The notes under the pieces are model-generated. The model did not search any database, was not told the origin of the DNA, and was given only the letters and a program-made list of their open reading frames with translations. Positions 1 to 64,000 of a stretch of 64,000 bases of DNA are shown in pieces. Numbering within the stretch: the first letter of the stretch is position 1; every line of letters starts with the position of its first letter. The DNA comes from Shinella fusca. Its GTDB lineage: Bacteria > Pseudomonadota > Alphaproteobacteria > Rhizobiales > Rhizobiaceae. The stretch covers positions 186,001 through 250,000 of the forward strand of contig NZ_JACHIK010000003.1 in assembly GCF_014203155.1 (NCBI RefSeq). The letters run 5' to 3'. The translations under genes and the position numbers were made by a program.

Positions 1-94
1 GGTTGGCGATCGGCCGACCGTCCTGCGTGCGCCGGATTTCCGGGTCCGCACCGACGTTCCCGATCAAGATCACCTTGTTGACGCTTCCAGCCAT
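1..94 (-). CDS. ssb: single-stranded DNA-binding protein, N-terminal fragment
   Basis: The first 31 codons of a minus-strand gene run off the left edge. The peptide starts [20 protein letters not shown] and continues [11 protein letters not shown], the conserved start of the SSB OB-fold. SSB coats single-stranded DNA during replication, recombination and repair. The gene is divergent from uvrA, as in many proteobacteria, and the 287-bp gap holds a LexA box that could serve both genes. The ATG is at 94-92. Only the N-terminus is visible, so length and the acidic C-terminal tail cannot be checked. Confidence 0.93.
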
Positions 95-230
95 ACCCGT
101 ACTTCCCGTTGTCGCGCCGGACGAAGGGCGCCCGACATCATTTCACTACACGAATGTGGCATCTTATAAGCTGCCGTCGCCGGGCGCCGCCCCGCGCAAG
201 TGGTAATCCACAGATCAATTGCGAAATTTC

Positions 231-245
231 GTTCTTTTTTTGTTC
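231..245 (+). promoter_or_regulatory. LexA (SOS) box between ssb and uvrA
   Basis: GTTC at 231-234, seven T residues, then GTTC at 242-245 is a perfect match to the alphaproteobacterial LexA operator GTTC-N7-GTTC. It lies 137 bp upstream of the uvrA start and 137 bp from the ssb start. A possible uvrA -35 (TTGCGA, 219-224) sits just upstream, so bound LexA would cover the promoter. The motif match is direct; its use by uvrA, ssb or both is inferred from the known SOS control of uvrA. Confidence 0.85.
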
Positions 246-381
246 TAATAATTCCCTACACTCTTGTCAACCGAATCGGAAACGGGCACGGAATCTTCTG
301 ACGGCGCATGGACAGGCCTCCATCAATCCCTACATAGGGGCCGATCCCAATTATGCGCAACGACCTTCGACGCTGGACACA

Positions 382-3300
<2,919 letters not shown>

Positions 3301-3319
3301 CCATTCATAAGGGAGGACG

Positions 3320-4132
3320 ATGATGAGTGCATCCGGCGCAATCCGTACCGGCATCGGCGGCTGGACCTTCGAGCCCTGGGAAGGCACGTTCTATCCCGAA
3401 AAGCTGCCGAAGAAGCGGCAGCTCGAGTTCGCCAGCCGCGAGCTGACGGCCATCGAGGTCAACGGCACCTATTACGGTTCGCAGAAGCCGGAGACCTTCG
3501 CCAAATGGGCCTCCGAAGTGCCGGACGGCTTCATCTTCTCGCTGAAGGCGAGCCGCTTCACGACGAACCGCAAGGTGCTGGCCGAAGGTGGCGAGTCCGT
3601 CCAGAAATTCCTGACGCAGGGGCTGACCGAGCTCGGCGATCATCTCGGCCCCATCCTCTGGCAGTTCCCGCCGACGAAGAAATTCGAGCCGGAGGATTTC
3701 GAGGGATTCCTGAAGCTGCTGCCGGAAAAGCTCGACGGGCTTTTGCTGAAACACGCGCTGGAAGTGCGCAACGAGACCTTCATGACGCCGGAATTCGCGG
3801 CACTTGCCCGCAAGTACAAGGCGGCCGTCGTCTACGCGCAGCACGAGGACTATCCGGAGATCGCCGACGTGACGGCGGGTTTCGTCTATGCCCGCCTGCA
3901 GAAGGGCTCGGACGACATCAAGACCTGCTATCCGGAAAAGGCCCTCTCCGAATGGGCCGGCCGTTTCAAGGAATGGGCCGGCGGGGGCGAGCCCTCCGAC
4001 CTGCCGAAGATCGATCCCGAGACGAAGCCGGCGAAGAAGGCCCGCGACGTCTTCGCCTTCTTCATCACCTCCGGCAAGGTGAACGCGCCCAACGGCGCGC
4101 GCGAATTGCAGAAGCGCACCCAGCCGCGATAG
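3320..4132 (+). CDS. DUF72 (YecE-like) family protein
   Basis: 270-aa protein matching the DUF72/YecE family, a TIM-barrel-like fold of unknown biochemical role. Family hallmarks visible are the N-terminal GIGGWTFEPWEGTFYP, then IEVNGTYYGSQKPETFAKWA and FSLKASRFTTN. No signal peptide or membrane segment is seen. Two adjacent ATGs (3320 and 3323) follow a GGAGG at 3312-3316; either may be used. It lies 19 bp downstream of uvrA on the same strand, so it may be part of the SOS-controlled transcript, but that is inference; no repair role is established for the family. It converges with nnrD over a 25-bp gap with no terminator hairpin. Confidence 0.9.
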   Translation: MMSASGAIRTGIGGWTFEPWEGTFYPEKLPKKRQLEFASRELTAIEVNGTYYGSQKPETFAKWASEVPDGFIFSLKASRFTTNRKVLAEGGESVQKFLTQGLTELGDHLGPILWQFPPTKKFEPEDFEGFLKLLPEKLDGLLLKHALEVRNETFMTPEFAALARKYKAAVVYAQHEDYPEIADVTAGFVYARLQKGSDDIKTCYPEKALSEWAGRFKEWAGGGEPSDLPKIDPETKPAKKARDVFAFFITSGKVNAPNGARELQKRTQPR

Positions 4133-4157
4133 CCGGGAAGCCGGCCACGGCGAACCG

Positions 4158-6333
<2,176 letters not shown>

Positions 6334-6389
6334 TCCCGCCTGGCCACCGGCCACGGCGTCCATCTCGTCATCTCACACAGGAACATACC

Positions 6390-7799
6390 ATGACGACTGC
6401 CAACGATATCCTCAAGCAAATCAAGGAAAACGACGTAAAGTTCGTCGATCTGCGCTTCACCGACCCGAAGGGCAAGATGCATCACCTGACGATGGACGTC
6501 GGCTGCGTCGACGAAGACATGTTCGCCGACGGCGTCATGTTCGACGGCTCCTCGATCGGCGGCTGGAAGGCCATCAACGAATCCGACATGGTGCTGATGC
6601 CCGACCCGGCGACCGTTCACATGGACCCGTTCTTCGCCCAGTCCACCATGGTCGTCATGTGCGACATCCTCGACCCGGTCTCCGGCGAAGCCTATAACCG
6701 CGACCCGCGCGGCACGGCCAAGAAGGCCGAAGCCTACCTCAAGGCCTCGGGCATCGGCGACACCGTCTATGCCGGCCCGGAACCGGAATTCTTCGTCTTC
6801 GACGACGTCAAGTACAAGGCAGACCCGTACAACACCGGCTTCAAGCTGGATTCCTCGGAGCTTCCCTCCAACGACGACACCGACTACGAGACCGGCAACC
6901 TCGGCCATCGCCCGCGCGTCAAGGGCGGCTATTTCCCGGTTCCCCCGGTCGATTCGTGCCAGGACATGCGCTCGGAAATGCTGACGGTCCTCACCGAGAT
7001 GGGCGTCACGGTCGAAAAGCAGCACCATGAAGTGGCCGCCGCCCAGCACGAGCTCGGCGTCAAGTTCGACACGCTGGTGCGCAGCGCCGACAAGGTGCAG
7101 ATCTACAAGTACGTCGTGCATCAGGTCGCCAACGCCTACGGCAAGACGGCCACCTTCATGCCGAAGCCGATCTTCGGCGACAACGGCTCGGGCATGCACG
7201 TCCACCTGTCGATCTGGAAGGATTCCAAGCCCCAGTTCGCCGGCGACGAATATGCCGGCCTTTCGGAAAGCTGCCTCTACTTCATCGGCGGCATCATCAA
7301 GCATGCCAAGGCGATCAACGCCTTCACCAACCCGACGACGAACTCCTACAAGCGTCTCGTCCCGGGCTATGAAGCGCCGGTCCTGCTCGCCTATTCGGCC
7401 CGCAACCGCTCGGCGTCGTGCCGCATTCCGTTCGGCACGGGTCCGAAGTCCAAGCGCGTCGAGATCCGCTTCCCCGACCCGCTCGGCAACCCCTATCTCG
7501 GCTTCGCCTCCATGCTGATGGCCGGCCTCGACGGCATCAAGAACAAGATCCATCCCGGCAAGGCCATGGACAAGGACCTCTACGACCTGCCGCCGAAGGA
7601 ACTGAAGAAGATCCCGACCGTCTGCGGCTCGCTGCGCGAAGCCCTCGAAAGCCTCGACAAGGACCGCAAGTTCCTGACGGCCGGCGGCGTGTTCGACGAC
7701 GACCAGATCGACAGCTACATCGAGCTGAAGATGGCCGAGGTCATGCGCTTCGAAATGACCCCGCACCCGGTCGAATTCGACATGTACTACTCCGCCTGA
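6390..7799 (+). CDS. glnA: type I glutamine synthetase
   Basis: 469-aa GSI, which makes glutamine from glutamate, ammonia and ATP as a dodecamer. Conserved elements include [25 protein letters not shown], the metal-binding [10 protein letters not shown], the [10 protein letters not shown] segment and the [10 protein letters not shown] block. The adenylylation tyrosine is Tyr398 in [10 protein letters not shown], so the enzyme is expected to be regulated by GlnE. A good SD (AGGAA) precedes ATG 6390. A strong terminator follows directly. Length is standard for the family. Confidence 0.98.
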
Positions 7800-7824
7800 T
7801 CGGCGCAGCAGATTGCTGATACGG

Positions 7825-7851
7825 AAAACCCGGCCATCGGCCGGGTTTTTT
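7825..7851 (+). terminator. intrinsic terminator after glnA
   Basis: A 7-bp GC stem (CCCGGCC, 3-nt loop ATC, GGCCGGG) at 7829-7845 is followed by six T residues. The run of A on the left side would also let it act on the minus strand. It lies 25 bp past the glnA stop. Confidence 0.9.
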
Positions 7852-7886
7852 GTTGTCGGGATGTCGGTCGCGCGGTGGGTGGCGTG

Positions 7887-8024
7887 CGGATCCTCGGGTC
7901 AAGCCCGAGGATGACGACAGGAGGGAAGTATGAGGCAAAAGCAGCGTTGCCGCGTGCCGCCCCACCCAACGGACAGGCGACCTTTCCTCCTCTCCGTCAT
8001 CCTCGGGCTTGACCCGAGGATCCA
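7887..8024. repeat. hairpin-repeat pair 1 (glnA/TAXI convergent gap)
   Basis: Two 30-bp copies in opposite orientation, 7887-7916 and 7995-8024, 78 bp apart. Each copy has a 7-bp arm CCTCGGG, a 5-nt loop (TCAAG or its complement CTTGA) and the mirrored arm, with asymmetric flanks (GGAT on one side, ATGACG on the other). Here the ATGACG sides face inward. The pair lies between the glnA terminator and the end of the TAXI gene. Confidence 0.9.
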
Positions 8025-8042
8025 CGCGCCACCCTCCACCCG

Positions 8043-9077
8043 CTACTGCTGCAGCCGCTGCTTGAGCAGGTTGAGGTATTCCTCGTTCGAATCGTCCGCG
8101 CCGCCGCCGGCCTTTTCGGCGGGCGGCTTGCAGGCGGGCTTGTAGTCGAGGGCCATGCCGGCCTTTACGCAGACGCCGACCTGCCAGCCGGGCGGCAGCG
8201 CCGTGAGGTCCACCGTCTTCCATTTCGGATGGCCGGTCGCCTTCAGCTTGTCGAGGCCGGTGAGGATGAGGCTGGAGAAATCCGCGACCGCCTTGCAGCT
8301 CTCGCGGTGATAGGCATTGCGCTTGATGTCGTAGTCGTAGGTCATCATCACGGCCTTGACCGCGATGAGGTCGACCGGCTGGTCCTGGAAGGAATAGGTG
8401 CCGGCCTCGATGCGCGAGGGCGTGTAGGTTGCGAGCAGCGGCGCCTCGGTGATCGGCACCAGATGGAATTTCGCCTTGTCGATGGCATTGCCGGTGAAAA
8501 GCGCGGCCGGCGCGCCGGCGACGTAGAAGAAGGCGTCGATCTCGCCGGAAAGCAGCTTCGGCAGCGCCTCGTCCGGGTTGATGTCGATCCGCTCGCCGGC
8601 CTTCACCTGCAGGATATCCATGATCAGGGTGGCGGTGAGGAAGGTGCCGCTGTCCTTCTTGCCGACGGCGATCTTCCGGCCGGCAAGGTCCTTCATGCTG
8701 GCAATGTCCTTGCGCGCGAGGACATGGATCTCCTCGTTGTAGAGCGGGAACATGATGCGCACGCCCTTCACGGCCTTCTGCACTTCCGGGTCGTTCGCCT
8801 CGAAGGTCTTGAGATATTCCAGCACGTCGCTCTGTACGATGCCGAACTGCGTGTTGCGGCGGTTGCGCACGCCGACGAAGTTTTCCAGCGAACCGGCGCT
8901 TTCGACGACGTTGAGCGTCAGGCCGCAATCGGCGCCGAGCGCGGCGATATCGCGGCCGATCTGGATATAGGTGCCCTGCGGGCCGCCCGTCATGATATTG
9001 CGCTCGAAGCCTTCGGCCGAGGCGCCGCCCACCGAAAGCGCAAGGCCGAGCGCGGCCGCCAGAACAGATCGCTTCAT
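8043..9077 (-). CDS. TAXI-family TRAP transporter solute receptor (orphan)
   Basis: 344-aa secreted protein with a signal peptide (about residues 1-22, cut near SVGGASAEG). The body matches the TAXI group of periplasmic receptors: MTGGPQGTYIQIGRDIA near the start, an ESAGSLENFVGVR block, and DLAGRKIAVGKKDSGT in the middle. TAXI receptors normally feed a fused DctQM membrane component, but no such gene is nearby; the only likely operon partner is the coiled-coil membrane protein 48 bp upstream. The C-terminal tail is Lys/Pro rich with extra Cys residues. The substrate cannot be predicted. It may be a receptor for a transporter encoded elsewhere or a sensing protein. Confidence 0.85.
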   Translation of the reverse strand: MKRSVLAAALGLALSVGGASAEGFERNIMTGGPQGTYIQIGRDIAALGADCGLTLNVVESAGSLENFVGVRNRRNTQFGIVQSDVLEYLKTFEANDPEVQKAVKGVRIMFPLYNEEIHVLARKDIASMKDLAGRKIAVGKKDSGTFLTATLIMDILQVKAGERIDINPDEALPKLLSGEIDAFFYVAGAPAALFTGNAIDKAKFHLVPITEAPLLATYTPSRIEAGTYSFQDQPVDLIAVKAVMMTYDYDIKRNAYHRESCKAVADFSSLILTGLDKLKATGHPKWKTVDLTALPPGWQVGVCVKAGMALDYKPACKPPAEKAGGGADDSNEEYLNLLKQRLQQ

Positions 9078-9125
9078 CGTTGTCTCCTTCCAAATCCGGC
9101 GCCGGCGCCGCTGTAGAACGGACCC

Positions 9126-10154
9126 CTAGCAGTCGCTGTCGAGGTCCCGCATCAGGTTGCGCAGCGCCAGCACGGGCACGCGTTTGAAGACGCCGCCGAG
9201 CGCATTGGTCACGCATTCGCCGGAAACCAGCGTCCGCTCAAGCCGGTCGCGCTGCGTGTCGTTCAGCCGGTCGAGCCCGGGCGTATCCTGCATCGCGCGG
9301 GCGACAAGCGCCGCATCGCGCGGATTGCGGCCCTCGGACGGCTTTGCCGTGTCGCGCACCGGCTTTTCGGCGCCGTCGACCGGCCGGCTCGGCTGCGCCG
9401 CGCGGCTGGCCGCCTCCAGCGCGGCGACCCGCGTTGTCAGCACGCCGTTTTGCGCCTTGAGCGCGGCGATTTCCTTGTCCTTGCGGGCGATTTCGGCGCG
9501 AAGGGCCGGCAGGTCGCCGGTCCTCACCTTCTCCGCCGCGGCCTGCGCCTCGGAGAGCTGGCGCCGCAAGGTATCGGCTTCCGCTTCCAGCCGCTCGGTC
9601 TCCGCCGTCTGGGCGGCATTCTCGTCGCTGCGGGCGGCATCCAGCGCCTTTTCCAGCCGGGCGATCTGGTCCGCGCCGAGGGAAAGCCGGCGTTCGCGGT
9701 CGCGCACCGCCTCCTCCGCCCGCGCCTTCAGCGCCTCGGCATCGGCGATGCGCTGGCGGGCAAGCTCCAGTTCGTTCTTCAGGCCCGGAATGGTTTCCTG
9801 CGTCAGGCGGGCATATTCGGCCTCGGAAACCGCCGCCTGGGGGGCGGACGCCGCGCTGTCGAGCGCCTCGACCCGCTGTTTGAGCGCCGCGTTCTCCTTG
9901 AGGAGCGCATCGGCCTTCCGCCCGCTTTCGTCGATCTCCTGAACCCGGGCGTCGAGCTCCTTCGCAAGATCGGCGATGCGCCGGTCGCGCTGCTCGATCT
10001 CGTCCGAGGGCGCGCTGTCGCCGGTGAAACGGAATGCGGCATAGCCGGCCGCCCCGCCGAGCGCCAGGCAAACGAGGGACGCGAACAGGATGCCGCCCGC
10101 GCCGCCCCGGCCTGCCGCCGGCCCGCTGCCGTTTCTGCCCCATTGGTTGTTCAT
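9126..10154 (-). CDS. membrane-anchored coiled-coil protein of unknown function
   Basis: 342-aa protein I do not recognise. After a Gly-rich cytoplasmic start there is one membrane helix (about residues 21-42, ILFASLVCLALGGAAGYAAF), then a long charged, Ala/Glu/Arg-rich stretch to about residue 250 with heptad-like coiled-coil character, a Pro-rich linker, and a compact C-terminal domain ending LRNLMRDLDSDC with a second Cys in SGECVTNALGG. Start MNNQWG (ATG 10154) is preferred over an upstream in-frame start because the residues before it look non-coding. It precedes the TAXI receptor by 48 bp on the same strand and probably shares its transcript. It is divergent from hspQ. Confidence 0.75.
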   Translation of the reverse strand: MNNQWGRNGSGPAAGRGGAGGILFASLVCLALGGAAGYAAFRFTGDSAPSDEIEQRDRRIADLAKELDARVQEIDESGRKADALLKENAALKQRVEALDSAASAPQAAVSEAEYARLTQETIPGLKNELELARQRIADAEALKARAEEAVRDRERRLSLGADQIARLEKALDAARSDENAAQTAETERLEAEADTLRRQLSEAQAAAEKVRTGDLPALRAEIARKDKEIAALKAQNGVLTTRVAALEAASRAAQPSRPVDGAEKPVRDTAKPSEGRNPRDAALVARAMQDTPGLDRLNDTQRDRLERTLVSGECVTNALGGVFKRVPVLALRNLMRDLDSDC

Positions 10155-10308
10155 GCCATCCGATCCGCCCGAGACGTTTCTTTCGAGATACGCCGAAAAC
10201 GACGGAGGGTGCAAGCGCCGCTCCCTCGCAGAATGAACGGGCGATAGGCCGGAACTATTGATGTTTCACGGCAATTACCCAAATATAAGAGGAAAGGTAG
10301 GTACGCCC

Positions 10309-10641
10309 ATGAAGATGCGTCATGCAAAATTTGCCATCGGCGACGTGGTCCGCCACCGGATGTTCCCCTTCCGTGGCGTGGTCTTCGACGTCGACCCCGA
10401 ATTCGCCAACACCGAAGAGTGGTGGAATGCCATTCCGGCAGAAATCCGTCCCTCCAAGGACCAGCCCTTCTACCACCTCTTTGCGGAGAACGAGGAGGCG
10501 GAATATGTCGCCTATGTCTCCGAACAGAACCTCGTTGCGGACGAGAGCGGCCAGCCCATCCGCCATCCGCAGGTCCGCGCCCTGATGAACGCCGACCACG
10601 GGCACTATCGCTGGAAGGAAGAAAGCGGCATCTTCCACTAA
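10309..10641 (+). CDS. hspQ: heat shock protein HspQ (hemimethylated-DNA-binding YccV family)
   Basis: 110-aa protein with the HspQ/YccV signature: KFAIGDVVRHRMFPFRGVV, then FDVDPEF, and YHLFAENE...YVAYVSEQNL. In enterobacteria HspQ is a heat-shock protein that modulates Lon-dependent proteolysis. The frame is open upstream to a TTG at 10258, but the family start fits ATG 10309 (or 10315), preceded by GGAAAGG at 10291-10297. A CCCAAATATAAG stretch at 10278-10289 with TTG about 18 bp upstream faintly resembles a sigma-32 promoter; this is weak. A bidirectional terminator follows. Confidence 0.92.
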   Translation: MKMRHAKFAIGDVVRHRMFPFRGVVFDVDPEFANTEEWWNAIPAEIRPSKDQPFYHLFAENEEAEYVAYVSEQNLVADESGQPIRHPQVRALMNADHGHYRWKEESGIFH

Positions 10642-10665
10642 CTGCCGCCCCTCCTCGCAGCCAAT

Positions 10666-10693
10666 AAAAAACCCGGCCAGAGGCCGGGTTTTT
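10666..10693. terminator. bidirectional terminator, hspQ / IalB gene
   Basis: Perfect 8-bp stem (ACCCGGCC, loop AGA, GGCCGGGT) at 10671-10689 with AAAAA on the left and TTTTT on the right. It lies between the converging hspQ and IalB-like genes and would stop transcription in both directions. Confidence 0.9.
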
Positions 10694-10718
10694 CGTATCC
10701 GTTCGGCGAGGCGCCGGC

Positions 10719-11345
10719 TTACTGGCTCTTGGCGGCCTTCTGGGCGTCTTCGAGCTTCTTGCGGGCTTCCTCGGCCTTCTTCTGCATTTCTTCCTGCAGC
10801 AGGCGCTGGCGCTCTTCGAGCTGCGACTGTTCGATCGGCTCGCCGTCGAAGACGCCGGTGAAGCCTTCGAGCGAGATCTTGATCGGGTTCGGCGCGCGCT
10901 GGAAGTTGACCGAGGTCAGGACGAGCTCGCCGCCCTTCTTCAGGCTGCCGATCATCTGGTCGGTCAGCGGGACCTCGGCGACGCACTTGTCGGGCATGCA
11001 GATGGCGTAGTCGAGCTTCTGGGCCTTGCCGCCGTCGATCTGCATCTGGACGCCGACGGGGATCAGGCGGGCGCTCGGAACCGAGACCTGCATGATCTTG
11101 CGGTTGGTCTTGCCGGAGACGGTGATGAGGCCGACGGCGGTGATGAGCTGGCCGCTGCTTGCGGCAAGCAGGTTCTGCACGATGCAGACGTCATTGTCTT
11201 CCTGCTTGGTGCAGACCTTGAACCAGCCCTTCGGCGGAGCGGCCTGCTGCTGTGCGAGCGATGCGGACGGAGCGGCCGCCATGGCAACGGAAGCAGTAAA
11301 GGCGGAAAGCACGGTCCGCTTGATGAGTTTGGATGTGAAGATCAT
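10719..11345 (-). CDS. invasion-associated locus B (IalB) family protein
   Basis: 208-aa exported protein with a signal peptide ending near SASLAQQQAAP. The mature part matches the IalB family: WFKVCTKQEDNDVCIVQN, with four Cys residues likely forming disulfides (CTKQ, DVCIV, AICMPDKC), and a hydrophobic middle. The last 35 residues are a highly charged, coiled-coil-like tail (Gln/Glu/Lys/Arg rich). IalB proteins are periplasmic or outer-membrane associated in alphaproteobacteria; in Bartonella the founder contributes to erythrocyte invasion, which need not apply here. Start ATG 11345 has a clear AGGAGA 11 bp upstream; the longer open frame lacks a plausible start. Confidence 0.9.
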   Translation of the reverse strand: MIFTSKLIKRTVLSAFTASVAMAAAPSASLAQQQAAPPKGWFKVCTKQEDNDVCIVQNLLAASSGQLITAVGLITVSGKTNRKIMQVSVPSARLIPVGVQMQIDGGKAQKLDYAICMPDKCVAEVPLTDQMIGSLKKGGELVLTSVNFQRAPNPIKISLEGFTGVFDGEPIEQSQLEERQRLLQEEMQKKAEEARKKLEDAQKAAKSQ

Positions 11346-11619
11346 ACGAGTTCGGTCTCCTGAAAATCCGGTGCCGGAGCGACGGTGCCCCTCCTTGGCC
11401 CCTCTCGGGCGTCGGTCTGCCGTGCGCTCTCCTGTCGGCGAAATGAGGCATTTGCATGACCCGCTTCGGGGTACACCTGTTACAATGCGCCGCGGCGGAT
11501 ATCCAGCCTTTCCTTGCGAAAATCCTGCGTGCCTTCTATTTCCCGCCCCTGCCACGCTGCCGTCCGCTTTGCGGCGGCTATAATGCACGAGAATCAGCCG
11601 GACCCACGAGGAGACCCCG

Positions 11620-13434
11620 TTGCGCCCCATCCTGATGGCCTTTGCCGCCTGCCTCTTCGGCGCAAGCGCGATGCCGGGCCTTGCCGCGCCCGTGCACGCC
11701 ATCGCCATGCACGGCGAGCCGGCCCTGCCGCCGGACTACAAGCATTTCGGCTACGTCAATCCGGACGTGAAGAAGGGCGGGCACATCGCCTACGGCGTCG
11801 TCGGCACGTTCGACAACCTCAACCCCTTCATCCTCAAGAGCATGCGCACCACGGCGCGCGGCATGTGGGACCCCGAATTCGGCAACCTCGTCTACGAATC
11901 GCTGATGCAGCGCTCGCGCGACGAGGCCTTCACCATGTACGGCCTCGTCGCCGAGACGGTGGAATGGGACGACGACCGCACCTTCATCCAGTTCAACCTC
12001 AACCCGAAGGCCCGCTGGGCGGACGGCGTGCCGATCACCCCGGAAGACGTCATCTTCTCCTTCGAACTTCTGCGCGACAAGGGCCGAACGCCGTTCAACC
12101 GGCGGCTCGAAGGCGTCGAAAAGGTGGAAAAGGTCGGCGAGCGCAGCGTGCGGTTCACCTTCAACGACAAGGCGGACCGCGAGACGCCGCTTCTGATCGC
12201 CGGCTATTCGCCCATCCTGCCGAAACACGCCATCGATGTGGAGAATTTCGACCGCACGTCCCTTGCCCTGCCGCTCGGCTCCGGTCCCTACAAGGTCAAG
12301 GAGGTCAAGCCCGGCGAGAAGATCGTCTTCGCGCGCGATCCGAACTACTGGGGCAAGGACCTTCCCTCCAAGGTCGGCTTCGACAATTACGACGAGATTT
12401 CCGTCGAATATTTCCTGCAGGACAATTCGCTCTTCGAGGCCTTCAAAAAGGGCGAGATCGACCTCTACCAGGAGGGCAACCCGACGAAATGGGCGCGCGG
12501 CTACGATTTTCCCGCGGCGCTTTCCGGCGACGTCGTGAAGGACGCCATCACGCCGCACACGCCCTCCGGCATGCTCGGCTTCGTGTTCAACACGCGCCGT
12601 CCCCTCTTCCAGAACCGCGACCTGCGCAAGGCGCTGACGCTCGTCTTCGATTTCGAATGGGTGAACCGCAGCCTCTTCGAGAACGCCTACAAGCGCACGG
12701 AGAGCTACTGGCAGAACTCCGAGCTCAGCTCGATGGGCGTTCCGGCGGACGCGCGCGAGCGCGAGATCGCGGGCGCCGCCATCTCCCGCATCGAGCCGGA
12801 TATCCTCGCCGGCACGTATCTCCTGCCGAAGACGGACGGTTCGGGCCGCGACCGCAAGGTGCTGCGCGAAGCGCTCGACCTCTTCCACAAGGCCGGCTAC
12901 GCCATCAGCGACGGGCGTATGACGGACAAGGCGGGCGCGCCGCTTTCCTTCGAGATCATGACGCAGAACGCCGACCAGGAGAAGCTGGCGCTCGCCTACC
13001 AGCGCTTCCTTGCCGCCCTCGGCGTGCGCGCCACGATCCGCACGGTGGACGATTCGCAGTACCAGAGCCGCAGCCAGACCTTCGACTACGACGTGATCGT
13101 CAAAGCCTACCCCGCCTCGCTCTCGCCCGGCATCGACCAGGTCAGCTACTGGGGCTCGATCTCCCGCGACCGGCCGGGCAGCTCCAACTTCGCGGGCGTC
13201 GCCGATCCCGACGTCGACCGCATCATCGAGGCCATGCTGACGGCGCGCACGTCGGAGGATTTCCGCTCGGCCGTGCGCCTGCACGACAGGATGCTGCTTT
13301 CCAACTATTATGTCGTGCCGCTCTATCATCTCGGCGAGCAATGGGTCGCGCATTCCAGGCACATCGCCCGGCCGGACACGGTTCCGCTCTACGGATTCCA
13401 GTTCCCGACCTGGTGGGACGCGCGGGCACAGTAG
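11620..13434 (+). CDS. extracellular solute-binding protein, family 5 (YejA-like)
   Basis: 604-aa periplasmic binding protein for an oligopeptide-type ABC transporter, SBP_bac_5 family. Start is TTG 11620 behind AGGAGA; the signal peptide covers about residues 1-22 (cut near GLAAPVHA). The mature start HAIAMHGEPALPPDYKHFGY and the core VGTFDNLNPFILKS resemble YejA, the receptor of the Yej microcin C/peptide importer. No permease or ATPase genes (yejB, yejE, yejF) adjoin it, so it must work with components encoded elsewhere. Substrate is not predictable. The next gene is a DsbA-family oxidoreductase 104 bp downstream. Confidence 0.88.
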   Translation: MRPILMAFAACLFGASAMPGLAAPVHAIAMHGEPALPPDYKHFGYVNPDVKKGGHIAYGVVGTFDNLNPFILKSMRTTARGMWDPEFGNLVYESLMQRSRDEAFTMYGLVAETVEWDDDRTFIQFNLNPKARWADGVPITPEDVIFSFELLRDKGRTPFNRRLEGVEKVEKVGERSVRFTFNDKADRETPLLIAGYSPILPKHAIDVENFDRTSLALPLGSGPYKVKEVKPGEKIVFARDPNYWGKDLPSKVGFDNYDEISVEYFLQDNSLFEAFKKGEIDLYQEGNPTKWARGYDFPAALSGDVVKDAITPHTPSGMLGFVFNTRRPLFQNRDLRKALTLVFDFEWVNRSLFENAYKRTESYWQNSELSSMGVPADAREREIAGAAISRIEPDILAGTYLLPKTDGSGRDRKVLREALDLFHKAGYAISDGRMTDKAGAPLSFEIMTQNADQEKLALAYQRFLAALGVRATIRTVDDSQYQSRSQTFDYDVIVKAYPASLSPGIDQVSYWGSISRDRPGSSNFAGVADPDVDRIIEAMLTARTSEDFRSAVRLHDRMLLSNYYVVPLYHLGEQWVAHSRHIARPDTVPLYGFQFPTWWDARAQ

Positions 13435-13538
13435 GGCGCGGGGCGGGTTACCTCGAGGTAACCTGTTGAAAGCGGCGGCAGGCCGGCCTATCTCGACGGC
13501 CTGTCCGGAATATCCCGGAAATGCGAAAGGAAACCCGG

Positions 13539-14210
13539 ATGGAAGCCATTACGATCGATGTCGTCTCGGACGTCGTCTGCCCCTGGTGCTATCTCGGCAC
13601 CCGCCGGCTGGAGAAGGCAATCGGCAACGTAAAGGACGAGCTTGCCGTCTCGGTGACGTTCCGCCCCTACCAGCTCAACCCCGACATGCCGCCGGACGGC
13701 GTGGACCACAAGAAGCACCTTGCCGAAAAGCTCGGCGGGACGGCTGCCGTCGACAGCGCGCATGAGCGGCTTGCAAGCCTCGGCCGCGAGGACGGCATCG
13801 ATTTCGACTTTCCCGCCGTGAAGATCTCGCCCAACACGCTCGACGCCCACCGCCTGCTGCGCTGGGCGATGATCGAGGGGCCGCACATCCAGGAGCGCGT
13901 GGCGCTTGCGCTCTTCAAGGCCTATTTCGAGGAAGGCCGCAATGTCGGCGACCGCGCGGTGCTGCTCGATATCGCGGAGGCGTGCGGCATGGACCGTTCC
14001 GTGGTGACGGCCCTCTTTTCCGCCGGCGCGGACGTCGATTCCGTCAAGGAGGAGATCGGCATGGCCCGCGACATGGGCGTCACCGGCGTCCCCTGCTTCA
14101 TCGTCGACAACAAGTATGCCGTAATGGGCGCACAGTCCGTCGACGTCCTCACCAACGCCTTCCGCGAAATCGCCGCGATGAAGGCGCAGGAGCGTATCGG
14201 GAAGAACTGA
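13539..14210 (+). CDS. DsbA-family oxidoreductase (FrnE-like)
   Basis: 223-aa thioredoxin-fold protein of the DSBA-like (2-hydroxychromene isomerase/FrnE) group. The redox pair is Cys14-Pro-Trp-Cys17 (DVVCPWCYLG), and the cis-Pro segment is GVTGVPCFIVDNKYAV. There is no signal peptide, so it is probably cytoplasmic. Start ATG 13539 follows GAAAGGA; an in-frame ATG at 13521 is further from a usable SD. It converges with mfd across a repeat-containing spacer. Physiological substrate unknown. Confidence 0.9.
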   Translation: MEAITIDVVSDVVCPWCYLGTRRLEKAIGNVKDELAVSVTFRPYQLNPDMPPDGVDHKKHLAEKLGGTAAVDSAHERLASLGREDGIDFDFPAVKISPNTLDAHRLLRWAMIEGPHIQERVALALFKAYFEEGRNVGDRAVLLDIAEACGMDRSVVTALFSAGADVDSVKEEIGMARDMGVTGVPCFIVDNKYAVMGAQSVDVLTNAFREIAAMKAQERIGKN

Positions 14211-14264
14211 GACCGCATAGCCGCGCCTCCGGCTACCCTATTTCTCAACCAACCCACCTACTTC

Positions 14265-14340
14265 CGTCATCCTCGGGCCTGACCCGAGGATCCAGACGGC
14301 ACCCGCGGCGTGGATGGTCGGGTCAGGCCCGACCATGACG
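14265..14340. repeat. hairpin-repeat pair 2 (DsbA-like/mfd convergent gap)
   Basis: Copies at 14265-14294 and 14311-14340, opposite orientation, 16 bp apart, with the GGAT sides facing inward. The right-hand copy is a variant: arms GGTCGGG and CCCGACC around loop TCAGG. Both arms differ from the usual CCTCGGG/CCCGAGG but still pair perfectly, while the flanks TGGAT and ATGACG are unchanged. Confidence 0.88.
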
Positions 14341-14404
14341 ATGGAGGTGGCTGTCGGGAGGTGCCGATAGCGTCGCTGACAGTGGCTCGATAAAAGTGAG
14401 AGCC

Positions 14405-17400
14405 TCAGGCCCCCTGCTTCGCCAGCCCCGCAAGCTGCGTCATCACCTGCGCGGCGCCCGTCAGGCGCCTTTCCGGCGTCGGGTAGTCGCGCGACAGGAA
14501 CAGGCTCTGGTCGGGCCTGATCTTCGCCAGCGTGCCCTGCTTGGCGATGTAGCCCACCAGTGCCGCCGGGTTGGGGAATTCCTTGTGGCGGAACTGCACG
14601 ACGACGCCCTTCGGCCCCGCGTCGAGCTTTTCCACATTCGCCACGCGGCAGAGCGACTTGATGTAGACGATCTTGAGGAGATGCTGCACCTCGACCGGCA
14701 GCGGGCCGAAGCGGTCGATCAGCTCTGCGCCGAAGGCGTCGATATCGCCAAGCTCGGTGATCTCGCCCAGGCGGCGGTAGAGGCCGAGGCGCAGGTGCAG
14801 GTCCGGCACATAGTCGTCCGGGATCATCACCGGCGTGCCGACGGAGATCTGCGGCGACCAGCCGCTGTCGGCCACCTCTTCGTCCCCCTTGATCTCGGCG
14901 ACGGCCTCTTCGAGCATCTGCTGGTAAAGCTCGAAGCCGACCTCCTTGATATGGCCGGACTGCTCCTCGCCGAGGAGGTTGCCTGCGCCGCGGATGTCGA
15001 GGTCGTGGCTGGCGAGCTGGAAGCCGGCGCCGAGCGTATCGAGCGACTGCAGCACCTTGAGGCGGCGTTCGGCCGTGCCGGTCAGCGTGCGGTTGACCGG
15101 CAGCGTCAGCAGCGCGAAGGCGCGGACCTTCGACCGGCCGACGCGGCCGCGGAGCTGGTAGAGCTGGGCGAGGCCGAACATGTCGGCGCGGTGGATGATC
15201 ATCGTGTTCGCCGTCGGCACGTCGAGGCCGGATTCGACGATGGTGGTCGAGAGCAGCACGTCGTAGCGGCCTTCGTAGAAGGCGTTCATGATGTCTTCCA
15301 GTTCCGTCGCCGGCATCTGGCCATGGGCGACAGCCACCTTCAGCTCCGGCACGTCCTGGCGCAGGAAATCGTGGATTTCCGCAAGGTCGCTGAGACGGGG
15401 GCAGACATAGAAGCTCTGGCCGCCGCGATAATGCTCGCGCATCAGCGTCTCGCGGATGACGAGCGGATCGAAGGGCGAGATGAAGGTGCGCACCGCCATG
15501 CGGTCGACCGGCGGCGTGGTGATGAGCGAGAGTTCGCGCACGCCCGTCATGGCGAGCTGCAGGGTGCGCGGGATTGGCGTCGCCGAGAGCGTGAGGACGT
15601 GGACGTCGCTTTTCAGCTCCTTCAGCCGCTCCTTGTGCTTCACGCCGAAATGCTGCTCCTCGTCGATGATGAGGAGGCCGAGATTGGCGAACTTGATCGA
15701 CGAGCCGAGCAGCGCATGGGTGCCGACGACAATATCCGTCTTGCCCTCGGAAAGCTCCTTCTTGGTCAGCATCAGTTCCTTCGAGCCGACAAGGCGGGAG
15801 GCCTGCTGCACGCGGATCGGCAGGCCGCGGAAGCGGTCGGAAAAGGTCTTGAAATGCTGACGCGCGAGGAGCGTGGTCGGCACGACGACGGCGACCTGCA
15901 CGCCGTTCATCGCGGCGATGAAAGCGGCGCGCAGCGCCACCTCCGTCTTGCCGAAACCGACATCGCCGCAGACCAGCCGGTCCATCGGCCGGCCGGCGCC
16001 GAGGTCCTCGCGCACCGCGTCGATGGCGTTCGCCTGGTCGTCCGTCTCGTCATAGGGGAAACGGGCGGCGAACTCGTCGTAGACGCCCTCGGGCGAAGCG
16101 AGCACCGGCGCATGGCGCACGAGGCGCGCGGCGGCGATCTGGATGAGGCCGCCGGCCATGTCGAGCAGGCGCTTCTTGAGCTTGGCCTTGCGCGCCTGCC
16201 AGGCGACGCCGCCCAGCTTGTCGAGGATCGCATCCGTCCCCTCGCCGCCGTAGCGCGAGAGAAGGTCGATGTTCTCGACCGGCAGGAAGAGTTTCGCGTC
16301 GTCCGCGTAGAGGAGTTCGAGGCAGGCATGCGGCGCGCCGGCCGCCTCGATGGTGCGCAGGCCCACGAAGCGGCCGATGCCGTGCTCGGCATGGACGACG
16401 ATGGAGCCCTCGTCGAGGCCCGCGACCTCGGTGATGAAGTCCGCGCCGCGCTTGCGCCGCTTGGCGCGGCGCACCATGCGGTCGCCGAGGATGTCCTGCT
16501 CGCCGATGACGACGATATCGCCCGCCTCGAAGCCGCTTTCGAGGCTGAGGACCGCCGAACCCGCCTCGCCCGGCTTCAGCTTGCGCAGGTCGGCGAATTT
16601 CTCGACCGGCACGACATTGCCGAGCCCGTGTTCGGCGAGCACCTGCAGCAGGCGGTCGAGCGAGCCTTCCGACCAGCCGGTGACGAGCACCTTGGCGCCG
16701 GAGGCTCGCTTGTCGGCGATGTGTTTCACCGCCTGGTCGAAGACGTTGACGCGCCCGCCATCGGCATCCTCGCTGCCGGCCGGCCGCGCCCAGCGCATGC
16801 CGGACCGCGCCTCGATGGTCTCGACATGGCGCGCCTCGCCTTCATGCTCGTTGAAGGGCGAGAGGCGGATGGCGTCGAGGGTATCGAGCTCGCGCGCGAA
16901 ACGCTCGGCGTCGAGATAGAGCCGGCCGGGCGGCACGGGCTTGTAGGGCGTCGCCTGCGCGATTTGCCCCTTGCCGGGCGTGGCGGAGGCAAGGCGCGCA
17001 TCGTAATAGTCGCGCACGAGGCGCGAGCGCTCGACGGCCGCCTCACGCACCGTATGGTCCGTGACGATACGGAAGCCTTCGAGATAGTCGAAGGTCGTTT
17101 CCAGTTCGTCGTAGAAAAGCGGCAGCCAGTGCTCCAAGCCGGCATAGCGCCGGCCTTCGGAGACGGCCTGATAGAGCGCATCGTCGCGCGTCGCCGCGCC
17201 GAAGGAGGAGAGGTATTGCGTGCGGAAATGCGAGATCGTTTCCGGCGTCAGCGTCACCTCGCTCATCGGGTTGAGGTCGAGGGAGCGGGCCTGCCCCGTC
17301 GTGCGCTGGCTCGCCGGGTCGAAGGAACGGATGCTCTCCAGCGTGTCGCCGAAGAAATCGAGGCGCAGCGGCTCGAGGCTGCCGGGCACGAAGACGTCGA

Positions 17401-17917
17401 GGATGCCGCCGCGCACGGCATATTCGCCGACCTCGCGCACCGTCGCCACGCGCTCGAAGCCGTTGCGCTCCAGCCGTGCGGCGATGTCGTCCATGCGGAT
17501 CTGGTTGCCGGGCTTCGCCGAGAAGGCAAGGCTCTCGATGACCGAGCGCGGCGCCGTCTTCTGCAGCATGGCGTTGACGGTGACGAGCACGATGGCCGCA
17601 TGCGGCTTCTTCCGATGGGCGATCAGCGCGGAGAGCGCCGAGAGCCGGCGCGCGGAAACCTCGGCGCTCGGCGAGACGCGGTCATAGGGCAGGCAGTCCC
17701 AGCCGGGCAGCGTCAGGACCGGGATATCGGGCGCGACGAAGCCGAGCATCTGTTCCAGATCGGAGATGCGCTGGCCGTCGGACAGCACATAGGCGAGCGG
17801 GCCGCCCTTGCGGGCGAGCTCGGCGAGGATCAGCGGCTCGACGCCGGAGGGCACGGCGCCGATAGTCATCGGCCGGCCGGCGCCGGCAATGCGTTCGGGA
17901 GAAAATCCGGGGATCAT
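14405..17917 (-). CDS. mfd: transcription-repair coupling factor
   Basis: 1170-aa Mfd, the ATP-dependent translocase that removes RNA polymerase stalled at lesions and recruits UvrA. The N-terminal UvrB-like region, RNA polymerase interaction domain, and RecG-like motor are in order: Walker A GDVGFGKTE near residue 648, DEEQHFG near 750, and the TRG motif region with the C-terminal TRCF domain. Its ATG overlaps the sdhE stop as ATGA (17914-17917), so the two are translationally coupled. With uvrA and recG it gives the window three DNA-repair genes. Length is usual for the family. Confidence 0.97.
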   Translation of the reverse strand: MIPGFSPERIAGAGRPMTIGAVPSGVEPLILAELARKGGPLAYVLSDGQRISDLEQMLGFVAPDIPVLTLPGWDCLPYDRVSPSAEVSARRLSALSALIAHRKKPHAAIVLVTVNAMLQKTAPRSVIESLAFSAKPGNQIRMDDIAARLERNGFERVATVREVGEYAVRGGILDVFVPGSLEPLRLDFFGDTLESIRSFDPASQRTTGQARSLDLNPMSEVTLTPETISHFRTQYLSSFGAATRDDALYQAVSEGRRYAGLEHWLPLFYDELETTFDYLEGFRIVTDHTVREAAVERSRLVRDYYDARLASATPGKGQIAQATPYKPVPPGRLYLDAERFARELDTLDAIRLSPFNEHEGEARHVETIEARSGMRWARPAGSEDADGGRVNVFDQAVKHIADKRASGAKVLVTGWSEGSLDRLLQVLAEHGLGNVVPVEKFADLRKLKPGEAGSAVLSLESGFEAGDIVVIGEQDILGDRMVRRAKRRKRGADFITEVAGLDEGSIVVHAEHGIGRFVGLRTIEAAGAPHACLELLYADDAKLFLPVENIDLLSRYGGEGTDAILDKLGGVAWQARKAKLKKRLLDMAGGLIQIAAARLVRHAPVLASPEGVYDEFAARFPYDETDDQANAIDAVREDLGAGRPMDRLVCGDVGFGKTEVALRAAFIAAMNGVQVAVVVPTTLLARQHFKTFSDRFRGLPIRVQQASRLVGSKELMLTKKELSEGKTDIVVGTHALLGSSIKFANLGLLIIDEEQHFGVKHKERLKELKSDVHVLTLSATPIPRTLQLAMTGVRELSLITTPPVDRMAVRTFISPFDPLVIRETLMREHYRGGQSFYVCPRLSDLAEIHDFLRQDVPELKVAVAHGQMPATELEDIMNAFYEGRYDVLLSTTIVESGLDVPTANTMIIHRADMFGLAQLYQLRGRVGRSKVRAFALLTLPVNRTLTGTAERRLKVLQSLDTLGAGFQLASHDLDIRGAGNLLGEEQSGHIKEVGFELYQQMLEEAVAEIKGDEEVADSGWSPQISVGTPVMIPDDYVPDLHLRLGLYRRLGEITELGDIDAFGAELIDRFGPLPVEVQHLLKIVYIKSLCRVANVEKLDAGPKGVVVQFRHKEFPNPAALVGYIAKQGTLAKIRPDQSLFLSRDYPTPERRLTGAAQVMTQLAGLAKQGA

Positions 17918-18222
17918 GCGCGGTCGTCTTCAAAGAGCGGCGAGAAATCGGGCTTGTAGGCGGCGATGCGCGGGAAGAGGCCGCGCCGGAATTCCTCCGG
18001 CACCGGCTTCTCGCCGGTCACCCATTTGACGAGGTCGTTGTCTTCCTCGGCCATGATGCGCTCCAGCTCGTCGAGCTCGGCTTCGGAAAGCGTGGCGATC
18101 TCGGCATCGGCGAAGGCGCCGAGCACCAGGTCCATCTCGCGGATGCCGCGGTGCCAGCAGCGGAAGAGGATGCGCTTGCGGCGCGGGTCGATCTCGGCGC
18201 TCGAGCGTGTCGTTCCCGTCAT
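17914..18222 (-). CDS. sdhE: FAD assembly factor SdhE (succinate dehydrogenase assembly factor 2)
   Basis: 102-aa protein of the SdhE/YgfY/Sdh5 family needed to attach FAD to the succinate dehydrogenase flavoprotein. The signature RRKRILFRCWHRGIREMDLVLG (residues about 14-35) contains the conserved RGxxE element, followed by an acidic helix and WVTGEKPVPEEF. ATG 18222 has a GGTGGGA just upstream. It is coupled to mfd by a 4-nt overlap and divergent from recG across 107 bp; this mfd-sdhE-recG order is common in rhizobia. Confidence 0.95.
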   Translation of the reverse strand: MTGTTRSSAEIDPRRKRILFRCWHRGIREMDLVLGAFADAEIATLSEAELDELERIMAEEDNDLVKWVTGEKPVPEEFRRGLFPRIAAYKPDFSPLFEDDRA

Positions 18223-18329
18223 GATCGTCCCACCTTCCTGCGGCTTTGCCTGCTTTCGCGCTTCTATAGACCGGCAAAAGCCGCTTGTCAGCCTTGCCAA
18301 AGGCATGATCTCCGGCGATTTTGCCCGCC

Positions 18330-20435
18330 ATGAGACCTGCCCTGCTCGATCCGCTCTTCGCCCCCCTCTCCTCGCTTCCCGGCATCGGCCCGAAGCTCGG
18401 GGAATTGTTCGCGCGTCTGCTCGGCGAGGAGAGCATCGAGGATTGCCGCGTTATCGATCTCGTCTTCCATTTCCCGCATTCGATCGTCGACCGGCGCAAC
18501 CAGCCGGGCATCGCCAACGCGCCGCCGGGCGTCATCGTCACCATCACCGGCCGCGTCGACCGCCACCAGCCGCCGCCGCCCGGCAAGTCGAACCAGCCCT
18601 ACCGCGTCTTCCTGCACGACGAGACCGGAGAGCTGGCGCTGACCTTCTTCCGCGTCAAGGGCAACTGGCTGGAAAAGGCCCTGCCCGTGGACGAGACGGT
18701 GGTGGTGAGCGGCAAGGTCGACTGGTTCAACGGCCGTCCCTCCATGGTGCATCCCGACTACATGGTCCGGCTCGGCGAGGCCGACAGCCTGCCGCTGGTC
18801 GAGCCCGTGCACGGGCTCACGGCGGGGCTTACATCCCGTGTGCTGCGCAAGGTCGTCGAAGCCGCGGTCGCCCGCGTGCCGCAGCTGCCGGAATGGATCG
18901 ACGAGGCGCTGGTGCAGCGGCAGGGTTTCCCCTCGGCCTTCGACGCCTTCCACCGCATGCACGACCCGCGCGACGAGACGGACCTCGATCCGCAGGCACC
19001 CGCCCGGCGGCGCCTCGCCTATGACGAATTCCTCGCCGGCCAGATCTCGCTCGCCTTGGTGCGCCAGCGCCTGCGCAAGGTGGCAGGCAGGCCGGTGACC
19101 GCGACGGGAGCCTTGAGCCGCCCCGTCATCGACGCCCTGCCCTTCTCGCTGACGGGAAGCCAGCAGACGGCCATCGCCGAAGTGCTGAAGGACATGGCGG
19201 GCGAACAGCGCATGCTGCGGCTCCTGCAGGGCGACGTCGGCGCGGGCAAGACGGCGGTGGCGCTGATGGCGATGCTGGCTGCCGTCGAAAGCGGCGGGCA
19301 GGCCGTGCTGATGGCGCCGACGGAAATCCTCGCGCGCCAGCATTTTTCGACGCTCTCGCGCATGGCCTCCCCCGCCGGCCTCACCATCGACGTGCTGACC
19401 GGCCGCACCAAGGGCCGCGAGCGCGATGCCATCCTGGAGCGCATCGCCTCCGGCGAGACGCAGATCGTCATCGGCACCCATGCGCTCTTCCAGGACAATG
19501 TCGCCTACAGGGACCTCGTCCTCGCCGTGGTGGACGAGCAGCACCGCTTCGGCGTCCACCAGCGCCTGCGCCTCACGGCCAAGGGCATTTCCCCGCACAT
19601 GCTGGTGATGACGGCGACACCCATTCCCCGCACGCTGGTGCTCGCCGCCTTCGGCGACATGGACGTCTCCAAGCTCACGGAAAAGCCGGCCGGCCGCAAG
19701 CCGATCCAGACCGTCGTCGTGCCGCAGGAGCGGACCGGCGAGATCGTCGAGCGTCTGCGCACGGCGCTTGCCGAAGGCAAGAAGGCCTACTGGATCTGCC
19801 CGCTGGTGGAGGAATCGGAGGAAAGCGACCTGATGTCCGTCGAGGAGCGGCACGCGACGCTCAAAAGCGTCTTCGGCGACGCCGCAGGCCTCGTGCACGG
19901 CCGGATGAGCGGGCCGGAGAAGGACGCGGCCATGGTCGCCTTCAAGAACGGCGAGACACGGCTTCTTGTCGCCACGACGGTCGTGGAGGTCGGCGTCGAC
20001 GTGCCGGACGCCTCGATCATGGTCATCGAGCATGCCGAACGCTTCGGCCTCGCCCAGCTCCACCAGTTGCGCGGCCGCGTGGGACGCGGCGAGGAGGCGT
20101 CGAGCTGCATCCTCCTCTACAAGGGCCCGCTTTCGGAGAACGGCCGGGCGCGCCTTTCCATCCTGCGTGAGACGGAGGACGGTTTCCGCATCGCCGAGGA
20201 GGACCTGAAGCTGCGCGGCGAAGGCGAGCTCCTCGGCACCCGCCAGTCCGGCACGCCGGGCTTCCTCGTGGCAAGCCTCGAAGCCCATGGCGACCTCCTG
20301 GAGATCGCCCGCAAGGACGCCGCCTATCTCCTGGAGCGCGATTCGGACCTGACAAGCCCGCGCGGCGAGGCGATCCGCACCCTGCTCTATCTCTACCGGC
20401 GGGACGAGGCGATCCGGTTCCTGCGCGCCGGATGA
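18330..20435 (+). CDS. recG: ATP-dependent DNA helicase RecG
   Basis: 701-aa branch-migration helicase acting on stalled replication forks and Holliday junctions. The N-terminal wedge OB-domain (ending near 160) precedes the motor: Walker A GDVGAGKTAV near residue 300, DEQHRFGVHQR near 401, TATPIPRTL, and the C-terminal DLKLRGEGELLGTRQSG. ATG 18330 is preferred; an in-frame TTG lies 9 bp upstream. A perfect 7-bp inverted repeat (CGAAATC, GT, GATTTCG; 20439-20454) sits right after the stop but lacks a T run. Confidence 0.96.
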   Translation: MRPALLDPLFAPLSSLPGIGPKLGELFARLLGEESIEDCRVIDLVFHFPHSIVDRRNQPGIANAPPGVIVTITGRVDRHQPPPPGKSNQPYRVFLHDETGELALTFFRVKGNWLEKALPVDETVVVSGKVDWFNGRPSMVHPDYMVRLGEADSLPLVEPVHGLTAGLTSRVLRKVVEAAVARVPQLPEWIDEALVQRQGFPSAFDAFHRMHDPRDETDLDPQAPARRRLAYDEFLAGQISLALVRQRLRKVAGRPVTATGALSRPVIDALPFSLTGSQQTAIAEVLKDMAGEQRMLRLLQGDVGAGKTAVALMAMLAAVESGGQAVLMAPTEILARQHFSTLSRMASPAGLTIDVLTGRTKGRERDAILERIASGETQIVIGTHALFQDNVAYRDLVLAVVDEQHRFGVHQRLRLTAKGISPHMLVMTATPIPRTLVLAAFGDMDVSKLTEKPAGRKPIQTVVVPQERTGEIVERLRTALAEGKKAYWICPLVEESEESDLMSVEERHATLKSVFGDAAGLVHGRMSGPEKDAAMVAFKNGETRLLVATTVVEVGVDVPDASIMVIEHAERFGLAQLHQLRGRVGRGEEASSCILLYKGPLSENGRARLSILRETEDGFRIAEEDLKLRGEGELLGTRQSGTPGFLVASLEAHGDLLEIARKDAAYLLERDSDLTSPRGEAIRTLLYLYRRDEAIRFLRAG

Positions 20436-20510
20436 CCACGAAATCGTGATTTCGCCGTCAAACCGCGTGAGCGCATACTTCCCCCGCATCAGCGAAGAAG
20501 GAGAAATGCC

Positions 20511-20720
20511 ATGAAGACAGTTCTCGTAGTCGCAGCAATGCTTGCCCTCTCCGCCTCCTCCGCCCTTGCGGACTGCGCATGGCACAGCGCGAAGGCCAAG
20601 GTCGACAAGACGATCACCACGGCCAGCATCACCACCACCGAAAAGCAATCCCGCCTGCCGGCGGATGCCGACAAGGTTCTTCTGGACGAGCAGAAGGACG
20701 TGACTACGGTGACAGAATAG
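20511..20720 (+). CDS. small secreted protein, unknown function
   Basis: 69-aa predicted protein with a signal peptide (MKTVLVVAAMLALSASSALA, cut after Ala20). The mature part is about 49 residues with one Cys at its start, and a Thr/Ser-rich stretch (TITTASITTTEKQ) followed by an acidic tail. An AAGGAGAA lies 6-13 bp upstream of the ATG, a strong SD. I do not recognise a family. Codon use matches the neighbours. It follows recG by 75 bp on the same strand, but its own SD and signal peptide suggest a genuine separate gene. Confidence 0.72.
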   Translation: MKTVLVVAAMLALSASSALADCAWHSAKAKVDKTITTASITTTEKQSRLPADADKVLLDEQKDVTTVTE

Positions 20721-20777
20721 GGTTTTCGGGCCGTCCCATGCGGTGGGGCGGCTCAGACAATCCATCCTCCCCTCTGC

Positions 20778-20866
20778 CGTCATCCTCGGGCTTGACCCGA
20801 GGATCCACCAACACGGCACGCGCGGAGTTTGGGGCATGGATCCTCGGGTCAAGCCCGAGGATGACG
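20778..20866. repeat. hairpin-repeat pair 3 (small secreted gene/DUF502 convergent gap)
   Basis: Copies at 20778-20807 and 20837-20866 in opposite orientation, 29 bp apart, GGAT sides inward. Both have the standard CCTCGGG/CCCGAGG arms, so the whole 89-bp unit can also fold as one long cruciform. Confidence 0.9.
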
Positions 20867-20911
20867 GCAGAGGGCGGGGAGAGCGAACCCGACGCTGCCT
20901 TGCCCGCGTCC

Positions 20912-21616
20912 TCAATCCTTCTTCCGCGCTTTCGCCTTCACCTTGCGCTCTCCGCCCGCAACAAGCGGAACCGCCTCTTCCGGCGGCGTGACGAGGCCGA
21001 CGGAAATGATGAGCTTGGCGGCGTCCTCCGGGCTCATGTCGAGCGGCACGAGCTTTTCGCGCGGCACGTAGACGAGGAAGCCGGCGGTCGGGAACGGCGT
21101 CGGCGGCAGGAAGCAGGCGACCATGTCCTTGCCCATCGACGTGAACTTCGTCGCGATCTCGCCGCGCGCATCCGTTGCCACGAAGACGATCGACCAGAGG
21201 CCAGCGCTCGGATATTCGATCATCGCCGCCTTGTTGAAGGAGGTCCCCTTGTCCTTCAGCACCGTCTCGAAGATCTGCTTGAGGCTCTTGTGCACCGTGC
21301 GCACCAGCGGCGTGCGGTTGAAAAGCGAATCGCCGAACTCAACGATGGTGCGGCCGATGAGGTTCTTGCCGAGGAAGCCGATGAGCGTGATGAAGACCAG
21401 CGCGATCAGCAGGCCGAAGCCCGGAATGGCGAACTGGAAATAGTTCTCCGGGTTGTAATGCGCCGGGATATAGGGCTTCACCCAGCTATCGGCCCAGTGG
21501 ATGAAGGTCCACGTCAGCCATATGGTGATGGCGATCGGCGCGCAAATGACGAGGCCGGTCAGGAAATTGTTGCGCAGCCGCATGGCGAGCGACTGTCTCG
21601 GGACGGAATCGGTCAT
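20912..21616 (-). CDS. DUF502 membrane protein
   Basis: 234-aa inner-membrane protein of the DUF502 family, function unknown. Two membrane helices are visible: about residues 18-40 (FLTGLVICAPIAITIWLTWTF) and about 64-86 (IPGFGLLIALVFITLIGFLG). A conserved soluble part follows (RTPLVRTVHKSLKQIFET, then PTPFPTAGFLVYVP), ending in a Lys/Arg-rich tail. It lies 35 bp downstream of the GNAT gene on the same strand, so it is probably the last gene of the glmU-glmS-GNAT-DUF502 series. Confidence 0.9.
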   Translation of the reverse strand: MTDSVPRQSLAMRLRNNFLTGLVICAPIAITIWLTWTFIHWADSWVKPYIPAHYNPENYFQFAIPGFGLLIALVFITLIGFLGKNLIGRTIVEFGDSLFNRTPLVRTVHKSLKQIFETVLKDKGTSFNKAAMIEYPSAGLWSIVFVATDARGEIATKFTSMGKDMVACFLPPTPFPTAGFLVYVPREKLVPLDMSPEDAAKLIISVGLVTPPEEAVPLVAGGERKVKAKARKKD

Positions 21617-21651
21617 CGGCTATCCAGCGTGGGGCGAGCGTGGGAGGCCGC

Positions 21652-22146
21652 TCAGCCGTAGAAACCCGGATGATAGGAAACCGTTCCGCCGCCGTAAACC
21701 GGAGAAAACGCCACACGCTGGAAATACTCCGGCGGCACGCCCTCCAGCACGAGCTTCGGATCTGCCTCGAAGCCGAAGCGGGCATAGTAGGCGGGATCGC
21801 CGAGCAATACGCAGCCCGCTGCGCCGAGCGCCTTCAGCCGCTCCAGCCCCTCGCGCACGAGCCGGGTGCCAATGCCTTCGCCCTGCCTTGCGGGATCGAC
21901 GGAGATCGGGCCGAGGCCGTACCAGCCGGCGCTGCCGTCCGAGATCGTGACAGGCGAGAAGGCGACATGGCCGACGACGACGCCGTCCGCCTCCGCCACC
22001 AGCGAGAGCGTCAATGCTCCCGCCGCGCGCAGGCGGTCGACGATCAGGTGCTCCGTGCCGTCGGCATGCGGCGCGGTGCGGAAGGCCGTCTCCGTCAGGG
22101 CGCGGATGGCGTCGATGTCCGCGTCGCGTTCCGGCCGGACGATCAT
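21652..22146 (-). CDS. GNAT-family N-acetyltransferase
   Basis: 164-aa acetyltransferase of the GNAT fold. The acetyl-CoA pyrophosphate loop is RQGEGIGTRLV, preceded by the beta-strand WYGLGPISVDP; the C-terminal YYARFGFEADPKL matches the YhbS-like subgroup. Its ATG overlaps the glmS stop (ATGA, 22143-22146), so it is translationally coupled to glmS. Substrate unknown. Its position next to glmS/glmU might suggest a link with amino-sugar metabolism, but the subgroup is not specifically known for that. Confidence 0.9.
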   Translation of the reverse strand: MIVRPERDADIDAIRALTETAFRTAPHADGTEHLIVDRLRAAGALTLSLVAEADGVVVGHVAFSPVTISDGSAGWYGLGPISVDPARQGEGIGTRLVREGLERLKALGAAGCVLLGDPAYYARFGFEADPKLVLEGVPPEYFQRVAFSPVYGGGTVSYHPGFYG

Positions 22147-23969
22147 TCGACCGTCACGGACTTGGCGAGGTTGCGCGGCTGGTCGACATCCGTGCCCATG
22201 AAGACGGCGGTGTGGTAGGCGAGAAGCTGGATCGGCAGCGAGTAGATCATCGGCGCGATGATCTCGTCGACATTCGGCAGCACGATGGTCGCCATGGTCG
22301 GCAGCTTGGAGGCGGCCGCGCCCTTCTCGTCGGTGATGAAGACGATTCGCCCGCCGCGTGCAGCCACCTCCTGCATGTTCGAGACGGTCTTCTCGAAGAA
22401 GCGGTCGTGCGGGGCGATGACGATGACCGGCATGTTCTCGTCGATCAGCGCGATGGGGCCGTGCTTCAATTCGCCGGCAGCATAGCCCTCGGCGTGGATG
22501 TAGGAGATTTCCTTGAGCTTCAGCGCGCCTTCCATGGCGAGCGGATAGCTGGTGCCGCGGCCGAGGTAGAGCACGTCCTTGCACTTGGAGAGGTCGCGCG
22601 AAAGCTGCTCGATGGCCGGCTGGATCGTGTTGAGAACGCTCGCCATGATGCGCGGCATTTCGGCAAGGTGGCGCACCAGCGCCTTTTCCTCGGCTTCGCC
22701 CAGCGTGCCGCGCGCCCTGCCCGCGCCGATGGCGAGCGCGGCGAGCACCGTGAGCTGGCAGGTGAAGGCCTTGGTGGAGGCGACACCGATCTCCGGGCCG
22801 GCGAGGATCGGGAAGACGGCATCCGATTCGCGGGCGATGGTCGATTCCTTCGTGTTCACCACCGCGCCGATCTTCAGGCCGCGCTCCTTGCAGTAGCGTA
22901 GCGAAGCGAGCGTGTCGGCCGTCTCGCCGGACTGCGAGATGAAGAGCGCGGCGGAAGCCGGGTTCAGCGGGATCTCGCGGTAGCGGAACTCCGAGGCGAC
23001 GTCGATCTCGACCGGCAGGCGGGCATAGCGCTCGAACCAGTACTTGCCGACGAGGCCGGCGAGATAGGCCGTGCCGCAGGCCGAAATCGCAAGGCTCGGC
23101 ACCTTGGCGAAATCGATGTCGGCCGCGACCGGGCGGACCGTGTGACCAAGGAAATCGACATAGTGGCTGAGCGCGTGCGAGATCGCCTCCGGCTGCTCAT
23201 GGATTTCCTTTTCCATGAAATGCCGGTGGTTGCCCTTGTCGATGAGATAGGCGGCGGCCGAGGAGACCTGCTTCGGCCGCTCGACGCGGTTGCCGTCGAG
23301 GTCGAAGATATGCGCGCCGTCGCGGCCGATCACCGCCCAGTCGCCGTCGACGAGATAGCTGATCTCGTTGGTGAAGGGGGCGAGCGCGATGGCGTCGGAG
23401 CCGAGGAACATCTCGCCGCGGCCGTAGCCGATGGCGAGCGGCGGGCCGTTGCGGGCGGCCATGACGGTGGACGGGTCGTCCTCGAAGATCACCGCCAGCG
23501 CATAGGCGCCCGTCACGCGGCGCAGCATGGCGTGCATCGCCTCGCGCCGGCCGAGGCCCTCGCGGCGGAAGCGGGCGAGAAGCTGGGCGACGACCTCCGT
23601 GTCGGTCTGGGTGGTGAAGGTGGCGCCGGCGGCGGAAAGCTCGTCCTTCAGCTCGGAAAAGTTTTCGATGATGCCGTTGTGGACGACGGCGACGCCGTCG
23701 ACGAAATGCGGATGGGCATTGCCTTCCGTCGGCGCGCCGTGCGTCGCCCAGCGGGTATGGGCGATGCCGATCGTACCGTCGAGCGGCTCGTCGGCAAGGC
23801 GCTTCTCCAGGTTGAACAGCTTGCCCTCGGCGCGGCGGCGCTCCAGCCTGCCGTCAACGATGGTGGCGACGCCGGCGGAATCGTAGCCCCGGTATTCAAG
23901 GCGCTTCAGGGCATCGACAAGCCGGCCCGCGACCGGCTGGTTTCCGACGATACCGACAATTCCGCACAT
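22143..23969 (-). CDS. glmS: glutamine-fructose-6-phosphate aminotransferase (isomerising)
   Basis: 608-aa enzyme making glucosamine-6-phosphate from fructose-6-phosphate and glutamine, the entry to peptidoglycan and LPS amino sugars. The N-terminal Ntn glutaminase starts MCGIVGIVG with nucleophile Cys2 after Met removal; two SIS sugar-isomerase domains follow (ISQSGETADTLA; YLGRGTSYPLAMEGALKLKE), and the C-terminus ends LAKSVTVE. ATG 23969 is required because Cys must follow Met; the frame opens a few codons earlier. glmU lies 125 bp upstream on the same strand. No glmS ribozyme is evident. Confidence 0.98.
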   Translation of the reverse strand: MCGIVGIVGNQPVAGRLVDALKRLEYRGYDSAGVATIVDGRLERRRAEGKLFNLEKRLADEPLDGTIGIAHTRWATHGAPTEGNAHPHFVDGVAVVHNGIIENFSELKDELSAAGATFTTQTDTEVVAQLLARFRREGLGRREAMHAMLRRVTGAYALAVIFEDDPSTVMAARNGPPLAIGYGRGEMFLGSDAIALAPFTNEISYLVDGDWAVIGRDGAHIFDLDGNRVERPKQVSSAAAYLIDKGNHRHFMEKEIHEQPEAISHALSHYVDFLGHTVRPVAADIDFAKVPSLAISACGTAYLAGLVGKYWFERYARLPVEIDVASEFRYREIPLNPASAALFISQSGETADTLASLRYCKERGLKIGAVVNTKESTIARESDAVFPILAGPEIGVASTKAFTCQLTVLAALAIGAGRARGTLGEAEEKALVRHLAEMPRIMASVLNTIQPAIEQLSRDLSKCKDVLYLGRGTSYPLAMEGALKLKEISYIHAEGYAAGELKHGPIALIDENMPVIVIAPHDRFFEKTVSNMQEVAARGGRIVFITDEKGAAASKLPTMATIVLPNVDEIIAPMIYSLPIQLLAYHTAVFMGTDVDQPRNLAKSVTVE

Positions 23970-24094
23970 AGACTGCTCCACTCTTTCGAGACGCTTCGAT
24001 TTGCGCTCTTTCGTAGAGCTTTTTCATCGCGGCGCAACACGGGCGCGCTCACTTTCGATTGCAAGCGTTAACGTGGGCGCGCCCACCGGCCGGC

Positions 24095-25474
24095 CTATTC
24101 GGCGGCCTTCTTCTTCGCCGCCTTGATCGCCTGGTTGCGCTCGCGGATGAGCACGGCCCGGCCTTCCTTGTTCTCCTGCCGCGCACGGCCGAAGGCGACC
24201 GCATCGTCCGGCACGTCCGCCGTGATGACGCTGCCGGAGGCGACATAGGCGCCGTTGCCGACGGAAACGGGCGCGACCAGCGCCGTGTTGGAGCCGATGA
24301 AGGCGTTCTCGCCGATGCGCGTCACGAACTTGTTGATGCCGTCGTAATTGCAGGTGATGGTGCCGGCGCCGACATTGGCATGCGCGCCGATGAAGGCATC
24401 GCCGATATAGCTGAGGTGGTTGACCTTGGCGCCCGCGCCGATCTCCGCCTTCTTCACCTCGGTGAAATTGCCGACCTTGGCGCCTTGGCCGAGGTGTGCC
24501 CCCGGCCGCAGACGCGCATAGGGGCCGACCTCGGCATCCGCCGAAACGTGTGCACCCTCGACATGCGAGAAAGAATGGATCGTCGCGCCGCTCTCAACGG
24601 TGACGCCCGGGCCGAAGACGACGTTGGGCTCGATGGTGACGTCGCGGCCGATCTTCGTGTCGTAGGCAAGGAAGACGGTTTCCGGCGCGATCATCGACAC
24701 GCCGTCGAGCATCATCTCGTGCCGGCGGCGCTGCTGCCAGAGTCGTTCGATGACGGCAAGCTCGGCGCGGGTATTGCAGCCGGTCAGCTCCTCCTCGGGC
24801 GCCTCGACGGCGATAGCCCGGCCGCCCGCCGCGCGCGCGACCTCGACGATGTCGGTGAGGTAGTATTCGCCCTTGATATTGGCATTGCCGATCTTTTCGA
24901 TCAGGTCGAGCGCCTTGCGCCCGTCGATGGCCATCAGGCCGCCGTTGCAATAGGTGATGGCGCGCTCGACCTCGCTGGCGTCCTTGTGCTCGCGGATCGC
25001 CAGAAGCTCGCCCTTGTCGATGACGAGGCGGCCGTAGCCGGTCGGATCGGCCGTCCGGAAGCCGATGACGACGACGTCGGCGCCGGACGCAAGCCCCTCG
25101 CGCGCGGCGATCAGCGGCGTCTCGGTGATGAGCGGCGTGTCGCCGAAGACGACCAGCACGTCGTCATAGCCCCGGGCGATGGCCTCGCGGGCGGCGAGCA
25201 CGGCATGGGCCGTGCCGAGCCGTTCGGTCTGGATATGGACGGAACTGCGCACGGCGCCGTTGCGGGCCGCGGCCTCGACCTTCTGCGCGTCGCGGCCGAG
25301 CACCAGCGCGATATCGGAAATGCCGGCCTTCGCCAGTGCCTCCACCACATGGGCGATCATCGGCTGGCCGGCGACCGGGTGCAGCACCTTGGAGCGCGAG
25401 GACTTCATCCGCGTGCTTTCTCCGGCGGCGAGGATCACGGCCAGGCAAGTGCGTTTCGTCCGGTCTGCGGTCAT
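24095..25474 (-). CDS. glmU: bifunctional UDP-GlcNAc pyrophosphorylase / glucosamine-1-P acetyltransferase
   Basis: 459-aa enzyme carrying out the last two steps to UDP-N-acetylglucosamine. The N-terminal nucleotidyltransferase has [18 protein letters not shown] (a Glu-Ser variant of LAAGxGTRM) and the GDTPLI motif; from about residue 250 a left-handed beta-helix with hexapeptide repeats carries the acetyltransferase ([29 protein letters not shown]). ATG 25474 with GAGGG upstream is preferred over an in-frame start 24 bp earlier. It probably shares a transcript with glmS. Confidence 0.97.
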
Positions 25475-25552
25475 GGGAATCCCTCGTTCACCCGTCATGC
25501 GGCCCGTTCCTTAGCAAAAAGCGACGGCAGGACACAAAGGGATTTCGCAGCG

Positions 25553-27202
25553 TCAGCTCGCGCTGTTGCGCAGGCGGCTTTCGGTGAGAAGCCCGCTTTC
25601 GTCGAGGATCGGATAGGCGACCGAGACGAGATGCGCGTTGACGCGCTTGAGGTCGCGCAGCATGTCGAGATGGAGCGAACTCGTCTGGAGGCTGTCGATC
25701 CGCCCGTCGCGCAGCCGCTCCAGGTGCCGCTCGGACGATTCCTTCTCCATGCGCCGCACGTCCACCTTCACCTCGACGAGCTGGCGCGCCAGTCCCGTGT
25801 CGCGCGTCACGAAGATCGTCTGGGCGATGCGCAGGTTCTCGATGGTCAGGTTGAAGAGGTTGGCGAGCTCCTTGTAGCCGTCCTCGGAGAATTTCAGCCC
25901 GTTGACGATCTTCTTGCGCACCTGCTCCTGAAGGCCCTTCTCGATGATGTCGCCGACGTGCTCGAGGTTGATGGCGTAGTCGATGATGACGATGGAGCGG
26001 GCCGCCGGTTCGCCCGTCAGGCCCTGCCGGCCAAGGCGCGAAAGGTAGATCTTCACCTCCTGCTGGAGCACGTCGACCTGCCGCTCCAGTTCGCCGATGT
26101 CGTTCAGCGGCGCGAGATTGTTGTCGTTGAAGGCGCGCATGGTGCGGATCAGCATGGATTCGATGAGATCGCCGACGCGCAGCACCTCGCGCGTTGCGCC
26201 GGACAGCGCCACCACCGGCGTCGCGAGCGCGGCGTCATCGAGATATTTCGGCCCGCCCTCCTCCTTCTTGTCCTCTGGCACGATCCTTTCCATGAGGCTC
26301 GACAGCGGGCCGGAGAGCGGCCAGAGCACCAGCGCGACCACGAGGTTGAAGGCAAGGTGCACGTCCACCGGCAGCTTTGCCGCCGGGATCGGCAAGAGGG
26401 CGAGAAGATCGGCCACCTGCGCGGCGAAGGGCAGCACGACGAGGCACCCTGCCCCGCGCACGAGAAGATTGCCGAGCGTGACGCGGCGCGCGGAGGCCGC
26501 GGCCTTCATCGTGGCGATGACCGGCGGCACGGCCCCGCCGAGATTGGCGCCGAGCACGAGGATGACCGTCAGCGCCGGCGAGAGGATCCCCATGGCCGAA
26601 AGCGACAGGATCAGCACGACGACGGCGAGGCTCGACGAGGAGACGATGGCGAGCACCGTGGAGAAGGCGAGCGCGGCCGGCCAGGCATCGCCGAGCAGCG
26701 TGAGGAAGGCCGCAAGCGCGGGCGACTGGCGCATCGGCTCGGTGGCAAGGCTGAGGAGGTGCAGCGACAGCAGCATGAGGCCGATGCCGACGAGCGCGGA
26801 GCCGAGGCCCTGCCGGGCCGTGGAGCCCGACGATTTATAGAAGACGACGCCGACGAGGATGATGAGCGGCGAGATCGATTCGATGCCCGTCGCCACCAGC
26901 CAGGCGGTGACGGCCGTGCCGACATTGGCGCCGAGCAGCACGATCTGCGCCATGCGCGCGCGCATCAGGTTGCGCTCGACGAAGGAGGCGACCATCAGCG
27001 CGGTGGCGGTGGAGCTCTGGAGGGCGACCGTCGCGACGAAACCGGCAAGGAAGGAACGCACCGGCCCGCGCGTGCCGAGCGCCAGCCCGGAGCGCAGCTT
27101 CACCCCGAAGGCGCGCGTCATGCCGTCCTTCACCTGGGCAAGGCCGAAGAGGAGCAGCGCGACGGCGCCGAAAAGGTTGATCATGACGATCGTGGATTCC
27201 AA
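25553..27202 (-). CDS. Na/Pi cotransporter family protein with PhoU-like C-terminus
   Basis: 549-aa membrane protein. The first 310 residues or so hold the paired Na/Pi cotransporter repeats with QSSTATALM (first) and SSSSLAVVV (second), surrounded by about eight hydrophobic helices. The last 200 residues form a PhoU-like all-helical domain. Such proteins are sodium-phosphate carriers of the NptA/YjbB type; in E. coli YjbB exports phosphate, so direction here is open. An isolated PHO-box half (ATGACAG, 27280-27286) lies upstream but without a proper second half. It is divergent from the ppiD-like gene. Confidence 0.92.
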   Translation of the reverse strand: MESTIVMINLFGAVALLLFGLAQVKDGMTRAFGVKLRSGLALGTRGPVRSFLAGFVATVALQSSTATALMVASFVERNLMRARMAQIVLLGANVGTAVTAWLVATGIESISPLIILVGVVFYKSSGSTARQGLGSALVGIGLMLLSLHLLSLATEPMRQSPALAAFLTLLGDAWPAALAFSTVLAIVSSSSLAVVVLILSLSAMGILSPALTVILVLGANLGGAVPPVIATMKAAASARRVTLGNLLVRGAGCLVVLPFAAQVADLLALLPIPAAKLPVDVHLAFNLVVALVLWPLSGPLSSLMERIVPEDKKEEGGPKYLDDAALATPVVALSGATREVLRVGDLIESMLIRTMRAFNDNNLAPLNDIGELERQVDVLQQEVKIYLSRLGRQGLTGEPAARSIVIIDYAINLEHVGDIIEKGLQEQVRKKIVNGLKFSEDGYKELANLFNLTIENLRIAQTIFVTRDTGLARQLVEVKVDVRRMEKESSERHLERLRDGRIDSLQTSSLHLDMLRDLKRVNAHLVSVAYPILDESGLLTESRLRNSAS

Positions 27203-27484
27203 CCCGTTTTCCTCCCGTAATGCCCGCCGCTGCCGGACTCATCAGATTGATCGCGTATCCGATCATGGATTTTCAAATTATGACAGTGGCTTTCGGCCAG
27301 AATATGCCAGTAAATTCAGAAATATTTCGTTTGCCGGCAAAAGAAATCGGCAGGATCGGGCCGGTATGCGGAAGGGGCGCACGGTCCTTGCATCGGATGC
27401 GCGCTGCACCCTTCAATTCCCGCAAACTTTCCGTTAAGAGACGGTTTCCGGCCGCATGGCCGCCGTCATGAGGAATTTTAGACG

Positions 27485-29371
27485 ATGCTCGAAGCCCTGA
27501 GAAGCGCCGCCCAGACCTGGGTGGCAAAAGCCCTGCTGATCATTCTGGTCGGTTCATTCGCTGTCTGGGGCGTTTCGAGTTCCCTCGTCACCGGCACGTC
27601 GAATGCCGTCGTCACGGTCGGCGACGTCAAGGTCTCGCCGACGGACTTCCGCCTCGCCTACGAGCGGCAGGTCGCGGCCATGTCGCAGCGCTTCGGCATG
27701 CGCCTCAACGCCGAGCAGGCCCGCGCCTTCGGTGTCGAGAACCAGGTCTTCGCCGAGCTGGTCGCGGGCGCCGCGCTCGACCAGCTTTCGCGCGACATGA
27801 ACCTCGGCCTTTCCGAAGGCCGCCTCGCCCAGCTTATCGCCGACGATCCGGCCTTCCGCGGCGTCAACGGCCAGTTCGACCGCACGGCCTTCTCCGCCAT
27901 CCTGCGCAATGCGGGGCTGCGCGAGGCCGACTACATCAACAACCGCAGCCAGGTGGCGATCCGCACCCAGGTCGTGGAAGCCGTGTCGGACGGCTACAAG
28001 GCGCCCGAAGTGCTGACGGCGGCGCTGCGCCAGTACCGCAACGAGGCCCGCACGATCGACTACCTGCTTCTCAGCAACGCCAATATCGATCCCGTCAAGG
28101 CGCCCGGCGACGACGTGCTCGCCCCCTGGTTCGAGAAGAACAAGGCGAAGTACCGCGCCCCGGAATACCGCAAGTTCGTCTATGTCTCGCTGGAGCCGAA
28201 GGACCTGGCGGACAAGGCCACCGTCACCGACGAGGCGCTGAAGGCCGAATACGAGAAGAACAAGGACCACTACCGCACGCCCGCCACGCGCACGATCGAG
28301 CAGCTCACCTTCGCCGACCGCGCGAGCGCGGACGCGGCGGCCGCCAAGCTCGCCTCCGGCACGACCTTCGACGCGCTCGTCGCCGAACAGGGCAAGAAGC
28401 CCTCCGACGTCATGCTCGGCGATTTCACCGAGGCGAACGTGCCGGACCAGAAGCTCGCCGCACCGGCTTTCGCCGTCGCCGAAAACGGCGGCACGACGCC
28501 AGTCATCGACGGCACCTTCGGCCCGATCATCCTGCGCGTGACGAATATCCACCCGGAGACGGTGAAGAGCTTCGACGAGGTGAAGGAAGACCTGCGCACG
28601 GAACTCGCGCTTGCGGACGCCGCCGACGGCATCCTCGCCGTGCATGACCGCATCGAGGACGCCCGCGCCGACGGCGCCAGCCTCGAGGAAGCCGCCGCGA
28701 AGAACAACCTCAAGGCCGTGACGGTCGATGCCGCCGATGCGCAGGGCAACGACGACAAGGGCGAGGAGATCGACGGCCTGCCCGAGGAGAAGACGCTTCT
28801 CGGCGAGGTCTTCAAGACCGATGTCGGCATGGAGACCCAGCCGATCGACGTCGGCCGCGAGGGCTACGCCTGGTACGAAGTGCTCGACGTGATCCCCGAG
28901 CGCGACCGCACGCTCGACGAAGTGCGCGACCGCGTCGTCGCCGACTGGACTGCCGAGCAGCAGCGCGAGGCGCTTGCCAGGAAGGCCTCCGAACTGGCCG
29001 AGCGTGTGCGCAAGGGCGAGGAGATCGCCGCCATCGCCGGCGAGCTCGGCATGGCTGTCGAGACCAAGACGGGCCTTCATCGCGGCGCGCAGGATCCGGT
29101 GCTGAGCCCCGAGGCCGTCAATGCCGCCTTCTCCGGCCCGCTCGGCGTCGTCGCCAACACGCCCGGCGTCGACGGCGAAGGCCAGATCCTCCTGAAGGTG
29201 ACCGAGGTGAACGCGGATGCGGCGCCCGACGCGCTCTCCAACGACGAGCAGCAGATCGTCGCCGTCGCCCGCGCTAGCGGCGACGATATCCTCGACCAGA
29301 TGGTCAGCTCGCTCCAGACGACCTACGGCGTTTCCATCAACCGGACGCTTGCCGAACAAAGCACGCGATGA
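27485..29371 (+). CDS. PpiD-like periplasmic peptidyl-prolyl isomerase/chaperone
   Basis: 628-aa protein with an N-terminal membrane anchor (about residues 14-34, [22 protein letters not shown]), a SurA_N-like chaperone region starting near residue 40 ([19 protein letters not shown]) and a PPIC (parvulin) domain around 255-370, with a second chaperone segment at the C-terminus. It fits PpiD, which helps secreted proteins leave the Sec translocon. A GAGG lies about 12 bp upstream of ATG 27485. trpD starts 16 bp after its stop, so it probably heads the trpDC-moaC-moeA operon. Confidence 0.9.
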
Positions 29372-29387
29372 AGGAGGCGGAAGCCGC

Positions 29388-30410
29388 ATGTCCGACCTGA
29401 AATCCTATATCGCCAAGGTCGCCGCCGGAAAGGCGCTCGACCGCGAGGACGCCCGCGGCGCCTTCGAGATCATCATGTCGGGCGCCGCCACGCCCTCGCA
29501 GATCGGCGGCTTCCTGATGGCGCTGCGCGTGCGCGGCGAGACCGTGGACGAGATCTACGGCGCCGTCGGCTCGATGCGCGCGCGCATGCTGCCGGTCTCC
29601 GTGCCCGCCGATGCCATGGACATCGTCGGCACGGGCGGCGACGGCGCGGGCACCTACAACATCTCGACGCTGGCGGCGATCCTCGTTGCCGGCGCCGGCG
29701 TTCCCGTCGCCAAGCACGGCAACCGGGCGCTGAGCTCGAAGTCCGGCACGGCGGACGCCCTCTCCTGCCTCGGCGTCAAGCTCGACATCGGCCCGGCCGA
29801 TATCTCGCGCTGCGTGCACGATGCCGGCCTCGGCTTCATGTTCGCGCAGCTCCACCACCCGGCGATGAAGCATGTGGGACCCTCGCGCGTCGAGCTCGGC
29901 ACGCGCACGATCTTCAACCTGCTGGGCCCCCTCTCCAATCCCGGTGGCGTCAAGCGCCAGCTCCTCGGCGTCTTCTCGCCGCAATGGCTGGTGCCGATCG
30001 CCGAGGTGATGCGTGATCTCGGCTCGGAGAGCATCTGGGTCGTGCACGGCGAAGGCCTCGACGAGATCACCACGACCGGCACGACGCAGGTCGCCGCGCT
30101 GGAAGACGGCAAGATCCGCACCTTCGAGCTGACCCCCGCCGATTTCGGCCTCCCGCCGGCAACGCTCGACGATCTTCGCGGCGGCGACGGCGCGCACAAT
30201 GCCGCCGCGCTCCTGTCCGTGCTCGGCGGCGCACACATGCCCTACCGCGACATCTCGCTTGCCAACGCAGCCGCCTCGCTCGTCGTCGCCGGCAAGGCGG
30301 AGACGCTGAAGGACGGCATGCGCCTTGCGACCGAGGCGCTGGAGAGCGGGCGCGCCCGCGCCGCGCTGGACCGTCTCGTCACGGTTTCCAACGAAGCCGC
30401 CGCGGAGTAG
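29388..30410 (+). CDS. trpD: anthranilate phosphoribosyltransferase
   Basis: 340-aa enzyme of tryptophan synthesis that joins anthranilate to PRPP. The PRPP loop [14 protein letters not shown] and [17 protein letters not shown] are present, as is [23 protein letters not shown] perfect SD, AAGGAGG, lies at 29371-29377, overlapping the ppiD stop. trpC follows after 8 bp. trpE/G are not in the window, in line with the split trp genes of rhizobia. Confidence 0.97.
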
Positions 30411-30418
30411 GATTGGCC

Positions 30419-31234
30419 ATGACCGATATCCTCAAGAAGATCGAGGCCTACAAGCTGGAGGAGATCGCCGCCGCCAAGGCCCGCGTCTCTACCGCCGAGC
30501 TTCGCGCCCGCATCCGCGACCAGGAGGCCCCGCGCGGCTTCTTCGCAAGCCTCAAGGACCGCAAGGCGGAAGGCCGTTTCGGCCTCATCGCCGAAATCAA
30601 GAAGGCAAGCCCCTCCAAGGGCCTCATCCGCCCGGATTTCGATCCGCCGGCGCTGGCAAAAGCTTACGAGGCAGGGGGCGCTGCCTGCCTTTCCGTGCTC
30701 ACCGACACGCCGAGCTTCCAGGGCGCGCCGGAATTCCTCACCGCCGCCCGCGCGGCCTGCGGCCTGCCGGCCCTGCGCAAGGACTTCATGTTCGACAGCT
30801 ATCAGGTGCTGGAGGCGCGCGCCTGGGGCGCGGATTGCATCCTCCTCATCATGGCATCCCTTTCCGACGACACGGCGAAGGCGCTGGAAGACGCCGCCTT
30901 TTCGCTCGGCATGGATGTGCTGATCGAGGTGCATGATGAGCCCGAGATGGAGCGCGCGCTGAAGCTGAAATCCAGGCTCGTCGGCGTCAACAACCGCAAC
31001 CTGCGCACCTTCGAGGTGGACCTCGCGGTCTCCGAAAAGCTTGCCGGCATGGTGCCGGACGACCGGCTGCTCGTCGGCGAGAGCGGCATCTTCACGCATG
31101 CCGATTGCGTGCGCCTCGGCAAGGTCGGCATTTCCACCTTCCTCGTCGGCGAAAGCCTGATGCGCAAGGACGACGTGACGGCGGCGACGCGCGAACTGCT
31201 GACGGGCGATGCCGGCATGCTGGCGGCGGAATGA
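30419..31234 (+). CDS. trpC: indole-3-glycerol phosphate synthase
   Basis: 271-aa TIM-barrel enzyme that closes the indole ring in tryptophan synthesis. Catalytic segments visible are [12 protein letters not shown] (Lys of the first beta-strand), [29 protein letters not shown] and [10 protein letters not shown]. Start ATG 30419 ([12 protein letters not shown]) matches homologues; an in-frame TTG lies 6 bp earlier. The stop TGA overlaps the moaC start. Confidence 0.97.
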
Positions 31235-31731
31235 TGGCGGAAGACACCCGCACGCTCACCCATATAGGCGCCTCGGGCGAGGCGCACATGGTCGATGTCG
31301 GCGACAAGACCAAGACCGTGCGCATCGCCCTTGCCGAAGGCTTCATCCGCATGGCGCCGGCAACGCTCGACCTCATCCTCAAGGGCGACGCCAAGAAGGG
31401 CGACGTGATCGGCACGGCGCGCCTTGCCGGCATCATGGCCGCCAAGCAGACGTCGAGTCTCATCCCCCTCTGCCATCCGCTGATGCTGACCAAGGTGACG
31501 GTGGAGATCCGCGAGGACCGCGCCCTGCCCGGCCTTCGCGTCGAGGCGATGGCCAAGCTCACCGGCCGCACCGGCGTGGAGATGGAGGCGCTGACAGCCG
31601 TCAGCGTCGCATGCCTCACCATCTACGACATGGCCAAGGCCGCCGACCGCGAGATGGAGATCGGCGGCATCCGCCTTCTCGAAAAGTCCGGCGGCCGCTC
31701 GGGCGATTACAGGCGCGGGGCGAAGGCCTGA
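31231..31731 (+). CDS. moaC: cyclic pyranopterin monophosphate synthase
   Basis: 166-aa (or 165-aa from ATG 31234) MoaC, which with MoaA converts GTP to cyclic pyranopterin monophosphate in molybdenum-cofactor synthesis. Conserved segments: [28 protein letters not shown] and [20 protein letters not shown]. The start overlaps the trpC stop (ATGA) and the stop overlaps the moeA start by one base (TGATG), so trpC-moaC-moeA are tightly coupled. Confidence 0.96.
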
Positions 31732-32954
31732 TGGCGCTGCTTCCCGTCGCCGATGCGCTGGAGCGCCTGCTTTCCGCCGCAAGGCCGGTGGAGCGGACGG
31801 AGACGGTCGCGCTGCACGAGGCCGCCGGCCGCGTGCTCGCCCGCGACGTGGCAGCCCGCCTCACCCAGCCGCCCTTCGACAATTCCGCGATGGACGGCTA
31901 TGCCGTCCGCCATGCGGATATCGCCGGGCTCGGCTCGGTGCTCACGGTCGCGGGCACCTCTTCCGCCGGACACGCCTTCGGGGGAACGGCCGGCCCGGGC
32001 GAGGCCGTGCGCATCTTCACCGGCGCGCCGCTGCCCGCCTTCGCCGATACCGTCCTTCTCCAGGAGGATGCCGAGGTGCTGGAGGACGGCCGCATCCGCA
32101 CGACCTTCCTGACGCCGAAAGGCCGCCACATCCGCCCGCGCGGGCAGGATTTTTCCGAAGGCGAGATCGTGCTGAAGGCCGGCGACGTCCTCGATGCCGG
32201 CCGCCTGACGGTCGCCGCGGCGATGAACCATCCGGACCTGACGGTCTATGCCCGCCCCCGCGTCGCGCTGCTGGCGACCGGCGACGAGCTCGTGCGCCCC
32301 GGCACGCCGCCCGGTGAAAGCCAGATCGTCGCCTCCAACACCTACGGCGTCGCGGCCCTTGCGCGCGAGGCGGGCGCGGAGGTGATCGACCTCGGCATCG
32401 TCGCCGACGACAGGGAGGCCATCCTCGCCGCGGTGCGCGAGGCGCTTTTGCGCGACATCGACGTGCTGGTGACGCTCGGCGGCGCCTCCGTCGGCGATTT
32501 CGACCTCGTTCGGCCCGTGCTCGGCGAAGCCGGCATGGAACTCGACTTCTGGCGCATTGCCATGCGCCCCGGAAAGCCGCTGATGGTCGGCCGGCTCGGC
32601 GATATCCGCGTCGTCGGCCTGCCGGGCAATCCCGTGTCCAGCCTCGTCTGCTCGCTGCTCTTCCTGGAGCCGCTCGTGCGGCGTCTGGCGCATCTTCCCG
32701 CCCGCAGCCGCCTATGCCCCGCCGTCACCGCCGTTCCGCTCGGAGAAAACGACCACCGGCAGGATTATGTCCGTGCGCGTGTCGAGCGAACTGCCTCCGG
32801 AGAACTCTCCGTCACGCCGTTCGACAGGCAGGATTCGTCGATGATGAAGGTCTTCGCCGCGGCGGAAGGCCTGCTCGTGCGCCCGCCGGGCGCCCCTGCC
32901 GTGCCCGCCGGCAGCCCCTGCGACGTCCTGCTCCTGCGCGATCCCGAGGCCTGA
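31731..32954 (+). CDS. moeA: molybdopterin molybdenumtransferase
   Basis: 407-aa MoeA, which inserts molybdate into adenylylated molybdopterin. The family markers PPFDNSAMDGYAV (near residue 46), TGDELVRPG, GGASVGDFD and GLPGNPVSS are present, with the usual four-domain length. It begins on the moaC stop codon. lexA follows after 95 bp, a gap that carries two LexA boxes, so lexA has its own promoter even if read-through also occurs. Confidence 0.96.
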   Translation: MALLPVADALERLLSAARPVERTETVALHEAAGRVLARDVAARLTQPPFDNSAMDGYAVRHADIAGLGSVLTVAGTSSAGHAFGGTAGPGEAVRIFTGAPLPAFADTVLLQEDAEVLEDGRIRTTFLTPKGRHIRPRGQDFSEGEIVLKAGDVLDAGRLTVAAAMNHPDLTVYARPRVALLATGDELVRPGTPPGESQIVASNTYGVAALAREAGAEVIDLGIVADDREAILAAVREALLRDIDVLVTLGGASVGDFDLVRPVLGEAGMELDFWRIAMRPGKPLMVGRLGDIRVVGLPGNPVSSLVCSLLFLEPLVRRLAHLPARSRLCPAVTAVPLGENDHRQDYVRARVERTASGELSVTPFDRQDSSMMKVFAAAEGLLVRPPGAPAVPAGSPCDVLLLRDPEA

Positions 32955-32986
32955 ACAGTCATATTATTGTTCAGGAAGCCCTTGCG

Positions 32987-33027
32987 GAACACATGCGGAA
33001 CGGATAGTGTCTGTTCTGGATTTGTTT
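32987..33027. promoter_or_regulatory. two LexA boxes upstream of lexA
   Basis: The first, 32987-33001, reads GAAC-ACATGCG-GAAC, the exact reverse complement form of GTTC-N7-GTTC. The second, 33013-33027, reads GTTC-TGGATTT-GTTT, one mismatch. They end 48 and 22 bp before the lexA ATG. Tandem operators of this kind indicate autoregulation of lexA. Confidence 0.85.
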
Positions 33028-33049
33028 CACGATTCTCAACGGGGATGCC

Positions 33050-33772
33050 ATGCTGACGCGCAAACAACAGGAACTCCTCCTGTTCATCCATGAGCGTATG
33101 AAGGAATCGGGCATTCCTCCATCCTTCGACGAGATGAAGGACGCACTGGACCTGGCGTCGAAATCCGGCATCCACCGCCTCATCACGGCGCTCGAGGAGC
33201 GCGGCTTCATCCGCCGCCTGCCCAACCGGGCGCGGGCGCTGGAGGTCATCAAGCTGCCCGAGGCCTATTCGACGAGCCTCCAGCCCCGTCGCGGCTTCTC
33301 CCCCTCCGTCATCGAGGGCAGCCGGGGCAAGCCGCAGGCACCGGCCGCTCCCGCGGCGCGCACGCCGGCCGTGCCGGAGATTTCCACATCCGTTTCGGTG
33401 CCCGTCATGGGGCGCATTGCCGCCGGCGTGCCGATCTCGGCCATCCAGAACAACACGCACGACATCACCGTGCCCGCCGAGATGATCGGCAGCGGCGACC
33501 ATTATGCGCTGGAAGTGCGCGGCGATTCGATGATCGAGGCCGGCATCCTCGACGGCGACACCGTCATCATCCGCAATGGCAGCACCGCCAATCCGGGCGA
33601 GATCATCGTGGCGCTCGTCGACGACGAGGAAGCGACGTTGAAGCGCTTCCGCCGCAAGGGCGCCTCCATTGCGCTCGAAGCCGCCAACCCGGCCTACGAG
33701 ACCCGCATCTTCGGCCCGGACCGCGTGAAGATCCAGGGCAAGCTCGTCGGCCTCATCCGCCGTTACAACTGA
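33050..33772 (+). CDS. lexA: SOS repressor LexA
   Basis: 240-aa repressor/self-cleaving protease controlling the SOS response. The N-terminal winged HTH ([23 protein letters not shown] region, residues 22-44) is followed by a long Pro/Ala linker typical of alphaproteobacteria, the cleavage site Ala125-Gly126 (RIAAGVP), and the Ser160/Lys198 dyad (RGDSM; ATLKRF). All residues for RecA-stimulated autocleavage are present. Upstream LexA boxes match the one found at uvrA. Confidence 0.97.
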
Positions 33773-33823
33773 TCCTCCGCCTGCTTGCTCGCCGGTGGCT
33801 CGAAGCGGCCGGTGCGCCAATCG

Positions 33824-36217
33824 TTAGGTGCGATGACGCGACCAGGGGCGGTCGACGCTTTCCACCGCCTGCGTGACATGGGCCTGCGCAAGGCTTGATG
33901 CTTCCGGCCCGGTCGCTGGCCCGATCTCCAGTGCGCCGGTCCGGCGCAGATGCCGCGCCGTCACCAGCCTTGCGCCGGAACGGCAGGCGTCAAGCCTCAG
34001 GGCATAGGGCACGACGACGAGGTCCGCAGCATCGCAGGCCGTGCCGAGGAAGGCCGTATCCTCCAGCGCGACGATCCGCCAGCCGCTGGGCGAGACCGCG
34101 GCGCAGAAGGCTTTCGCCTCGCAGACGAAGGCGTTGCTGCTTCTTGCTGCGGCAAGGGCGGACGCCATTGCCGGTCCTGCCTTTTCGCGGTCGGCCTTTC
34201 GGCGCGGCCTTTTGCCGGTGGCCTCGGGCTTCGAGGTGTCCTCCACGGCAAGGCCCGCGGTCCTGCGCAGGGTAGGCTTTTGCGGATCGGCGAGCCGCAG
34301 CGCCCTTCGCCATTGCGACCAGATGAAATCCGGCGGCCGCGCGCGGTTCGTCGATACGCTTTCCTTTCCCAATATGGCGACGAGCCGGCCGTCCTCCGAT
34401 ACGAGCACTTCGGGCGTCCGCCCATCGGTCCGGAAGGCAAGGACGAGGCCGAGAAGGACGAGCGCGGTTCCGGCATGGCGAAGCCGCGTGCGCAGGAGGC
34501 AGACGAGGCCGCCGCCGAGGGCGATCAGCAGGAAAGCGGCGAGCGGGATGCGGCCGGTGACGATCTCGCCCTTCCAGCCGGCCACCCATGCCGAGAGCGC
34601 GATCATCCATTCGATGCCCTTGCCCATGATCGCGAAGGGGATGGCATCGAGCCCGAAGGGCATCAGCAGCACGGCGGCAAGGCCGAAAGGCATGACGATG
34701 GCGCTGATGACCGGCATGGCAAGGATGTTGCCGGCAAGCCCGTAGGCCGGGATGCGGTGGAAATGGCCGACGGAATAGATGAGCGTCGAAAAACCGCCGA
34801 TCAGCGAGGAGAGAAGAAGGCCGCCGAGGAAGCGGCCGGCCGCCCCGCCGAGAAGCCGGAGCCGCCCTCCCCGGCTCTCCCTGCGCACCGGCCGCTCGCG
34901 CCAGGCGGCATAGCCGGCGATGAGGCCGAGCGTCGCGGCATAGGACATCTGGAAGCCCGGATTGGTGACGGCGGACGGCGTGACGGCGAGGATGAGGATT
35001 GCCGAGAGCGCGACATTGCGCAGGCTGATGGCGGACCGGCCGAAGAGCACGGCCACCAGCATGACGCAGATCATGATCCATGAGCGCACCGCCGAGATCG
35101 CCCCGCCCGAGACGAGGATATAGAGCGTGACCATGACGAGCGCGCCGGCGGCGGCGAACTTCTTGGCGGGATAGCGCTCGGCAAAGCCGGGGATCAGCGC
35201 CATCAGCATGCGCGCGCCGACAAGGAAGGTGCCGGCCGCCAGCACCATGTTGAGCCCGGAAATGGCAAGCACATGGGCAAGGCCCGCCTGCCGCAGCGCC
35301 TCGACCGTTTGCGGGCTGATCGCCCGTTCCTCGGCCGTCACCAGCGCGGCGGCGATCGCGCCCGCATCGCCGCCGATCCGGCCGCGGATATGCTCGGTGA
35401 GGTTGTCGCGCCAGCCGGCGATCATCTGACGGAATTGCGCTTCGAGGCCGGGTTCGGAGGCGGCTGCCGCCTGCGGCGCGCGGTAGAAATAGCCGACCGC
35501 GCCGGTTCCCGCGAAATAGGCGTCGAAGGCGAAATCGTTGAGGCCGGCGAGCGCGGGCCCCGAGGGCGGGCTGAGGCGGGCCCGCCCGGCAATGCCGCTG
35601 CCGATGGGGATCGGCTCGTGGCGGCTTCGGGCAAGGACCGTCACGATGCCCGGCTGGCGCTTCAGCACCGGATCCGCCGTGCGCTCCAGCGCGACGCGGT
35701 AGCGGATCGCCCCGCGTCCGTCGGCTTCGCGCGACAGCACGCGCCCGGTGATCTGCGTGGTGACCGGCGCGTCGAGGAGAACGGTGTCGAGCCGGGCGCT
35801 TTCGGCCGCGGCAAGCAGCATGCCCACCGGCACGAGGAACGCCGCCCCCGCCGCAAGCGCCGCCCAGTCCTCCCGATGGCGCAGGCGCAGCGCCGGCCAG
35901 AGCGCGGCGCAGGCGAAAAGGAGGATCGTCGGGAGCGAGGGATCGGAAGCCGCCGAAAACCAGAGGCCCGCGCCGATGCCGAGGAAGACCGGGACGAAGA
36001 GGAAGAAGTGCCCGTGCGCCCTTTCCCGTGCAAAGGCGTCCGCCACCGCCTCGCGCCCTGCAAGGCGAAGCGAAAGGCGAAGCAAGGCCCGCCGCAGGAA
36101 AGCCGGCACGGTTCGCGCGGGCGCCTGCACAGGCAGCGGGGCGGCGTCGGCCGGCAGGTCCCGCCAGGCGAGCGCCTCGGGCATGTCCCGCCGGTCTGCG
36201 ATTTTCCCTTCGGCCAT
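33824..36217 (-). CDS. comEC: ComEC/Rec2 family membrane protein
   Basis: 797-aa polytopic membrane protein with a DUF4131-like N-terminal region and the ComEC competence domain (LAISGLNMVLAAGTF near residue 330, then multiple helices). ComEC forms the inner-membrane DNA-uptake channel in competent bacteria. The C-terminal part here is a short, Pro/Arg-rich domain ending in a LVTARHLRRTGALEI segment; I see no HxHxDH motif, so the metallo-beta-lactamase domain of Gram-positive ComEC is absent or degenerate. ATG 36217 is preferred; the frame opens 36 bp earlier. It converges with lexA over 51 bp. Confidence 0.9.
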   Translation of the reverse strand: MAEGKIADRRDMPEALAWRDLPADAAPLPVQAPARTVPAFLRRALLRLSLRLAGREAVADAFARERAHGHFFLFVPVFLGIGAGLWFSAASDPSLPTILLFACAALWPALRLRHREDWAALAAGAAFLVPVGMLLAAAESARLDTVLLDAPVTTQITGRVLSREADGRGAIRYRVALERTADPVLKRQPGIVTVLARSRHEPIPIGSGIAGRARLSPPSGPALAGLNDFAFDAYFAGTGAVGYFYRAPQAAAASEPGLEAQFRQMIAGWRDNLTEHIRGRIGGDAGAIAAALVTAEERAISPQTVEALRQAGLAHVLAISGLNMVLAAGTFLVGARMLMALIPGFAERYPAKKFAAAGALVMVTLYILVSGGAISAVRSWIMICVMLVAVLFGRSAISLRNVALSAILILAVTPSAVTNPGFQMSYAATLGLIAGYAAWRERPVRRESRGGRLRLLGGAAGRFLGGLLLSSLIGGFSTLIYSVGHFHRIPAYGLAGNILAMPVISAIVMPFGLAAVLLMPFGLDAIPFAIMGKGIEWMIALSAWVAGWKGEIVTGRIPLAAFLLIALGGGLVCLLRTRLRHAGTALVLLGLVLAFRTDGRTPEVLVSEDGRLVAILGKESVSTNRARPPDFIWSQWRRALRLADPQKPTLRRTAGLAVEDTSKPEATGKRPRRKADREKAGPAMASALAAARSSNAFVCEAKAFCAAVSPSGWRIVALEDTAFLGTACDAADLVVVPYALRLDACRSGARLVTARHLRRTGALEIGPATGPEASSLAQAHVTQAVESVDRPWSRHRT

Positions 36218-36524
36218 GATCCCGGCCCCACCGTTTACCCCGCCACTGTGCAACCGAAAGGCGGGAACTTCAATCCCGGGTTGGCGCGCCAGATACTAAG
36301 CCAGACAGAAAGGATGCCACCTCCGCAATATGGTGGGCACGCGCAAAGGTTGCTTGCAACTTCGCCGAAAGGGTAGATATTGCGTTGCCGGAAAACCCGT
36401 TTCCGCATTGCACAATTTGCCTTTCGTCTTGCTTGGCAGGGCATGGCAAATGGGCTAGCAGATTCAACGTGTGCATGACTGCGGCACGATATCGTGCCAC
36501 CATTCGAAACAACGGAGAAACGTG
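36218..36524. promoter_or_regulatory. comEC/gltA divergent region with a 16-bp perfect palindrome
   Basis: 307-bp spacer with no credible gene. The palindrome GGCACGATATCGTGCC at 36483-36498 is perfect and ends 26 bp before the gltA ATG, inside the likely leader. It could be a regulator operator or an RNA hairpin near the ribosome site. An A-rich GGAGAAA SD follows at 36514-36520. Confidence 0.6.
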
Positions 36525-37814
<1,290 letters not shown>

Positions 37815-37832
37815 TAGAAACGGCTTGCAAAC

Positions 37833-37868
37833 AAAAACCCCGCCATCCGAAAGGACGGCGGGGTTTTT
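37833..37868. terminator. bidirectional terminator, gltA / lipA
   Basis: Long stem AAAAACCCCGCC pairing with GGCGGGGTTTTT, interrupted by one bulged base and closed by TCC-GAAA-GGA. T run on the right, A run on the left. It lies between converging gltA and lipA. Confidence 0.92.
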
Positions 37869-37889
37869 CGTTGGAAGGAAGAAGGCCGC

Positions 37890-38867
37890 CTATTCGGCGG
37901 CGGCAAGCAGCTTGCGCTCGCGGGCGGCGCGCAGGCGGGCGAAATCGTCGCCGGCATGGTGCGAGGAGCGCGTCAGCGGGCTCGAGGAGACCATCAGGAA
38001 GCCCTTGGTATAGGCGACGGTCTCGTAGGACTTGAACTCTTCCGGCGTCACGAAGCGGTCCACCTTATGGTGCTTGCGGGTCGGCTGGAGATACTGGCCG
38101 ATGGTCAGGAAGTCGACGTCGGCGGTGCGAAGGTCGTCCATGAGCTGGAGCACTTCGTTGCGCTCCTCGCCGAGGCCCACCATGATGCCCGACTTGGTGA
38201 ACATGGTCGGGTCCAGTTCCTTCACGCGCTGCAGGAGGCGCAGGGAATGGAAATAGCGCGCACCGGGGCGCACGGTCAGGTAATTGCCCGGCACGGTCTC
38301 CAGATTGTGGTTGAAGACGTCGGGCTTGGCGGCGACGACACGCTCCAGCGCGCCCGGCTTCTTCAGGAAGTCGGGGGTGAGGATTTCGATCGTCGTGGAG
38401 GGGGATGCCGCGCGGATCGCGAAGATCACCTTCTCGAAATGCTCGGCCCCGCCGTCATCGAGGTCGTCGCGGTCGACGGAGGTGATGACGACGTGGGAGA
38501 GGCCCATCTGCCGGACGGCCTTGGCGACGTTCTCCGGCTCTTCCATGTCGAGCGCGTTCGGCTTGCCCGTCGCCACGTTGCAGAAGGCGCAGGCGCGCGT
38601 ACAGATCTCGCCCATGATCATGAAGGTCGCGTGCTTCTTGTCCCAGCACTCGCCGATGTTCGGGCAGCCCGCCTCCTCGCACACCGTCACCAGCTTGTGG
38701 GAGCGCACGAGGTCGCGCGTTTCCTGGTAGCCCTTGGAGACCGGCGCCTTGACGCGGATCCATTCCGGCTTGCGCAGGACTTCCGTATCCGGCCGGTGGG
38801 CCTTTTCCGGATGGCGCACGCGCTGGGCGTCGGGGGCAGGATTGGTGCGGTCGAGAATGGTGACCAT
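37890..38867 (-). CDS. lipA: lipoyl synthase
   Basis: 325-aa radical SAM enzyme inserting two sulfurs into octanoyl groups on lipoyl domains. The radical-SAM cluster is [13 protein letters not shown]; the auxiliary cluster cysteines are [12 protein letters not shown], and the C-terminal [15 protein letters not shown] (SPLxRSSY-like) is present. It is the last gene of the minus-strand pyruvate dehydrogenase series and would lipoylate the E1-beta and E2 subunits encoded just upstream. Confidence 0.97.
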
Positions 38868-38905
38868 GTCTTTCCACTTTCCTCGCGGGGTTTTTCCGCC
38901 GCTTA

Positions 38906-38935
38906 TGGATGGCCGGGCCTAGCCCGGCCATGACG
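38906..38935. repeat. single variant hairpin repeat between lpdA and lipA
   Basis: One copy with the standard flanks TGGAT and ATGACG, but arms GGCCGGG and CCCGGCC around loop CCTAG. Both arms differ from the common copies yet still pair perfectly. It is the only unpaired member found in the window. Confidence 0.8.
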
Positions 38936-39001
38936 AAAGAGAGGTTTGCTGCATTTTTCAGCAGCAGAGCCCGCCTCATGTGGAGGCGGGCCTTAGCACG
39001 T

Positions 39002-40447
39002 TCAAGCGTTCAGTGCACGCCCATAGGCATCGAGAACGCTTTCCTTCATCGTTTCGGAAATCGTCGGATGCGGGAAGATCGTGTGCATCAGCTCTTCCTC
39101 GGTCGTCTCGAGGTTCATGGCGACGACGAAGCCCTGGATCATCTCGGTCACTTCCGCGCCCACCATGTGCGCGCCGAGAAGTTCGCCGGTCTTCTTGTCG
39201 AAGATCGTCTTGACCATGCCCTGGTCCTCGCCGAGCGCGACGGCCTTGCCGTTGCCGGCAAAGGAGAAGCGGCCGACGCGGATGTCGCGCCCTTCCGCCT
39301 TGGCCTTGGCTTCCGTGAGGCCGACGGAGGCGACCTGCGGATGGCAATAGGTGCAGCCCGGGATCTTGGACTTGTCCATCGGGTGGACGTTCGGCAGGCC
39401 GGCGATCTTCTCGATGCAGATGACGGCCTCGTGCTCGGCCTTGTGGGCAAGCATCGGCGGACCTGCGACATCGCCGATGGCGTAGATGCCCGGCACGTTC
39501 GTCTTGCCGTAGCCGTCGATGACGATGAAGCCGCGGTCGGTCTTCACGCCCAGCGCCTCAAGGCCGATATTCTCGATATTGGCCTGAACGCCGACGGCGG
39601 AGATCATGCGGTCGGCGGTGATCGTCTGCGACTTGCCGTCCTTGGTCTCGACATGGGCGGTGATGGAATTCGCGCCCTTCTCGACCTTCGTGACCTTGGC
39701 GTCGAGCAGGATCTTCATGCCCTGCTTTTCGAACTGCTTCCTGGCGAGGGCCGAGATTTCCGCGTCCTCGACCGGCATCACCTGCGGCATGACCTCGACG
39801 ACCGTGACCTCGACGCCGAGGGTGCGGTAGAAGGAGGCGAACTCGATGCCGATGGCGCCCGAGCCCATGACGAGCAGCGACTTCGGCATCGCTTCCGGCT
39901 TCATCGCGTCGAAATAGGTCCAGATCAGCTTGCCGTCCGGCTCGATGCCCGGAAGCGCGCGCGGGCGAGCACCGGTGGCGACGACGATGTGCTTGGCCGT
40001 GTAGGTGCCTTCGGGAAGGACGTTCTTCGGCAGCGGCGCCTGCGGCTGCTGGATCGCCTTCGTCGTCTTGGAAACGACGATCTCGCCGGGCTTCGTCAGC
40101 CTGGCCTCGCCCCAGATGATATCGACCTTGTTCTTCTTCATCAGGAAGCCGACGCCGCCGTTCATGCGCTGGGCGATGCCGCGCGAGCGGGCGACGATGG
40201 CTTTCAGGTCCGGCGTCACGGCGCCTTCGATCTTCACGCCGTAATCGCCCGGGTGCTGGGCATAGTGGAAGATCTCGGCGGAGCGCAGCAGCGCCTTGGT
40301 CGGGATGCAGCCCCAGTTGGAGCAGATGCCGGCGAGGTGCTCGCGCTCGACGATGGCCGTCTTCAGGCCAAGCTGCGCGGCGCGGATCGCCGCGATGTAG
40401 CCGCCCGGCCCCGAACCGATGATGATGACGTCGTAGGATTGAGCCAT
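39002..40447 (-). CDS. lpdA: dihydrolipoamide dehydrogenase (E3)
   Basis: 481-aa flavoprotein that reoxidises lipoyl groups. The FAD site is IIIGSGPGGYIAA (residues about 8-20), the redox disulfide Cys42/Cys47 lies in AGICSNWGCIPTK, the NAD site is VMGSGAIGIEFA, and the dimer-interface HPTISE (C-terminal His-Glu) is present. The Trp before Cys47 distinguishes this subtype from the LNVGC form. ATG 40447 is chosen (MAQSYDVIIIG); the frame opens 27 bp earlier. Its location in the pdh cluster makes it the E3 of pyruvate dehydrogenase. Confidence 0.96.
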   Translation of the reverse strand: MAQSYDVIIIGSGPGGYIAAIRAAQLGLKTAIVEREHLAGICSNWGCIPTKALLRSAEIFHYAQHPGDYGVKIEGAVTPDLKAIVARSRGIAQRMNGGVGFLMKKNKVDIIWGEARLTKPGEIVVSKTTKAIQQPQAPLPKNVLPEGTYTAKHIVVATGARPRALPGIEPDGKLIWTYFDAMKPEAMPKSLLVMGSGAIGIEFASFYRTLGVEVTVVEVMPQVMPVEDAEISALARKQFEKQGMKILLDAKVTKVEKGANSITAHVETKDGKSQTITADRMISAVGVQANIENIGLEALGVKTDRGFIVIDGYGKTNVPGIYAIGDVAGPPMLAHKAEHEAVICIEKIAGLPNVHPMDKSKIPGCTYCHPQVASVGLTEAKAKAEGRDIRVGRFSFAGNGKAVALGEDQGMVKTIFDKKTGELLGAHMVGAEVTEMIQGFVVAMNLETTEEELMHTIFPHPTISETMKESVLDAYGRALNA

Positions 40448-40502
40448 TGTCGTTTCCTGCCTTGTTCCTCGCACGGCATGAAGCGCCGCGCTTTTGTTTT
40501 GG

Positions 40503-41144
40503 TTACAGTCCGAGCATCATGCGCGCGACGGGCTCCAGCCCCTTGCCGACTGCCCGCGTGTTCGCCGCGTCGAGGTGCACGCCGTCGAGCGGCGTCGTCT
40601 TCGCCACCGAGCCCGCATCGAAGAAGCCGCAGCCGAGTTCGTCCGCAAGGTCCGCATAGAGCGTCGCCAGCATCGCCGATTGCTCGACGCCGCCGGCGAA
40701 CATCGCCGCGAAGGCGGTATTCGCCGTCTCGCAAAGCTGCGGCGGCGAGACGATCAGGATCTCCGGCCCGTCCCTGTCGCCGAACGACCAGGCGTGGTGG
40801 CGCGTAAGCTCCACCAGCCGCTCCATGCCCTGCACCGCGCCGAACGCCGTCCCGCAGATCGCCGGCTTCATGTCGTTGGCGCCGAGGAACAGGATGACGA
40901 GGTCGAGCGGATCGTGGCTATGCAGGATCGTCGGCAGGATGCGCGCGCCGTTGCGGTCGCAATCGGCGAGGTGATCGTCATAGGCGGTGGTGCGGCCGTT
41001 GAGGCCCTCCGCGATCACGGTGACGTCCGGCCCGAGCGCCTTGGCGAGCACGCTCGGCCAGCGGTCCGCAAAGGCGTGCCGGTCGAGCGTTTCCGCGTTA
41101 TAGCCCCAGGTCAGGCTGTCGCCGTAGCAGAGAACCGTCTTCAT
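40503..41144 (-). CDS. SGNH/GDSL-family hydrolase
   Basis: 213-aa esterase-like protein without a signal peptide. Blocks are in order: CYGDSLTWGYN with catalytic Ser10, AEGLNGRTT (Gly/Asn region), LGANDMK, and DGVHLD with Asp187 and His190. It sits between pdhC and lpdA on the same strand, 15 bp from pdhC, so it is embedded in the pyruvate dehydrogenase operon. Its substrate is unknown; relatives act on aryl esters or acyl-sugars. Confidence 0.92.
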   Translation of the reverse strand: MKTVLCYGDSLTWGYNAETLDRHAFADRWPSVLAKALGPDVTVIAEGLNGRTTAYDDHLADCDRNGARILPTILHSHDPLDLVILFLGANDMKPAICGTAFGAVQGMERLVELTRHHAWSFGDRDGPEILIVSPPQLCETANTAFAAMFAGGVEQSAMLATLYADLADELGCGFFDAGSVAKTTPLDGVHLDAANTRAVGKGLEPVARMMLGL

Positions 41145-41159
41145 GGCCGCACTCCGCTA

Positions 41160-42506
41160 TCAGACGAGCATCCCCATCGGGTTCTCGATGTAGCGCTTGA
41201 AGGCACCGAGCAGCTCGGCGCCGAGCGCACCGTCGACGCAGCGATGGTCGGTCGAAAGCGTGACCGTCATCGCGTTGACGATCTTGATCTCGCCGCCCTT
41301 GACCACCACGCGCTCCTCGCCCGCGCCGACCGCCAGGATCGTCGCATGCGGCGGGTTGACGACGGCCGCGAAGTTCTTCACGCCCATCATGCCCATGTTG
41401 GAGACCGCGGTGGTGCCGCCCTGGTACTCTTCCGGCTTCAGCTTGCGTTCCTTGGCCCGCTTGCCGAGGTCCTTCATCTCGTTGGAAATGGTGGAGAGCG
41501 TCTTGGTCTCCGCCTTGCGGATGATCGGCGTGATCAGGCCGCCCGGGATGGAGACGGCGACGCCCACATCCGCGTGCTTGTGCTTGACCATGTTGGTGTC
41601 GGTCCAGGAGACGTTGGCATCCGGCACGTCGCGCAGCGCCAGCGCCATGGCCTTGATCACCATGTCGTTGACCGAGAGCTTGTAGGCCGGCTTGTCTTCC
41701 TTGCGCGGCGCGCTGTCGTTGAGCTGGGCACGCAGCGCCAGAAGCGCATCGAGCTCCACGTCGACGGAGACGTAGAAGTGCGGGATCGTCTGCTTGGATT
41801 CCTGCAGGCGCTTGGCGATGGTCTTGCGCATGCCATCATGCGGCACGAGCTCGTAGGAGCCCTCCTCGAAGAGCTTGAGGACGGCGTCTTCCGACATGCC
41901 CTTGGGCGCTGCGGCAGGGGCCGCGGAGGCGGCAGCGGCAGCCGGGGCGGCTGCTGCGGGCTTGGCACCGCCCGAGGCAAGCGCCTTCTCGACGTCGCTC
42001 TTGACCACGCGGCCGTGCGGGCCGGAGCCGGAAACCGCCGAGATGTCGATCCCTGCTTCCCTGGCGATGCGGCGGGCGAGCGGCGAGGAGAAGAGGCCGT
42101 TGCCGACCCGCGGCGAGCTGGCAGGAGCCTGTGCCGGCGCGGAGGCCGCGGGCGCCGGAGCTGCCGCGGCAGCCGGCTTTTCGGCTTCCTTCGGCGCTTC
42201 CGCCTTCGGAGCCTCGGCCTTTGCCGCGCCGCCGGTAGCGGCCGCAGCCGCGGCGACGTCCTCGCCGTCGGCGGCGAGAACGGCGATGAGGGTGTTGACC
42301 TTCACGCCCTCCGAACCGGCCGGCACGACGATCCTGGCGACCGTGCCCTCGTCGACGGCTTCGACTTCCATCGTCGCCTTGTCGGTCTCGATCTCGGCGA
42401 TGACGTCACCGGATTTCACGGTATCGCCTTCCTTGACGAGCCACTTGGAAAGGTTGCCCTCTTCCATGGTGGGCGAAAGGGCGGGCATCGTAATGTTGAT
42501 CGGCAT
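41160..42506 (-). CDS. pdhC: pyruvate dehydrogenase E2, dihydrolipoamide acetyltransferase
   Basis: 448-aa E2. The N-terminal lipoyl domain carries Lys43 (ETDKATM) as the lipoylation site; an Ala/Pro-rich linker follows, then a peripheral-subunit-binding domain (about residues 135-170, [14 protein letters not shown]...GRVVKSDVE) and a catalytic domain ending with [14 protein letters not shown], which contains the DHR-x3-D/G active-site motif. Its lipoyl domain is almost identical to that at the start of pdhB. pdhB lies 15 bp upstream. Confidence 0.97.
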
Positions 42507-42521
42507 CTCCCAGCCCTCCCC

Positions 42522-43913
42522 TTACTTGTAGCAGACGGTTTTGACCGCCTGGACGACTTCGCCGACATTCGGCAGCGCCAGCTTTTCGAGGTTTGCGGCA
42601 TAGGGCATCGGAACGTCCTTGCCGGCGATCGTCAGGATCGGCGCATCGAGATAGTCGAAGGCCTGCTGCATGACGCGGGTCGCGATCTCGGTGCCGACGG
42701 AGGACTGCGGATAGCCTTCCTCGACGGTGACGAGACGACCGGTCTTCCTGACCGATTCGACGATCGTCGGAATGTCCATCGGACGGATGGTGCGAAGGTC
42801 GATCAGCTCGACGTCGATGCCTTCCTTCTCCAGCTCGGCGACCGCCTTGACCGCATAGGTCATGCCGATGCCGAAGGAGACGATCGTCGCGTCGTTGCCC
42901 TTCTTGTGGATGCGGGCCTTGCCGATCGGCAGCACGAAATCGTCCATCTTCGGCACTTCGAAGCTCTGGCCGTAGAGGATTTCGTTTTCCAGGAAGATGA
43001 CCGGGTTCGGATCGCGGATGGCCGCCTTGAGGAGGCCCTTCGCGTCGGCTGCCGTGTAGGGCATGACGACCTTGAGGCCCGGAATCTGGCTGTACCAGGC
43101 GGCATAGCACTGCGAATGCTGGGCCGCCACGCGGGCTGCCGCGCCGTTCGGGCCGCGGAAGACCATCGGCGCACCCATCTGGCCGCCGGACATGTAGAGC
43201 GTCTTGGCCGCGGAGTTGATGATCTGGTCGATCGCCTGCATGGCGAAGTTGAAGGTCATGAACTCGACGATGGGCTTGAGGCCCGTCATGGCCGCACCGA
43301 CGCCGACGCCGGCAAAGCCGTGTTCGGTGATCGGCGTGTCGATGACGCGGCGGGCACCGAATTCCTGCAGGAGGCCCTGCGTGATCTTGTAGGCGCCCTG
43401 GTATTCGGCGACCTCCTCGCCCATGACGAAGACGCTCTCGTCGCGGCGCATTTCTTCCGCCATGGCATCGCGCAGCGCTTCGCGCACCGTCGTCATGACC
43501 ATTTCGGTACCGGCCGGGATATCCGGATCGGCGGCGGCTTCCACCTTCGGGGCGGCCGGAACGGGCGCAGCGGCGGAACCCTGCCGGGTCGGCTTTTCGG
43601 CCTCTTCCACCTTGGGCGCCTCGGCGGGCTTTTCGGCGGTCTTGGGCGCTGCCATCGCGTCGGCGCTCTCGCCGTCTTGCAGCAGCACGGCGATCGGCGT
43701 GTTGACCTTGACGCCCTCGCTGCCGGCGGGGATCAGGATCTTGCCGATCACGCCTTCATCGACGGCTTCGACTTCCATCGTCGCCTTGTCGGTTTCGATT
43801 TCGGCGATCACGTCGCCGGACTTGACGGCGTCGCCCTCGTTCTTGACCCACTTGGAAAGCGTGCCCTCTTCCATGGTCGGAGACAGGGCGGGCATGAGGA
43901 TTTCGATTGGCAT
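42522..43913 (-). CDS. pdhB: pyruvate dehydrogenase E1 beta subunit with N-terminal lipoyl domain
   Basis: 463 aa, about 130 residues longer than a plain E1 beta. The extra N-terminus is a lipoyl domain with Lys43 (ETDKATM), followed by an Ala/Pro/Glu-rich linker to about residue 140, then the transketolase-like pyrimidine domain ([26 protein letters not shown]) and C-terminal domain ([10 protein letters not shown]). The lipoyl-E1beta fusion is known in rhizobia and other alphaproteobacteria. It lies between pdhA (17 bp upstream) and pdhC. Confidence 0.97.
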
Positions 43914-43930
43914 TGGTGTCCCTCCCCGGA

Positions 43931-44977
43931 TTACAGCAGGATGTCGGTGTAGAGCTCGGATGCATCCGGCTCCGGATCGGACTGCGCGAAATCGGCGCTG
44001 TCGGCGACGATGTCACGGACTTCCTTGTCGATCTGCTTCAGGTCGTCCTCGCTCGCCCACTTCCGTTCCAGAAGGCGCGCGCGCACCTGCTCGATCGGGT
44101 CGTGCTCGGAGCGCATCTTCTGCACTTCGTCCTTCGAGCGGTACTTCGCCGGGTCCGACATGGAGTGGCCGCGGTAGCGGTAGGTGAGCATTTCGAGGAT
44201 GATCGGCCCCTTGCCCGAGCGGCAATGCTCGACGGCCTCGTCAGCGGCGGCCTTCACCGCGCGCACGTCCATGCCGTCGACCTGGTAGCCCGGAATGCCG
44301 AAGGAGGCGCCGCGCTGCGAGAAGTCGGTCTGGGCGGAGGCGCGCGAAACGGCCGTGCCCATGGCGTAGCGGTTGTTCTCGATGATGTAGACGACCGGCA
44401 GCTTCCAGAGCGCGGCCATGTTGAAGCTCTCGTAGACCTGGCCCTGGTTGGCCGCGCCGTCGCCGAAATAGGCGAGCGAGACGTTGTCGTTGCCGCGGTA
44501 GCGGTTGGCGAAGGCGAGGCCCGTGCCGAGCGAGACCTGCGCGCCGACGATGCCGTGGCCGCCGTAGAAGTTCTTCTCCTTGGAGAACATGTGCATGGAG
44601 CCGCCCTTGCCCTTGGAAAGGCCGCCGCGACGTCCGGTCAGTTCCGCCATCACCCCGCGCGGGCTCATGCCGCAGGCCAGCATGTGGCCGTGGTCACGGT
44701 AGCCGGTGATGACCTGGTCGCCGTCCTTCAGCGCAAGCTGCATGCCGACGACGACAGCTTCCTGGCCGATATAGAGGTGACAGAAGCCGCCGATGAAGCC
44801 CATGCCGTAGAGCTGGCCGGCTTTCTCCTCGAAACGCCGGATGAGCAGCATCTCGCGATAGGCCTTCAGATCGTCTTCCTTGGAGAAATCGGCGATGATG
44901 CCGCCGTTGAAGTCTTTCTTTGCAGGCTTTGCCGCCGTTTTGCGGCTGGACGTGGACGCGGTTTTACGCGGAGCCAT
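43931..44977 (-). CDS. pdhA: pyruvate dehydrogenase E1 alpha subunit
   Basis: 348-aa thiamine-diphosphate enzyme that decarboxylates pyruvate. The ThDP/Mg motif [19 protein letters not shown] and the [15 protein letters not shown] loop are clear. The first 35 residues are Lys/Ala/Ser-rich and probably disordered. ATG 44977 is preferred over an earlier in-frame ATG because GGGAGG lies just upstream. First gene of pdhA-pdhB-pdhC-SGNH-lpdA-lipA. Confidence 0.97.
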
Positions 44978-45094
44978 TCGTACCTCCCTAGGTTTGCCTT
45001 TTGAGGAAACCATAGGGGAGAAATCCGGCCACAGCAATGCCATAAATGCATGGCTTATATTCTCGACAAGCCGCTGATTAATAAGTAATAATTA

Positions 45095-45119
45095 CGATTA
45101 ACCAGATTTGGGTTAATCG
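45095..45119 (-). terminator. inverted repeat between ftsB and pdhA
   Basis: Perfect 9-bp arms CGATTAACC and GGTTAATCG with a 7-nt loop, starting 6 bp after the ftsB stop. On the minus strand the stem is followed by an AT-rich but not T-only stretch, so it may be a weak terminator for ftsB or an operator for the pdhA promoter. Confidence 0.5.
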
Positions 45120-45125
45120 GCAATA

Positions 45126-45434
45126 TCAGTGGAAAATGACGATTTCGTCGGCCCGGGACATGTTGAGATAGAAGCGCGCCTTTTCGTCGACCATGTCACG
45201 CTCAAGCGAGCCGTCGCTGAGAAGGGCAACCTCCTTTTCCAGGGTCTGGCGCTGGTGCACGAGCACGTCCAGACGCGTCTGGCGCTCCACTCTCTGCCGC
45301 TCGAATTCCTCCAATCCGCGCAGGCCGAATTCGCCATGGATGGAATGATAACCGAAGTAGGAAAGGAATGCGACCGTAATTACCGGAAGCGTCAGCCGGC
45401 CGAATTTCCGCTTCTTATGATGCTTGGTCCACAT
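45126..45434 (-). CDS. ftsB: cell-division septum protein FtsB/DivIC
   Basis: 102-aa bitopic membrane protein: basic N-terminus (MWTKHHKKRK), one helix at about residues 14-30 (LTLPVITVAFLSYFGYH), then a coiled coil (ERQRVERQTRLDVLVHQRQTLEKEV). It fits the FtsB/DivIC family that works with FtsL and FtsQ at the divisome. Its place between eno and the pyruvate dehydrogenase genes matches other rhizobia and supports the call. Confidence 0.9.
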   Translation of the reverse strand: MWTKHHKKRKFGRLTLPVITVAFLSYFGYHSIHGEFGLRGLEEFERQRVERQTRLDVLVHQRQTLEKEVALLSDGSLERDMVDEKARFYLNMSRADEIVIFH

Positions 45435-45849
45435 GCAGGTGCCCTGATACGCAATACGGATTCCACACTAGCGCCAAGGGGTTAACCGACTATTGACCAT
45501 GATGGGCGGGGCGGAGAAAAAGACGGCGGCCGCGTGGGGGAGCCGGACGGGGGACGTGGCGGGTTTGGCGTGGATCCTCGGGTCAAGCCCGAGGATGACG
45601 CAGGAAGAATGGAACGACGACAGAAGGAACGGAGCCTCGTTCCGCGCCGCTGAATAGGCACACCCTCTTCTCCTCCTCTCCGTCATCTTCGGGCTTGACC
45701 CGAGGATCCACGCCACACGGCACGCGCTGAAAAGGCCCTCCGAAGCCACAAGCCCGGCGCGCCCGAAACCCCTCTCCTACCCCCGCAAAAACACGAAACC
45801 CGCACCTTGCGATGCGGGTTTCGCCGTTCTGGAAAAACTGTTTCTCCGC
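45435..45849. repeat. ftsB/eno spacer with hairpin-repeat pair 4 and eno terminator
   Basis: 415-bp spacer without a credible gene. It holds two copies, 45571-45600 and 45681-45710, opposite orientation, 80 bp apart with the ATGACG sides inward, the same arrangement as pair 1. The right copy has one arm base changed (CTTCGGG). This is the only pair lying between genes of the same direction. Closer to eno, a 10-bp stem GAAACCCGCA/TGCGGGTTTC (45795-45822) with a T run on the minus strand is the probable eno terminator, so ftsB likely has its own promoter here. Confidence 0.8.
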
Positions 45850-47217
<1,368 letters not shown>

Positions 47218-48057
47218 TCAGCCCTTGGCGATGTCGTCGAGGGCAATAAGCTTCTCCAGAACACGCGGCATGTCCCTCAGATGCAGCATATTGGGGCCGT
47301 CGCAAGGCGCCATGTCGGGATCTTCGTGGGTCTCGATGAACACACCGGCGACGCCGACGGCGACGGCGGCGCGAGCAAGGGTTTCGACGAAACGCCGCTC
47401 TCCTCCCGAGGTCGCTCCCTGACCGCCCGGCTGTTGCACCGAATGGGTCGCGTCGAAGATAACGGGCGCGCCGGTTTCGGCCATGATAGGCAGAGAGCGC
47501 ATATCCGAGACCAGCGTATTGTAGCCGAAAGACGCGCCCCGTTCGCACAGCATGACATTCGGATTGCCGCTATGCGTGATTTTGTCGAGCACGTTTGTCA
47601 TATCCCAGGGGGCAAGGAATTGCCCCTTCTTCACGTTGATCGCGCGGCCGGTCTTGGCGGCGGCGACAAGCAGGTCCGTCTGGCGCGACAGGAAAGCCGG
47701 AATCTGCAGTACGTCCACGACCTCCGCCACGACAGCGCACTGCTGCTCGCTATGGATATCCGTCAGGACCGGAATGCCGAAGGCCTTCTTCAACTCTGCG
47801 AAGACGGCGAGACCTTTTTCAAGGCCGATTCCCCGGTCGCTCGACAGCGAGGAGCGGTTCGCCTTGTCGAAGGACGATTTGTAGACGAACCCGATGCCGA
47901 GGCGATCGCAGAGTTTCACAAGGGTTTCCGCGATCATGAAGGCGTGGTCGCGGCTTTCCATCTGACAGGGGCCGGCGATCAGCGAGAGGCGTTCTGTCTG
48001 CGAGAAGGTGACCTTCTTCGGCCCTTCGCCGACGACGACGGTGGAATTGGTTTTCAT
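47218..48057 (-). CDS. kdsA: 3-deoxy-8-phosphooctulonate (KDO-8-P) synthase
   Basis: 279-aa enzyme condensing phosphoenolpyruvate with arabinose-5-phosphate for the LPS inner-core sugar Kdo. Conserved segments: [47 protein letters not shown] and [15 protein letters not shown] 48057 lies 4 bp after the stop of the VOC-family gene, suggesting cotranscription. PEP for this reaction comes from enolase encoded next door. Confidence 0.97.
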
Positions 48058-48061
48058 CTGC

Positions 48062-48955
48062 TCATTCTCCAAAGACGAAGAGGACGCCCTGCCCCGGCGC
48101 CGGCGGCACGAGGAGCCGGCCGTCCCGCTCCTCGAAGGCGACGCCGCCCGCCGTCATGCGGCGGCGGCATTCTGAAAGGTCGGATACGGTGAAGACGACC
48201 GCCTGCCCCTTGAGGCCTCGGTCCGCGCCGGGCGCCGGGGCGATCCCGTAGAAACCCTGAAGGCCGGCGTCGTTCAGCACCGTGATGCGCCCGCGCGGCG
48301 TTTCGACCGACATGCCGAAGGAAAGCGCCTCGACCTCCCGCTCGTCGGCGGCCTCCTGCAGGAGGTACTGGAAATCCGTCGGGTTCTGTTCCGACAGCAC
48401 CACCTCGGCAAGCCCGGTCACGCCGTTCTCGTGCGCTTCGAGCGCCTTGCGGTCGGCCGGCAGCGGCACGACGCGCTGCGAGGCGAAGAAGAAGAAATCG
48501 GGGCTGCGCAGGTCCGCGGCGAAGGCGAGCCGGAAGCTGCCCGTTGCCGACGTGCCGTCCGGCAGCAGCATGTCGCGCGAGAATTCCAGCACCGGGCCGC
48601 CGGAAAGGCCGGCCGCCGCATAGCGCTGGTCGTCGCCCCACGCATCGTCCGTCGCCATGGCGACGGCGGAAAAGCCCTCGAGGCCGCGGCGGAAGCGGAA
48701 GGCCTGGTCGCGCGCGACGAAGACGTTGCCCGCCCGCGCGGCCTCCTCGCATTCCTCGCGATTGGCGATGCCGAGCGGTTCGAGATAGCTGCCGTCGGCA
48801 AGGAACACGCAACAGTTTTCCGTGCCGAACGGGTGGCGCGCGTCCTTCGCGACGGTGAAGCCGAGCGCGGTCAGCCGTTCGCGCGCAAGCCCGAGTTCGG
48901 ACACCGGCAGCACCAGATGGTCGATCGGGCGAGGCGTTCTCGAACGTGCGGTCAT
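48062..48955 (-). CDS. VOC/glyoxalase-like domain protein
   Basis: 297-aa protein with a glyoxalase_3-like fold: starts [20 protein letters not shown] with a typical His in the first beta-strand, then [20 protein letters not shown], and a second half ending [15 protein letters not shown]. Enzymatic activity unknown. The frame is open for another 219 bp upstream, but homology begins at [13 protein letters not shown] (ATG 48955). It is four bases ahead of kdsA and divergent from an FAD oxidoreductase gene. Confidence 0.85.
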
Positions 48956-49085
48956 GGGCGAAATCCGGTCGTGTTTCGGGCGCCTCGTGCTTTGCATGCT
49001 TTCGCCCCGCAATGCAAGCGCCGGCGGCCTGCACGCCCGGCGCGGGAACTTTTCCGCTCCTGTGCCGTTGCCGGAATCCTTTCGC

Positions 49086-50339
49086 ATGGAGAGCCTCATT
49101 CCCACATCCCGCGACATCACGCGCCAGCGCGACCTGCATGAATCCCGCCCGCTCTGGGCCGATTCGCCGCGCATCTCCGTCCGCGCCCGGCCGAAGCCGT
49201 CGGCCGGAAGCTACGACGTCGTCATCGTCGGCGCGGGCATCTCGGGTGCGCTCGCCGCCCATGCGCTTGCCGACGGGCGCCGCTCGGTGCTGGTGGTCGA
49301 CCGCCGCCCGCCGGTGCGCGGCAGCACGCTCGCCAGCACCGCGATGATCCAGCACGAGATCGACGTGCCGCTGCACCGGCTCTCCGTCATGATCGGCAGT
49401 GCCCGGGCCGCTCGGGCCTGGCAACGCTCGGCCCGCGCCGTCGAGAGGCTGTCCGAGATCGCCGCCGACCTCGATCTTTCCTGCGGCTTCGAGCGCAAGA
49501 AGACGCTGTTCCTCGCCGGCAACGCCTATGGCGGCCGCGCCCTGCGCACGGAGACGAAGGCACGGCACGAGGCCGGCATCGCCGCCGAATTCCTCGATGC
49601 GCGCAGCCTTTCCGAGGGCTACGGCATCGGGCGCACCGGCGCGATCCTTTCCGACGTCTCCGCCTCGGCCAACCCCGCGCAGATGGCCGCCGGCATCCTG
49701 CGCGCCGCCGTGGCGCACGGGGCGGAGCTCGTCAGCCCGCTGGAGATCACCGACATCCGGAGCTCCGATAGCGGCGTGTTCCTCGCGACGGCCGGCGGCC
49801 ATATCCTTTCCGCCCGCCACGCGGTCTTCTGCTCGGGCTACGAGTTCCTGGAAGCCGTCGCCGACGCCTCGCACGCCATCGTCTCCACCTGGGCGCTCGC
49901 CACGCCGCCCGGCACGACCCTGCCCGACTGGCTGAAGGACTGCATCGTCTGGGAGGGCGCCGATCCCTATCTCTACCTGCGGCGCACCCGCGACGGCAGG
50001 CTGATTGCCGGCGGCGAGGACGAGGAAAGCGCGACGGCCTTCGCCTCGGCCGAGAAGCTCAAGCGCAAGACGCGCACCATCCGCCGCAAGGTGGAACGGC
50101 TGCTCGGTATCTCCCTCCCCGAGCCCGACCATGCCTGGGCGGCGCCCTTCGGCACGACGCGCACCGGCCTGCCGCTGATCGGCCGCGTCCCCGGCCTCGA
50201 CAATGTCTTCGCCGTCATGGGCTTCGGCGGCAACGGCATCACCTTCAGTCAGATCGCGGCCGAGATCGTCGCCGCGGAGATCGCCGGCCACGGCGACGGC
50301 GATGCCGACCTCTTCGCCTTCCCGCCGCGCAGGTCCTGA
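49086..50339 (+). CDS. FAD-dependent oxidoreductase (DAO family)
   Basis: 417-aa flavoenzyme. The Rossmann motif DVVIVGAGISGALAA covers residues about 44-58; the N-terminal 40 residues are an extension seen in related alphaproteobacterial proteins. C-terminal GLPLIGRVPGLDNVFAVMGFGGNGITFSQIAAE is the second FAD contact of D-amino-acid-oxidase-like proteins. Substrate unknown. ATG 49086 is chosen by the extent of homology; divergent from the VOC gene by 130 bp. Confidence 0.87.
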   Translation: MESLIPTSRDITRQRDLHESRPLWADSPRISVRARPKPSAGSYDVVIVGAGISGALAAHALADGRRSVLVVDRRPPVRGSTLASTAMIQHEIDVPLHRLSVMIGSARAARAWQRSARAVERLSEIAADLDLSCGFERKKTLFLAGNAYGGRALRTETKARHEAGIAAEFLDARSLSEGYGIGRTGAILSDVSASANPAQMAAGILRAAVAHGAELVSPLEITDIRSSDSGVFLATAGGHILSARHAVFCSGYEFLEAVADASHAIVSTWALATPPGTTLPDWLKDCIVWEGADPYLYLRRTRDGRLIAGGEDEESATAFASAEKLKRKTRTIRRKVERLLGISLPEPDHAWAAPFGTTRTGLPLIGRVPGLDNVFAVMGFGGNGITFSQIAAEIVAAEIAGHGDGDADLFAFPPRRS

Positions 50340-50438
50340 CGAAGCGCAAGGCGGGCAACGCGATATTCCCCTTCCGTTGAATGGCTGGGGCGGGCAAGGC
50401 GCGCTATGGTCTGGTCAATCTTGCGAAGATGAACCGCC

Positions 50439-51179
50439 ATGCTCGTTGCCGTCCTCTCCGATATCCACGCCAACCGCGAAGCCTTCGAGGCGGTGCTCGC
50501 CGCCGCCGAGGCGGCCGGCGCGGAGCGCTTCGTGCTGCTCGGCGATATCGTCGGCTACGGCGCGGACCCGGAATGGTGCGCGGAGCGAGCGATGGCGCTT
50601 GCCGTGCAGGGCGCCATCGTACTGCGCGGCAACCACGACGAGGCCGTCGGCAATCCGTCCGTCTCGATGAACCCGACCGCCACGCTGGCGCTCGAATGGA
50701 CCCGCCGCCAACTCGGCGCCGAGACGCGCGCCTTCCTCGCCGCGCTTCCCCTCGAGGCGCGGGAGGGCGACTGCCTCTTCGTCCATGCCGATGCCAGCGC
50801 CCCGGCCGACTGGAACTATGTGCTGGATGCCGACGACGCCGACCGGCACCTTGCCGCCTGCAGCGCGCGCGTCAGCTTCTGCGGCCATGTGCACAAGCCC
50901 GCGCTCTACTGCACGGCGCCCGGCGGCAGGATCACGCCGTTCGTTCCCGTCGCCGCCACGCCCGTGCCGCTCCTGCCGCAGCGCCGGTGGCTCGCCGTCA
51001 TGGGCGCCGTCGGCCAGCCGCGCGACGGCAACCCGGCCGCCGCCTTCGCGCTCTATGACACGGAAAACGCCGAGCTGTGCTTCCTGCGCGTCGCCTACGA
51101 CGTGGAGAGGGCGGCGGAGAAAATCCGCGCGGCGGGCCTGCCGGCCTCGCTCGCCGAGCGTCTGGCGCGGGGGCGCTGA
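50439..51179 (+). CDS. calcineurin-like metallophosphoesterase
   Basis: 246-aa phosphoesterase with all metal ligands in order: Asp8/His10 (SDIHAN), Asp36 (GDIVGYG), Asn65-His66 (GNHDEAV), His116 (FVHADA) and His150/His152 (GHVH). No signal peptide. The group includes phosphodiesterases and protein phosphatases. Its TGA stop overlaps the start of the kinase-USP gene by one base (TGATG, 51177-51181), so the two products are coupled, and a phosphatase role against the kinase or its targets is a reasonable but untested inference. Confidence 0.92.
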   Translation: MLVAVLSDIHANREAFEAVLAAAEAAGAERFVLLGDIVGYGADPEWCAERAMALAVQGAIVLRGNHDEAVGNPSVSMNPTATLALEWTRRQLGAETRAFLAALPLEAREGDCLFVHADASAPADWNYVLDADDADRHLAACSARVSFCGHVHKPALYCTAPGGRITPFVPVAATPVPLLPQRRWLAVMGAVGQPRDGNPAAAFALYDTENAELCFLRVAYDVERAAEKIRAAGLPASLAERLARGR

Positions 51180-52582
51180 TGGTCAAGGCACGGCTGAAAC
51201 CAGGCGACGTCGTCGACGGCTTCCTCATCGAGGACATCGCCCATAACGGCGGGATGGCGCGTATCTGGACGGTCAGCCGGCCGGACGTCGATTTCCCGAT
51301 CCTGATGAAGGTGCCGGTCATCGGCGAGGGCGACGATCCGGCCGCCATCGTCGGCTTCGAGATGGAGCAGATGATCCTGCCGCGCCTTTCCGGCCCGCAC
51401 GTGCCGCGCTTCGTCGCCAACGGCGATTTCGCCACGCTCCCCTATATCGTCATGGAGCGCCTGCCCGGCACCTCGCTCTATCCGCTCCTGGAACGCCTGC
51501 CGCTGCCGCCGGAGGAGGTCGCTGCCATCGGCGCGAAGGTCGCAGTCGCGCTCGATTCGCTGCACCACCAGCACGTCGTCCATCTCGACCTGAAACCCTC
51601 CAACGTGATGTTCCGCGAGAGCGGCGAGGCCGTGCTCATCGACTACGGCCTTGCCCGCCACATCCACCTGCCGGACCTGATGGACGAGCAGTTCCGCCTG
51701 CCCTACGGCACGGCGCCCTACATGGCGCCGGAACAGGTGCTCGGCACGCGTAGCGATTTCCGCAGCGATCTCTTCGCGCTCGGGGTCATGCTCTATTTCT
51801 TCTCGACCGGCGAGCGACCGTTCGGCGATCCGCAGCGCCTCAAGGGCCTGAAGCGCCGGCTCTGGCGCGATCCTCTGCCGCCCCGCGCGCGCAACGCGGC
51901 CATCCCGCCCGCCTTGCAGGAAGTCATCCTGCGCTGCCTGGAGGTGAACCCCGCCTGGCGCTATCCGAGCGCCGCCCAGCTTGCCCTCGACCTGCAGGAC
52001 CTTTCCGCCGTCAAGCTGACGGCGCGGGCGGAGAAGATGAAGCGCGATCCCTTCTCCGTCGTCGTGCGCCGCCGCTTCAACCCCGTCACCATCGAGACGG
52101 TGAAGCCCCGCGCGGCGGAGGCGCAGCTTGCGAACGCCCCCATCGTCGCCGTCGCGGTCGATCTTGCCGCCGGCGCGCCGGACCTTGCCGAGGCCATGCG
52201 CAAGACGGTGGCGCGCATCGTCGAGAACACGCCGGACGCCCGCATCGCCTGCATCAACGTCCTGAAGATCAACCGCATCGCCATCGACACCTCGCTCGAC
52301 GAGGAGGGCCGCAACAAGCATGTGCTGCGCCTCGTCGCGCTGCGCACCTGGTCGACCGGCCTTCCCGCCCCCGGCGGCGGCATCACTTTCCATGTGCTGG
52401 AGGCCGTCTCGCCGGCCGATGCGATCCTCGAATATGCCCGCGAGAACCATGTCGACCACATCGTCATGGGCGCGCGGGCCGAATCGGCCATGCGCTCCAT
52501 GCTCGGCAGCGTCTCCGGCGAGGTTGCCGCGCACGCGCCCTGCACCGTCACCGTGGTGCGGAGCCGGCCGGCGGCGCAATAG
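51179..52582 (+). CDS. Ser/Thr protein kinase fused to a universal-stress (USP) domain
   Basis: 467 aa. Residues about 12-280 are a eukaryotic-type kinase: ATP Lys44 (ILMKVP), alpha-C Glu61 or Glu63, catalytic loop H135-L-D137-L-K139-P-S-N142, D155-Y-G157 in place of DFG, and A183-P-E185. Residues about 315-465 resemble a USP fold: VAVAVDLAAG start and MGARAESAMRSMLGSVSGEV near the end, a degenerate G-x2-G-x9-GS ATP motif. No membrane segment, so it is cytoplasmic. The start overlaps the phosphoesterase stop. The glycine-rich loop is poor (HNGGMARIW), but the main catalytic residues are present, so activity is likely. Confidence 0.9.
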   Translation: MVKARLKPGDVVDGFLIEDIAHNGGMARIWTVSRPDVDFPILMKVPVIGEGDDPAAIVGFEMEQMILPRLSGPHVPRFVANGDFATLPYIVMERLPGTSLYPLLERLPLPPEEVAAIGAKVAVALDSLHHQHVVHLDLKPSNVMFRESGEAVLIDYGLARHIHLPDLMDEQFRLPYGTAPYMAPEQVLGTRSDFRSDLFALGVMLYFFSTGERPFGDPQRLKGLKRRLWRDPLPPRARNAAIPPALQEVILRCLEVNPAWRYPSAAQLALDLQDLSAVKLTARAEKMKRDPFSVVVRRRFNPVTIETVKPRAAEAQLANAPIVAVAVDLAAGAPDLAEAMRKTVARIVENTPDARIACINVLKINRIAIDTSLDEEGRNKHVLRLVALRTWSTGLPAPGGGITFHVLEAVSPADAILEYARENHVDHIVMGARAESAMRSMLGSVSGEVAAHAPCTVTVVRSRPAAQ

Positions 52583-52585
52583 GGC

Positions 52586-53530
52586 TCAGGAGCGGAAGCG
52601 CTTGCGGTATTCGCCCGGCGTCAGCCCGACGATGCGGGCAAAGACCTTGCGGAACGCGCCGGGGTCGCTGTAGCCGACGTCGAGCGCCACGAGATCGACC
52701 GAGCGGGTGGTGAACTGCAGGATCTCCTGCGCCCGGGAGACGCGCAGGCGCTGGCAATAGTCGCTCGTCGTCAGCCCCGTCGCCTTGCGGAAGCGGCGCA
52801 GGAATGTGCGCGGCTCGAGGCCCGCCTGCGCAGCGAGCGTTTCCAGCGCCACCTCCTTCGCCTCGCTCGCCTGCAGCCAGTGCTGTACCTTCAGGATCGC
52901 CGCATCGCCATGCAGGAGGCGCGGCGAGAAGGCGCTGTAGTAGCGCTGCTCGCGCCCCGGCGGATCGGCGACGAAGCGGCGGGCGACCTCCAGCATCACG
53001 CCCGGCCCGAGGAAGCGGTCGACCAGCATCAGCCCGAGATCGACCCAGGCCATGACGCCGCCGGCCGTCACGATATCGCCGTCGTCGTTGAGAAGCCGGT
53101 CGGTGTCGACATGGACGTCGGGAAAGCGCCGCTCGAAAATCTCGGCGATCACCCAGTTCGTCGTGATGGTGCGCCCGGCAAGCAACCCTGTCTCGCCGAG
53201 GAGATAGGCGCCCGCGCAGATCGAGGCGAGCCGGACGCCCTCCCCGTGGCATTGCCGCAGCCATGCGGCGAAAGGCGCGGCATCCTCGCGGCGGATGGCG
53301 TCCCCGAGCGCTGGCGGCAGGACGAGCACCGCCGGCTTGCCGGGCGCATCGACGCCGTCCACCCGCACCGGCCGCCCCGCTTCCAGCCCCCAATGGCTGA
53401 CCGCGAGCGCCGGGGCCGCCGCCCCCTTGCGTGCGGCGAGCGCCGTTGCGGCCTGGAAGAGGTCCGTCATGCCGAGCACGGCGGCCATCTGCACGCCGGG
53501 ATAGAGCACAAGTCCGATTTCCGCTGCCAT
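52586..53530 (-). CDS. GlxA-type transcriptional regulator (DJ-1/PfpI + AraC HTH)
   Basis: 314 aa. The N-terminal DJ-1/PfpI-like domain (residues about 4-170) has a Cys at the nucleophile elbow, Cys105 (SICAGAYLLGETGLLAG); the C-terminal AraC-type DNA-binding domain (about 215-312) shows two helix-turn-helix units, ending DVGYSDPGAFRKVFARIVGLTPGEYRKRF. It is divergent from a cysteine hydrolase gene across about 100 bp, a common regulator-target layout, so it likely controls that gene and itself. The effector is unknown. It converges with the kinase gene with only 3 bp between stops. Confidence 0.92.
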   Translation of the reverse strand: MAAEIGLVLYPGVQMAAVLGMTDLFQAATALAARKGAAAPALAVSHWGLEAGRPVRVDGVDAPGKPAVLVLPPALGDAIRREDAAPFAAWLRQCHGEGVRLASICAGAYLLGETGLLAGRTITTNWVIAEIFERRFPDVHVDTDRLLNDDGDIVTAGGVMAWVDLGLMLVDRFLGPGVMLEVARRFVADPPGREQRYYSAFSPRLLHGDAAILKVQHWLQASEAKEVALETLAAQAGLEPRTFLRRFRKATGLTTSDYCQRLRVSRAQEILQFTTRSVDLVALDVGYSDPGAFRKVFARIVGLTPGEYRKRFRS

Positions 53531-53631
53531 GTCACTTTCACCCCGGATTATGTCGATATCGCCAATGGCGAGAGATGGCAGGACCGGGGCAGAATGTCCA
53601 CGACATCGAACGCCAACGGAAAGGAATTCCC

Positions 53632-54177
53632 ATGAGCAAGCGTGCCGTCGTCATCGTCGACCTCCAGAAGGACTATCTCGGTTCGGGCCGTTTCCCGCTC
53701 GTCGGCATCGACGCGGCCGCGGCCAACGCCGCCCGCGTCGTGGAAGCCGCGCGCCGGAAGGGCGACCGGATCGTGCACGTCCACCATGTCGCCAGGGATG
53801 CCGCCTCGCCGCTCTTCGCGCCCGGAACGGACGGCATTCAGCCGATCTCGGCGGTCGCACCGCAGGAGGGTGACGCCGTCGTCGTCAAGAACTACCCGAA
53901 CTCCTTCCGCGACACGACCTTGCGGGAAACCCTTCAGGCGGCCGGCATCGAGGACGTGGTGGTCGTCGGCGCGATGAGCGACGTCTGCATCGACGCCACC
54001 GCCCGCGCCGCCGCCGATCTCGGCTACGGCCTCACCGTCGTGCACGACGCCTGCGCGACGCGCGACAAGGCCTTCGGCGATTCGCGCGTGCCGGCCGCGC
54101 AGGTCCACGCCAGCATCATGGCGGCGCTGGAATTCGGCTACGGCAAGGTGACGACGACCGCCGAATTCCTCGCCTAG
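53632..54177 (+). CDS. isochorismatase-like cysteine hydrolase
   Basis: 181-aa cysteine hydrolase with the catalytic triad Asp10 (VIVDLQKDY), Lys86 (VVKNYPNSF) and Cys119 (GAMSDVCIDATARAAADLGY). The family covers isochorismatases, nicotinamidases and other amidases; the substrate here is not predictable. ATG 53632 follows AAAGGAA. Divergent from the GlxA-like regulator, which probably controls it. Confidence 0.92.
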   Translation: MSKRAVVIVDLQKDYLGSGRFPLVGIDAAAANAARVVEAARRKGDRIVHVHHVARDAASPLFAPGTDGIQPISAVAPQEGDAVVVKNYPNSFRDTTLRETLQAAGIEDVVVVGAMSDVCIDATARAAADLGYGLTVVHDACATRDKAFGDSRVPAAQVHASIMAALEFGYGKVTTTAEFLA

Positions 54178-54328
54178 GCCTTCGCCTGCCCGCAAATCCG
54201 GCCGCCTCCGCCCCGGTGGGGGCGGCCGCGCTCCGCCCGTCATTCCCGTGTCATGTGACGGTGATGTTCCTTGCCGCGTGAATGGACCCGGCGCCCGCGC
54301 AAGGCGGCGCCCAGCGGAGTTTGCGTGA

Positions 54329-55480
54329 ATGGACATGGCTCAGGCCTTCGCCCTTGCCTCGGGCGCCCTCGTTGCGACCAACCTCGCCAGCATCGTCATC
54401 GCCGGCCTGCGGCTCGACCGTGCGGGCGCGCCGCCGCCGGACCTGCGCAAGACGCCGCCTGTCTCCATCGTCGTTCCCGTGCGCGGCATCGAGAACTTTT
54501 CCGGCGAGACGCTGGAGCGCGCCTTCCGCCTTGCCTGGCCGCGCTACGAGCTCCTCTTCTGCGTCGCCCACGCCAGCGACCCGATCGTCCCGCTGATCGA
54601 GGCGGCCGCCGCCGCCCACCCACAGGTCGAGGCGCGCATCCTCGTCGGCGACGATCGCGTCGGCGCCAATCCCAAGCTGAACAACTGCGTCAAGGGCTGG
54701 CAGGCCGCGCGGCACGACTGGGTGATCCTCGCCGATTCCAACGTGCTGATGCCGCCCGACTACATCCGGCACCTGATGGGCGGCTGGCGGCGCGATTCGG
54801 GCCTCGTCTGCTCGACGCCGCTCGGCTCGCGGCCGGACGGCTTCTGGGCCGAGGTGGAATGCGCCTTCCTCAATACCCAGCAGGCGCGCTGGCAATATGC
54901 CGGCGAAGCGGTCGGCCTCGGCTTCGCGCAGGGCAAGAGCATGCTGTGGTATAAGCCGATGCTGGACGCCAATGGCGGTATCCACGCACTGAACGCCGAG
55001 ATCGCCGAGGACGCCGCCTCGACCAAGCTGGTGAACCGCCTCGGCCTCAAGGTCCATCTCGTCTCGGCACCCTTCGAGCAGCCGCTCGGCCGGCGCAAAG
55101 GACGGGAGGTCTGGTCGCGCCAGTGCCGCTGGTCGCGCCTTCGCCGCGTCACCTTCCCCGGCTTCTTCGGGCCGGAAATCCTGCTCGGCGTCCTGCCGCC
55201 GCTGCTGCTGGCGCTGGCGGCGGTGCTCCTCGGCGACATGCGGCTTCTGCCCGCCGTCCTTTTCGTCCTCGCCGGCATCTACCTGCCGGAGATCGCGCTC
55301 GCCTTCGCCAAGGGCTGGCGGCTGTCGCGCTGGTCCGTGCCGGCGATGATCGTGCGCGACCTCATGATGCCCGCCATCTGGCTGCGCGCCTGGCTCGGCG
55401 GCGCCATCGACTGGCGCGGCAACACGATGACCATCGGCACGCAAGCCTGCGAACTCGAGGAAGCCCCCGCAGGCTCTTGA
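54329..55480 (+). CDS. GT21-like glycosyltransferase (ceramide glucosyltransferase family)
   Basis: 383-aa membrane glycosyltransferase. It starts with a short hydrophobic segment; the GT-A domain begins PVSIVVPVRGIEN and shows ILVGDDRVGANPKLNNC and ILADSNVLMPPDY (Asp motifs), the EDAAST segment (ED acid) and the RQCRWSRLRR (QxxRW-like) motif. Three hydrophobic helices follow, e.g. LLGVLPPLLLALAAVLLG. This matches bacterial relatives of ceramide glucosyltransferase, some of which in rhizobia make glycosyl-diacylglycerols; the acceptor is unproven. No genes of a surface-polysaccharide cluster adjoin it. Confidence 0.87.
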   Translation: MDMAQAFALASGALVATNLASIVIAGLRLDRAGAPPPDLRKTPPVSIVVPVRGIENFSGETLERAFRLAWPRYELLFCVAHASDPIVPLIEAAAAAHPQVEARILVGDDRVGANPKLNNCVKGWQAARHDWVILADSNVLMPPDYIRHLMGGWRRDSGLVCSTPLGSRPDGFWAEVECAFLNTQQARWQYAGEAVGLGFAQGKSMLWYKPMLDANGGIHALNAEIAEDAASTKLVNRLGLKVHLVSAPFEQPLGRRKGREVWSRQCRWSRLRRVTFPGFFGPEILLGVLPPLLLALAAVLLGDMRLLPAVLFVLAGIYLPEIALAFAKGWRLSRWSVPAMIVRDLMMPAIWLRAWLGGAIDWRGNTMTIGTQACELEEAPAGS

Positions 55481-55484
55481 ATAC

Positions 55485-55515
55485 AAAGAAAAAGCCCGGC
55501 GATGCCGGGCTTTGT
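55485..55515. terminator. bidirectional terminator, glycosyltransferase / fpr
   Basis: 9-bp stem AAGCCCGGC, loop GAT, GCCGGGCTT at 55492-55512, with an A-rich left side and TTTG right side. It lies between converging genes. Confidence 0.8.
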
Positions 55516-55540
55516 TCTCCTTACGGAAGGATCGCTTCGG

Positions 55541-56353
55541 TCAATCCACGAAGGCGCGTTCGATGACGAATTCGCCGGGCTTGCTGTTGGCGCCCTCGGT
55601 GAGGCCGGCGGCTTCGAGCAGTTCCTTGGTTTCCTTGAGCATCGCGGCCGAGCCGCAGATCATGCCGCGGTCGACGGCCGGATCGAAATGCGGAACGCCG
55701 AGATCGGCGAACATCTTGCCGTTGCGGATGAGGTCGGTGATGCGGCCCTGGAACGGATAGTCCTCGCGGGTGACGGTCGCATAGTGGCGCAGCTTGTTGC
55801 CGACGATTTCCGAGAGGAATTCGTGGTTGCGGATTTCATCCACGAGATCGAAGCCGTATTTCAGCTCGGCGACCTCGCGGCAGGTATGGGTCAGGATGAC
55901 CTCGTCGAACTTCTCATAGGTCTCCGGATCGCGGATGAGGCTTGCGAACGGCGCGATGCCCGTGCCGGTGGAGAACATGTAGAGCCGCTTGCCGGGCGTC
56001 AGCGCGTCGAGCACCAGCGTGCCCGTCGGCTTCTTGCGCATCAGCACGGTATCGCCCGGCTTGATCTGCTGGAGATGCGAGGTCAGCGGGCCGTCCGGCA
56101 CCTTGATCGAGAAGAATTCCAGTTCCTCGTCCCAGGCGGGGCTTGCGATCGAATAGGCGCGGTAGATCGGCTTCTCGCCGACCATCAGGCCGATCATGGC
56201 GAATTCGCCGGAGCGGAAGCGGAAGCTTTCCGGGCGCGTCATGCGGAAACGGAACAGGCGATCCGTATAGTGCTGCACGCTCGTGACCGTCTCGGCGAAA
56301 ACGCCGGCGGGGACGGTTGCAACAAAATCTTCGGTCTTGGCGGGTGCGTTCAT
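55541..56353 (-). CDS. fpr: ferredoxin-NADP reductase
   Basis: 270-aa Fpr-type flavoprotein exchanging electrons between NADPH and ferredoxin/flavodoxin. FAD-binding RAYSIAS and the NADP-binding STGTGIAPFASLIRDP are clear; the C-terminal FVIERAFVD aromatic end fits the bacterial class. It lies 209 bp downstream of the sulfite-reduction cluster on the same strand, so it may supply that cluster's reductase, but the gap suggests its own promoter. Confidence 0.95.
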   Translation of the reverse strand: MNAPAKTEDFVATVPAGVFAETVTSVQHYTDRLFRFRMTRPESFRFRSGEFAMIGLMVGEKPIYRAYSIASPAWDEELEFFSIKVPDGPLTSHLQQIKPGDTVLMRKKPTGTLVLDALTPGKRLYMFSTGTGIAPFASLIRDPETYEKFDEVILTHTCREVAELKYGFDLVDEIRNHEFLSEIVGNKLRHYATVTREDYPFQGRITDLIRNGKMFADLGVPHFDPAVDRGMICGSAAMLKETKELLEAAGLTEGANSKPGEFVIERAFVD

Positions 56354-56562
56354 TTCGGCAGCGATCCTGAATGGGTCGGAGGATTTGACGATAGGCAGAT
56401 ATTACATGTTGAGCGGCAAAGGAAGGTATTGCGTTCCAATGCGCCGATCGGCCGCGCAATATTTGCCGCGCCCCCTGCTTTCGCCCGGGACGCGGCGATC
56501 CGCCTTGATCTGGAACAATACTGGCACGCGATTGCGGCCTTTCAAGGAGCAGGCCCGGAAAT

Positions 56563-57063
56563 TCAGGCCCGGCGGCGCCAGCTATAGGAGTTGACGTCCT
56601 GCGCGGGACGCGCCGTCGGCTGGTAGTGGACGGGAATGCCCGGCAGGCGGTTTTCCGCAAGCCGTTTCAGGGCCGTCGCATTGCTGACGGCAAAACTGTC
56701 GATGCCGCAGCGAAGCATCAGCGGCACCTGGTCGATCAGGACGTCGCCGACCGCCCGCACCTCGCCGGAGAACTTCAGGCGCGAGCGCAGCAGCGAGGCA
56801 TGGCTGAAGGCGCGCCCGTCGTTGAAGGCCGGGAAGGCGACGGCGACCAGCGCCAGCCGGTCGAGATGGCCTTCCAGCCTGCGCACGTCGTCCGCCGGAT
56901 TGACCAGCACGCCAAGGCCCGTCTCGTTCGTGCCGGCGGCCTTCTCGAGGAAGGCGTCGAGGCTGAGGATCGCCTTTTCGTCCGGCCCGGCCTTCATGTC
57001 TTCGGTCTCGATGATCCAAGGATCGCCGGTCACGAAGCCGGATTCGTTCCAGATTTTCGTCAT
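56563..57063 (-). CDS. DUF934 protein, sulfite-reduction accessory
   Basis: 166-aa DUF934 protein, function unresolved; these genes nearly always accompany sulfite/nitrite reductase (cysI). Characteristic pieces: GLGVLVNPADDVRRLEGHLDRLALVAVAFPAFNDGRAFSHA split over residues about 48-90, then LRSRLKFSGEVRAVGDVLIDQVPLMLRCGIDSF. It starts 11 bp after cysI. No cysteine cluster or membrane helix. Confidence 0.9.
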   Translation of the reverse strand: MTKIWNESGFVTGDPWIIETEDMKAGPDEKAILSLDAFLEKAAGTNETGLGVLVNPADDVRRLEGHLDRLALVAVAFPAFNDGRAFSHASLLRSRLKFSGEVRAVGDVLIDQVPLMLRCGIDSFAVSNATALKRLAENRLPGIPVHYQPTARPAQDVNSYSWRRRA

Positions 57064-57074
57064 GGCCGTTCTCC

Positions 57075-58748
57075 TCAGGCTGCCGCGACCGTCTTCTCGC
57101 CGTAGAGCGCATCCTTGAAGGGCTGCGGTCCGACGCGGCGATAGGCGGCAAGGAAGGTTTCCGACGGGTCGCGGCGCAGGCCGAGATAGGTATCGACGAC
57201 CACCTCGACGGCGTCCGTCACCTTCTCCGGCTCGAAGCCGCGGCCGATGATCTCGCCGATCGACGTGTTCTCGTCACCCGAACCGCCGAGCGTGATCTGG
57301 TAGAGCTCCTCGCCCTTCTTCTCCACGCCCAGAAGACCGATATGGCCGACATGGTGGTGGCCGCAGGCGTTGATGCAGCCGGAGATCTTGATCTTCAGCT
57401 CGCCGATCTCCGCCTGGCGCTCCGGCGAACCGAAGCGGTTGGAGATCTCCTGTGCGACCGGGATCGAGCGGGCATTGGCGAGCGCGCAGTAATCGAGCCC
57501 CGGGCAGGCGATGATATCCGTGATGAGGCCGGCATTGGCGGTCGCCAGCCCTGCGGCGACGAGGCCGCGATAGACCGGCTCCAGATCGGCCAGCGCCACA
57601 TGCGGCAGGATGAGGTTCTGCTCGTGGCTGACGCGGATCTCGTCGAAGGCATATTCCTGCGCGATATCGGCAACGGCCTCCATCTGCGCGTCGGAGGCAT
57701 CGCCCGGAATGCCGCCGATCGGCTTCAGGGAGATCGTCACCATGCCGTAGTCGGGATGCTTGTGCGGCTGCACGTTCTGCTGCACCCAGCGGGCGAATTC
57801 CGGATCGGCCTTCTTCCACTGGGCAAGGTTGGCCCAGCCCTCGGCGCGGGGCGCAAGCCGCGGCGGGGCGAAATAGGTGGCGATCGCCGCGATATCGCTT
57901 TCCGGCAGCGTCAGCTCGCTGCCGCGCAGTTCGGCGAATTCGGCCTCGACCTGCCGCGCCAGTTCCTCCGCGCCCATCTCGTGCACGAGGATCTTGATGC
58001 GCGCCTTGAACTTGTTGTCGCGCCGGCCGTAGAGATTGTAAACGCGCATGATCGCGGTCGTGTAGGTGAGAAGGTCCGCCTCCGGCAGGAAGTCGCGGAT
58101 CTTCTTGGCGACGAGGGGCGTGCGCCCCTGCCCGCCGCCGACATAGACGGCAAAGCCGATCTCGCCATGCCCGTTCTTCTTCAGGTGCAGGCCGATGTCG
58201 TGCACCTGGATCGCCGCGCGGTCACGCTCGGCGCCGGTGACGGCGATCTTGAACTTGCGCGGCAGGAACGAGAATTCCGGATGGACGGAGGACCACTGGC
58301 GCAGGATCTCCGCATAGGGCCGCGGATCGGCGACCTCGTCGGCGGCAGCGCCCGCGAAATGGTCGGCCGTCACGTTGCGGATGCAGTTGCCGGAGGTCTG
58401 CAGCGAATGCATCTCCACCGTGGCAAGGTCGGCTAGCGCATCCGGCAGCTCGGAAAGCTTCGGCCAGTTGTACTGGATGTTCTGGCGCGTGGTGAAATGG
58501 CCGTAGCCGCGGTCGTACTTGCGCGCGATATGCGCCAGCATGCGCATCTGGCGGGAATTGAGCGTGCCGTAGGGAACGGCGACGCGCAGCATGTAGGCGT
58601 GAAGCTGCAGATAGACGCCGTTCATCAGGCGCAGCGGCTTGAAGGCGTCTTCGGCCAGTTCGCCGGAAAGGCGGCGGGCGACCTGGTCGCGGAACTGCTC
58701 CACCCGGCCGGAAACGAAGGCGTGGTCGAATTCGTCGTAACGGTACAT
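57075..58748 (-). CDS. cysI: nitrite/sulfite reductase hemoprotein
   Basis: 557-aa siroheme/4Fe-4S reductase giving sulfide from sulfite (or ammonia from nitrite). The conserved cofactor segments are TSGNCIRNVTADHFAG near residue 115, CPGLDYCALANARSIP, and SGCINACGHHHVGHIG with its C-x3-C pair. The surrounding genes (siroheme synthase, DUF2849, DUF934) favour sulfite. DUF2849 is 9 bp upstream. No cysH gene is present between cysI and DUF934. Confidence 0.95.
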   Translation of the reverse strand: MYRYDEFDHAFVSGRVEQFRDQVARRLSGELAEDAFKPLRLMNGVYLQLHAYMLRVAVPYGTLNSRQMRMLAHIARKYDRGYGHFTTRQNIQYNWPKLSELPDALADLATVEMHSLQTSGNCIRNVTADHFAGAAADEVADPRPYAEILRQWSSVHPEFSFLPRKFKIAVTGAERDRAAIQVHDIGLHLKKNGHGEIGFAVYVGGGQGRTPLVAKKIRDFLPEADLLTYTTAIMRVYNLYGRRDNKFKARIKILVHEMGAEELARQVEAEFAELRGSELTLPESDIAAIATYFAPPRLAPRAEGWANLAQWKKADPEFARWVQQNVQPHKHPDYGMVTISLKPIGGIPGDASDAQMEAVADIAQEYAFDEIRVSHEQNLILPHVALADLEPVYRGLVAAGLATANAGLITDIIACPGLDYCALANARSIPVAQEISNRFGSPERQAEIGELKIKISGCINACGHHHVGHIGLLGVEKKGEELYQITLGGSGDENTSIGEIIGRGFEPEKVTDAVEVVVDTYLGLRRDPSETFLAAYRRVGPQPFKDALYGEKTVAAA

Positions 58749-58757
58749 GCGATATCC

Positions 58758-59066
58758 TCAGGCGGCCGTCGCGGCGAGGCCGGAATAGCCGATGGCATAG
58801 GCGATGGTCGGGCCTTCCGCGCGGATGCGTTCGCGCATGCGCAGCGGCCGCAGCACACCGTCGACCTCTTCCACGTCGATGACGTTGACGTCGACCACCT
58901 GGTTGTCGGCGAAGGCCTGCCGGCCGGTGGCTTCCAGCGCCTCGACGGCCTCCTTGTGGCGGGCGACGAAAGCGGCCTGGAGCCGTTCGTTCCAGTTGCC
59001 GGCGGCGTCCAGCCAGACGGAGGTGCCGTCGGAGAGGCGGTTGGCTGTCAGAACCTTGTCGGCCAT
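58758..59066 (-). CDS. DUF2849 protein
   Basis: 102-aa DUF2849 protein, unknown function, typically found between cysG and cysI in alphaproteobacteria. It begins MADKVLTANRLSDGTSVWLD and contains DNQVVDVNVIDVEEVDGVLRP. The start at 59066 is 1 bp from the cysG stop, so the two are translationally coupled. An earlier in-frame start exists but lies inside cysG. Confidence 0.9.
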   Translation of the reverse strand: MADKVLTANRLSDGTSVWLDAAGNWNERLQAAFVARHKEAVEALEATGRQAFADNQVVDVNVIDVEEVDGVLRPLRMRERIRAEGPTIAYAIGYSGLAATAA

Positions 59067-59067
59067 A

Positions 59068-60507
59068 TCATGCTCCCAATGCTGCTGTGGCATGAACCGG
59101 CTCGCGGACGGCGAGCGGTTCGGAATGTTCGAAATTGGCGCCGGCGACGGCATCGCCGATAATCACCATGACCGGGCCGGCGAGCTCGTCGCGATGTTCG
59201 AGGCCCGGCAGGTCCTTGAGCGTGCCGTGCAGCAGCCGCTTTTCGCGGCGGCTGGCGTTCTCCACCACCGCAACCGTCGTTTCGGCCGGAAGGCCGGCCT
59301 CCATGAGCCGTGCGGCGACGGAAGCCGCCACGCTCCGGCCCATGTAGACGGCGACGGTGGCGCCGGAAATGGCAAGGCGCGCCCAGTCCGGCAGCACGGC
59401 GCCGGTAAGGTCGTGGCCCGTCGTGAAGACGAGCGAGGAGGCGACGCCGCGCAGCGTCAGCGGCAGCTCGAAATCGGCAGCGGCGGCGAAGGCCGAGGTG
59501 ATGCCCGGCACGACCTCGTAGGTGACGCCGGCCTGGCGGAGCGCCGCCATTTCCTCGCCGGCGCGGCCGTAGACGAGCGGATCGCCGGATTTCAGGCGAA
59601 CGACGCGCTTTCCGGCCTTGCCGAGGTCGACGAGGAGATCGTTGATCTCTTCCTGCGACTTGGAATGGCAGCCCTTGCGCTTGCCGACGGACAGGCGCTC
59701 GGCATCGCGCCGGCCCATGTCGACGATGGCCTGCGGCACGAGCGCGTCGAAGACGATCACGTCGGCTTCCATCATCACGCGCTGGGCGCGCAGCGTCAGG
59801 AGGTCTTCGGCGCCCGGGCCGGCGCCGACGAGCCAGACATGGCCCTCGGCCCTGCCCTGTGCGCCGAGGAGGGAATCGGCGGCGCGACGCGCCGTTTCGA
59901 TATCGCCGTTGTTGACGGCATCGGCGACGGCGCCCTGGAAGAACCGGCGCCAGAAGACGCGGCGGGTGACGCCGCGCGGCAGGATACGGTCGACGGCCTC
60001 GCGGTAGCCGTTGGCAAGGCTTGCGAGCCGGCCGAGCGAGGGCGAAAGGAGCTGGTCGACCTGCGCGCGGATCATCTGTGCCAGCACGGGGCCTGCCCCT
60101 TCCGTGCCGATGGCGACGGCGACGGGCGCACGGTTGACGAGCGCCGGCGTGAAGAAATCGCAGTAATCCGGCTGGTCGACGGCATTGACGGGGATGCGCA
60201 GCTCGCGTGCGGCGGTGGCAATGGCGCGGTCGGCCGCAGCATCGCCGGTTGCGGCGAAGACGAGCGTAGCGCCGGCGATCGCTTCCCCGGAAAAGGGCGC
60301 GCGCTGGAGGACGAGGCCGTTTTCAGCGATGAAGCGGGCGAAATTGGCTTCCGGCGCTTCGGCCAGCACGACGATGCGCGCATCCGTGTTCGACAGGAGG
60401 CGGGCCTTGGCGAAGGCTTCGTCGCCCCCGCCCACGACGACGACCGTCCTGCCGCTGACGCGGAAGAAGGCCGGGAAAGTCGAGAGCTTGTGCTGCGCTG
60501 CGGTCAT
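59068..60507 (-). CDS. cysG: siroheme synthase (uroporphyrinogen methyltransferase + dehydrogenase/ferrochelatase)
   Basis: 479-aa trifunctional enzyme. The N-terminal precorrin-2 dehydrogenase/ferrochelatase domain has VVVVGGGDEAFAKARLL and a NAD-site; after a linker, the SUMT methyltransferase starts VWLVGAGPGAEDLLTLRA, with VVRLKSGDPLVYGRAGEE and VPGITSAFAAAA. It makes the siroheme required by the CysI protein encoded next door. ATG 60507 is chosen; divergent from mazG across 231 bp. Confidence 0.95.
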   Translation of the reverse strand: MTAAQHKLSTFPAFFRVSGRTVVVVGGGDEAFAKARLLSNTDARIVVLAEAPEANFARFIAENGLVLQRAPFSGEAIAGATLVFAATGDAAADRAIATAARELRIPVNAVDQPDYCDFFTPALVNRAPVAVAIGTEGAGPVLAQMIRAQVDQLLSPSLGRLASLANGYREAVDRILPRGVTRRVFWRRFFQGAVADAVNNGDIETARRAADSLLGAQGRAEGHVWLVGAGPGAEDLLTLRAQRVMMEADVIVFDALVPQAIVDMGRRDAERLSVGKRKGCHSKSQEEINDLLVDLGKAGKRVVRLKSGDPLVYGRAGEEMAALRQAGVTYEVVPGITSAFAAAADFELPLTLRGVASSLVFTTGHDLTGAVLPDWARLAISGATVAVYMGRSVAASVAARLMEAGLPAETTVAVVENASRREKRLLHGTLKDLPGLEHRDELAGPVMVIIGDAVAGANFEHSEPLAVREPVHATAALGA

Positions 60508-60738
60508 GGTTCGGTCCGGTTGAAGTGTGCGCACTATCGCGAAAATCCGCCAGGAACGAAAGAAACAGAAATTCCAATGGTTCGGGAGGGGGGTATTGTT
60601 TTGCTCTGGCACCCGGCATTTTGAGCATAAGTCACCGGCCGCCCTTGCCTGCCCGCCGCACCGACCGCTAAGGATGCGGCATACCGCCAACGGGGATCAT
60701 CTTCCCGGCAACGCCATCCCGCTCAACTGAGACCCGCC

Positions 60739-61575
60739 ATGGAACCGAGCCGCGACATCGAACGCCTGATCGAGATCATGGCGGCCCTGCGCCAGCCGGA
60801 AACCGGCTGCCCGTGGGACATCGTCCAGACCTTCGAAACGATCAAGCCCTACACGATCGAGGAGGCCTACGAGGTCGCCGACGCCATCGAGCGGAACGAC
60901 ATGGACGACCTCTGCGAGGAGCTGGGCGACCTTCTCCTGCAGGTCGTCTTCCATGCCCGCATGGCCGAGGAGCGCGGCGATTTCGATTTCGGCAGCGTCG
61001 TCGAGGCGGTGACGCGCAAGATGATCCGCCGCCATCCCCACGTCTTCGCCCGCTCGGATGCCGACACGCCCGAGGCGGTGAAGCTGCAATGGGACGAAAT
61101 CAAGCAGGCGGAAAAGCGCGAGCGCAAGGAACGCCGCGCAAAGCGCGGCCTGCCGGAAGACCCGCTGCGCGGCCATCTCGGCCCGGTGCAGCGCTCGTTC
61201 CCCGCGCTTGTGGAAGCGCTGAAGCTTCAGGAGCGCGCCGCGAAAGTCGGCTTCGACTGGTCGGAACCCGCGCCGATCCTCGACAAGATCGAGGAGGAGA
61301 TCGGCGAATTGCGCGAGGCCCTGCGCGACGGCAACAAGGACGCCGTTGCCGACGAACTCGGCGACCTGATCTTCGCCCTCGTCAATATTGGCCGCCATGT
61401 CGGCGCCGACCCGGAAATGGCCCTGCGCGGCACCAACACCAAGTTCCGCAACCGCTTCTCGCATATCGAGGACAGCCTTGCCGAAAACGGCGAGAGCCTG
61501 GAAGAGGCGACGCTGGAGCGGATGGAAGAGTTGTGGCAGGCGGCGAAGCGGATCGAGCGGCAGTTGGGGGAGTAG
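60739..61575 (+). CDS. mazG: nucleoside triphosphate pyrophosphohydrolase
   Basis: 278-aa MazG housecleaning enzyme that hydrolyses NTPs to NMP and PPi. It has two MazG halves, each with an E-rich metal site: first YTIEEAYEVADAIERND...EELGDLLLQ (residues about 38-72), second IEEEIGELREALRD...DELGDLIFALVN (about 185-215). The N-terminal LRQPETGCPWDIVQTFETIKP is typical. Converges with hflX across a repeat-bearing spacer. Confidence 0.95.
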   Translation: MEPSRDIERLIEIMAALRQPETGCPWDIVQTFETIKPYTIEEAYEVADAIERNDMDDLCEELGDLLLQVVFHARMAEERGDFDFGSVVEAVTRKMIRRHPHVFARSDADTPEAVKLQWDEIKQAEKRERKERRAKRGLPEDPLRGHLGPVQRSFPALVEALKLQERAAKVGFDWSEPAPILDKIEEEIGELREALRDGNKDAVADELGDLIFALVNIGRHVGADPEMALRGTNTKFRNRFSHIEDSLAENGESLEEATLERMEELWQAAKRIERQLGE

Positions 61576-61956
61576 GGTTCCCCATCCCGCTCCGCGACCT
61601 TCTCCCCGCAAAGCGGCAAAGCAAAAGGCGCGCCGAACAAGCGCCCACCCATCCAATTGCCTACACCGCTTTCACCAAACCTCGCCCACCCACTGCCGTC
61701 ATCCTCGGGCTTGACCCGAGGATCCAGACCGCAAGCGCCGTGCCCGTCGCATGGGTCCTCGGGTCAAGCCCGAGGATGACGGAGGGGAGGTTTGCAGATC
61801 GGCGGGAGGTCTCGAACAAAGGAAAGGTTAGCGGTTCGCGGGTGGAGCAGAGACCGGAGCCTGAAGCAGCGATTGCGAAGGGAAGAACGGCTTGCGTTGC
61901 TTTTCGGCAGATCGATAGCTGAGCATGCGGTGAACGAGGGCACACTTCCCTCCCCC
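61576..61956. repeat. mazG/hflX spacer with hairpin-repeat pair 5
   Basis: 381-bp convergent spacer. Copies at 61697-61726 and 61752-61781, opposite orientation, 25 bp apart, GGAT sides inward as in pairs 2 and 3; the right copy has TGGGT for TGGAT. Elsewhere I see no gene or clear T-run terminator, so the pair is the only obvious transcript-end structure between mazG and hflX. Confidence 0.85.
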
Positions 61957-63285
61957 TCAGCGCTCCCAGTCCTCGCGCACCGGCTTTGCGCCGATCCCGA
62001 GCCGACGGTCGAGTTCGGCGGCTTCGGTTTCCGTCAGGCGGAGTTCCAGCCGCACGTTGCCGTCTTCCATGTCCTCGCGGGCGTCGACGACGGAGTGGTC
62101 GTAGATCCACGGCAGGAGCTGCAATTGCGTGAGGGGCACGATGACGTCGCGGTCGACCAGCACACCGGAAAGGCGGCGGTTGATCTCGTCGAGCAGCGCA
62201 TCGACGCCCTCGCCGGAGATCGCCGAGACCGCCATGACGTTCGGCTGGCTCTCCGCCTTCTGCACCAGCGCCTCGCGCGCTTCCGGCTCCAGCCGGTCGA
62301 TCTTGTTCCAGACCTCGAGGATGCGTTCCGCGCCGTCCTTCTCGTCGATGCCGAGATCGGCGAGGATGCGCAGGACGTCCGAGGATTGCGCGCCGTTGTC
62401 CGGGTCGGACATGTCGCGCACATGGAGGATGAGGTCGGCCTCCAGCACCTCTTCCAGCGTTGCGCGGAAGGCGGCGACGAGATGGGTCGGCAGGTCGGAG
62501 ATGAAGCCCACCGTGTCGGAGAGGATGACGGTGCGGCCCTGCGGCAGCTTCATGCGGCGCAGCGTCGGGTCGAGCGTGGCGAAGAGCATGTCCTCGGCCA
62601 GCACCCCTGCCCCGGTGATGCGGTTGAACAGCGTCGACTTGCCGGCGTTGGTATAGCCGACGAGGGCGACGATGGGGTGCGGCACCTTCTTGCGCTTGGA
62701 ACGGTGGAGCTGGCGGGTGCGGCGCACCTGCTCCAGCTCGCGCTCCAGCTTGACGATCTTGTCCTGCAGCAGCCGGCGGTCGGCCTCGATCTGCGTTTCG
62801 CCCGGCCCGCCCATGAAGCCTGCACCGCCGCGCTGGCGCTCGAGGTGGGTCCAGCTTCGAACGAGACGGCCGCGCTGGTAGTTGAGATGCGCAAGCTCGA
62901 CCTGCAGCGTGCCTTCCTTGGTGGAGGCGCGGCGGCCGAAGATTTCGAGGATGAGGCCCGTGCGGTCGATGACCTTGGCGTTCCATTCCTTCTCGAGATT
63001 GCGCTGCTGCACCGGCGTCAGCGGATGGTCGACGATGACGAGGCCGGCATCGTGCGCATCGAGCGCCGCCTTGATCTCCTCGATCTTGCCGGAGCCGAGC
63101 AATGTGCCGGGCTTCGGCTGGGCGACGGGCACGATGGCGGCGTGGACGACCGTGAGGTCGATGGCATGGGCAAGGCCGACGGCCTCTTCCAGCCGCGCCT
63201 CGTCGGAGCGCGCGGGCACGGCCGACGGATCGGCCTGCTGGGCGCGGGACGCCTTCAGCACCGGCGCGATGACGACGGCGCGCAT
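61957..63285 (-). CDS. hflX: GTPase HflX
   Basis: 442-aa ribosome-associated GTPase. The N-terminal HflX domain has GTLLGSGKIEEIK and LDRTGLILEIFGRRA-like text (VIDRTGLILEIF), then GPGETQIEADRR; the G domain has G1 GYTNAGKSTLFN, G3 DTVGFISDLP and G4 NKID. The first ATG/GTG/TTG is 63285, but the same frame continues open upstream for at least 23 codons with a plausible charged sequence (KISKSDPRKDS) lacking a normal start, so the true start may be non-canonical. It follows hfq by 77 bp, as in many proteobacteria. Confidence 0.93.
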   Translation of the reverse strand: MRAVVIAPVLKASRAQQADPSAVPARSDEARLEEAVGLAHAIDLTVVHAAIVPVAQPKPGTLLGSGKIEEIKAALDAHDAGLVIVDHPLTPVQQRNLEKEWNAKVIDRTGLILEIFGRRASTKEGTLQVELAHLNYQRGRLVRSWTHLERQRGGAGFMGGPGETQIEADRRLLQDKIVKLERELEQVRRTRQLHRSKRKKVPHPIVALVGYTNAGKSTLFNRITGAGVLAEDMLFATLDPTLRRMKLPQGRTVILSDTVGFISDLPTHLVAAFRATLEEVLEADLILHVRDMSDPDNGAQSSDVLRILADLGIDEKDGAERILEVWNKIDRLEPEAREALVQKAESQPNVMAVSAISGEGVDALLDEINRRLSGVLVDRDVIVPLTQLQLLPWIYDHSVVDAREDMEDGNVRLELRLTETEAAELDRRLGIGAKPVREDWER

Positions 63286-63362
63286 GTCGTCCCGGGGCTT
63301 TTCTGCGTCCGGGACGATGGAGTCCTTGCGGGGATCGGATTTGCTAATCTTCGTGGGTCCTG

Positions 63363-63605
63363 TCAGGAGCCGCTTTCCTCGGTCTCGAACATCTGCAAGG
63401 GCTGGCCCGGCATGATGGTCGAGATCGCGTGCTTGTAGACGAGCTGCGAGTGACCGTCACGGCGCAGCAGCACGCAGAAATTGTCGAAGGAAGTGACAAC
63501 CCCGGTCAGCTTGACCCCGTTGATGAGAAAGATCGTCAGAGAAATCTTTTGCTTGCGAACGGTATTAAGAAAAAGATCCTGCAGGTTTTGAGAACGTTCC
63601 GCCAT
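63363..63605 (-). CDS. hfq: RNA chaperone Hfq
   Basis: 80-aa Sm-like hexameric RNA chaperone for small RNAs. Start [20 protein letters not shown] matches rhizobial Hfq; the Sm1 core has [22 protein letters not shown] and the Sm2 motif is YKHAISTI. The short acidic C-terminal tail (ETEESGS) is normal for the group. hflX lies downstream, and the D-amino-acid aminotransferase gene ends 97 bp upstream. Confidence 0.97.
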
Positions 63606-63702
63606 CGCGCCGCTTCTTTCTGATTGCCGGCCCTTTCGGCCGGTTGACTGGAATAAATGCCCCCTGGTCCGGCAACATGTTCCCGGACCGCCGATTTTGG
63701 TA

Positions 63703-64000
63703 TCAAATCGCGGTCTTCTCCGCAACGGCGAAAAAGGCCTCGCGGATTTTCTGTGCGGTCATGCCGGGATGGCCGTTGGCGATGGTGTGGCCGTCGATGG
63801 AAACCACCGGCAGGCAGATCGTCGTCGCGCCGGTGACGAAGACTTCCCGCGCCTCCAGCATCTCGGCCACGGAAAAGCGCCGTTCCTCGACCGCAAGGCC
63901 GAGCTTTGCGGCGACGTCCATTAGCGTCGTGCGGGTGATGCCTTTCAGGATATCGTGGCCGGCAGGGCGCGTGACGAGCGTTCCGGCCTTGTCGACGATC
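63703..64000 (-). CDS. D-amino-acid aminotransferase, C-terminal part
   Basis: The last 99 codons of a minus-strand gene whose start lies beyond the right edge. The peptide [19 protein letters not shown] and later [19 protein letters not shown] match the C-terminal half of class IV aminotransferases of the D-alanine transaminase type (ThrAla-Thr loop near the PLP phosphate). In rhizobia a dat gene commonly precedes hfq. N-terminus and catalytic Lys are not visible, so the substrate call rests on the C-terminus and gene order. Confidence 0.85.

Follow-up and report, generated by a model that had tools for sequence, protein, structure and literature searches.

TAXI-TRAP transporters are always found with a fused DctQM, according to the part of a 2018 review available to us (PMC5812351). 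The receptor gene analysed here lies in a 64,000-nucleotide stretch of Shinella fusca DNA (the window), part of contig C3 of a 4.85-Mb draft genome. Its product resembles the receptor of the TAXI-TRAP system VcGluP-VcGluQM in fold, glutamate-contact residues and signal peptide. It differs from the system described in the accessible sections of that work by the lack of DctQM, by an H-x-K-W motif in place of H-x-G-A, and by linkage to the gene of a coiled-coil membrane protein (PMC11574862). Orphan TRAP receptors are already in print, and as precedent for a TAXI receptor whose membrane partner is not of the TRAP type we found only the TAXI-GltS system of Bordetella pertussis (2025; PMC12344293). 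There, as here, a TAXI receptor with a glutamate-type pocket is freed from TRAP and linked to a different membrane protein; the partner in that system is the symporter GltS (PMC12344293), whereas the protein linked here is not a transporter and the genome gives no GltS match. Receptors without an adjoining membrane component are also described among the TTT/Bug proteins (AdpC), but AdpC belongs to another receptor family and the available text names no fixed non-transporter partner for it (PMC5812351). No publication on a TAXI receptor paired with a coiled-coil protein was found in the open-licence literature.

In LuxP-LuxQ and ChvE-VirA a soluble flytrap receptor acts via a membrane partner, as is proposed here. 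The membrane partners of those systems bear cytosolic kinase domains, whereas the one encoded in the window has only a short WGR tail.

The receptor and coiled-coil genes

The gene of the coiled-coil partner lies directly upstream of the receptor gene, both on the minus strand, and the 48 nt between them contain an AAGGAG site. The coordinates that a sequence-only reading of the window had given for the two genes are exact. The features of the pair are the following:

8043..9077, minus strand: TAXI-type periplasmic receptor, 344 aa (TIGR02122 and PF16868 profiles; fold match to 9ibo, 8s4j, 8u79 and 1us4)
8220..8231, minus strand: H-x-K-W motif, receptor residues 283-286, which marks TRAP-free TAXI (motif counts across receptor sets)
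9015..9077, minus strand: signal-peptide-like N-terminus of the receptor, residues 1-21, ending in GASA (sequence reading)
9084..9089, minus strand: AAGGAG ribosome-binding-like site of the receptor gene (sequence reading)
9126..10154, minus strand: single-pass coiled-coil partner, 342 aa (sequence reading, hydropathy, heptad test)
9129..9326, minus strand: conserved 66-residue four-helix head with two invariant cysteines (43-sequence alignment, AlphaFold2)
9381..10004, minus strand: periplasmic coiled coil of the partner, residues 51-258 (heptad test; weak Fourier test)
10035..10091, minus strand: transmembrane helix of the partner, residues 22-40 (hydropathy)
10134..10142, minus strand: WGR motif in the short cytosolic tail of the partner (motif count over pair loci)

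An alternative ORF call makes the partner longer, with a TTG start that reaches 10214. Promoter and terminator scans stayed at chance level.

The receptor scores over the curated cutoffs of both TAXI profiles (TIGR02122, 118.8 bits for a cutoff of 84.35; PF16868, 90.7 bits for a cutoff of 27). Its predicted fold is the solved TAXI fold (Foldseek E 3.6e-20 to 9ibo, TMt 0.76, for a model of the head fused to the receptor). The nearest solved structures are all TAXI proteins; the titles of 9ibo, 8u79 and 1us4 give them as glutamate-bound, that of 8s4j as glutamate-specific. The closest relatives are from Shinella, with 88-93% identity, among the best 80 of 87 relatives found by a scan of genome contigs. 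The fusion used for folding follows an in-frame readthrough from head to receptor and gave confident domains (pTM 0.76) with an interface that is not readable. In the pair loci the frame of the receptor relative to the head falls in each of the three phases (31/29/19 of 79), so the readthrough of the window was used as a folding construct only and is without biological meaning.

The partner has one hydrophobic segment, at residues 22-40. The heptad signal over residues 51-258 reaches p about 0.04 in a windowed test, and p<0.05 was obtained for 70 of the 76 homologues tested; a Fourier test on the window partner alone is weak (p 0.07-0.14 at 3.4-3.6 residues). Its C-terminal head, whose positions L33, C38, L43 and C66 are invariant in an alignment of 43 sequences, is predicted by AlphaFold2 as four helices with a mean pLDDT of 95.6 and a pTM of 0.83. 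Hydropathy, heptad test and head alignment thus bear out the earlier description of a single-pass protein with a long coiled coil and a Cys-containing C-terminal domain. Partner length varies across loci between about 285 and about 800 aa (start codons picked by rule, partial copies set aside) while the head is conserved. The window protein matches no Pfam or NCBIfam family over cutoff, and a Pfam scan of the 43 heads gave one weak match, in one member only. The best E against PDB sequences is 0.74. Against PDB folds no Foldseek E of 0.001 or lower was obtained (best VIA Z 4.8), which is no demonstration of a new fold. Two PHROGs match the partner, both over the stalk only. The head is thus a conserved domain without a Pfam entry, to which we draw attention.

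The coiled coil had been proposed to be periplasmic, and this placement is the most likely one. It rests on the positive-inside charge in Rhizobiales-type loci (over 64 loci the mean net charge is +1.7 on the N-terminal side of the membrane helix and -1.1 on the other side) and on the N-termini of the Rhodobacterales partners, which mostly read as signal peptides; the annotated L158 partner, which has no hydrophobic N-terminus, is an exception. The cytosolic tail of the window partner would then have ~21 residues, too short to hold a conventional cytosolic signalling domain, and no output domain is found in it. The WGR motif of this tail is present in 59 of the 64 Rhizobiales-type loci, with L063 added on a longer look, and in 0 of 15 other loci. 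It is missing from the frameshifted L088 and from the partners in L065, L066 and L067, which are loci of tandem TAXI genes.

Conservation and co-occurrence of the pair

The same 66-residue two-cysteine head ends the gene directly upstream of TAXI in 79/79 readable loci, so that the synteny check proposed with the sequence-only reading finds the pair conserved. These loci, mostly from Rhizobiaceae and Rhodobacterales, come from the best 80 of 87 relatives in the contig scan; one of the 80, L068, begins within the receptor gene, and the remaining 79 are readable upstream. Heads were found by pattern in 61 of them (gap of 1-129 nt to the receptor gene), by reading of the same output in 17 and separately in L057. 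Both genes are frameshifted in L088 and the partner is present only in part in L075, L085 and L086. As the search used exact peptide patterns of the query and kept the best 80, distant pairs are under-sampled.

Adjacency alone is weak evidence in Rhizobiaceae because the whole surrounding region, from glnA to mfd and including hspQ, is syntenic around the pair in many of them. In Rhodobacterales loci the pair is kept in the same order and the glnA, hspQ and mfd neighbours were not found. Matches to glnB and uvrA are left out of this comparison, as the two queries were out of frame. A survey of 151 family genomes gave 15 with both head and receptor, one with the head only, none with the receptor only and 135 with neither (Fisher 9e-20; receptor threshold E <= 1e-60; two of the 16 heads are weak matches, E about 2e-5). 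Head and receptor are adjacent in 14/15 genomes with both. In the remaining one, G341, head and receptor are on separate contigs, and neither has the other within 14-16 kb. The genome with the head only, G432, belongs to the genus of G341 and has a completeness of 83%; its head likewise has no receptor within 6 kb. Across the class, sampled evenly with 289 genomes, two genomes gave the head, and it is these two that hold the two strongest receptor matches. The conserved pairing and this co-occurrence support the functional coupling of the two gene products, which had been suggested as partners from the window alone.

H-x-K-W receptors and the glutamate-type pocket

The window receptor carries H-x-K-W, in its C-terminal third, where canonical TAXI proteins have H-x-G-A. 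Exact H-x-K-W was found in 79/79 pair receptors, in 23/25 distant orphans and in 0/40 canonical receptors. The wider form [HQ]-x-[KRQ]-W covers 25/25 of the distant orphans (by residue, W 25/25, H 24/25, K 23/25). H-x-G-A/S is present in 39/40 canonical receptors, 22 as HPG[AS] by pattern and 17 more by reading. As controls we picked 40 of the strongest PF16868 matches, each from a different genome, and took flanks of 4 kb; the orphans have mostly about 5 kb of flank (less in L125, L146 and L148, and L100 is at a contig edge). With a profile built from the control set, DctM was detected within the fetched flanks of 33/40 canonical receptors and 0/25 distant orphans (Fisher 5e-12), and in 1/90 pair loci, where it lies inside a set annotated with its own receptor.

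The neighbours of the distant orphans vary. Twelve of the 25 adjoin a protein whose C-terminus is Sel1/TPR-like, which in L103 and L104 also has an AAA-like nucleotide-binding region; three adjoin a zinc-ribbon protein with a membrane helix and a TPR-like part, three a small one-helix protein, and four a Ser/Thr kinase (L125, L126, L127, L128). Three of the kinases have a cyclic-nucleotide-binding domain, and one has a membrane helix and is followed by a PP2C phosphatase; two of the four genes are divergent from the receptor gene. In two cases the receptor is fused to a putative second binding domain (by reading), and one orphan is at a contig edge. Pfam cutoffs are exceeded by the kinase, cyclic-nucleotide and PP2C matches but by none of the Sel1, TPR and AAA matches among orphan neighbours; the profile scan covered nine of the 15 Sel1/TPR-type neighbours, and the labels of this set are partly by reading. 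No profile match was obtained for the neighbours in L150 and L154 (scanned), nor for that in L101, and the membrane helix of the L156 neighbour disappears if the annotated start is used. The coiled-coil pair is one branch of a wider TRAP-free TAXI set with differing membrane and signalling neighbours.

Two side observations concern these orphans. The fused proteins (L152:4025-6403, L153:5049-7505) have ~800 residues, with the H-x-K-W TAXI domain after the putative second periplasmic binding domain. In L142 the one-helix neighbour ends in ADLLSIIDRQ and the receptor in KDLLNIIKGQ; in L099 the partner ends in RELLTILSKY and the receptor in KDLLNILDKK. These C-terminal peptides possibly represent a shared docking peptide.

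The reported glutamate contacts of VcGluP from V. cholerae are Y45, S75, Q93, E125, G156, Y200, G203, M201, H123 and D157 (PMC11574862, as given in the available part). By alignment, the first seven correspond to Y37, S63, Q82, E115, G144, Y185 and G188 of the window receptor, so that Y45, S75, Q93, E125 and Y200 of the VcGluP-like pocket are all present; M201, H123 and D157 are replaced by V186, Y113 and T145. Each of the seven mapped residues is retained in 75-79 of 79 pair receptors (the 80 loci minus the frameshifted L088), the misses being the truncated L068 and the first copies in L065-L067. Because these contacts are retained, the ligand in the coiled-coil branch is likely glutamate or a close relative. 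Among the 25 distant orphans the pocket varies more (Y37 21/25, S63 22/25, Q82 16/25, E115 23/25, Y185 3/25), and ligands across the class may therefore differ.

In each of L065, L066 and L067, from three species, an intact receptor is accompanied by one or two further copies, which retain H-x-K-W but have all of Y37, Q82, E115, G144 and Y185 replaced. Between species the corresponding altered copies have 73-86% identity and dN/dS estimates of 0.04-0.15, and the intact copies 61-73% identity and estimates of 0.09-0.20; with synonymous change close to saturation, these estimates are approximate. The altered copies look to be under purifying selection, and a pocket-independent function seems to be maintained in them.

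In many Rhizobiaceae the receptor gene and glnA (identified by reading; window 6390-9077) face each other, a convergent arrangement that is suggestive together with the glutamate-type pocket; glnA was not found in Rhodobacterales pair loci. A palindromic repeat of the CTCGGG-TCAAG-CCCGAG type occurs twice between glnA and the receptor gene (7879-7911 and 7996-8030, by reading).

Proposed function and competing explanations

With moderate confidence, we propose that the pair forms a tethered ligand-sensing or scaffolding module that is independent of TRAP and not an importer, in which the receptor docks on the membrane-anchored head. The receptor would be a Venus-flytrap protein with a pocket fitting L-glutamate or a close relative. 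It would dock, probably via its H-x-K-W C-terminal region, on the membrane-anchored partner and not on a permease. That partner would have one helix as its anchor, a long coiled-coil stalk in the periplasm that varies in length, and the four-helix two-cysteine head, and in Rhizobiaceae only its WGR tail would reach the cytosol. Ligand binding might alter the contact between receptor and partner (sensing), or the contact might keep the receptor in place (tethering). We counted in favour of this module the conservation of the pair, its joint presence and absence in family genomes (also where unlinked, in G341), the DctM counts around orphan, pair and canonical loci, the retained VcGluP contacts, the four orphans that adjoin kinases, the altered-pocket copies, the missing GltS match and the fact that no permease was found unpaired. 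Counted against it were the head-receptor fold with no readable interface, the less uniform pocket of the distant orphans, the Rhizobiaceae partner without a cytosolic output domain, the possibility that the receptor is shared with a permease encoded elsewhere, the divergence of two of the four kinase neighbours and the sub-cutoff Sel1/TPR and AAA matches.

It is unlikely that ligand binding is secondary and that receptor and stalk, in Rhodobacterales with a Sel1-like-repeat membrane ATPase, form an envelope structure. The wide length range of the partner around a conserved head and the persistence of altered-pocket copies would suit such a scaffold, and an AAA_22 gene with a Sel1-like repeat adjoins the receptor gene, convergent to it, in 10/16 Rhodobacterales pair loci (for example L076:7021-9360, L084:5865-8252 and L158:5947-7677). 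The C-terminal part of this protein is unassigned. AAA_22 is over the Pfam cutoff in the two genes scanned, and in 7/9 proteins checked one membrane helix lies between the two parts (it is elsewhere in L083 and there is none in L079). This ATPase is a candidate for the output in Rhodobacterales. However, the other 66 pair loci yielded no such gene nearby, and no clear homologue turned up in the window's genome: a single-protein search for this ExeA-like ATPase of Rhodobacterales, run without a positive control, was empty, and a profile search gave weak partial matches only, the best being a 1336-aa Sel1 and peptidoglycan-binding protein. Furthermore, an intact-pocket copy is present in every readable pair locus (the truncated L068 and the frameshifted L088 left out), from which we argue that ligand binding matters.

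Still less probable is that the receptor serves uptake by borrowing a distant TRAP permease, while the coiled-coil protein merely keeps it near the membrane. Such receptors classically serve uptake, the pocket is intact, and the genome holds two long, fused TAXI-type DctM permeases. Its inventory comprises three TAXI-family proteins and four DctM genes, three of the latter on contig C23 (one reported in two pieces) and one on C8; contig C3, which holds the window, gave no DctM match, in agreement with the earlier observation that the receptor has no TRAP membrane component nearby. However, all four permeases have a receptor gene adjoining. The two fused ones, on C23, each lie beside one of the two other TAXI proteins, and the other two have a separate DctQ and an adjoining DctP receptor gene (on C8, on the opposite strand). 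The location of DctQM genes, proposed earlier as a check, thus yields four TRAP permeases, each with a receptor gene beside it, and the window receptor has neither an adjoining nor an otherwise unpaired DctQM in this genome. The two canonical TAXI receptors of the same genome carry HPGA, in line with the H-x-G-A found in 39/40 canonical receptors, against H-x-K-W in the window receptor. The fetched flanks of the 25 other orphans hold no DctM, and altered-pocket copies are retained. The receptor is a TRAP orphan, and a role other than uptake, as had been hinted from the sequence, is the likelier one; that related bacteria retain or lose the two genes jointly points to sensing or tethering. A TAXI-GltS system was rejected for this genome, as no PF03616 match was obtained in the draft assembly with a search that was positive in the controls E. 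coli and C. glutamicum.

Chance adjacency of unrelated periplasmic genes is very improbable and was rejected: the glnA to mfd region is syntenic in many Rhizobiaceae, but the same gene order is conserved in Rhodobacterales without those neighbours, presence and absence are joint in the 151 genomes, and both genes are retained though unlinked in G341.

Beyond the proposed module of this locus, we tentatively regard the H-x-K-W TAXI proteins as a separate receptor class that left TRAP transport and whose membrane partners are interchangeable. These partners would be coiled-coil stalks, Ser/Thr kinases, zinc-ribbon TPR-like proteins, and Sel1/TPR-like proteins, some of them with a cytosolic AAA-like domain. 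In the coiled-coil branch the ligand would be either glutamate itself or a molecule that bears it, possibly a fragment of the wall, and it may be different elsewhere; in some species pocket-less copies might be structural or regulatory subunits beside a ligand-binding copy. Four annotated plasmid matches are named "TAXI family TRAP transporter solute-binding subunit", and proteins with such names are consequently counted as importer parts. If the H-x-K-W class is independent of TRAP, many of these names mislead, and one short motif would distinguish transport receptors from the others. The pair also suggests how alphaproteobacteria could sense glutamate-like ligands in the periplasm, via a stalked membrane partner, and this route can be tested.
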